Shown in pieces: positions 1 to 32,326 of a stretch of 32,326 bases of DNA. The translations under genes were made by a program, and so were the position numbers. The notes under the pieces are model-generated. The model had not been told where the DNA came from. It searched no databases and was given only the letters and a program-made list of their open reading frames with translations. Position 1 is the first letter of the stretch. The number at the start of each line of letters is the position of its first letter. Where the stretch lies: positions 1 to 32,326 of the forward strand of contig JAEORG010000124.1 in the NCBI GenBank assembly GCA_016841005.1, read 5' to 3'. The DNA comes from Candidatus Thorarchaeota archaeon. GTDB lineage: Archaea > Asgardarchaeota > Thorarchaeia > Thorarchaeales > Thorarchaeaceae.

Positions 1-22
1 GTGACCCCAGAATGTGGCTTCG

Positions 23-31
23 CTATATATA
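23..31 (+). promoter_or_regulatory. TATA box of the tandem micro-protein operon
   Basis: CTATATATA lies about 33 bases before the ATG at 64, the distance expected for an archaeal promoter giving a leader of roughly 5-10 bases. It is the only TATA-like element upstream of the two small genes, so both are probably on one transcript. Confidence 0.6.
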
Positions 32-63
32 CTAATTCTGAGTAGTAATTCTTGTGAAATATC

Positions 64-165
64 ATGGCTCTAGCAACTAATAACCGAACTCATTCAGCGA
101 AGAAGAATACCAAGCGCTTCAGTACCGAAGCTCTTGCCTATGCTTACAGAACTGTTGTGAGGTAA
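64..165 (+). CDS. 33-residue basic micro-protein, first of a tandem pair
   Basis: I do not recognise this family. The reading frame runs from ATG 64 to TAA 163-165 and encodes 33 residues rich in Lys, Arg, Thr and Asn, with no hydrophobic segment, so a soluble, possibly nucleic-acid- or ribosome-associated protein is imaginable. What makes it credible as a gene is its neighbour: the next small frame, five bases downstream, has the same layout (MAL start, an Asn-Arg pair at residues 7-8, a Lys-rich middle, then ST-x-ALA and a Tyr followed by Arg at the end). A TATA box lies at 23-31. No Shine-Dalgarno sequence is visible, consistent with a short leader. The function is unknown, and being a real protein rests on the paralogy and operon structure only. 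Confidence 0.6.
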   Translation: MALATNNRTHSAKKNTKRFSTEALAYAYRTVVR

Positions 166-170
166 TAATC

Positions 171-266
171 ATGGCACTTACTAAGTACAACCGACATCCT
201 AAGGGCAAAGTCCCTACGAAAAAGGTTTCAACTCAGGCTCTTGCTCAGGTCTACTTCAGAAGATGA
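171..266 (+). CDS. 31-residue basic micro-protein, second of a tandem pair
   Basis: The frame runs from ATG 171 to TGA 264-266 and encodes 31 residues. It is a recognisable relative of the preceding 33-residue product: both begin MAL, have Asn-Arg at residues 7-8, a Lys-rich centre with a Thr-Lys pair, the string ST(E/Q)ALA, and end in Tyr-(Phe)-Arg. The DNA also matches locally (GCTCTTGC in both, followed by a TAC codon). A GAGGTAA stretch that overlaps the end of the first gene sits 7-8 bases before the ATG and looks like a ribosome binding site, so the two genes are probably translationally coupled. A strong hairpin starts at the stop codon. No known family is recognised. Confidence 0.62.
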   Translation: MALTKYNRHPKGKVPTKKVSTQALAQVYFRR

Positions 267-299
267 TTGCCTCAACTCTCTTTCTTGTTGAGTGCAATC
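265..299 (+). terminator. Hairpin terminator after the micro-protein pair
   Basis: GATTGC-CTCAAC at 265-276 pairs with GTTGAG-T-GCAATC at 287-299. This gives a 12-bp stem with a single bulged T and a 10-base loop. It is followed by a long pyrimidine-rich stretch (about 301-335). The stem overlaps the TGA stop of the second micro-protein, so ribosomes finishing that gene would melt it. Confidence 0.6.
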
Positions 300-370
300 G
301 TCCTTCTTCTCTTTCTGATTCTCTTTCTCCGTTACTTCTAGACAAGTGTTATTCTATTGTGGGGAACGGT

Positions 371-378
371 TAAATTTA
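371..378 (+). promoter_or_regulatory. TATA box of the ECF S-component gene
   Basis: TAAATTTA lies about 27 bases before ATG 401, which predicts a start of transcription at or just before the ATG, i.e. a leaderless mRNA. No Shine-Dalgarno sequence is present before this ATG. Confidence 0.5.
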
Positions 379-400
379 CTTTACATGTTGTAAGAAAATC

Positions 401-1138
401 ATGTCCATCTCCCTCACTACTGATAAAAGCCGATTTGTTGCATTTACCGCTATCTTTGCGGCGATGTCTGTAGTAGCTGACTTAATTCTAATTCCTAGTG
501 CGGGTATCTGGGATTCTGCCATTTTCATCCTAAGTCCTCTTGCGGGAGTCTTATTAGGTCCAATAGCTGGGGCTGTTGCAATTGGGTTAGGCAGCCTTGT
601 GGGACACTATATTTTCTTCCGAGATATCTATGAATTGGTCTTTATGATTGGTGCGCCTTTTGGTGCAGCCATGGCAGGCTTGATCTATCAACGGCGTTGG
701 AAACCAACATTCTGTGTATATTCATTGCTTTTACTGGGATATTTCCTAGAGCCAGTGACTTGGAATCTGCCACTCTGGGGTATATGGGACATTCTTGCAG
801 GTTTCTGTTTACTCTGTATATTCTCTCTAGTCAACTTCAGGAACCTGTGGCCAGAGAATGAGAATTCTCAGACTATTCTAGGGCTCCTCTTTGCTACAAT
901 AATTGGACTCGAATCAGATATTTTGCTTCGTGTATTCATACTAATTCCAGGACAGACTTACTGGTTCTTTTACGGTTTTGATGCGGAAGTTCTTCGAGCA
1001 ATCTGGTTAGCAGCGGGAATTCTAACCCCACTGAAAGTTGCAGTTGCAGCTATTATTGTAGTTCTAGTAGGTCTTCCACTAATTCGTCAATTTGGTGACC
1101 AGCTTGGTCAAAATGAAATTCTTTCGTTGGAACAGTAA
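401..1138 (+). CDS. ECF transporter S component-like membrane protein
   Basis: This is a 245-residue integral membrane protein with about six hydrophobic segments. After a short polar N-terminus the first helix (about residues 11-31) leads into a Gly/Ala/Pro-rich block (about 42-68, containing LSPLAGVLLGPIAGAVA). That block is typical of substrate-binding (S) components of energy-coupling-factor vitamin and cofactor transporters. In that family the S component binds the substrate and works with an ECF module of two ATPases and a T protein; none of those is in this window, so a shared module elsewhere would be needed. The substrate cannot be told from the sequence. The C-terminal half (about 110-230) is less typical, and a related small-molecule carrier is possible. 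The ATG at 401 fits a leaderless start behind the TATA box at 371-378. Confidence 0.6.
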   Translation: MSISLTTDKSRFVAFTAIFAAMSVVADLILIPSAGIWDSAIFILSPLAGVLLGPIAGAVAIGLGSLVGHYIFFRDIYELVFMIGAPFGAAMAGLIYQRRWKPTFCVYSLLLLGYFLEPVTWNLPLWGIWDILAGFCLLCIFSLVNFRNLWPENENSQTILGLLFATIIGLESDILLRVFILIPGQTYWFFYGFDAEVLRAIWLAAGILTPLKVAVAAIIVVLVGLPLIRQFGDQLGQNEILSLEQ

Positions 1139-1140
1139 CA

Positions 1141-1365
1141 TTACATTGCAATACAGGTTTCTGTTCGCTCAACGCCTTCAACAGCATGTATTGCCTTTGT
1201 TAATTCTCTAAGAGCATTTGCTGCAGGAAGTTCTGCGTACACAACGATGTCATATGGCCCTGTTACCGTATGTGCCATCTTGACATATTCAATCTGTTCA
1301 ATCTCCTTTGTGGCATTCCATGGAGAGCCCGCTCTCGATTGAATCAGTATAATTACAGTGACCAT
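1141..1365 (-). CDS. Stand-alone Lrp/AsnC ligand-binding (RAM) domain protein
   Basis: This 74-residue protein has the beta-alpha-beta-beta-alpha-beta pattern of the Lrp/AsnC effector domain: an initial strand MVTVIILI, a helix, the VTGPYDIVV turn-strand typical of the family, then a helix and a final strand EGVERTETCI. The helix-turn-helix found in full Lrp regulators is absent. In the known family such single-domain proteins form dimers or rings and may sense amino acids or modulate full-length regulators. I chose ATG 1365; a TTG at 1374 would add three residues. On this strand a TTTTATC element at about 1403-1409 is well placed as its TATA box. The gene is convergent with the ECF gene, whose stop is two bases away. 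Confidence 0.8.
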   Translation of the reverse strand: MVTVIILIQSRAGSPWNATKEIEQIEYVKMAHTVTGPYDIVVYAELPAANALRELTKAIHAVEGVERTETCIAM

Positions 1366-1499
1366 AGTCTTCAACTCTTGCAGTATGAAACTAGGAATTC
1401 TATGATAAAAGCCCTTCTTACAGAAAAATACAGGGTTGAGGGAGTCTGTTTAGTCTCCCTCGCTAAACAAATCATTACACGATTATCTATGAAGCCTGA

Positions 1500-2066
1500 T
1501 TATGCTTCAGACTTTTCTACCAACATGTTGATCTTTGCAACAAACTCATCAACTAGCACTTTAACCTCTTTGGCCTTCTCTTCAGAATAGTCTTTTCTCA
1601 TCTGTCGAAATAACTTTCTGGTTGCACCTCTCAGTGCTCTAATACTCTCGAACAGGTCTTTTGCTTCTTCAGGAAATCCATTAAGGAATGGACCGAACCC
1701 ATAACCTCGCTCTTCAAATTCCTCAGCTCGTTTGTTATGTTCCTCAAGGAATTCGACTCCTTTCTCTGTCAATTGGTATCGTTTAATACCAGCTTCATGT
1801 TCAATAGTGACGGTAGTATAGCCTGAGTCCAAAAGCCAAGATAACAGTGGATATACTGATCCTGGGCTTGGTTTCCATCGACCATCGGTCTTTTCATCGA
1901 TAGCAGTGATAATCTCTGATCCTGACATCGGTTTTTCTTTCAATAGTTTCAGGACGTTATGACGCAGGTATCCCTTAGGCACTCGAGCCATTCGTCCTCT
2001 CCAATGACCTCCGCGACCTCCGCGGTGACCATAATGTCTATTCCTTTTAGGATTGGATGAACACAT
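1500..2066 (-). CDS. PadR family transcriptional regulator
   Basis: This 188-residue protein has a PadR-type winged helix at about residues 27-105, including LLKEKPMSGSEI, the SPGSVYPLLSWLLDSGY recognition-helix region and the RYQLTEKG wing. A C-terminal helical dimerisation region follows (about 130-188). PadR proteins are usually repressors released by a small molecule or stress. The first 25 residues are rich in Gly, Arg and His (GHRGGRGGHWRGR), a low-complexity tail seen in many PadR proteins that could bind metal or nucleic acid. ATG 2066 is preceded by GAGGAAAA. An internal ATG at 1991, itself preceded by GGAGAGG, would remove the tail. Two palindromes between its TATA box and start suggest autoregulation, and the divergent deacetylase-family gene could be a second target. 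Confidence 0.9.
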   Translation of the reverse strand: MCSSNPKRNRHYGHRGGRGGHWRGRMARVPKGYLRHNVLKLLKEKPMSGSEIITAIDEKTDGRWKPSPGSVYPLLSWLLDSGYTTVTIEHEAGIKRYQLTEKGVEFLEEHNKRAEEFEERGYGFGPFLNGFPEEAKDLFESIRALRGATRKLFRQMRKDYSEEKAKEVKVLVDEFVAKINMLVEKSEA

Positions 2067-2103
2067 TGTCTTTTCCTCTTCTATTGTCTTTATTTTTCAT
2101 GTT

Positions 2104-2151
2104 GATATCGCTTACGATATCAATACCGATATCGCATACGATATTTATAAG
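2104..2151 (-). promoter_or_regulatory. padR promoter with twin palindromic operators
   Basis: Two 18-bp inverted repeats, GATATCGCTTACGATATC (2104-2121, perfect) and GATATCGCATACGATATT (2128-2145, one mismatch), have centres 24 bp apart. Both have GATATCG/CGATATC half-sites with a 4-base spacer. Read on the minus strand, a TATA box (CTTATAAAT, 2143-2151) overlaps the outer repeat and the inner one falls where transcription would start. This is the geometry of a repressor-controlled archaeal promoter, presumably bound by the PadR protein. Confidence 0.75.
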
Positions 2152-2310
2152 TTTTTGCACACTGTCAAGAACACAATAAACTTTCTTCACCAATTACTAA
2201 ATCAATACGTAGAAGGACTTTAGAAAAGACCACCAACATCACAATCTCATTTTTATTAATCCACTGAAAGAGTATATGGAGGAAGATATAAACCAAATTG
2301 AGTGGCAACC

Positions 2311-3384
2311 ATGTCGCAGGATGCTATTACGCTCATCGAGCAGATGGGATTGGATCAACATGTAGCTCCATTTGTGAAACCTCATTTTGAGGGGTTTGAA
2401 AATCCAGAGCGTATTCAGATAGCTCTTCAATATCTGGAAGAAAATGATGTTCTCAAAGGCATTCTCAAGATGAAGACACCTCGAGCATCCCGTGAAGATG
2501 CATTACTTGTGCATTCGTCGTACCTTGTCCATTCAGTTGAGGTTATGTCGGATTTAGGCGGGGGACAGCTTGGAGAATCGTCATATGCAAGCGAAGACCT
2601 ACTTTCATCTGCTCTTCATGCTCTAGGTGGGGCGTTGTTAGCAGCAGAGTTGGTGATAGAAAACTCGTGCAGACACTCATTCGCCCTGATTCGACCGCCA
2701 GGACATCATGCCACAACTTCATCCTCAATGGGACTCTGTTTTTTCAACAATGTTGCAATTGCTACAAAGAATATTCTGAAGTATGAAGGAATCGAAAGAG
2801 TGACTATCCTTGATATTGATGACCATTATGGAAATGGCACTGCAGAGATTTTCTATGAAGATCCCGATGTTCAATTCATCTCCATACATGAATACGATTA
2901 CAAGAGTTTTGGACTTGGACATTACAGAGAAATCGGTCGTGGGAAAGGAAAAGGAACTAATATCAACATCCCACTATTGGAAGATTCACCAGATTCATCA
3001 TATCAATCTGCTATCGCTAACATCGTTGTCCCCGCAATTGAACAGTTCAATCCTGATGTGATTGGCGTTTCTGCAGGATATGACGCTCATTTCACCGACC
3101 CGATTGGTGATATGTGTATAGATTCGAAAACCTATTGGTTTGTAGCCAATGAAATTGAAAGACTCGTAAAATCTCTGTCTCTTAGAGGCTCATTCTGGGT
3201 TCTTGAAGGAGGATACAATCCATTGGTTCTTGGCCCATGTATTCGAGCGACTCTTCAAGGATTACAAAGACAGAGTATTCCTGTCCTCGAAGATCAAGAA
3301 GAGCGACCTGAAGATGAGAATATTGTAAGAAAGAACATGAGATGGATTAATAAAATCTGGAAAGAAGTATCCGCTACGTTCTAG
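2311..3384 (+). CDS. Histone deacetylase family (acetoin utilisation/AcuC-like) zinc amidohydrolase
   Basis: This 357-residue protein belongs to the arginase/deacetylase fold that includes class II histone deacetylases, AcuC and acetylpolyamine amidohydrolases, which remove acetyl groups from lysine or polyamines. Visible motifs are RPPGHH (128-133, with the catalytic His pair), GLCFFNN, DIDDHYGNGT (168-177; the zinc ligands should be Asp170 and His172), GYDAH (256-260; third ligand Asp258) and EGGYN (Tyr302, transition-state Tyr). The usual second His of the DxDxHHG motif is Tyr173, a non-ligand position. All catalytic residues are therefore present. Possible substrates are acetylated chromatin proteins, acetyl-lysine on metabolic enzymes such as the acetyl-CoA synthetase encoded here, or polyamines. 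ATG 2311 was chosen; an in-frame GTG at 2302 would add three residues. It is divergent from padR. Confidence 0.88.
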   Translation: MSQDAITLIEQMGLDQHVAPFVKPHFEGFENPERIQIALQYLEENDVLKGILKMKTPRASREDALLVHSSYLVHSVEVMSDLGGGQLGESSYASEDLLSSALHALGGALLAAELVIENSCRHSFALIRPPGHHATTSSSMGLCFFNNVAIATKNILKYEGIERVTILDIDDHYGNGTAEIFYEDPDVQFISIHEYDYKSFGLGHYREIGRGKGKGTNINIPLLEDSPDSSYQSAIANIVVPAIEQFNPDVIGVSAGYDAHFTDPIGDMCIDSKTYWFVANEIERLVKSLSLRGSFWVLEGGYNPLVLGPCIRATLQGLQRQSIPVLEDQEERPEDENIVRKNMRWINKIWKEVSATF

Positions 3385-3449
3385 TTGGCTACTTTGAGGT
3401 CAACGCCTATATCGGAGTTATGTACTTGGTATAGTAGTCTGAATCATGT

Positions 3450-4961
3450 ATGGTGGTAGTAGTGAGGCCTTCAAGCCAGAGGAAGTTCCTTTGTTTTACA
3501 GGTATCATCTTGATATGCTCCTCCTATTTTGCCATATCTTCGTCATATTCAGTACCAAGCGTACCTCAACCTGTGTCAATTGCAGATAGACCTCAAATAG
3601 ATACTTTTCAATTAGACAATAATTCGCATCGTATAAGAAACAAGATGGTTCAACCATCTGTTGGTAGTATCAGGACATTTTGGACACTCAACCATTCCTC
3701 TCTTGAACACTATCAGGTAGATGCTGAACTCTTGGCAATAGGAAACCATTGCTATATCTATATGGAAGATGTGGCAATTGATTTTCTCGGTGAGTCCGTA
3801 GCCATAGCGCGGTGTGAATCATACAGAGATGAATTCGATAGTACAATCTATCCGTCTGTTGTGGACCTTGCTGGACAGCCAGATGGAACCCTTGGAGATA
3901 TTGATGGAGACTCACGAATTATAATCCTACTCTCGACCAATCCTGTAAACTACTATGGATATGAGAATGAGTTCGAACAGTCCATTGAGCCATATTCCAA
4001 TCTTTGTGAAATGGTCTACATCAGATATACAACATCCTACATCTTAGGTGTGATTTCCCACGAGTTTCACCACTTGATCCTCTTCAATCACGATGGTAAT
4101 GAAGTCCCATTCGTCTACGAGTCTTTGGCACAATTTGCTGCAAAATATACAGGAGCGATTATTCCTTGGGATAATATCACATGGGGTGTAAGCGATTTTC
4201 TCCTACACTCAGAAGATTCATTGATCTATTGGACTCCAAATACAGGAGGCGCTGAAGCAGAGGTAGATTATGGAAGTGCATATCTATTCGGACTCTATCT
4301 TGCTGAGCAGTTTGGTATAGAATTCATGAGAGAATTAGTTATCGAGGATAGTGATGGTGCAGAAGGAATAATGAATACTCTCAACAATATGGGTTTCAAT
4401 ATTTCTTTCAATGACCTCTATTTGAATTGGATTACAGCTCTGACGATTGACCAACCAAGTATAGCTGATGGCCAATATGGGTTCCACGATGCTAATGCTA
4501 CAATGCACAGTGTTGGAATTGTGAGTGAACTGCCCTATGAGTATAATGACCTCCCTCTGCGTTGCTATGGATTCAACATCCGAAGACTTGTTACTCCTCC
4601 AGATTATTTTGTAGTAGATATCACCTATCTTCCAACCTATAATATTGGAGTGTCTATTGCGTATCACGATAATGATGGGTGGCATATACAACAGAAAACA
4701 CAGAGCGGAGGATCATTAGTCGAGATTGTTGAAGGTTCGTCGATTGATAATGCCTACATTATGACCTCATATCTCTATGAAAATACCCCCTCAGGAACAA
4801 TAGTCACTGGATATGGCGTCAGTACCCATATCAATCTAGCAATATTAGAAGAACTTCCTGAACCTACAGTGGATTGGGGATTACTTCCATTCGTAATAAT
4901 TGTTGGAGCTATTATGGTCACAGGTGTTGCTCTAATTGTGTGGAAATTCAGGGAGGATTGA
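3450..4961 (+). CDS. Secreted, membrane-anchored zinc metalloprotease (HExxH, M30-like)
   Basis: This 503-residue protein has an N-terminal signal or anchor segment (about 12-33), a large extracytoplasmic region and a C-terminal transmembrane helix (about 474-496) with a short charged tail, so the catalytic part should face outside. The GDIDGDSRIIILL segment (about 149-161) and HEFHH (204-208) followed by the ESLAQ motif (Glu224) match gluzincin-type proteases related to M30/hyicolysin. In this group the two His and the downstream Glu bind zinc and the Glu of HExxH is catalytic; all are present. The region after about residue 330 is beta-rich and may be a substrate- or surface-binding domain. 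The next gene starts eight bases downstream, suggesting one operon. The substrate is unknown. Confidence 0.78.
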   Translation: MVVVVRPSSQRKFLCFTGIILICSSYFAISSSYSVPSVPQPVSIADRPQIDTFQLDNNSHRIRNKMVQPSVGSIRTFWTLNHSSLEHYQVDAELLAIGNHCYIYMEDVAIDFLGESVAIARCESYRDEFDSTIYPSVVDLAGQPDGTLGDIDGDSRIIILLSTNPVNYYGYENEFEQSIEPYSNLCEMVYIRYTTSYILGVISHEFHHLILFNHDGNEVPFVYESLAQFAAKYTGAIIPWDNITWGVSDFLLHSEDSLIYWTPNTGGAEAEVDYGSAYLFGLYLAEQFGIEFMRELVIEDSDGAEGIMNTLNNMGFNISFNDLYLNWITALTIDQPSIADGQYGFHDANATMHSVGIVSELPYEYNDLPLRCYGFNIRRLVTPPDYFVVDITYLPTYNIGVSIAYHDNDGWHIQQKTQSGGSLVEIVEGSSIDNAYIMTSYLYENTPSGTIVTGYGVSTHINLAILEELPEPTVDWGLLPFVIIVGAIMVTGVALIVWKFRED

Positions 4962-4969
4962 GATTCACA

Positions 4970-5566
4970 ATGGATGAGATAGTCTATAGGATTCTATTCA
5001 TCGTCAGCTATGTTGTCTTTGCAGGTGTGAGAGTCTATTACAGGAACCAAACCAGAGGGAGAGAAGAGGCTAAGACTCGTGAAGAGATAGATTGGAGTGG
5101 CGTTCTTCTGTCAATTGCGATAATTGGTTACTTCATTTCAATAGGAATCTATTTGATAGTGCCAGACTGGATTCAATGGGCATACATTGAACTTGGAGAA
5201 CCATTAAGGTTGATTGCTTTTGGAATATCATTCTGCGTGACAGGTCTTATTCTTTGGACTCATCGAGTGTTGGGAAAACAATATTCAGCCCTGCAAGAGA
5301 TTCAACAAGATCATCAGATAATTTCTGTTGGGCCTTATAGTCATGTTAGGCATCCTATGTATACAGGTTTCATCTTGTACTCGATTTGTGTTTCGCTGAT
5401 CTCTTCGAATCTTCTACTCATTCTCTTCGCATTTCTTATTGCGATACCTTTTCCCAAACTGGCGAGAAACGAGGAAAGGATGCTGATAAGGGAATTCGGT
5501 GATGAGTATACCGAGTACATGGCTAGAACAGGAAGGTTTCTTCCTCCTCTTCGAAGAAAGGATTAG
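4970..5566 (+). CDS. Isoprenylcysteine carboxyl methyltransferase-like membrane methyltransferase
   Basis: This 198-residue protein has about five hydrophobic segments and the C-terminal signature of the ICMT/phospholipid methyltransferase family: GPYSHVRHPMYTG (121-133) and NEERMLIREFGDEYTEY (167-183). These form the S-adenosylmethionine site in the known structures. Family members methylate prenylated C-terminal cysteines, phosphatidylethanolamine or other membrane-embedded acceptors. The sequence does not reveal which, and many prokaryotic members are uncharacterised. ATG 4970 follows the protease stop by eight bases and has GGGAGG (4951-4956, inside the end of the protease gene) as ribosome binding site, so it is probably co-translated with the protease. 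An upstream in-frame ATG at 4874 lies inside the protease gene and is unlikely. Confidence 0.85.
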   Translation: MDEIVYRILFIVSYVVFAGVRVYYRNQTRGREEAKTREEIDWSGVLLSIAIIGYFISIGIYLIVPDWIQWAYIELGEPLRLIAFGISFCVTGLILWTHRVLGKQYSALQEIQQDHQIISVGPYSHVRHPMYTGFILYSICVSLISSNLLLILFAFLIAIPFPKLARNEERMLIREFGDEYTEYMARTGRFLPPLRRKD

Positions 5567-5580
5567 ATGTTATTTGTAAT

Positions 5581-6864
5581 TCAAAGGACTTTACGAGTAT
5601 CCACAATCTGTTGTTTTGCAGCTTGAACTAAATCATTTGGTACCTTTAGATTGAATGGAATGCCTTTACTGGATTCTAGAGCATCAATGATTGCATAGGC
5701 GAATTTTCCTAGTTCGCCAATTGAAAATGGAGTAAGTTGTGAAACGTCATCCACAAAGCTGTGACTTACCTTCCCGGTCGTGATACCGTAACTGGCCAAA
5801 TGAATCGTGGGAATTCCATTTGCTGCAAATACCTTATTGTCCCCTCCAGATGTTGCAGTCCTCCTGCAAACTGCGGGGTATGGATTTTTACTTGCGATAT
5901 TAGACACCCATTCCAGCATCTCATCACTGCCAGCTGTGAGGGCAAGTAACATACCAGGCAATTCTCCAATACTGTCTAGATTAATACACAATCGAATATT
6001 TTCTAGGCCGACTTCAGAAACAAAAGCCCATGATCCCTTCATTCCAACTTCTTCTCCCCCAAATGAAACGAACTTGTAGCTAAAATTGGTATATTGCGGA
6101 GCGAGGATTCTGGCGATTTCGAGCATGATTGCAACTCCTGCTGCGTTGTCAGTTGCACCAGCAGTAAGAGAATGAGTGTCATGGTGAGCACAGACAAGTA
6201 TTGTATCAGATGTCTTACCCTCTAAATTACATTGAATACTCTGAATAGTACCAGAACCTGAGGAACCTTCCACGACTAACTTCATTTTCTTGTCAGGTAC
6301 CAGAGGATGCAAAGGCTTTGACTGTTTTGCGGAAACAACCATAGAAGGTGTTGTAGAAAAGAAGGGAGTGAGTGTCTTATTTATGAATGATCGAGGCGCG
6401 ATATCCCTCTGGATGTCTAGAAAGACAACGCCTGCAGGATTCATTGCATAGAGAGATGCCCATGCTTTACTGATATCTTCTCTGACCATATCATCCAAGA
6501 GTGCAATAATTATCTTGTTCCAGATGTCTTTCCCTTCGAGATTCTTGACTGTTTCATAAGACCCAATATACATCGGATCAGCCTTGATTCCACCAGGGGG
6601 AGTTGATATGCTCATCCAACATGGTACACCTTCAAGAACAATACTGTCATCTTCCAACCCAATTGTTGCTTTCTTGGCTTCATAATACTGATGCTCAAGC
6701 CCATGTATCTGGAGCTGTGATAGCCCAAAATTTCTGAAATATTCCTCTATCTTTAATACAGCACGAATCTCTGCTTCAGTACCACTTACTCTAGGACCAA
6801 TCTTACAGATTGTCTGAAGTATTTGGTATGCCCTCTCTGAATCAAACTCGCTTTGCTGTGGCAT
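5581..6864 (-). CDS. M28 family zinc aminopeptidase/carboxypeptidase
   Basis: This 427-residue protein has a PA-like inserted domain (about 85-200) and an M28 peptidase domain (about 205-410). The co-catalytic metal site is complete: AHHDT (His227, Asp229), TDNAAG (Asp239 bridging), GGEE (Glu271 general base, Glu272 ligand), NLDSIG (Asp297) and SHSFVDD (His368). The family removes N-terminal amino acids or cleaves small peptides, using two zinc ions. No signal peptide is visible, so it is probably cytoplasmic and used for peptide turnover. I chose ATG 6864 rather than ATG 6903, because the TATA box at 6915-6923 predicts transcription starting near 6892 and AAGGAAAGATGGA precedes 6864. The longer form would add 13 residues. 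Confidence 0.88.
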   Translation of the reverse strand: MPQQSEFDSERAYQILQTICKIGPRVSGTEAEIRAVLKIEEYFRNFGLSQLQIHGLEHQYYEAKKATIGLEDDSIVLEGVPCWMSISTPPGGIKADPMYIGSYETVKNLEGKDIWNKIIIALLDDMVREDISKAWASLYAMNPAGVVFLDIQRDIAPRSFINKTLTPFFSTTPSMVVSAKQSKPLHPLVPDKKMKLVVEGSSGSGTIQSIQCNLEGKTSDTILVCAHHDTHSLTAGATDNAAGVAIMLEIARILAPQYTNFSYKFVSFGGEEVGMKGSWAFVSEVGLENIRLCINLDSIGELPGMLLALTAGSDEMLEWVSNIASKNPYPAVCRRTATSGGDNKVFAANGIPTIHLASYGITTGKVSHSFVDDVSQLTPFSIGELGKFAYAIIDALESSKGIPFNLKVPNDLVQAAKQQIVDTRKVL

Positions 6865-6914
6865 TGAAAATCCATCTTTCCTTGTTATGCGCAGTATTTG
6901 CATTCGTACTTACG

Positions 6915-6923
6915 CCTTATAGA
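6915..6923 (-). promoter_or_regulatory. TATA box of the M28 peptidase gene
   Basis: Read on the minus strand, CTCTATAAGG forms a good TATA box. Placing transcription about 27 bases downstream puts the mRNA start near 6892. That is inside the longest possible reading frame and decides for the start at 6864. Confidence 0.5.
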
Positions 6924-7004
6924 GTCTGTTGAATGTAAATGAGCACCCTAAGAAAATTTGCGTTGTCTGTCTTAGTTATATCATAGTCAATCGAAGTATA
7001 ATCT

Positions 7005-7859
7005 ATGATTCCAGAGTATGAATACTACGGAACATATGATGAGAATGCATCTAGCAAAATCAACTTGGAAAAGCAGATTCGAAACTTTCTGTGGACCATG
7101 GAATTGATGTTTGACTATGTAAAGAATTCAAAACCGGAGATTTTTGATGCGTTTTCAATGAAAATTGATGAAGAATACACAAAGGAGCTGGAAAATGAAT
7201 CCTTTGTCTTAGAAGATGTGGGATTCGACAAGATTGAAGACGATCAGACGCTTCTGGGTTTCTATTCTTATTTCAAAGAACTTGGCTTGAAAATCATCAT
7301 GAAGTATATCCCATTGAGTGTGGGTCACATTTTGACCGATGATTTGGTTTCGATTAGATGGCTGGACTACTGTCGTGCAAAGTATACGTTGCAATACCAT
7401 CAGATTACTACACTGGTTAAGATACTTGGGCGGGAAGCAGGAATTCAATTTTTCAAAGATTTCGTAGACTACTGGGGAAACGAACTTGCGAAAAAACCCA
7501 AGGGAACCCATACAATAGAGGAGGTTAGGGAGAATCGCGTGAAAGCTTGGAGTCAGGGTGGTGCTATGGAGTTTGGAGTAGCTGATGTAGGACCTGGATT
7601 CCTTGCCAAATTTGATAGATGTGTTTCACATGAATCAATGAAACATGTGGATGACCAAGAACTTGCCTACTATGTTGTCTGTTACCCAGGAGAAAGACTA
7701 CTTGATTATGTCCACGAGAATATCAGAATGAGAAGAACTCAGACTCTCTTCACATCTGACTTTTGCGATGAGTATCGATGGGATAAAAATGTCAATCCTG
7801 ATGCAGAACAGCCTTCTCTTCAATTCTCGAGAAAGCTGGTTCGAAAAGAAGAACCTTAA
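7005..7859 (+). CDS. L-2-amino-thiazoline-4-carboxylate hydrolase-like protein
   Basis: This 284-residue soluble protein shows, in its C-terminal half, the pattern of the ATC hydrolase-like family: a KFDRCVSHESM segment (Cys206), a DQELAYYVVCYPGE segment (Cys226) and RTQTLFTSDFCDEYRW (244-259, Cys254). The founding enzyme opens a thiazoline ring on the way to L-cysteine, but most members are uncharacterised and share only the fold, so the reaction here is not known. The N-terminal half is helical and acidic and I recognise nothing in it. The gene is divergent from the M28 peptidase and has its own TATA-like element TTATATCA (6976-6983), placing transcription close to the ATG. Nearby genes give no clear pathway. 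Confidence 0.55.
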   Translation: MIPEYEYYGTYDENASSKINLEKQIRNFLWTMELMFDYVKNSKPEIFDAFSMKIDEEYTKELENESFVLEDVGFDKIEDDQTLLGFYSYFKELGLKIIMKYIPLSVGHILTDDLVSIRWLDYCRAKYTLQYHQITTLVKILGREAGIQFFKDFVDYWGNELAKKPKGTHTIEEVRENRVKAWSQGGAMEFGVADVGPGFLAKFDRCVSHESMKHVDDQELAYYVVCYPGERLLDYVHENIRMRRTQTLFTSDFCDEYRWDKNVNPDAEQPSLQFSRKLVRKEEP

Positions 7860-7973
7860 GAAAATTGTCTGCGTTTTTCGAGTTCTCTCACTACTATAAC
7901 AAATAGAATAAGAATCAGGATAATAGGGCCAAAATTGTATAGTAAGCGCTACACACAGGTATTATGAGGGATG

Positions 7974-8879
7974 TTACCTCTGAGACACGTCCTTTGATTC
8001 ATCAGGTATAACAAACCGTTCAGGTTGCAAACCATCTAAATCTGTGAAACCGTATTCTCGTGCTAGCTCACCAGTAATCAATGTCTTTCCTGTCTTCTTC
8101 AGTACATCTGAATCAGAGGCTAAGGCAACAATCGCCCGACCGACATATCTTGTTGATTCTGTTCGCTCATATCCTTCCATGTTAACATAATTCTCATCAT
8201 TCAATTGTCCATTTTCTGACGTTCTCATCAAGTGCTCAGTACGAATCCAGCCCATGGAAACATAAACTGAAGCTATGTCATACTCTAACAGGTCAATCGC
8301 CATACCATATGCCATTCTTGCCTTGGCATGTTTAACCAAATCGTATGGAACTTGGTGAAGATACTTGTCATCATCCCAGAAACCTGTAGTCACAATAAGA
8401 CCTGATTTTTTGGGAATCATTAATTTAGCAGCCTCTTGACTGCAGATGAAGTGTGACCTTAGGCTAATCTGAAACATATGGTCCCAGCGATAGAGTGGTT
8501 GTTCCCAGAATTTGGCAGTGAAATTGTCAGTTTCAATATCAAGTTGGAAATTCTTGTCAGTGTATCCAGCCCAGACATTATTGACCAGAATATCAAGCGT
8601 GTCCTCATTGCGAGCAATTGTTTCAAAGATAGTTCTAATTTCAATCCCTTGAGAGTGATCACATTCTAAAATTTCACATTCTCCACCGACTTCCTCAATC
8701 AACTCTTTGGTGTCATCAAGTGTCAAATCAGGGTACTGAGTAACAGATTTTCCTTTTCTGCTTCTCCCAGTTATATAGACCTTACACCCTGCAAGAGCTA
8801 ACTCTAGAGCAATTCCTCGCCCTGCACCTCTACTCGCGCCAGTAACAATTGCAACTTTTCCCTTTAGTGATTCGTTCAT
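7974..8879 (-). CDS. Short-chain dehydrogenase/reductase, DHRS1-like
   Basis: This 301-residue Rossmann-fold oxidoreductase shows the NAD(P)-binding TGASRGAG (13-20), Asp74 contacting the adenine, LVNN (98-101), and the catalytic Y-DLV-K pair (Tyr179, Lys183). The usual catalytic Ser position holds Thr164 or Thr165, a substitution that often remains active. The two Trp (125 and 132) before the FQISLRSHF helix and the general layout resemble the eukaryotic DHRS1 group, which reduces carbonyls. Arg17 in the first loop hints at NADPH preference. The substrate is unknown. A TTTTATACA element near 8909-8917 on this strand serves as TATA box. The gene stands alone, with TPR and ATC-hydrolase-like neighbours giving no pathway. 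Confidence 0.85.
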   Translation of the reverse strand: MNESLKGKVAIVTGASRGAGRGIALELALAGCKVYITGRSRKGKSVTQYPDLTLDDTKELIEEVGGECEILECDHSQGIEIRTIFETIARNEDTLDILVNNVWAGYTDKNFQLDIETDNFTAKFWEQPLYRWDHMFQISLRSHFICSQEAAKLMIPKKSGLIVTTGFWDDDKYLHQVPYDLVKHAKARMAYGMAIDLLEYDIASVYVSMGWIRTEHLMRTSENGQLNDENYVNMEGYERTESTRYVGRAIVALASDSDVLKKTGKTLITGELAREYGFTDLDGLQPERFVIPDESKDVSQR

Positions 8880-8957
8880 ATCAGATTCAGAGGCTTCATT
8901 GTTTCAGTGTATAAAAGTAATCAGATTCTTGATATAATCGAAGAGAATATGATGAGA

Positions 8958-10046
8958 TTAGTAATCCACGTTGACTAGATTTTGAAGAATACGTACTCGA
9001 GGATCAGAGGGGGCAGTCGCAATAGCTTTTCTTATTGTTCTCATACCTTCCTCCACCTTATTCTGTTTAATCAGTGCTATTCCCAGATTACTCAACCCCT
9101 CGAATGAATCGGGATTCAATTCTATTACATGTCTTAGGACATTTTCAGCATCTTGATACTTGCTTTGTATAAGATAACATGTAGCAAGTAGTTTCCAAAG
9201 GAATTCTGAGTCACGATTGTTTTCTGCAAGTGTTTCATAATTGGATTCAATCTCTGAGATTGGACCATCAAATGACATTGAAGAAGAAAGACTTCGTCTT
9301 GCAAGTGGATGAATAGTATCAAGATAATCTCTGAAAGAGGAGTCTATTAGACCTCTTTTCTCAAGTAGATGACCTAGATATTGGTAAGCATATTCAGTAA
9401 AAGGCTCAATCTGGGTTGCTGTATTGAATGCGTTCACTGATTCTTCGTACTCGCCTTGTTCAAAAAGACATATTCCAAGTTTCACCCAGGAAAGATAGCA
9501 TCTTGGATTCAGCGCGAGTACGTGTCCGAATGATTTTTCTGCCTCAGCATATCTCTGTTCGGAGAAAAGAAAATCTCCGTATTTAGCCCACCAATGATAA
9601 GTATTTGGCTTGAGTTTTGTAATGCTAGTATAGGCCTCATAGATAAGATCTTTCTTACCAAGCATCCCAGCTGTGCTCGCAATCGCAGACCAAGAAGAAA
9701 CATCATTAGAATCTCTCTTGACTGCTTCCTGAAATGCCAAAAGTGCGTCATCAAATCTCTGTTCTGCCTGTAGAAAGGTGCCAAGTTTATTGAGTGGCTC
9801 TGAACTCAATGGGAGAAGATCTGCAGCCTGTTTCATTAAATCAATAGCAGATTCCTTTTTCCCTTGGGAAAAAAGAAAAGTTCCATATGAAGTCCAACCA
9901 CTTACAAATTCAGGATACTGTCCAGTCAGTTTCTGATAGATGCTCTCCGCTTCTGCTATCATACCTTGTTGTTCTTGTTCAACAGCTTTGAAAAGCAGAT
10001 TTGTTGCTTTTCGATTTTTATTCCACTTTCTGATACCCTGAACCAA
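8958..10046 (-). CDS. Tetratricopeptide repeat protein
   Basis: This 362-residue soluble protein is built almost entirely from 34-residue TPR helix pairs. Clear units begin at about residues 15, 49, 83, 117, 151 and 185, followed by a less regular linker (about 225-270) and two or three further units up to the C-terminus. Alternating Trp/Tyr/Gly/Ala and terminal Pro positions are well kept (for example LNPRCYLSWVKLG and ELNPDSFEGLSNLG). TPR arrays are protein-protein interaction scaffolds and nothing here names the partner. Translation appears to start at TTG 10046: an in-frame stop lies just upstream, there is no ATG before residue 29, GGAG sits about ten bases upstream, and a TATA-like element is present near 10083-10090. 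Confidence 0.88.
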   Translation of the reverse strand: MVQGIRKWNKNRKATNLLFKAVEQEQQGMIAEAESIYQKLTGQYPEFVSGWTSYGTFLFSQGKKESAIDLMKQAADLLPLSSEPLNKLGTFLQAEQRFDDALLAFQEAVKRDSNDVSSWSAIASTAGMLGKKDLIYEAYTSITKLKPNTYHWWAKYGDFLFSEQRYAEAEKSFGHVLALNPRCYLSWVKLGICLFEQGEYEESVNAFNTATQIEPFTEYAYQYLGHLLEKRGLIDSSFRDYLDTIHPLARRSLSSSMSFDGPISEIESNYETLAENNRDSEFLWKLLATCYLIQSKYQDAENVLRHVIELNPDSFEGLSNLGIALIKQNKVEEGMRTIRKAIATAPSDPRVRILQNLVNVDY

Positions 10047-10150
10047 TAGCTAAATTCTCCATGTGGGATTGGGATTGATCATAATTAAAGCTAAGGGCAT
10101 CAAGAAATACTTTCACCAACTTGAACTGAAGAGAATTGAGGAGGTAGACA

Positions 10151-10178
10151 TCTCTTCAAGATACTAGAATTATGGTCA
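10151..10178 (+). repeat. Direct repeat, left copy
   Basis: TCTCTTCAAGATACTAGAAT followed by TATGGTCA closely matches 11121-11144, with only a CA insertion and one A/G difference. Weaker similarity continues on the right (ATCTTcA versus ATCTTgA). The two copies lie in intergenic DNA either side of two small membrane-protein genes. Confidence 0.6.
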
Positions 10179-10270
10179 CTCAAATCTTCAATCAGGTGGC
10201 AACACCTGAAAACCTCGCGGAATACTTTGCATTCATACTTGATGAGATACATTGAAATGAAAGAAATTCG

Positions 10271-10295
10271 GAACCCATGCCATTGGCACGGGTTC
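10271..10295 (-). terminator. Hairpin terminator of the 66-residue membrane protein gene
   Basis: GAACCC-A-TGCC (10271-10281) pairs with GGCA-C-GGGTTC (10285-10295), giving a 10-bp stem with one A/C mismatch and a 3-base loop. It starts seven bases after the minus-strand stop codon and is followed on that strand by a T-rich stretch. Confidence 0.65.
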
Positions 10296-10301
10296 TGGTT
10301 A

Positions 10302-10502
10302 CTAATCTGTTATTTGATCGAGACCTGCAATGCCCAGACAGACGAGAGCAATTCCTGCAAGGGATGGATCGACTGACTGACCGAGTAGGGGTAGTATGAC
10401 AGTAACAACCCCCATCGCTAGTGCAACTGCATATAGGACAAGATTCACTAATTTCTTCGGGGAAAGTCCCTCAGATGCCAGATCTTCTTTGATTTCTTCC
10501 AT
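10302..10502 (-). CDS. Small two-helix membrane protein, unknown function
   Basis: This 66-residue protein has an acidic N-terminus (about 1-15), two transmembrane segments (about 18-40 and 46-62) joined by a short loop containing GQSVDP, and an acidic end. I do not recognise it. Its own TATA-like element (minus strand, about 10533-10545) and a hairpin terminator immediately after the stop suggest a monocistronic and genuine gene. It faces away from the next small membrane gene at 10640, and both lie between the direct repeats at 10151 and 11121. Confidence 0.65.
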   Translation of the reverse strand: MEEIKEDLASEGLSPKKLVNLVLYAVALAMGVVTVILPLLGQSVDPSLAGIALVCLGIAGLDQITD

Positions 10503-10561
10503 TTTAGTTCTTTAATACCAAAGTAATTCCTAAACATAAATTGATAGGTCAAAATTCACGA

Positions 10562-10585
10562 ACAGACAATCCAGATAGAGTCTGT
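10562..10585. promoter_or_regulatory. Inverted repeat in the divergent promoter region
   Basis: ACAGAC (10562-10567) and GTCTGT (10580-10585) are exact inverted copies separated by 12 bases. They lie between the divergent genes at 10502 and 10640, upstream of the TATA-like TTTATTG of the rightward gene. An operator role is inferred from position only. Confidence 0.35.
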
Positions 10586-10602
10586 CGATAGTTTATTGTA
10601 GT

Positions 10603-10620
10603 CGAGAGAAGCTTTTCTCG
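10603..10620. promoter_or_regulatory. 18-bp palindrome at the start of the 10640 gene
   Basis: CGAGAGAAGCTTTTCTCG is a near-perfect palindrome centred on AAGCTT, with one G/T mismatch per half. It lies between a TATA-like element (about 10589-10596) and the TTG start at 10640, over the expected start of transcription. That is where a repressor would act; it could also form a leader hairpin. Confidence 0.45.
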
Positions 10621-10639
10621 TGAGGAGTGAAATTTAGAT

Positions 10640-11089
10640 TTGACGGAAAAAAGTCGTGAAGATAGATTTGATGAGGTGTTTCAAATGGTCCTCATCGTGG
10701 TTGCACTCTCGTTTGATATTCTCTGGAGAACTGATTATGTTCCTATCGCTGAAATCATGGTCTTCATGTATATCCTGTCATTCTGGGCATACGGAAATCT
10801 CAAAGGAGGTGCTTGGGAGTTCCCTCTGAAATTAGGTAGCTTCAATCTGTCTATAACACTGATGACTAATTTCTATATTGTAGGCATTTTTGGTAATATT
10901 CGGGATCTAGGTCTCTTGGAACTGGTATTCGCCATCATTGCTCTACCAGCTCTATGTTTGATAATATCTCTAGTTCTTTCGTCATACATCAAAGAATCAG
11001 CGAATCGTACCATGACTCTGCCTATATTAATAGGTGGAACTCTGGGCTATATTGTTTCAGTACTTTCAGTAGCTTTTCTTAGCACGTGA
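10640..11089 (+). CDS. Four-helix membrane protein, unknown function
   Basis: This 149-residue protein has a charged N-terminus (about 1-13) and four or five hydrophobic segments (about 14-28, 35-52, 68-90, 91-114 and 126-148). There is no recognisable motif and I do not recognise the family. Translation seems to begin at TTG 10640, which has GAGGAG about 12 bases upstream; the next in-frame ATG (residue 16) would cut into the first helix. The gene is divergent from the 66-residue membrane protein gene, with inverted repeats between them. Confidence 0.65.
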   Translation: MTEKSREDRFDEVFQMVLIVVALSFDILWRTDYVPIAEIMVFMYILSFWAYGNLKGGAWEFPLKLGSFNLSITLMTNFYIVGIFGNIRDLGLLELVFAIIALPALCLIISLVLSSYIKESANRTMTLPILIGGTLGYIVSVLSVAFLST

Positions 11090-11120
11090 TTCTCGTGCAT
11101 TATAAGAAACCGAAGTCCTC

Positions 11121-11144
11121 TCTTAGATACTAGAATTATAGTCA
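11121..11144 (+). repeat. Direct repeat, right copy
   Basis: TCTTAGATACTAGAATTATA followed by GTCA repeats the element at 10151-10178. It lies 32 bases after the stop of the four-helix membrane protein gene. No open reading frame crosses it. Confidence 0.6.
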
Positions 11145-11202
11145 TATCTTGACAAGAATTTTCTACGATTGGATTTCCAAAGTCAATTTACGATGATAAT
11201 TC

Positions 11203-11661
11203 TCATGTTGTTTGAGAGGTTATTCTCAGTTTGATTTTCCAGAAAATGTAAGCGATAAAGCCACCAGCCAAAATCAATAACTCATTAAACCAGATCATGA
11301 AATAGAAGGGATTAGGAATATACGCAGAAAGAAGCATACCATAATTCAACGGTAAATTCAATTCATACAATATGACGAAAAGCAATCCAAATGCACCGGT
11401 CCATAACACACCGATGCTGTCCTCTCCGTTACCCTTCAGAATGCTAGCACCCAGAACTAAACCAAAGAAACCGACTACTATCTGGATCGTATAGAGGAAG
11501 AATGTTGAAGGAGTGCATCCATCATAGGTACATCCCATAAAACTGGGATTAGCTAAATACCACGCACTGATTCCGTTAATGACCGGAGATACTCCCGAAA
11601 CCATTAAGGCGATTGGCCCAATGATCGCTATGTTCCTAACATTCTCACTCACGCGTTTCAC
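11203..11661 (-). CDS. Four-helix membrane protein, unknown function
   Basis: This 152-residue protein has four hydrophobic segments (about 10-32, 53-75, 82-100 and 119-143). The loop between the first and second contains two Cys (in MGCTYDGCTPS), possibly a disulfide or metal pair on the outside. I do not recognise it. Translation appears to start at GTG 11661. Its upstream DNA is very A+T-rich and carries a 10-bp inverted repeat and a repeated GTAACTAAA motif that may be regulatory. Confidence 0.6.
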   Translation of the reverse strand: MKRVSENVRNIAIIGPIALMVSGVSPVINGISAWYLANPSFMGCTYDGCTPSTFFLYTIQIVVGFFGLVLGASILKGNGEDSIGVLWTGAFGLLFVILYELNLPLNYGMLLSAYIPNPFYFMIWFNELLILAGGFIAYIFWKIKLRITSQTT

Positions 11662-11692
11662 CTAAGCTTCATTGCCATATGTAACTAAATAA

Positions 11693-11734
11693 AATTTCTA
11701 TTCTTTCTTATTGTAATTATATGTAATAGAAATT
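11693..11734. promoter_or_regulatory. Inverted repeat in promoter of the 11203-11661 gene
   Basis: AATTTCTATT and AATAGAAATT are exact 10-bp inverted copies with a 22-base spacer. They overlap the most likely TATA element (minus strand, about 11685-11696). The strong A+T bias makes chance similarity more likely than usual, so this is a tentative operator. Confidence 0.35.
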
Positions 11735-11955
11735 GGATTGGATAGTTAATTATTGTAACTAAAAATGAATTTCATTTCGGGTATTTAAATTAAAACTAGT
11801 CCCTATCAAATCGATGTAATGTTCAATTTTTATTTCTCTGTTTCAAAGGTGAAATAGACACTCACTCTCAATTTTGGAGTTCCATCCAATATGAAAATGG
11901 ATTCGATTAGGAACTTTAGCTTTTGTTTCATTTGGTTGAAAAATAGAATAGGAAA

Positions 11956-11975
11956 AAGAGGGCAAGTACCCTCTT
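11956..11975 (-). terminator. Hairpin terminator of the acetyl-CoA synthetase gene
   Basis: AAGAGGG (11956-11962) pairs with CCCTCTT (11969-11975) around a 6-base loop. On the minus strand it lies 10 bases past the stop and is followed by a T-rich run. Confidence 0.65.
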
Positions 11976-11985
11976 AATCCAAGTA

Positions 11986-13998
11986 TTATAGTCGTTCCTT
12001 GACTAAGGTTTCTACGACGGTTGGGTCTGCCAATGTGGTGGTGTCACCAAGATCGTCGATCTGACCAGCTGCAATCTTCTTCAAGATTCGGCGCATAATC
12101 TTACCGGAACGGGTCTTTGGTAGAGCATCTGCGAACTGAATTTTTGCTGGGGTTGCGATTGGACCAACGTCTGTACGGACGTGCATCTTGAGCTCCTGCT
12201 TGAGCTCTTCAGTCTTCTCGACACCAAGTTTGAGTGTGACGAAACAGTAGATATCCTCACCTTTGATCTCGTGTGGAAAGCCGACTACTGCACACTCTGC
12301 GACTGCTGGGTGCTTGACCAGTGAGGACTCGATCTCTGCAGTACCAAGTCTGTGACCGGATACCTTCAGGACGTCATCAAGACGGCCCATCACAAAGTGA
12401 TAACCTTCCTCGTTGAATCGTGCACCGTCTCCAGTGTAGTAGATTGGGTCACCAGTGTCTGGGTCCTTAAACTGACTCCAGTAAGTACTCTTGAACCTCT
12501 CGTGGTCACCGTAGACTGTCCTCATGAGGCCAGGCCAGGGTTTCCTCATACAGAAGTAACCACCCTCGTTAGCGCTGACTGGTTTACCATCCTCAGCAAG
12601 GATGACTGGGTCGACACCGAAGAATGGATATGTGCATGAACCAGGAATGGTAGCGGTTGCACCGGGGAGTGGGGTCATGATGACGCCGCCGGTCTCGGTT
12701 TGCCAATAGGTATCTACGATTGGGCACTTACCCTTACCGATAATTTCGTGGTACCAGATCCATGCCTCAGGATTGATAGGCTCACCAACAGTACCAAGCA
12801 AATTGAGTGTTGACAGGTCGTATTCCTTGACTGGGTCGTCGCCGAAGCGCATGATGGCACGAATAGCGGTTGGAGCAGTGTAGAACTCGTTAACTTTCCA
12901 CTTCTGGACCTCATGCCAGAATCGTGCGGCATTTTCTACTCCAGCAGTTGGGGTACCCTCGAACATCATCGTTGTCGCACCAGCAGAGAGAGGACCATAG
13001 GTAATGTAGGAGTGTCCAGTGATCCAGCCAATGTCTGCTGTACACCAGTAGACGTCGCCTGGATGATAGTCGAAGATATTTCTGAATGTCCAGGTAGTAT
13101 AGACCATGTAGCCACCAGTGGTGTGAAGTACACCTTTAGGCTTTCCAGTTGATCCGGATGTGTAGAGAATGAAAAGTGGATCTTCGGCGTCCATCCACTC
13201 TGGCTCACAGTTGTCGTCAACCTTCTCTAGTTCTTCGTGGAACCAGAGATCGCGGCCCTCAGTCCATGGAGTTTCGATGAGGTCACCCATTCGTTGTACA
13301 ACGAGAACATTCTCAATGAGGTCAGTATCCTCAACAGCAACATCTGCACCCATCTTCTGTTGGATGTACTTACCGTTGCGATAGTATCCGTCAGCTGTGA
13401 TGAGGAGCTTGCTCTTACAGTCTTCAATTCGGTCCTTGAGGGAGTCGGAACTGAAACCACCGAAGACTATACTGTGAACTGCACCAATTCGAGCAGTAGC
13501 AAGCATGAGAATGGCGAGCTCAGGAATCATTGGAAGATAGAAGGTGATAGTGTCACCCTTTTTGACCCCTAGGTTCTTCAAGACATTTGCAGCCTTGCTG
13601 ACCTCGGACTTCAATTGGCTGAAGGTGTAGGTCTTGTCCTCATCGAGGGGATCACCCTGCCAGATGAGTGCGATTTGGTCACCCATGCCTTTCTCAACCC
13701 ACTTGTCGACACAGTTGTAACACATGTTGGTTACACCATCTTCGAACCATGTGAATCGAATGTCCTGCTTTGACTTCCATTCGAATCCTTTGGTGGGGGC
13801 TTTCTTCCAGTAAAATAAGTCAGAATTTGCAATATCAAGCCAGTACTTGTCGGGGTTCTCCACAGACTCCTTCCAGATCTTCATTCGTTCTTCATGGCTC
13901 TTGACATAAGCCTTCTCAACGAATTCTTTCGGAGGTGGGAATTTCCTTTCCTCTTGGCTTGTCACTTGAATCTTTGTTTCATCAGACAAGATAGTCAC
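11986..13998 (-). CDS. acs: Acetyl-CoA synthetase, AMP-forming
   Basis: This 670-residue cytoplasmic enzyme converts acetate, CoA and ATP to acetyl-CoA, AMP and PPi. Its length and motifs match the Acs family: an N-terminal ACAS_N region, the P-loop-like YTSGSTGKPKG (279-289), YWQTETGG, the hinge region with GRLDDVLKVSGHRLG, and the C-terminal PKTRSGKIMRR with catalytic Lys633. That lysine is the one whose acetylation shuts off Acs in bacteria. Codon use is visibly richer in C/G third positions than in most neighbours, which also creates long spurious frames on the other strand; high expression or a different history could explain it. A TATA-like element lies near 14040-14050. The gene sits beside an OFA-type carrier and a CoA-transferase, forming an acetate block. 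Confidence 0.97.
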   Translation of the reverse strand: MTILSDETKIQVTSQEERKFPPPKEFVEKAYVKSHEERMKIWKESVENPDKYWLDIANSDLFYWKKAPTKGFEWKSKQDIRFTWFEDGVTNMCYNCVDKWVEKGMGDQIALIWQGDPLDEDKTYTFSQLKSEVSKAANVLKNLGVKKGDTITFYLPMIPELAILMLATARIGAVHSIVFGGFSSDSLKDRIEDCKSKLLITADGYYRNGKYIQQKMGADVAVEDTDLIENVLVVQRMGDLIETPWTEGRDLWFHEELEKVDDNCEPEWMDAEDPLFILYTSGSTGKPKGVLHTTGGYMVYTTWTFRNIFDYHPGDVYWCTADIGWITGHSYITYGPLSAGATTMMFEGTPTAGVENAARFWHEVQKWKVNEFYTAPTAIRAIMRFGDDPVKEYDLSTLNLLGTVGEPINPEAWIWYHEIIGKGKCPIVDTYWQTETGGVIMTPLPGATATIPGSCTYPFFGVDPVILAEDGKPVSANEGGYFCMRKPWPGLMRTVYGDHERFKSTYWSQFKDPDTGDPIYYTGDGARFNEEGYHFVMGRLDDVLKVSGHRLGTAEIESSLVKHPAVAECAVVGFPHEIKGEDIYCFVTLKLGVEKTEELKQELKMHVRTDVGPIATPAKIQFADALPKTRSGKIMRRILKKIAAGQIDDLGDTTTLADPTVVETLVKERL

Positions 13999-14138
13999 CT
14001 GAAATGCGTAGGTACTTTGGCTTCGGCGGCAAAAATGATGTTAATAAGCCTTGTCAAATAATACGTAATTTCAGGCATAATTATTGATTTGACGAACTTC
14101 TTTTCGGTAAACAGTGATTTGAGCAAAAAGAATGAGAA

Positions 14139-14165
14139 AGACCAAAGGATTGCGTCCTCTGGTCT
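14139..14165 (-). terminator. Hairpin terminator of the OFA-family MFS gene
   Basis: AGACCAAAGGA (14139-14149) pairs with TCCTCTGGTCT (14155-14165) with one mismatch (a G/U pair in the minus-strand RNA) and a 5-base loop. On the minus strand it is followed by TTTCTCATTCTTTTT. It separates the carrier gene from the synthetase gene downstream. Confidence 0.7.
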
Positions 14166-14175
14166 CGAATTTGTA

Positions 14176-15474
14176 TTATTCTTCAGTTACTATGGCTTGA
14201 CCAGTGGAAGTAGCACCCTTCATCTTCACGATTAGAATCAGCACCACTGCAACAATTGCAAGGACGCCTGTGATTGCGAATGCCATGAAGTAGCTACCAG
14301 TTGCATCCTTGAAAGAACCTGCTAGTAGACCACCAACAATTCCTGCAATGCCGTAGGCTGTAAACATGACGCCATAGTTCTTGCCCACGTTCTTTGAACC
14401 CCATTTGTCTGCGGTCACTGATGGGAATAATGCAAAGTTACCACCAAAGCAGAAACCAATGAGAGATGCAACAGCCATGATGGCAATCCATGTTGTACCA
14501 GGTACTGTTGTCAGAAGTGCAAAGGAGAACATTCCAATTGCTAGAACAGTAAACATCAACATCATTGTGTACTCACGGCCTAGCTTGTCTGATACAGCTC
14601 CCCAGACAATTCTTCCAGCTGCATTCAAGATACTCATGACACCCACAAGAATAACTGCGTCAGCTACTGGATCAATATCAAGAGCTGCAGTCTTTACATT
14701 ACCAAGGGTCATCAGACCTGCTGTTGCAGCAAGTACAAAGGCAAACCAGAGAAGCCAGAAGGATGCATTCCTTATCATCTCACTTGGCAGAATATCTTTT
14801 CCAGCGCCATCAGCTGTAGTAGCTGCTGGAGTGTATCCTTCCGGTAACCATCCCTCAGGGGGATTGGTCAAAACTTGAGATCCGAGGACAACAAGAATCA
14901 GATATACAACTCCTAAGACAAGGAATGTACCAGCTACAGCAGAGAAACCCGCAATGACTGGAGCTAATAATAGAGCCTGCTCAACGTATCCGAAGACCAA
15001 TGCACCTGCACCAAATCCTGCAACAGCAATACCTGTGATTGATCCCTTCTTATCTGGGAACCATTTGACTAGAGCAGCAATTGGACACACGTAAGCGAAT
15101 CCAATACCAGCACCTCCAATAATACCGTAGGTTATCACAAGGTAAATTGTGCCCATTAGCTCTTGGCCAGCGGTCACCACATCAACGAAAGTAGCAAGTA
15201 AGTAGCCAATACCTAGAAGAATACCGCCAACAGTGGCGACCTTCCGTGGACCTACTTTGTCTTGCCATCTTCCTGCAAAAATCATGAAAAGCGCAAATGA
15301 TGCAAGACCAGCAGCGAATGGCATCTGGGTCATGAGAGAAGCCCATGCATAGTCGCCTGAGGTCGCGGAGAGCGCCGTCTGGAAGAAGGACCATGCATAG
15401 ATGGACCCCAGACAGAGCTGCACGATCAGTGCGCCAATAATGACGAGATAGCGATTTCCAATATTTTCAGACAT
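14176..15474 (-). CDS. OFA family (oxalate/formate antiporter-like) MFS transporter
   Basis: This 432-residue membrane protein has twelve hydrophobic segments and the major facilitator layout, with the loop 2-3 motif GRWQDKVGPRKV (about 68-79) and its repeat WGAVSDKLGRE in the second half. The N-terminal NRYLVIIGALIVQLCLGSIYAWS is characteristic of the OFA group, whose characterised members exchange oxalate, formate or other small carboxylates. Between an acetyl-CoA synthetase and a CoA-transferase, acetate or another short carboxylate is the natural guess for the cargo, but the sequence does not prove it. It has its own terminator and is divergent from the CoA-transferase gene, with a TATA-like element (minus strand) near 15530-15540. 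Confidence 0.88.
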   Translation of the reverse strand: MSENIGNRYLVIIGALIVQLCLGSIYAWSFFQTALSATSGDYAWASLMTQMPFAAGLASFALFMIFAGRWQDKVGPRKVATVGGILLGIGYLLATFVDVVTAGQELMGTIYLVITYGIIGGAGIGFAYVCPIAALVKWFPDKKGSITGIAVAGFGAGALVFGYVEQALLLAPVIAGFSAVAGTFLVLGVVYLILVVLGSQVLTNPPEGWLPEGYTPAATTADGAGKDILPSEMIRNASFWLLWFAFVLAATAGLMTLGNVKTAALDIDPVADAVILVGVMSILNAAGRIVWGAVSDKLGREYTMMLMFTVLAIGMFSFALLTTVPGTTWIAIMAVASLIGFCFGGNFALFPSVTADKWGSKNVGKNYGVMFTAYGIAGIVGGLLAGSFKDATGSYFMAFAITGVLAIVAVVLILIVKMKGATSTGQAIVTEE

Positions 15475-15643
15475 GATAATCAGACCTAGAAGACCGTCTT
15501 TATCTGACCTCGCCGCGAACGGAACCTCACTAAAAGCTTTCCTAATAGTCCATATCTCTTGAACTCATATTATTGACATTGGCTATTTGAAAACGCATAT
15601 AGGCAGGCTTCATCGAAACAGCTAGCGACAGGGAGTAATTTTT

Positions 15644-17530
15644 GTGACCGGACCTAAGTGGACTGAAAAGTACAAGAATAAGGTTCTGAGTGCTGAAAAG
15701 GCAATCAAGAAGATAAAACGGGGATCGCGAATCTTCTTAGGCACAGGTTGTGGAGTTCCATACCATCTTGTGCAAGAACTCGCAACGAACGCAAATGTAA
15801 TGTCAGATAATGAGATTGTTCATCTCTTGACTCTGGGTGATACACCCTCTGCAGACCCGAAGTTTCAGTCCCAGTTCAGACATAATACATTCTTTGTGTC
15901 CGAGAACATCCGAGAAGCAGTCGCAGAAGGTAGAGCAGATTACTCACCTATAATGCTTTCAGACATTCCAGCGTTATTCCGTACAAAGAGAATGCCACTG
16001 GATGTTGCTTTGATACAATTGAGCCCTCCAGATGACCATGGATTCTGTTCTATGGGGATTTCTGTTGACATCACAAAGTCAGGAGCTGAGAGTGCAGATC
16101 TTGTTATTGCACAGATTAACGAGAGCATGCCTATCACTCATGGTGATTCCTTCCTGAATATCAGAGACATTGACTATCTTGTTCCCTTCAATGAACCTCT
16201 CCGCGAGTTTCAAGCTGATGAGGCGGATGAACGTATCAAACTCATTGGGTCTTACTGTGCTAGATTGATTGAGAATGACTCAACACTAGAACTTGGTATT
16301 GGGGCATTACCTCAAGCGGTTGCAGAGAGTCTGCTTGAGATTGGTGTCCAGGACCTTGGAATCCATACTGAGATGTTTAGTGACAGTCTCATACCACTGA
16401 TTGAGAATGATATTGTCACTAACAAGAAGAAGACACTCCATAGGGGCAAGGCAATTGCATCCTTTGCCATGGGAACAAAGAAGCTATACGATTTCGTAAA
16501 CGATAACCCATTCTTCCAATTTCATGACACAGCCTATGTCAATGATCCCTATGTTATAGGTCAGAACAACAAGATGATTGCGATCAATTCAGCCCTCGAA
16601 GTGGACCTTACTGGACAAGTGTGTGCAGATTCAATTGGTCACAAGTTTTACAGTGGAATTGGGGGTCAGGTTGACTTTATCAGAGGGGCAAAACGCTCTG
16701 TCGGAGGAAAAGCCATCATTTGTATAAAATCAACTGCTATGGATGGACAAATTTCGAGAATAGTTCCAAGGTTAAGCGAAGGAGCGGGAGTCGTGACTAC
16801 ACGTGGAGATGTTGATGTCATTATCACTGAATACGGACTTGCTACGTTACATGGAAAAACTATCCGTGAAAGAGCTCTTTCCCTAATCGCAATTGCGCAT
16901 CCAAAGTTCCGAAATGATTTACTTGAGGCAGCGAAGAAGATGCATTACGTCTTCGAAGACCAAGTACCGTTCCAAGTACAGGGCACTTATTTTGCTAGTG
17001 AATATGAAGGGCAGGAAACCTTCAAAGGGCCAGATGGCGATGTAGAGATTCACTATAGACTCATCAGACCAGATGATACCGACAGAATCAAAGAATTGTT
17101 TTATGAATTGTCTGAAGAGAGTGTGTATTTTCGATTTTTGAGACCTCTTAGAAGTCTCCAAAGACAGACTTTACAAGATTTTTACAATGTTGATCAAGAT
17201 GCAGACATTTCCATCGTCGCAGTGGTTCACCCTGAAGGAGAAGGCGGACCTGAGAATATCATTGGTGCAGGAAGATACCTCCTGAATAGAAATACAAACC
17301 AAGCAGAATTTGCTATCCTAGTGAGGGATGATTATCAGCACAAGGGCATTGGTACTTTCCTGTTGAACCAGCTTATGCGAATTGCAAAGAGTAAGGGTGT
17401 GGAGGCATTTATTGCCTATGTGCATCCAAGAAATCAACCAATGATTCGCTTCATCCATAGAACTGGAAAAGTTGTGGAGAGTAAGATGAGCATGGCAGAT
17501 GAAGAATACGTTTTCATTCTCAAACTTTAG
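15644..17530 (+). CDS. Acetyl-CoA hydrolase/CoA-transferase fused to a GNAT acetyltransferase domain
   Basis: This 628-residue cytoplasmic protein has two parts. Residues about 10-440 match the Cat1/4-hydroxybutyrate CoA-transferase family, which moves CoA between acyl-CoA and a free acid through a glutamyl-CoA intermediate. The GIHTEMFSD motif carries the likely catalytic Glu243, and the VDVIITEYGLATLHG block (Glu396) is also conserved. Residues about 469-628 are a GNAT domain with the acetyl-CoA-binding DDYQHKGIGTFLL (Gln565-x-x-Gly568-x-Gly570). This fusion occurs elsewhere but the GNAT target is unknown. GTG 15644 is preceded by GGGAG eight bases upstream, and a TATA-like CATATAG lies near 15596-15602. 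It is divergent from the OFA carrier and two genes from acs, so it probably activates acetate or other acids, and its GNAT part may acetylate lysines. Confidence 0.92.
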   Translation: MTGPKWTEKYKNKVLSAEKAIKKIKRGSRIFLGTGCGVPYHLVQELATNANVMSDNEIVHLLTLGDTPSADPKFQSQFRHNTFFVSENIREAVAEGRADYSPIMLSDIPALFRTKRMPLDVALIQLSPPDDHGFCSMGISVDITKSGAESADLVIAQINESMPITHGDSFLNIRDIDYLVPFNEPLREFQADEADERIKLIGSYCARLIENDSTLELGIGALPQAVAESLLEIGVQDLGIHTEMFSDSLIPLIENDIVTNKKKTLHRGKAIASFAMGTKKLYDFVNDNPFFQFHDTAYVNDPYVIGQNNKMIAINSALEVDLTGQVCADSIGHKFYSGIGGQVDFIRGAKRSVGGKAIICIKSTAMDGQISRIVPRLSEGAGVVTTRGDVDVIITEYGLATLHGKTIRERALSLIAIAHPKFRNDLLEAAKKMHYVFEDQVPFQVQGTYFASEYEGQETFKGPDGDVEIHYRLIRPDDTDRIKELFYELSEESVYFRFLRPLRSLQRQTLQDFYNVDQDADISIVAVVHPEGEGGPENIIGAGRYLLNRNTNQAEFAILVRDDYQHKGIGTFLLNQLMRIAKSKGVEAFIAYVHPRNQPMIRFIHRTGKVVESKMSMADEEYVFILKL

Positions 17531-17551
17531 GCTATTGTGAAATTAAAGTGA

Positions 17552-18019
17552 CTAATCCAAACGAGTTGTTGGACCTTCATCGAGCCCCATTGGTCTGAAA
17601 CCACTATGAATACTCTCTATCCACTGGTCATAATCATTTACTCCTCTTAAACCCTCAATTCGTCCTACAGGTATACCTTTCTTGAAAGCGATAACTAGAG
17701 GCACTCCTAGGACATTGAATTCTTGACGGGCTTGATCAATCCTATCTATGTTCACCTTTGCAAAAGATACCTTGGACACGTAACTATCTGCAAGCTCATC
17801 AAGAATAGGCATGAGTTGTTTGCAATATGGACATTCATCTCTGTAGAACAGAACTATTGATGTTGAAGAGGATTTAATGTTGCCAACTATATCATGACTG
17901 GTCAACTCACGCATATCACCCTTAGCATCCATATCGTCAGAAGATTTGCTAATTTGGCCCTCTAGCTTCTTGGAGAGAGCATCAAAACTGAATTCATTGT
18001 TTCTTTCTTTATCTGGCAT
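17552..18019 (-). CDS. Thioredoxin-like protein with CPYC active site
   Basis: This 155-residue protein has a polar, charged N-terminal extension (about 1-40) followed by a thioredoxin fold. The fold contains a strand SIVLFYRDE, the redox motif Cys63-Pro-Tyr-Cys66, and the cis-proline loop GVPLV (Pro107). CPYC is the glutaredoxin-type motif on a thioredoxin-type scaffold, so it may reduce disulfides or glutathione-like mixed disulfides; the electron donor is not evident. No signal peptide is seen, so it is cytoplasmic. It is convergent with the CoA-transferase gene (21 bases between stops) and divergent from the beta-lactamase-fold gene. Confidence 0.88.
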   Translation of the reverse strand: MPDKERNNEFSFDALSKKLEGQISKSSDDMDAKGDMRELTSHDIVGNIKSSSTSIVLFYRDECPYCKQLMPILDELADSYVSKVSFAKVNIDRIDQARQEFNVLGVPLVIAFKKGIPVGRIEGLRGVNDYDQWIESIHSGFRPMGLDEGPTTRLD

Positions 18020-18090
18020 CTACCGTTGCCTCTAACTGATTCCTCTCGTATCCGATGATTAGGTCTTGTTGCTATCACTTACAAATCCCA

Positions 18091-18112
18091 TTGCGCTAAA
18101 ATACTCTCTTAA
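18091..18112 (+). promoter_or_regulatory. Shared promoter box, copy 1
   Basis: TTGCGCT-AAAA (18091-18101), seven bases, then TTAA (18109-18112), 27 bases before ATG 18140. The same arrangement, YTGCGYYAAAA-N7-TTAA, stands before the next two genes on this strand. TTAA(AG) would be the TATA box core and the upstream part a factor site or extended BRE. Confidence 0.65.
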
Positions 18113-18139
18113 AGAGGGAAAAGATGGTATTGTTTTTTC

Positions 18140-19315
18140 ATGTTCAGTTCTAGTAAGGAGCAACTACTTGCCATGGTAGTTGTAACAATAATTCTGGGAA
18201 CAAGTATGATTCCTTTCGTATCTGCTGCAAGGGACTATTGGCCCACCGAATCTTGGAGAGTTTCAACACCAGAGGAACAAGGAATGAATTCTACAAAATT
18301 GGTAGAAATGGTGGATTATTTACAGGGTCCAAGTGCCCTTCGTCCACTTAGTGTTCTGATTGTTCGAAATGGATACATAGTCTTTGAAGAATATCTAAGT
18401 TCTACATATGATGAAAATCGGACTATGGATATCTATTCTTGTACACTAAGTATTCTCTCTGCGCTTATCGGCATTGCTATTGATGAAGGGCTTATCGAGA
18501 GTGTGGATTCTAAGGTCATGGAGTTTTTCCAAGATAGAGAGATTACTGTCGACACAGTGGAAAAATCTGATATTACGATTAGGCATCTCTTAACGATGAC
18601 TTCTGGACTCTCTTGGGAAGAGAATTCTGACCCTACATCTATGAAAGTTACAGATGATTGGATACAATATGTTTTGGACAGACCAATGCTCCGTCAACCC
18701 GGGACATACTTTGAGTACAATTCAGGTGCGGCACACCTACTTTCTGCTATTATACAGAATGTCACAGGAAATACAGCAAGCGAGATGGCAGATGAATATT
18801 TGTTTAATCCAATAGGTATCGAAGAAGTTGATTGGGATGCAGATCCACAGGGCTACACTGATGGTACTGGCTCTTGTGATCTCACAACTAGAGATATGGC
18901 AAGACTCGGTTATCTCTACCTCAATAATGGTACCTGGGGTGAAACACAGATTATCCCTGAGCAATGGATTGAAGATTCTCAACAGTCAATTGTAAGTGTC
19001 AATACAATCAAGGACTACGGATATCTCTGGTGGATATATCGAGGTATGGACGCATATCATGCAGTGGGATTTTGGGCTCGAGTAATCTCAGTCATTCCTG
19101 AATATGATATGGTTGCAGTTGTTACTGGCTATGATAATAACGGTGATTTCTTACGAACCCAGTGGAAGTACGCCTTAGAAGAGTGGATAATACCAGCGGC
19201 GCAAGATGAGATTGTTCTATCAACACCCGTTGATTGGTTAACTTTCGGCATTGGAATTACTGCAGTCACTGCTGTTATTATAGTAGCAGTCTTGATTGCG
19301 AGGTTCAAGAAATAA
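18140..19315 (+). CDS. Membrane-anchored beta-lactamase-fold serine hydrolase-like protein, catalytic Lys missing
   Basis: This 391-residue protein has an N-terminal signal or anchor (about 8-30), a class C beta-lactamase/penicillin-binding-like domain (about 40-345) and a C-terminal transmembrane helix (about 364-387), so the domain should be outside the cell. Family landmarks are clear: IYSCTLSILSALIGIAI at the active-site helix, TIRHLLTMTSGLSW, FEYNSGAAHLLSAII (Tyr193) and LWWIYRG. In relatives the helix carries Ser-x-x-Lys; here it reads Ser100-Cys-Thr-Leu103, so the general-base Lys is gone. The last motif is HAVGFWARVI instead of the usual G(Y/W)GGQ-like segment. It may be a non-catalytic binding protein or use another mechanism. 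It starts behind shared promoter box copy 1. Confidence 0.82.
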   Translation: MFSSSKEQLLAMVVVTIILGTSMIPFVSAARDYWPTESWRVSTPEEQGMNSTKLVEMVDYLQGPSALRPLSVLIVRNGYIVFEEYLSSTYDENRTMDIYSCTLSILSALIGIAIDEGLIESVDSKVMEFFQDREITVDTVEKSDITIRHLLTMTSGLSWEENSDPTSMKVTDDWIQYVLDRPMLRQPGTYFEYNSGAAHLLSAIIQNVTGNTASEMADEYLFNPIGIEEVDWDADPQGYTDGTGSCDLTTRDMARLGYLYLNNGTWGETQIIPEQWIEDSQQSIVSVNTIKDYGYLWWIYRGMDAYHAVGFWARVISVIPEYDMVAVVTGYDNNGDFLRTQWKYALEEWIIPAAQDEIVLSTPVDWLTFGIGITAVTAVIIVAVLIARFKK

Positions 19316-19371
19316 GATGAATATTACATATTTCGAATTACCAATATGGAAGAATCGAAATCTGTGAAAGC

Positions 19372-19393
19372 TTGCGTTAAAACTGAGCGTTAA
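19372..19393 (+). promoter_or_regulatory. Shared promoter box, copy 2
   Basis: TTGCGTT-AAAA (19372-19382), seven bases, then TTAA (19390-19393), 25 bases before ATG 19419. The spacing matches copy 1 and is the main argument for starting the gene at ATG 19419 rather than TTG 19401. Confidence 0.62.
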
Positions 19394-19418
19394 GTAACAA
19401 TTGAACATAGAAAGTACC

Positions 19419-20348
19419 ATGTCGCCAGTTGAAAGAGTGAAGACTCGAGAGAAGTTAATATTTGCATCAATTATGGGCACATCTGAGAATGAGATTACAA
19501 ACGCAATCCTCTTCGCAGAAAGCATTCGAGCATTTGCTGGGTCACTCTCTAAGGTTCCAATTTGGTACTTTACTCCTGAGCTTGAAAAGCAGATATCTTC
19601 AGAATTGAAAAATCATCTTGCGCGTTTGAATGTAAACCTAATTACCTTTCAACTGGACCGAGAAGTCTTAGAATTCCCATTTGCTGGACAAGTGTTTGCA
19701 AAGGCTCTTGCTGAAATGACTGCATCAAGTCAGACGGAATTACTAGCTTGGATGAATACCAATAGTATGGTATTGAAGGAACCAAAGGAATTTCTCCTTG
19801 AAGAAGGGAAAAGCCTTGGTTATCGACCGGTCCATCACACACTCGTAGGTTCGCGTTATGATGAACCTCTTGATGAATTTTGGACTTTAATCTACGATTA
19901 TTGTAAGGTGCCAGAGGAGCGTGTATTTCCAATGATGACACATGTGGATGGTGAAATGCTTCGACCATACTTCAATGCAGGCATTCTAGTTACACGACCG
20001 GAAAAGCAGTTGTTTAGAAAATATCGTGATTGTTTCTTGAAAGTATACAAGAAACCAAAGTTATTGGAATTCTATAGGCTGGATTCGCGGTATGCAATAT
20101 TTGTACACCAAGCAGTGCTTTCAGGCGTAATCATGTCATCCGTACCAACAGAGGAATTGAAAGAACTGTCACCTGGTTACAACTATCCCATACATCTTTA
20201 CTCTGAAGATATCACAGATAATCGCCCAGAAGGATTGGAAGAGTTAGTTACTCTTAGACACGAAGGGTTTCACACAGATCCTGAATGGGAGGAAAAGATA
20301 CCTGCTGGTGATCATCTCAAGCATTGGATTGCGAGTCATCTAGTCTGA
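19419..20348 (+). CDS. Glycosyltransferase-like (GT-A, GT8-like) protein, unusual DxD position
   Basis: This 309-residue soluble protein is not closely recognised. The pattern resembles nucleotide-sugar transferases of the GT-A/GT8 kind: an opening strand KLIFASIMGTSENE, a central ELLAWMNTNSMVLKEPKEF where relatives read W-x-D-x-D before the metal-binding step (here Asn113 and Asn115), and a later YFNAGILVTRP segment with FVHQAVLSG, which resemble FNSG and DQ-A-L elements. If the assignment is right, the Asp residues that hold the metal are replaced by Asn, suggesting altered or lost activity. The alternative is a family of unknown function with a similar fold. ATG 19419 was chosen from the promoter box at 19372-19393; TTG 19401 would add six residues. 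Confidence 0.45.
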   Translation: MSPVERVKTREKLIFASIMGTSENEITNAILFAESIRAFAGSLSKVPIWYFTPELEKQISSELKNHLARLNVNLITFQLDREVLEFPFAGQVFAKALAEMTASSQTELLAWMNTNSMVLKEPKEFLLEEGKSLGYRPVHHTLVGSRYDEPLDEFWTLIYDYCKVPEERVFPMMTHVDGEMLRPYFNAGILVTRPEKQLFRKYRDCFLKVYKKPKLLEFYRLDSRYAIFVHQAVLSGVIMSSVPTEELKELSPGYNYPIHLYSEDITDNRPEGLEELVTLRHEGFHTDPEWEEKIPAGDHLKHWIASHLV

Positions 20349-20388
20349 TTTTCTTTGTTGGTTACAAGGGAAAGTTTCAGTCATCTCA

Positions 20389-20410
20389 CTGCGCCAAAAT
20401 ATCTGCTTAA
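20389..20410 (+). promoter_or_regulatory. Shared promoter box, copy 3
   Basis: CTGCGCC-AAAA (20389-20399), seven bases, then TTAA (20407-20410), 34 bases before ATG 20445. It aligns without gaps to the boxes before 18140 and 19419. Confidence 0.65.
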
Positions 20411-20444
20411 TAAAGATTAGAACTTCATTCTATTAACCATTACA

Positions 20445-21305
20445 ATGGATTGTGCACGAATAGTGAATAGAGCTCAATTAGTAGGTATTACTTTTTCATT
20501 CGTCGCGCTTATAGGCGTAGCAACTATAATTGCAATTCCGATGATGTTTCCTCCACCAGCAGATGAAATAGATACTCAGACCAACGAGATACCATTGGAG
20601 CCTCCGGAAGGACTCAGTTACAATGGTGTCGATATTTCATTTCTCAAGATCATGGGTTTCAAAATGACATACAAGGATGTGGTAGTCTATATTGATCCAG
20701 CATACTTCTTTGTTGATCGGAATGATTCATTTCTTGAAAAAGCGGATTATATTCTTGTATCTCACGAACATCCAACTCATTGCTCTTCAGGTATTGTAGA
20801 TAGACTATCGGATAACGATACAATAGTCATCGCTGCACCTGGACCTGCTGAGATTGTCGATGCAGATATTATCGTTACACCAGGAGTTGTTCTCAACTTT
20901 GAGAATGTGAGCTTCGAGTTTGTTCCAAGTTATTGCTATCAAGCAGTACTCGCAGGCACAACTAGACCGATGCATACGAGAACTGAAAATAACACTGGAG
21001 TCATTATCGATTTTGAGGGAACCAGGATTTACCATGCAGCCGACACAGACCGAATACCCGAAATGCAATCAATCATGGCAGATATTGCTATTTTGCCATC
21101 GAGTACTACAGCTAATCATGCATGGATGAATGCCAGTGAAGCTGCAAAGGCAGTTGAAGATATCAAAATCAATTCTGACTTGAAATATGCAATTCCCACG
21201 CATTGGGATATTGGTCCAGGATGGTTTTCTGACCGCAGGGAATATGCAGAGGAATTTGCTGAACTTGCAAACTGTACAGTAATCATTCTAGATCATTTGT
21301 ATTAA
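20445..21305 (+). CDS. Membrane-anchored MBL-fold hydrolase-like protein (UlaG-like), altered metal motif
   Basis: This 286-residue protein has an N-terminal transmembrane helix (about 13-34), a Pro-rich linker and a metallo-beta-lactamase-fold domain (about 58-286). The domain shows DVVVYIDPAYF, the metal loop SHEHPTHCS, HAADTDRIPEM (Asp200, bridging position) and PTHWD (His253). Relatives such as UlaG-type lactonases and cyclic-phosphate or lipid hydrolases read H-x-H-x-D-H; here it is His107-Glu-His109-Pro-Thr111-His112, so the Asp that holds the second metal is Thr. One metal could still bind. The anchor implies action at the outer face of the membrane or at the membrane surface. It is the third gene behind the shared promoter box. 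Confidence 0.82.
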   Translation: MDCARIVNRAQLVGITFSFVALIGVATIIAIPMMFPPPADEIDTQTNEIPLEPPEGLSYNGVDISFLKIMGFKMTYKDVVVYIDPAYFFVDRNDSFLEKADYILVSHEHPTHCSSGIVDRLSDNDTIVIAAPGPAEIVDADIIVTPGVVLNFENVSFEFVPSYCYQAVLAGTTRPMHTRTENNTGVIIDFEGTRIYHAADTDRIPEMQSIMADIAILPSSTTANHAWMNASEAAKAVEDIKINSDLKYAIPTHWDIGPGWFSDRREYAEEFAELANCTVIILDHLY

Positions 21306-21390
21306 TTGCCAGATGTCTTTAGTCAATGCATTTGATCTTAATTTCGAGAAGTATCTAATGTATTGGAAATTTTGACTGAATTTGGTCTTC

Positions 21391-21936
21391 CTACAGCTTG
21401 TCCAATAGTTCTAGAGCATAGTTCTTGGCGTTTTCAACATCGTTATGAGTTGGATGCGTTCGTAGGTCTGATAGATACTGGTTCCATTCCTCTTCGTCCT
21501 TAATTATCTCTTGATGAATGAAGTGTTCTATAGGCTCACTTGCTTTGCCTTGACAATGAAAAACTCCTAAGAGGTCGATATTCTTTTCGTCACAAACTTT
21601 CTCGAATGATGATTGACACCTACCAGCCCACTGATCAAAGAGTTGCTTGTTTCTCTCACTATCAGGCATGGTTGTCGCATGGGTAAAGAATCCAACTAGC
21701 TTGAACTGAGGGGAGTCAGGTAACTTGTCGAGAAACCCTTTCACTGGCCTTGCCAAATCACTATCATGGCAAGGAGCGCCAACGAGAAGCAGGTTATAGT
21801 TACATAACTTGTACATATTTACAGACCTGACTGTTTCGATATCTGTTTCAAACTTTGAGGAAATCACTTTGTACATATTTTCTGCAATGAGTTTGGTATT
21901 TCCCGTTTGGGAGAAGTAGGTGACCAAAGCGTTCAT
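21391..21936 (-). CDS. Flavodoxin family protein
   Basis: This 181-residue protein has the FMN phosphate-binding loop SQTGNT (9-14) after a first strand ALVTYF. The second flavin loop region follows LLLVGAPCHDSDLARPVKGF (about 69-88), and the third contains FFTHATTMPDS. Such proteins carry FMN and shuttle electrons or act as NAD(P)H-quinone or -metal reductases. The extended C-terminal part (about 115-181, charged, with HPTHND) is longer than in simple flavodoxins. On the minus strand a TATA box (CTCTATTTATT, about 21961-21971) lies about 25-30 bases before the ATG, predicting a leaderless message. The redox partner is not shown. Confidence 0.85.
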   Translation of the reverse strand: MNALVTYFSQTGNTKLIAENMYKVISSKFETDIETVRSVNMYKLCNYNLLLVGAPCHDSDLARPVKGFLDKLPDSPQFKLVGFFTHATTMPDSERNKQLFDQWAGRCQSSFEKVCDEKNIDLLGVFHCQGKASEPIEHFIHQEIIKDEEEWNQYLSDLRTHPTHNDVENAKNYALELLDKL

Positions 21937-22028
21937 ACGAGGTGGAAAAATCTGGCAGGTAATAAATAGAGTGCATCTACTGAACTTTTTCTCATCTGTT
22001 TTCTTTACTCAAGTGTATTTGTCACAAC

Positions 22029-22038
22029 CTTTTTATCG
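22029..22038 (+). promoter_or_regulatory. TATA box of tRNA-Ile
   Basis: CTTTTTATCG lies 34-43 bases upstream of the mature tRNA 5' end, a usual position for an archaeal tRNA promoter with a short 5' leader. Confidence 0.55.
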
Positions 22039-22071
22039 TAATCCCGAACACACCGATTCCGCGTAAGCAAT

Positions 22072-22149
22072 GGGCCCGTGGCATAGACTGGTTATTGCGC
22101 CGCTCTGATAAGGCGGATGTCGCGTGTTCAAATCACGTCGGGCCCACCA
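22072..22149 (+). tRNA. tRNA-Ile (anticodon GAU), CCA encoded
   Basis: The cloverleaf folds cleanly. The 7-bp acceptor stem is GGGCCCG with CGGGCCC, the D arm is GCAT/TTGC with a GG-containing loop, and the anticodon stem is CCGCT/GGCGG around loop CTGATAA (anticodon GAT). The variable loop is five bases, and the T stem GCGTG/CACGT closes around TTCAAAT. Discriminator A (22146) is followed by a genomic CCA (22147-22149). No intron is present. It reads AUC (and AUU) codons. A promoter TATA box precedes it. The MFS gene on the other strand ends 30 bases downstream. Confidence 0.97.
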
Positions 22150-22179
22150 CATTTCTTCAATTGATTCTCTTGACAATTC

Positions 22180-23901
22180 CTAACCTCGATCGGTAATATC
22201 AAACATACGGCTGGTATCAAGGTGGCCAAGAAGATTGGTCAATGTGATGAGAATTTGCTTGGCATCATCACTCAAATCTCCAGATTCAGTAGCATGATTG
22301 TGGGCCTCAATCCAGATTCTTTCTCGAGCCTGTTGAATATTTTGTAGTTCTTCCTGATCTATCTCTCCATCTTCAAGTGCCTTTTCAAGAAGCTCACCAT
22401 ATGCTCTAACATCGAATACAATCCTGTCGATGAGATTCCCTTCCTCTTCAGTAATCACTCCATCATCCAACGCTGTTTCTCTTAACTGACTCCAGACATA
22501 TTCTGAGATTGGATCAAATGACCAACAGCATGGTAGACTCAGTGGGACGATAGCTTTTGTGTCCATCATCGTACTTGGAAATACAGGACAACATAATTCA
22601 ACAGCCTCTGCTGAAATTTCTCTAACAGGTTTGTGTCGATAGATAGCAAGTGCGGATATGATTGATCCAACTAACCCATTGGCTGCAAGTACAATGATTG
22701 TCGTTTCAAGACTTAGGAGTTCTATCAGTATACCACCAATCGGAACAGCAAATATGCTAACTATCATGGTCAAAGTAGGAATGAGAGAGTACACTGCGTT
22801 ACGATTCTCATTAGGAATCACATCAAGATAGAATCTAGGCATTAGCACATCAGCTAGATATCTTGGACTAAATGACATTGCAAAAGTGATAGCCATTAGT
22901 GCAACAGATACTAGGACAAATGTAGACTGTGCAGGGTTGGTCAACATAATTGCATATACTCCGATGAAGAATGTGACATCAGTTAGGAGAACAGCAAGAG
23001 CAAGCCATCTCTGTAGCTTTCGAATCCGCTTGGATATCATTCCTGCGATACCAACACCGATTGCACCAAGGATGAAGATGCTTGACCTTAGTAGTGCCGT
23101 CAATGCATCTGTTGTTGCATATGAGGCATAGAATGGAAAAAGAATTAGACCACTCCAAATTGCCCACCCAGCTCCTGAAATCATAATTCCTAAAATCATT
23201 AACCTGAGAGTGGTGTTTTGCGCTACTGTAGTTACTCCTCCCCTTAGATATCGAAAGTATGACCTGATACTCATTCTACCTCGTTTTAGATCTTGATGAT
23301 CTCGTAGGAATCTGAGCAAGAAGACAGATACTAGCAAGAGAAGCGTTCCCTGAATAAGGAACATCACTTGTCTTCCGATGAAGACAAGGAAAAATCCACC
23401 GAGAATAAAAGATAGAGCGAGGAGGATTTGATTGAACATCGTGAATTTGCCATAGAATTGAGAGTAAGTACGACGGTCCCGGTCTTCTTTGGCATATAAT
23501 TTGTAATTATTATCAAACCATGAGATGTAGGTACCAGACTCTAAACTTAGAGCAATAGCAACTAGTGCAAAAGATACTAAGACCGTGAGAAAATCAAAGG
23601 CCTGTGATAGAAGTATAAACCCAAATCCATAGGATAATGCTGCGATGAATAGCAACCATCTTTGCCCAACCCAATCGCCAATTGCACCTGATGGATAACT
23701 TACTATTGCTTGAATCGCAAACTGAACAGCGAGAATCATTGAGAGTTCCGTAATCGAAACGAATTCTAACGCGTGTAGAATAAGAAATGTATTAGTCAAC
23801 ATTACAGCAAAACTGTAAGCAAATATCAAGATGGTCGCTCTAGAGATGAATTGTTTGGCCTTTGGATTGAGATTGCTGATGCTCAAGGCGCGATGATACA
23901 A
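22180..23901 (-). CDS. MFS transporter with a C-terminal DGxI(T/D/S) repeat domain
   Basis: This 573-residue protein has a major facilitator part (about 1-430, eleven to twelve hydrophobic segments, with the SGAIGDWVGQRW loop motif near 75-86) and a soluble tail (about 437-573). The tail starts with two Cys pairs (437-438 and 458-459). It then shows three similar units about 30 residues apart: DDGVITEEEG (479), EDGEIDQEEL (510) and ESGDLSDDAK (539), each an acidic turn between helices resembling EF-hand or TerB-type loops. The cargo is unknown. The tail could sense ions or gate transport. Translation starts at TTG 23901; no ATG occurs before the second helix. It is divergent from the M23-like gene over a 20-bp palindrome. 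Confidence 0.8.
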   Translation of the reverse strand: MYHRALSISNLNPKAKQFISRATILIFAYSFAVMLTNTFLILHALEFVSITELSMILAVQFAIQAIVSYPSGAIGDWVGQRWLLFIAALSYGFGFILLSQAFDFLTVLVSFALVAIALSLESGTYISWFDNNYKLYAKEDRDRRTYSQFYGKFTMFNQILLALSFILGGFFLVFIGRQVMFLIQGTLLLLVSVFLLRFLRDHQDLKRGRMSIRSYFRYLRGGVTTVAQNTTLRLMILGIMISGAGWAIWSGLILFPFYASYATTDALTALLRSSIFILGAIGVGIAGMISKRIRKLQRWLALAVLLTDVTFFIGVYAIMLTNPAQSTFVLVSVALMAITFAMSFSPRYLADVLMPRFYLDVIPNENRNAVYSLIPTLTMIVSIFAVPIGGILIELLSLETTIIVLAANGLVGSIISALAIYRHKPVREISAEAVELCCPVFPSTMMDTKAIVPLSLPCCWSFDPISEYVWSQLRETALDDGVITEEEGNLIDRIVFDVRAYGELLEKALEDGEIDQEELQNIQQARERIWIEAHNHATESGDLSDDAKQILITLTNLLGHLDTSRMFDITDRG

Positions 23902-23989
23902 GTTACTCAGTGATAATCACACCTCATTGCGATTCTTTCGTCAAGTAATTAGTACTCACGGTACAACTCGTGTGTTCAATGAATATAAG

Positions 23990-24009
23990 TATATTGGACG
24001 TCCAATATA
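23990..24009. promoter_or_regulatory. 20-bp perfect palindrome in a divergent promoter
   Basis: TATATTGGACGTCCAATATA is perfectly self-complementary. The arms extend outward as TGAATATA on the left and TATATTCA on the right with small offsets. It contains or abuts the TATA elements for both the MFS gene (leftward) and the M23-like gene (rightward), so one dimeric regulator bound here could control both. Confidence 0.65.
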
Positions 24010-24022
24010 TTCATTTCCCAAG

Positions 24023-24041
24023 GCGCTAGACTCTTTAGCGC
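24023..24041 (+). promoter_or_regulatory. Hairpin in the leader of the M23-like gene
   Basis: GCGCTA (24023-24028) and TAGCGC (24036-24041) form a 6-bp stem with a 7-base loop just upstream of the ATG at 24063, near the expected transcription start. It could be a second operator or an RNA hairpin. Confidence 0.35.
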
Positions 24042-24062
24042 GCGACAGGTTTGACAGAATCC

Positions 24063-24710
24063 ATGAACAGAAGAGTTTGTGTTGTAGGAATTATTATACT
24101 ACTAGTTGTTGGTGTTGGAGTTGTCATACTCTTAGGTCAAAATAATCTTGGAAATGGGGATACCTTTGATAATGAAGGAAGATATGACTCAACTATTTTG
24201 AATAACATGGGTGTGATTTACTCTGATCCATCAGATATCGAACATTGGAATAACGGTTATAGTGAGAGCGACAATTGTCCGTGGGGAGCTACACATAATG
24301 GTCTTGATTATATGTTCTCCAACAACTCACCAGTAATTGCGGCCGCTCCAGGTATTGTAGAATATATTGAAGTGGGTTATTTGGAAAATCTACCAGTCTA
24401 CTATATAGCAGTTCAAATTAGGTTTAATGAGTCCGTTTGGCTGAATTATAGTTTTGAAGGGAATTCAGAAAATGAATCAGTGAGAGCCCAACAAGTGGCA
24501 ATGCTTGATATAGAGATAGGTGATTGGGTTGCAAAGGGAGATCAAATTGGAAGATTTCTAAGACCTGCTGTATATGACCATGTCCACTTCAGTGTATATT
24601 TGAATGAGGTTGCAGCTTGCCCCCGAAGTGTTATGGGAGAATCAGACTATAATGAACTTATGAGTTTGGTTCATAGCTTTCACTCAGACTGGGAACTCTG
24701 TTACCCATAA
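24063..24710 (+). CDS. Membrane-anchored M23 (LytM/lysostaphin-fold) peptidase-like protein
   Basis: This 215-residue protein has an N-terminal membrane anchor (about 5-25) and an external domain with the hallmarks of the M23 fold. HNGLD supplies His78 and Asp82, SPVIAAAPGIVEYI matches the typical first-core strand, GDWVAKGDQIGRF the second, and DHVHFSVY carries the HxH pair (His173, His175). These are the zinc ligands and base, so the site appears intact. In bacteria the family cuts peptidoglycan cross-bridges. In an archaeon without murein the substrate must be something else, such as surface proteins or competing bacteria. I chose ATG 24063; a TTG at 24051 would add four residues. Confidence 0.78.
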   Translation: MNRRVCVVGIIILLVVGVGVVILLGQNNLGNGDTFDNEGRYDSTILNNMGVIYSDPSDIEHWNNGYSESDNCPWGATHNGLDYMFSNNSPVIAAAPGIVEYIEVGYLENLPVYYIAVQIRFNESVWLNYSFEGNSENESVRAQQVAMLDIEIGDWVAKGDQIGRFLRPAVYDHVHFSVYLNEVAACPRSVMGESDYNELMSLVHSFHSDWELCYP

Positions 24711-24741
24711 AGAAAGAGTAAGTTATGAAAATAAAAAGTGA

Positions 24742-24761
24742 AGAGAGGATGATTCCTCTCT
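24742..24761 (-). terminator. Hairpin terminator between convergent genes
   Basis: AGAGAGGA (24742-24749) pairs with TCCTCTCT (24754-24761) around TGAT. The minus-strand side is followed by a T-rich run, making it the terminator of the polytopic membrane protein gene; it may also stop the M23-like gene from the other side. Confidence 0.65.
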
Positions 24762-24778
24762 CCTCTAAATTGCAAATA

Positions 24779-25600
24779 TTACTTGTTCTTCTCAACTATC
24801 TTCATCAAACCATAGATGTAGAGAATAATGAGAAGGATAGCAACTAGGTTGGAATTACCAATGACTGCCATCTGGGCGAAGAATTGGATTGATGACGATA
24901 CAACCATTGCTCCAAATTGGAGATTCCCAAGATAGAAGACAATATTGTATGTGATGCCTAGAAGGAATACAAGTACCATCAGGATATAGAAGATATTTGC
25001 CAAGTCTTTGAAGTATCCGCCGATTTTTTCACCCATAAACCCAGCTAACAGCTTCAGGAGTCCATACATGAATATAATGATACCAAAAGCTATGAACAAA
25101 CCACCACCCATGAATAGGAATTGTGGCATTGCATGGTTAAAACTGTCCACGCCAATGAAATCATCAATTACCCAGTTGGCATAGAACCCAACAGCCAGGA
25201 TTATGAAGAGACCTCTTAGAAGATGGAAGACATTCTTTATCATGTCCCAGTTACCCATTCTCGGTTCAAGGAATGGTCCTAGGAAGAAGAGTAATCCCAC
25301 CAAGAGAATCATTACAGCTGGTAATAGGAATGTACCAGTTGTGTCGAAGAACATGACTATTGAGTTAATCATTAGTGATAGACCTAGAACAATCCAGGCC
25401 ATGTTTTCCCTGCCAATTGCATAGTACAATGGGAACAATACGCCGAGAACAAGAGCAAAATAGTACAACCACAATCCGACTACATTTGCGTCTGCGATTG
25501 CGGACATCGCTGTCCAAGGCATATAAAGTAGGAAGAATAGTACTAGAGCAACAGCAGCGAGGTAGAGTATTAGATCTTTAAAATTGACCTCCTCTGACAT
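24779..25600 (-). CDS. Polytopic membrane protein, unknown function
   Basis: This 273-residue protein has eight or nine hydrophobic segments spread over almost its whole length, a short acidic N-terminus and a Lys-rich C-terminal tail (VEKNK). I do not recognise a family or a functional motif. Three in-frame starts exist upstream (TTG 25654, ATG 25648, GTG 25606). I prefer ATG 25600, because it follows AAGGA at a suitable distance and because the TATA box at 25661-25669 predicts transcription starting near 25638, downstream of the longer starts. A perfect inverted repeat lies in the resulting leader. A hairpin terminator follows the gene. Confidence 0.65.
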   Translation of the reverse strand: MSEEVNFKDLILYLAAVALVLFFLLYMPWTAMSAIADANVVGLWLYYFALVLGVLFPLYYAIGRENMAWIVLGLSLMINSIVMFFDTTGTFLLPAVMILLVGLLFFLGPFLEPRMGNWDMIKNVFHLLRGLFIILAVGFYANWVIDDFIGVDSFNHAMPQFLFMGGGLFIAFGIIIFMYGLLKLLAGFMGEKIGGYFKDLANIFYILMVLVFLLGITYNIVFYLGNLQFGAMVVSSSIQFFAQMAVIGNSNLVAILLIILYIYGLMKIVEKNK

Positions 25601-25612
25601 ATGCACACTTCC

Positions 25613-25629
25613 TTGGCGTTTTACGCCAA
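25613..25629. promoter_or_regulatory. Perfect inverted repeat TTGGCGT-TTT-ACGCCAA
   Basis: Two exact 7-bp arms flank a 3-base spacer, 13 bases before the chosen start of the polytopic membrane protein and just after the expected start of transcription. The position suits a repressor site or a leader hairpin that would hide the ribosome binding site next to it. Confidence 0.5.
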
Positions 25630-25660
25630 TTTCTGTATTTTTAGACATATGCAATTCACA

Positions 25661-25669
25661 ATATAAAAG
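25661..25669 (-). promoter_or_regulatory. TATA box of the polytopic membrane protein gene
   Basis: On the minus strand CTTTTATATT forms a good TATA box. With the usual spacing it places the transcript start near 25638 and so favours the start codon at 25600. Confidence 0.5.
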
Positions 25670-25759
25670 TGGCGTATTGACGAAGTATGGTTCGACAAAA
25701 GTGAAATCGTTTGGCGCCTTTATTCCAGAGCCTCAGGAACGACCTCTTTGGTTCCCTCT

Positions 25760-26461
25760 TCAGACTTCCTGATGAACTTCTAGAAACTTCTTAATGTAAT
25801 TCCTTCCACCAATTGACTGTAGTAGAAAACACAGCATGATTGTTACAACCACAAACTTCTGACCAATTGTCACAGCTATTGACATTTCATTGGGACCTGC
25901 GAGATACATTGAGTATAGAAATAGACTCAGAACCAGACCAAGGATTATGTAGACCAATGCATAATAATTACTGTAGTTGGAATTTCCAACAATGGCAGCT
26001 ACATGAAAAACGACAATTGGAAGTCCTGATACAAATGCAAGAGCTCCAAACATAAGATGTGTTTCTCTGAAGATATCTGAAGGAGTAAGAGCTCCTCCAA
26101 CAAAAGTAAGTGCAAAAAGCACACCTATGATTGATCCAATAATGCTGAACCATAGTGGTTCCTTTTGACCTTTAAAGAGGGCTGGAAATGATATGAAGTA
26201 AGGAACTAGTAATACTCCGGTAATGAAGAGGGAGCTATTGAAAATGATAGATGATACAAAGTTTGATTGTCCTGAATATGCTGTTAACCGACCTAGGTCG
26301 CTGAAGAAATTGTACAGAAGGGAAAAACCAGGAGAGTTGGCATCTGCTGCTGTTCCTCCTGCATAGAAAAGCATCGCTACTGGAAGCAGAAGCAATCCTT
26401 GGATTGAACTAATGATTGACAATGTAAAAGCAGTTGATTGCCAATTACATGTTTTTTGCAT
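25760..26461 (-). CDS. DUF998 family membrane protein, possible frameshift at the 3' end
   Basis: This 233-residue protein has seven or so hydrophobic segments and the NFFSDLGR motif (about 53-60) that marks the DUF998 family of membrane proteins of unknown function. ATG 26461 has GGAGGT a few bases upstream and overlaps the end of the RDD gene region, with only one base between that stop and this start, so the two are translationally coupled. After the stop at 25760 the adjacent frame stays open for a charged tail (KSEEGTKEVVPEALE) ending at TAA about 25723. That looks like a real C-terminus and suggests a small insertion or deletion near the end of the gene, either natural or a sequencing error. 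Confidence 0.75.
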   Translation of the reverse strand: MQKTCNWQSTAFTLSIISSIQGLLLLPVAMLFYAGGTAADANSPGFSLLYNFFSDLGRLTAYSGQSNFVSSIIFNSSLFITGVLLVPYFISFPALFKGQKEPLWFSIIGSIIGVLFALTFVGGALTPSDIFRETHLMFGALAFVSGLPIVVFHVAAIVGNSNYSNYYALVYIILGLVLSLFLYSMYLAGPNEMSIAVTIGQKFVVVTIMLCFLLQSIGGRNYIKKFLEVHQEV

Positions 26462-26462
26462 T

Positions 26463-27188
26463 TTACCTCCACCAATCCTTTTCCTCAGTATCACCTGGTT
26501 TGGATATGTGCTCAGTAGTTTCTCCTTGAGCGAGCTGGTATGTTAAATCTACTGTAACGACACGAGCTAATCTCTGAGTGTACCTTTCTTTATGAGTTGG
26601 ATTCAGCCCACGTTTGTATGAAAGTAATCCACCAAGGATAAGATCAACGAGAAGGAATGTCTTTCCTAGTGCATTGTAATAAGCTTCCTTGATGGTTATC
26701 TTCCTACCCTGATCTTCAGATTGAGTTTCTATTCTCATCAGCAGTCTTCCTAAGGTCTTACCTTTGAAGAATGCTTCAAAGACAAAGAAATAGAAGAATC
26801 CGAATAGAACTGCGAGTAATGATGGCCAAGGTGGTACCATAATGGAAAACAATGGGACATAGATAACTAGGTACGAAAGAACTCCAAGTGCTAACGCGAA
26901 AAAGGTGTATATGGCTGCCGAGAAGAGTGAGAAAACAGACATGTAAATCGATTGCAGTATGAATGAGTAATATGTTGGATCAATAACTTGCCAGACAAAC
27001 TCAGATAGCATTCTTAGAATAGAGATGTCTATGAGGACTGCGAAGATTCTAGTATTGAATTTGGCATAATATTCTCCACTTCGTTGTCGAGTTATATTTT
27101 TGATAACATAAATAATCAATACGATAACTAATGCAAATCCACCCAACAAAATGGCAATGAGTATTAGTATTGTCGTGGGATCTATCAT
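26463..27188 (-). CDS. RDD family membrane protein
   Basis: This 241-residue protein has an N-terminal anchor helix (about 7-29), then an RDD domain. The domain starts with ARIFAVLID-like text (RIFAVLIDISILR, about 47-59) and contains GKTLGRLLMRI (about 142-152) and the later NALGKTFLLVDLILGG helix with QRLARVVTVDL. The RDD family is a group of membrane proteins, mostly of unknown function and sometimes linked to ion transport. The first Asp of the name motif is kept (Asp55) but the Arg-Asp-Asp pattern is not complete. It heads a two-gene operon with the DUF998 gene. A TATA-like TTCTATTATC precedes it near 27212. Confidence 0.8.
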   Translation of the reverse strand: MIDPTTILILIAILLGGFALVIVLIIYVIKNITRQRSGEYYAKFNTRIFAVLIDISILRMLSEFVWQVIDPTYYSFILQSIYMSVFSLFSAAIYTFFALALGVLSYLVIYVPLFSIMVPPWPSLLAVLFGFFYFFVFEAFFKGKTLGRLLMRIETQSEDQGRKITIKEAYYNALGKTFLLVDLILGGLLSYKRGLNPTHKERYTQRLARVVTVDLTYQLAQGETTEHISKPGDTEEKDWWR

Positions 27189-27346
27189 CAGATCTGCCTC
27201 AGAGATAATAGAAATCCGAGTAGATTGGGTTTGTAAAGAATCTTTTGAGTAAGAAAGTAATCACCCAAATGATTGATAAAGTACTGTTCATACAAAAGAC
27301 GATTATCATTCCAATTTGTTGCTGAACGATCTAGAGATTTTCGGGG

Positions 27347-28714
27347 ATGCTAATGAAAGGATTCTATTTACAACGGAATATCCTCGCAGGTATCATGTTT
27401 ATAGTCCTCCTATTTTCGTTCTATACGTTCGGAAATGATTCTCCATCATTCATTGCGTTTTTTGATTATGACCTAGAACATTCAACTCATTCCGTTTGGC
27501 GTTCTCAGGATGATGATTACGCACCTAATGATTCAATCTATATAGATAGCGAAATCGATTTCTTTGCTCTTGGTATTCCAGGAACTGGTTCTTCTGATGA
27601 TCCTTATATTATCAGCAACTTATGGATTGATAGTGGAGAACCAGCAATTGAAATCCTCAATGTTGAAGCGAGTTTCATAATCACTGATTGTCTTTTGTGG
27701 TCTGACAATAGTATTTCGATTCACAACTGTCAAGATTTCATCATAGAGGATAATGATGTCCGACGATATAATGGGGTTACGGGGATATTCATTTCCGACA
27801 GCAATGATTTTGTAATAAGAAACAATGCTATTGTTCCCGATTTCCCAAATACAGTCTTTACATCATTTGAGATGGGCATATTCATTGACAATTGTAGAGA
27901 TTTTCGTATAGAAGAAAATAACATCGACAGATGTACGAATGGAATGGAAATCTATGGATACGCCATAACGATCAGAAACAATGTCATTTCAGGTAGACGC
28001 GGAACTTGGGGAATTTATGGACGAATATCAGACAGCTTGATTGTGGACAATACAATCACAAAGTATCAAGAAGCCATTTCCCTACTCGATAGCACCTATA
28101 ACGAAATATCTGACAATACGTGCAATGACAACGATAGAGGGATAGGAATCTGGAATAGCGGTCAGAATAACATTACAAGCAATATATGCTCTGATAACGA
28201 ATTCTCAGGAATAGTCTTGAGCGGTGCTAGTTCAGAGAATATGCTCAAAGAAAATCGATTAGTCCGGAATACTGAATATGGCTTGCGGATTGACTCTGAG
28301 TATTATGCTTTTGGAGGAGAGAGTTCCAATCCGCAGGGCAATCAAATCTTCAGAAATGTATTCATTGACAATAATGGCGGTGATATTCAGGCATATGACA
28401 GCGGTGGAGGAAATGGTTTTGGCTATAATTACTGGTCAGATTGGATATATCTAGGAGATGCAGATGATGATGGGTTTATAGATGAGCCTTATCCTATTCT
28501 GGGTGGCCAAGTAAGTGATATCTATCCACTTGCTAATGAAGAATTGGCTCTTTCTCTAGATATAGAGTCCATTTTAATAACACCTGGATTTGGCTCTGTC
28601 AGATTGTCTGGTGTACAAATCACAATAATTGGGTCCTTGGCGGTAATTATTTTTGTACCCAATTTGGTGTGGTATGTAGATGGAAGAAGGCAACGACAGC
28701 AGTCTGAACTCTAG
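27347..28714 (+). CDS. Secreted right-handed beta-helix (NosD/PbH1-type) surface protein
   Basis: This 455-residue protein has an N-terminal signal segment (about 5-25), a repeated region of short PbH1 turns (about 95-345), and a C-terminal transmembrane helix (about 415-435) with a basic tail, so it should be displayed on the cell surface. The turns follow patterns such as IRNNxI, IVDNTI and NEISDNTC that stack into a right-handed helix, and the helix ends with the NYWSDW segment typical of archaeal NosD-like proteins, followed by an acidic DADDDGFIDEPYP loop that could bind calcium. Such folds bind or cleave polysaccharides; no catalytic pattern is recognised. Its stop overlaps the stop of the next gene on the other strand. 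Confidence 0.82.
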   Translation: MLMKGFYLQRNILAGIMFIVLLFSFYTFGNDSPSFIAFFDYDLEHSTHSVWRSQDDDYAPNDSIYIDSEIDFFALGIPGTGSSDDPYIISNLWIDSGEPAIEILNVEASFIITDCLLWSDNSISIHNCQDFIIEDNDVRRYNGVTGIFISDSNDFVIRNNAIVPDFPNTVFTSFEMGIFIDNCRDFRIEENNIDRCTNGMEIYGYAITIRNNVISGRRGTWGIYGRISDSLIVDNTITKYQEAISLLDSTYNEISDNTCNDNDRGIGIWNSGQNNITSNICSDNEFSGIVLSGASSENMLKENRLVRNTEYGLRIDSEYYAFGGESSNPQGNQIFRNVFIDNNGGDIQAYDSGGGNGFGYNYWSDWIYLGDADDDGFIDEPYPILGGQVSDIYPLANEELALSLDIESILITPGFGSVRLSGVQITIIGSLAVIIFVPNLVWYVDGRRQRQQSEL

Positions 28715-29598
28715 ATTCCCAACGCCTCAGGAACGACCTCGTGAATATAGTTCAATGATGTCAAAACTTCGTCAGAAGTTAACTCAAAGATTATTGGGCC
28801 CTTAAAATCGTCCTTCAATAGTTCCAATAGGAACTCTCGAACTGGCATATCTTCGGTACCTAGTGGTTTATGGTCTACGTATCCTCTCTCTCCTAGCTGT
28901 GAGGGCCTACCATCATGGAGATGTAATTCAATGATTTTATCGCGATGCGTGGAATAGAACTCATGCATGGTTTCATCTCCAGATTGTTTGGATAAGAGAT
29001 GTCCAGTGTCAAAGCAGATTCCAGTGCCATACTCCTCCACCACATCTCGAGTAACATCAAATGGAAAATCAAGATTTTCAATCGCTATTCTAGTAGGATC
29101 AATCTCTGTCTGAGTGAGAATCTCCTCTATACTGGTAGCTGAGAATCCAGACATCAACATGCAAATCATGTCAACGCTTGGTTTTGGATACTTAAGTTGT
29201 GAGAACTCAGTTGCAAGCGATCCAGTGGAATGTAGAACGTAGACCTCAGGCTCAATTGGCTCCAGTCGCTGAATCATCTCCACTATAGACTTCACTCCAC
29301 CTTTTCGTATATATTCGTTGAACGTAGCGAGTTCTACTGACCAGAGTGGTAGGTGAACTGTGTATGCATGACCTAGTTCATCTTTGAGTTCGACCAGATC
29401 TTTAATTGCGACTTCAGAGAGGGAGTTGGGAATGATATATTGGATCTCCGCGGTGATTTCAACTACGGAAATATGTTCAATCTCCAAAGACGATTTGATA
29501 TGATCCACGATATTGAAGTTTGAAAAATCAGGAATGCCGCCCGATATAATTTGATTGGCTACTCCACTGAACTCGAGAGATGTATGACCGAATCTCAT
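28711..29598 (-). CDS. Xylose isomerase-like TIM barrel protein (sugar phosphate isomerase/AP endonuclease 2 family)
   Basis: This 295-residue soluble protein follows the family pattern of a TIM barrel with one divalent metal site: HLP (His82), AIENLDF (Glu174), CFDTGHLL (Asp197, His200), LHLHDG (His228) and IIFELTS (Glu272). The family contains sugar isomerases, epimerases and endonuclease IV; nothing singles one out, and the lack of endonuclease IV signatures makes a sugar or polyol substrate more likely. It begins 56 bases after the pyrophosphatase stop on the same strand, so the two might be co-transcribed. It is convergent with the beta-helix gene and their stop codons share CTAG. Confidence 0.8.
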   Translation of the reverse strand: MRFGHTSLEFSGVANQIISGGIPDFSNFNIVDHIKSSLEIEHISVVEITAEIQYIIPNSLSEVAIKDLVELKDELGHAYTVHLPLWSVELATFNEYIRKGGVKSIVEMIQRLEPIEPEVYVLHSTGSLATEFSQLKYPKPSVDMICMLMSGFSATSIEEILTQTEIDPTRIAIENLDFPFDVTRDVVEEYGTGICFDTGHLLSKQSGDETMHEFYSTHRDKIIELHLHDGRPSQLGERGYVDHKPLGTEDMPVREFLLELLKDDFKGPIIFELTSDEVLTSLNYIHEVVPEALGI

Positions 29599-29654
29599 AG
29601 TGTATCATCTCAAAGATGAGAAGTGGAGAGTCCAAGTCCTCCATTTCTACTTAT

Positions 29655-31784
29655 CTAAAACATAGCCATAAGCCACTGGTTCAACTGGTAGATGATTGGT
29701 AGGAATAGAGTTGCGGTCAAGGATATCACAACAAGTAGTGTGTTGATTGATGGACCAGCTGTATCCTTGTAGGGATCTCCCACCATATCTCCAATAACGG
29801 CATTGCCATGTATTTCTTTATACCGCGGATGATTGTGTTCATATTCTGGTGACTCAATCATCTTCTTCGCATTATCCCACGCACCACCAGCATTACTCAT
29901 AAGAAGAGCCATTATGAAACCTACAATGACTGCACCACCAAGATATCCACCAAGAGCCGCGAGACCCAAAATGGCACCTGTAATTATGGTGACACCGATG
30001 GCCATTATTGTTGATGGTAATAACTCACGAATTGCACCAGAAGTTGCAATGCTTATACAAGTTTCATAATCAGGTCTAGAGGTGCCTTCTAAAATTCCTG
30101 GATCTTCTCTGAACTGTCTACGAATTTCTTCAATCATCCTTCCTGAATTACGATCTACTCCAAGAATAAGCATTGCACTAAAGGTGATGGGAATGAGAGA
30201 CCCAATGAATGCTCCTGCTAAGATGAAAGGATCTGCTAGATTGACAACTGCTAATGCACTGCCCAGAACCACTTCAGATGCCTCAATGAATGCTGCAAAG
30301 AGAGCAAGAACTGAAATTGCAGCAGAGCCAATTGCAAATCCTTTGGTAATTGCCTTAGCAGTATTTCCAGCTGCATCCAGCTTGTCACAAGCCACAATTG
30401 CTTCTTTTGGCGCATCTGATTGTTCAATGATCCCTCTTGCATTGTCAACGATGGGACCATAGCTATCTGAACTCATGGTCAATCCGTTAGTAGCCAAGAG
30501 CCCTACTGCTGCAATTGCCACTGCATAGATTCCTCCTTCCCATCCTCCAAGTCCAAAAGATGTAGAGGTTGAACCCAGCATAAAGGAAGCAACAAGTGCA
30601 ATGACTACACCAAGAACAGATGGCACAGCACTAAGAAGACCATAAGAATATCCTGATAGAATAAGGTTTGCTGCACTCTTCTCAGCTTCTTCAACTATTT
30701 CTTTGACAGGTTGGAACCCTAAAAGGCCCTTGTCATTTGTGAATACGTCAGATGTGAAACCGATGAATACACCAGCAAGTAGTCCAAAAATTGCTGAGAG
30801 TGAGATGGAAAGGTCTATTCCAAGTGCAGAGAGAATGACCAAAACAAAAACACCAAACAGAATAGTTGTGATATATGTTCCACGATTCAATGCTGGACCT
30901 GGATCCTCTTCCTTATTGGGTCGAACAAGATAGACACCAATTACGGATGCTATTGTACCTAGACCTGCAATGAAGAGAGGTAAGAGGCCAAACACTATTG
31001 GAGGGGAGAATATTGCATCAATTCCAGCTCCAAGTAACGCCGCTGCCAAGATTGCTGCTACATTGCTATCAAAGATATCAGCTCCAGTTCCAGCAATATC
31101 GCCTACATTATCTCCAACATTATCAGCAATTGCCGCAGGATTTCTTGGGTCGTCTTCATCTATATTAAACTCGATTTTTCCTACGATGTCAGCAGCCATA
31201 TCAGCGGTCTTTGTGAAGATACCACCCCCTGCTTTAGCAAAAAGTGCTACAGTACTAGCTCCGAAGGAGAATCCTGTAATTATCTCCCAGAGCATGGGTT
31301 CATCTAATGCTGGAAATAATAAAGACCAGAGTACATAAAGTGCTGCCAATCCAACCAGAGCAATTCCAGCAATCATGAGTCCCATCACCGAACCAGCTCT
31401 GAATGCAACCATGAACGCAGGACTTAATCCGCCCTCAGCAGCAGCTGCTGCAGTACGTCGATTTGCTCTAGTCGCAACAGCTAGACCAATGTAGCCTGCA
31501 GCCATACTTGCCATAGATCCAAGAACATAAGATATGGCAATTGGAATCCCAAGACCTCCAAATATCAATGAAATGATCACAGCTAAAACGAGCGTGAAAG
31601 ACAACAGTATTCGGTATTGTATCTTAATGAAAGAGCCAGCACCGTCTTGAATTAGCTTGCTGACTTCTTGCATCTGCTCATCTCCCTCATCCGCTTTCAG
31701 GACCTCTCTATATGTGAAAAGAGCTACAAGTATAGCAAGAAGACCAGATGAAAAGCCAACAAATAGGAACAGGATATCAGTCAT
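29655..31784 (-). CDS. hppA: Membrane-bound proton-translocating pyrophosphatase, K+-independent type
   Basis: This 709-residue integral membrane protein hydrolyses PPi to pump protons. About sixteen helices are visible. Family hallmarks are complete: TKTADMAADIVGKIE (191-205), DDPRNPAAIADNVGDNVGD (211-229, acidic PPi/Mg site), the SDSYGPIVDNARG segment (439-451), GGAWDNAKK and GDPYKDTAGPS. In the GNTAKAITKG segment Lys477 and Thr480 occupy the positions that distinguish K+-independent proton pumps from K+-dependent enzymes, which have Ala there. ATG 31784 was chosen because a TATA box (31814-31822) lies inside any longer frame and predicts transcription near 31790. It would recover energy from PPi made by acetyl-CoA synthetase and biosynthesis. 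Confidence 0.96.
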   Translation of the reverse strand: MTDILFLFVGFSSGLLAILVALFTYREVLKADEGDEQMQEVSKLIQDGAGSFIKIQYRILLSFTLVLAVIISLIFGGLGIPIAISYVLGSMASMAAGYIGLAVATRANRRTAAAAAEGGLSPAFMVAFRAGSVMGLMIAGIALVGLAALYVLWSLLFPALDEPMLWEIITGFSFGASTVALFAKAGGGIFTKTADMAADIVGKIEFNIDEDDPRNPAAIADNVGDNVGDIAGTGADIFDSNVAAILAAALLGAGIDAIFSPPIVFGLLPLFIAGLGTIASVIGVYLVRPNKEEDPGPALNRGTYITTILFGVFVLVILSALGIDLSISLSAIFGLLAGVFIGFTSDVFTNDKGLLGFQPVKEIVEEAEKSAANLILSGYSYGLLSAVPSVLGVVIALVASFMLGSTSTSFGLGGWEGGIYAVAIAAVGLLATNGLTMSSDSYGPIVDNARGIIEQSDAPKEAIVACDKLDAAGNTAKAITKGFAIGSAAISVLALFAAFIEASEVVLGSALAVVNLADPFILAGAFIGSLIPITFSAMLILGVDRNSGRMIEEIRRQFREDPGILEGTSRPDYETCISIATSGAIRELLPSTIMAIGVTIITGAILGLAALGGYLGGAVIVGFIMALLMSNAGGAWDNAKKMIESPEYEHNHPRYKEIHGNAVIGDMVGDPYKDTAGPSINTLLVVISLTATLFLPIIYQLNQWLMAMF

Positions 31785-31813
31785 GGTTGCTTCGTATTGC
31801 TTGAAAAAAACCA

Positions 31814-31822
31814 TATTATAGA
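31814..31822 (-). promoter_or_regulatory. TATA box of the membrane pyrophosphatase gene
   Basis: Minus-strand CTCTATAATA lies about 28 bases before the predicted transcript start near 31790, giving an almost leaderless message at ATG 31784. Confidence 0.55.
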
Positions 31823-31860
31823 GCTTACTGTACACTGGATTTTGATAGAAATAATAGATA

Positions 31861-31881
31861 CCGTACCCTCATAGGATACGG
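31861..31881 (-). terminator. Hairpin terminator of the cyclophilin gene
   Basis: CCGTA-C-CCT (31861-31869) pairs with AGG-A-TACGG (31873-31881) around CAT, with one mismatch. It lies 11 bases past the minus-strand stop and is followed on that strand by TATCTATTATTTCT. Confidence 0.65.
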
Positions 31882-31892
31882 CTTTACTTGTT

Positions 31893-32326
31893 TTAACGCC
31901 ATGACTCCATTGTTTGAAGTTCGTGAGCCTCGATTGCTGGGTCGACCTCAAGAACCTCAACCTCAATCATCTGGTCGCCTTGTTTAATCAGTGGAAGAAT
32001 ATCAATGCCTTCAGTCACCTGTCCGAAGACTGTGTGCCTTCCATCGAGATGTTTGGTCTTCTCCCGTGTGAGAACAATAAAGAACTGAGATCCTCCAGTA
32101 TCTCTACCTGCGTGTGCCATCGACAATGCCCCAACATCGTGTTTCTGTCTGTGACCTCGAGTTTCGCAGGGAATTGCATAACCAGGACCACCTGAACCGG
32201 TACCAGTTGGGTCTCCACCCTGTATAACAAACTCGGGTATCACTCGGTGAAACTTCAGCCCATTGTAGTAACCCTGCTGAGCAAGAGTAACGAAGTTCTT
32301 CACCGTATTGATTGCATCATCATTGA
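31893..32326 (-). CDS. Cyclophilin-type peptidyl-prolyl cis-trans isomerase (5' end outside window)
   Basis: The reading frame is open to the right edge. Residues before the first in-frame GTG (32303) already match the family ([12 protein letters not shown], where cyclophilins have A-P-x-TVxNF), so the gene's true start is beyond the window. What is visible has the full catalytic set of small cyclophilins: [19 protein letters not shown] (Arg and Gln of the active site), the SQFFI strand and the [11 protein letters not shown] segment. The enzyme speeds proline isomerisation during protein folding; no signal peptide can be judged. The C-terminal tail [11 protein letters not shown] is slightly longer than usual. 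A hairpin terminator follows. Confidence 0.93.

What the first reader, a model, noticed from the sequence alone, without database searches (positions are those of the whole stretch)
18091..21305. Three consecutive genes share an uncommon promoter box
YTGCGYYAAAA-N7-TTAA occurs with identical internal spacing before the genes starting at 18140, 19419 and 20445, at 27, 25 and 34 bases from their starts. I did not find it before other genes of the window. The genes encode an outward-facing beta-lactamase-fold protein, a GT-A-like protein and a membrane-anchored MBL-fold protein. A dedicated factor or promoter class for a cell-surface module is the simplest reading, and such a system is not one I know.
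Basis: partly seen in the sequence, partly recalled or inferred. Interest (0 to 1): 0.8.

Follow-up and report, generated by a model that had tools for sequence, protein, structure and literature searches.

The report
Shared upstream promoter box in Thorarchaeota
Three neighbouring genes of an uncultured Asgard archaeon carry the same short DNA box just upstream of the core promoter, and copies of it in related archaea stand mostly before genes for exported proteins, which hints at a common on-switch for cell-surface proteins in these relatives of eukaryotes.

Summary
In detail: YTGCGYYAAAA-N7-TTAA occurs exactly three times in the window, before three consecutive genes. The contig is Thorarchaeotal. 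In the nearest relative's genome (2.4 Mb) the exact pattern occurs twice, before the orthologues of genes 1 and 2; the other 46 genomes of the order have none. The gene 3 orthologue in a third genome has the box with one change.

A looser form, YTGCGYYRAR-N8-TTAA, has 27 sites in 47 genomes. Of 19 non-coding sites that precede a gene, 18 precede a predicted exported protein (background 87 of 594); of 14 reversed-control sites, none. In 1223 promoters of three genomes, TTGC and TGCG at 14 and 13 bp before a TATA-like element are the two most over-represented of 5376 tetramer-gap pairs. Boxed promoters lack the A-rich BRE.

Best reading: an activator site upstream of a weak BRE, controlling a regulon rich in surface proteins. 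It is wider than this module and not exclusive: cytosolic genes carry it too, and in the three-genome sample the bias to exported genes is weak. The factor is unknown.

The parts
18091..18112 (+). Box 1: TTGCGCTAAAA, 7-bp spacer, TATA-like TTAA at 18109-18112
   Evidence: exact match; same box before the orthologue in L001
18140..19315 (+). Gene 1: exported PF00144 serine-hydrolase homologue with N-terminal and C-terminal hydrophobic segments; catalytic Lys of SxxK replaced by Leu
19372..19393 (+). Box 2: TTGCGTTAAAA, 7-bp spacer, TTAA (TTAAGTAA) at 19390-19393
   Evidence: exact match; same box before the orthologue in L001
19419..20348 (+). Gene 2: GT-A-fold protein, 309 aa, no signal peptide seen, no DxD motif at the expected place
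20389..20410 (+). Box 3: CTGCGCCAAAA, 7-bp spacer, TTAA (TTAATAAA) at 20407-20410
   Evidence: exact match; TTGCGCCAAGATATTCGCTTAATAAAG before the 70% identical orthologue in G026
20445..21305 (+). Gene 3: metallo-beta-lactamase-fold protein with N-terminal membrane anchor; HxHxTH in place of HxHxDH
6958..6979 (+). Degenerate fourth box: TTGCG, 13-bp gap, TTAT; lacks the YYRAR extension
7005..7859 (+). Gene behind the degenerate box: PF14196 (ATC_hydrolase) family, 284 aa, cytosolic

Best explanation
The box is the binding site of a sequence-specific transcription activator of Thorarchaeota. TTGCGYYRAR sits one and a half to two DNA turns upstream of a TATA-like element (YTTAA...), in place of a canonical BRE. 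The bound factor would recruit TFB and/or TBP to promoters that are weak on their own. With usual archaeal geometry (recalled: TATA about 24-31 bp before the start of transcription) transcripts would start at or within about 10 bases of the start codons, so they would be leaderless or short-leadered. The three genes of the window each have such a promoter and would be switched on together, as part of a regulon rich in exported and membrane-anchored proteins. Shown here: the element, its spacing, its conservation at orthologues, its over-representation, its association with exported-protein genes, the missing BRE. Inferred: the activator, recruitment, the starts of transcription, co-expression.
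For: Exact pattern before orthologues of genes 1 and 2 in the nearest relative and nowhere else in that 2.4 Mb genome; in 47 genomes no other exact site. Gene 3 orthologue in G026 keeps the box with one change. TGCG-N12..15-TTA before 6 of 12 GT orthologues (0.33 expected) and 4 of 26 lactamase homologues (0.33 expected); wrong gaps and the reverse complement do not do so. Unbiased scan: TTGC-14 (27 against 8.0 expected, p 1e-7) and TGCG-13 (20 against 4.9, p 3e-7) lead all 5376 tetramer-gap pairs before TATA-like elements; CGCA at 13 is 6 against 5.0. YTGCGYYRAR-N8-TTAA: 27 sites against 14 for the reversed pattern, 18 of 19 non-coding gene-preceding sites before exported proteins, null 87 of 594. 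Spacer before TTAA pyrimidine-rich in 33 boxed promoters: A at -5 3% against 37%, purine at -7 15% against 65% in 268 unboxed TTAA. Published archaeal activators bind just upstream of weak BREs (passages).
Against: No transcription data, no factor. PWM test in three genome samples: exported genes not clearly higher (p 0.056, 0.58, 0.72). TGCG-13/14 before exported 7 of 154, cytosolic 19 of 931 (p 0.07), and a wrong-gap control shows a similar trend (8 of 154 against 24 of 931). At 3 mismatches the full pattern has no excess over its reverse in G001 (218 against 336). N7 and N8-TTTA variants have no numerical excess over reversed controls (24 against 24, 12 against 18). Only 1 of 11 MBL homologues examined matched the strict regex.
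Confidence: 0.55

Rival explanations
1. Alternative basal factor: one of the several TFB paralogues of Thorarchaeota recognises its own extended element (TGCG plus pyrimidine-rich spacer in place of the A-rich BRE), making a true promoter class by factor exchange.
For: TFIIB-domain matches are many (3 to 17 domain matches per genome in 47 genomes, 12 in G001; these are domains, not proteins). The BRE position differs systematically in boxed promoters.
Against: TGCG lies 13-17 bp upstream of the TATA-like element, farther than TFB's known BRE contact of about 6-7 bp (length from a passage). Spacing 12 occurs as well as 13, which suits a separate factor better.
Confidence: 0.2
2. Repressor operator: the box is bound by a repressor that blocks TFB and TBP access, and the genes are released on a signal.
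For: Position beside the core promoter would allow it. Two MarR-family genes (PF01047) in G001 carry TGCG-N13-TTAW boxes themselves, as autoregulated repressors often do.
Against: Narrow spacing to the TATA-like element and absence of a BRE fit activation better; the box is not palindromic.
Confidence: 0.12
3. General promoter-strengthening element without a regulon: TTGCG helps any promoter with a poor BRE, and the exported bias reflects which families happen to be well sampled.
For: Looser boxes stand before cytosolic genes too (14 of 20 TGCG-13 promoters; 4 of 5 N7 non-coding sites outside the MBL and GT families). Family-level counting leaves few independent events.
Against: Only about 2% of promoters carry it (30 of 1264). 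Strict form: 6 of 7 families exported (p 6e-5), 4 of 4 families that played no part in deriving the consensus (p 5e-4). Three consecutive boxed promoters in the window.
Confidence: 0.1
4. Chance or shared descent of the intergenic DNA without function.
For: None beyond the small number of exact sites (5 in all: three in the window, two in G001).
Against. The three genes are not homologous to one another, so duplication with the genes does not explain three copies.
Confidence: 0.03

Closest known systems
UV-inducible hexanucleotide A(N)TTTC of Sulfolobus acidocaldarius promoters (PMC5817253, passages seen)
   Same: Non-palindromic short motif upstream of BRE and TATA at a fixed place (-39 to -44), shared by separate promoters of neighbouring genes and by a genome-wide set; conserved in only part of the orthologues of other species.
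   Different: Another sequence, another lineage, another gene set; there the motif was shown by reporter assays to be essential, here nothing was tested at the bench.
TFB-RF1 sites of Pyrococcus furiosus, TCTG-N5-CAGA (PMC5937170, passages seen)
   Same: Just upstream of a weak BRE and TATA box, where a factor recruits TFB.
   Different: Palindromic, two targets, known protein; the Thorarchaeal box is not palindromic and its factor is unknown.
EarA sites of the fla promoter of Methanococcus maripaludis (PMC5512572, passages seen)
   Same: 6-bp sites immediately upstream of the BRE, controlling a cell-surface structure.
   Different: Four sites at one operon, not one site each before many separate genes.
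ara box of Sulfolobus (mentioned in passages of PMC5817253 and PMC5512572)
   Same: Activating box directly upstream of a weak BRE, factor unidentified in those passages.
   Different: Different sequence and regulon.

Membership tests
Archaeal activator-dependent promoters with a weak BRE (general kind) | Short element directly upstream of the BRE/TATA region at near-fixed spacing | tested here: met
   TGCG-13/14 and TTGC-14 peaks against all gaps 0-20; exact spacing in window and L001
Archaeal activator-dependent promoters with a weak BRE (general kind) | BRE deviating from the A/G-rich consensus | tested here: met
   33 boxed against 268 unboxed TTAA; sites partly orthologous, so not all independent; in the 21 N8 and window sites alone A at -5 is 1 of 21
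Archaeal activator-dependent promoters with a weak BRE (general kind) | A bound factor that recruits TFB or TBP, and loss of activity when the site is mutated | not testable with these tools
   needs in vitro transcription or reporters
TFB-RF1 regulon | TCTG-N5-CAGA site | tested here: not met
   box is YTGCGYYRAR (site consensus)
Sulfolobus UV-inducible hexanucleotide | A(N)TTTC | tested here: not met
   sequence of the three boxes (consensus)
Regulon for exported proteins | Site before exported-protein genes far above background | tested here: met
   strict form: 18 of 19 against 87 of 594
Regulon for exported proteins | Looser sites biased in an unselected genome sample | tested here: inconclusive
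   YTGCGYY 12-14: 5 of 154 exported, 5 of 931 cytosolic, 1 of 138 multi-TM (p 0.007); TGCG 13-14 p 0.07; wrong-gap control similar trend; PWM p 0.056, 0.58, 0.72
Common core promoter of the genome | Present before many genes | tested here: not met
   2 exact sites in 2.4 Mb; loose TGCG-13/14-TATA-like in 30 of 1264 promoters

The most novel reading that the evidence does not exclude
TTGCGYYRAR marks a Thorarchaeal surface-proteome promoter class: a dedicated factor, perhaps a winged-helix activator working with one of the expanded TFBs, switches on exported hydrolase-fold proteins, beta-propellers, peptidases and their helpers as one programme. That would be the archaeal counterpart in logic of an alternative sigma factor regulon for the cell envelope, in an Asgard lineage.
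Probability: 0.33. Interest if true: 0.8.

Novelty: new variant of a known kind. Interest (0 to 1): 0.58.

Why it matters
Three literature searches here (listings seen) showed no paper on a promoter element or regulon of Thorarchaeota, so how Asgard archaea control gene sets seems open. A short, position-fixed box tied to exported proteins gives a testable handle: it predicts which genes are co-expressed, where their transcripts start and what to pull down with, in a lineage close to the origin of eukaryotes. It also predicts that the basal machinery needs help at these promoters.

Tried and rejected
Rejected: chance; common core promoter; three-gene-only promoter; a promoter copied along with duplicated genes (genes 1, 2, 3 belong to unrelated families).

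Led nowhere or went against the reading. A PWM trained on 22 sites of other genomes (some of them inside coding DNA) did not separate exported from cytosolic genes in G001, G010 and G035. Counts at 3 mismatches and the N7 and TTTA variants show no excess over reversed controls; N7 sites before genes are still mostly MBL and GT orthologues, but of the 5 non-coding N7 sites before other families only 1 is exported. A wrong-gap control (N12) gave 15 sites, 11 of them one conserved intergenic element that has nothing to do with this; Rfam found no RNA in the 6 loci of it that I gave and ARAGORN no tRNA in 8. One search read minus-strand orthologues on the wrong strand; one search replaced it. Sequence search of PDB with the GT profile gave nothing useful.

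Rows dropped before counts. GT upstreams: 12 of 16 places (fragments left out). Lactamases: 26 of the 30 loci. MBL: 11 of the 30 loci. GT loci of other phyla: 42 of the 52 loci (L001, L006 and eight partial ones left out), judged by eye. Spacer composition: 18 of the 27 N8 sites (17 before exported genes, 1 GT), 12 of the 24 N7 sites, and the 3 of the window. The gene caller was a crude hexamer script, and 'exported' means a hydrophobic N-terminus, not a signal-peptide program.
Full report
Observation. Nothing else in the window fits within 2 mismatches; 0.43 expected, 1 of 100 shuffles reached three. A degenerate fourth copy, TTGCG-N13-TTAT at 6958, stands 25 bases before the gene at 7005, a PF14196 protein (29.0 bits, cut-off 28.1). 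Genes behind similar loose boxes in G010 and G035 look alike to it by eye.

Where it comes from. Relatives of gene 2 are labelled Thorarchaeota or Promethearchaeota. The nearest genome-collection contig is L001 of genome G001 (GT 77% identical). No genome is held for the window itself, so all genome-wide statements concern relatives.

Anatomy. The TTAA continues as TTAAAGA, TTAAGTAA and TTAATAAA, so I read it as the TATA-like element and TTGCGYYAAAA as a box whose TGCG ends 13 bp before it. Many other window genes have TTTATA- or TTAA-like sequences at similar places without the box (by eye). By usual archaeal geometry (recalled) transcription would start at or just before the start codons.

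Conservation. L001 keeps the exact box before the orthologues of gene 1 and gene 2. In all of G001 the exact pattern occurs only there: 2 forward, 0 reverse, 0 in the reversed control. Of 47 genomes of the order only G001 has it. Of G001's three one-mismatch sites, two stand before exported proteins: a 306-aa DJ-1/BPL_N-like protein and a C25 peptidase; no ORF of 80 aa or more follows the third. At 3 mismatches there is no excess (218 against 336). The 70% identical gene 3 orthologue of G026 has TTGCGCCAAGATATTCGCTTAATAAAG. TGCG-N12..15-TTA stands before 6 of 12 GT orthologues (0.33 expected), 4 of 26 lactamase homologues (0.33) and 1 of 11 MBL homologues (0.17). Many MBL homologues in that set are cytosolic or have AGCG variants. 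In 42 GT loci from the wider scan only the two Thorarchaeotal ones (L027, L031) show it (by eye).

The looser form. YTGCGYYRAR-N8-TTAA has 27 sites in 21 of 47 genomes, against 14 reversed. By one automatic rule: 21 sites non-coding; 18 of these are at most 124 bases before an exported-protein ORF, one is the GT of G001 (seen whole in L054), two have no gene near; 6 lie in coding DNA. The 14 reversed sites: 11 in coding DNA, none before an exported protein. Among random TTAA in sampled non-coding DNA with a gene behind, 87 of 594 precede exported proteins. Families behind the 18: MBL 5, lactamase 3, DJ-1/BPL_N-like 4, LVIVD propeller 4, kelch-like 1, small membrane protein 1 (Pfam for two examples, the others by resemblance). 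MBL, lactamase and GT served to derive the looser consensus, so the independent evidence is 4 of 4 new families (p 5e-4), or 6 of 7 families in all (p 6e-5).

Limits of that link. The N7 form has 24 sites against 24 reversed: 9 before exported proteins (8 MBL, each starting 29 bases on), 3 before GT orthologues, 4 before other cytosolic proteins, the rest without a gene behind. The TTTA form has 12 against 18; two of its places match known exported genes (G001 C25 peptidase; a G010 MBL). In the three-genome sample, exported genes are only weakly favoured: 7 of 154 against 19 of 931 (p 0.07), strict YTGCGYY 5 of 154 against 5 of 931 (p 0.007), with a similar trend at wrong gaps (8 of 154 against 24 of 931). 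PWM scores did not separate them (p 0.056, 0.58, 0.72). So the strict box is strongly tied to exported-protein genes, and the bare TTGCG element is not.

Unbiased scan. In 1223 upstream regions of G001, G010 and G035, among 256 tetramers times 21 gaps before TATA-like words, TTGC-14 (27, 8.0 expected) and TGCG-13 (20, 4.9 expected) rank first and second; the reverse complement is flat. They describe the same pentamer, and the two G001 seed sites are among the 20. Per genome TGCG-13 is 7 (2.1 expected), 9 (1.9) and 4 (0.8). Boxed promoters are 30 of 1264; neighbouring boxed pairs 3 against 0.62 (p 0.02), one of them the seed pair.

Mechanism. Boxed promoters lack the A-rich stretch at the BRE position (A at -5: 3% of 33 against 37% of 268; purine at -7: 15% against 65%); in the 21 N8 and window sites alone A at -5 is 1 of 21. 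Passages of three papers describe archaeal activators that bind just upstream of weak BREs and recruit TFB or TBP. I therefore favour an activator site. An alternative TFB is the main rival: the genomes have 3 to 17 TFIIB-domain matches each. Two MarR-family genes of G001 carry TGCG-N13-TTAW boxes and are speculative candidates for the factor.

The products. Gene 1 and its orthologue alone of 21 aligned homologues have lost the SxxK lysine; they also lack the glutamine of the GxxGQ motif. Gene 3 and its orthologue read HxHxTH. Gene 2 has a GT-A fold nearest UGGT catalytic domains, LgtC and glycogenin but an invariant Asn where a DxD is expected (place judged from the strand). The three may be binding proteins or altered enzymes; this is inference. 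GT and lactamase are neighbours also in G001, G004 and G014.

Noticed in passing
window 18140-19315; L001 5331-6506: Gene 1 and its orthologue have S-C-T-L in place of SxxK and GFWAR in place of GxxGQ, while 19 of 21 aligned homologues keep the Lys: a conserved, probably inactive serine-hydrolase fold.
   Followed up: partly
window 19419-20348: GT-A-fold family with invariant Asn115 and no DxD at the expected place in 34 aligned homologues from archaea and bacteria; metal-independent or non-catalytic GT-A family without a Pfam model.
   Followed up: partly
window 20445-21305; L083: MBL motif reads HxHxTH in gene 3 and its orthologue; four further homologues (L084-L087) have a Pro there.
   Followed up: no
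L210 254-535 (-), L214 12530-12796 (-): Two paralogous 89-94-aa MarR-family genes of G001 each have TGCG-N13-TTAW 91-96 bases upstream; possible autoregulated factors.
   Followed up: no
L203 2856-7077: In G001 a C25 peptidase, an SBBP beta-propeller protein and a PF14196 protein follow one another, each with a TGCG box upstream (the last one loose).
   Followed up: partly
L303, L305, L306, L308-L315: A conserved intergenic TTGCGTCAAANNN...CTGTTTTAATG in 11 loci, next to what looks (by eye) like the 3' end of an RNA polymerase A'' gene on the other strand; no Rfam match in 6 of them, no tRNA in 8 given.
   Followed up: partly
47 genomes of the order: TFIIB-domain matches range from 3 to 17 per genome: expanded TFB families in Thorarchaeota.
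   Followed up: no
G004, G014, G001 and window: GT and PF00144 genes are neighbours in four genomes, in one of them (G004) divergently.
   Followed up: yes
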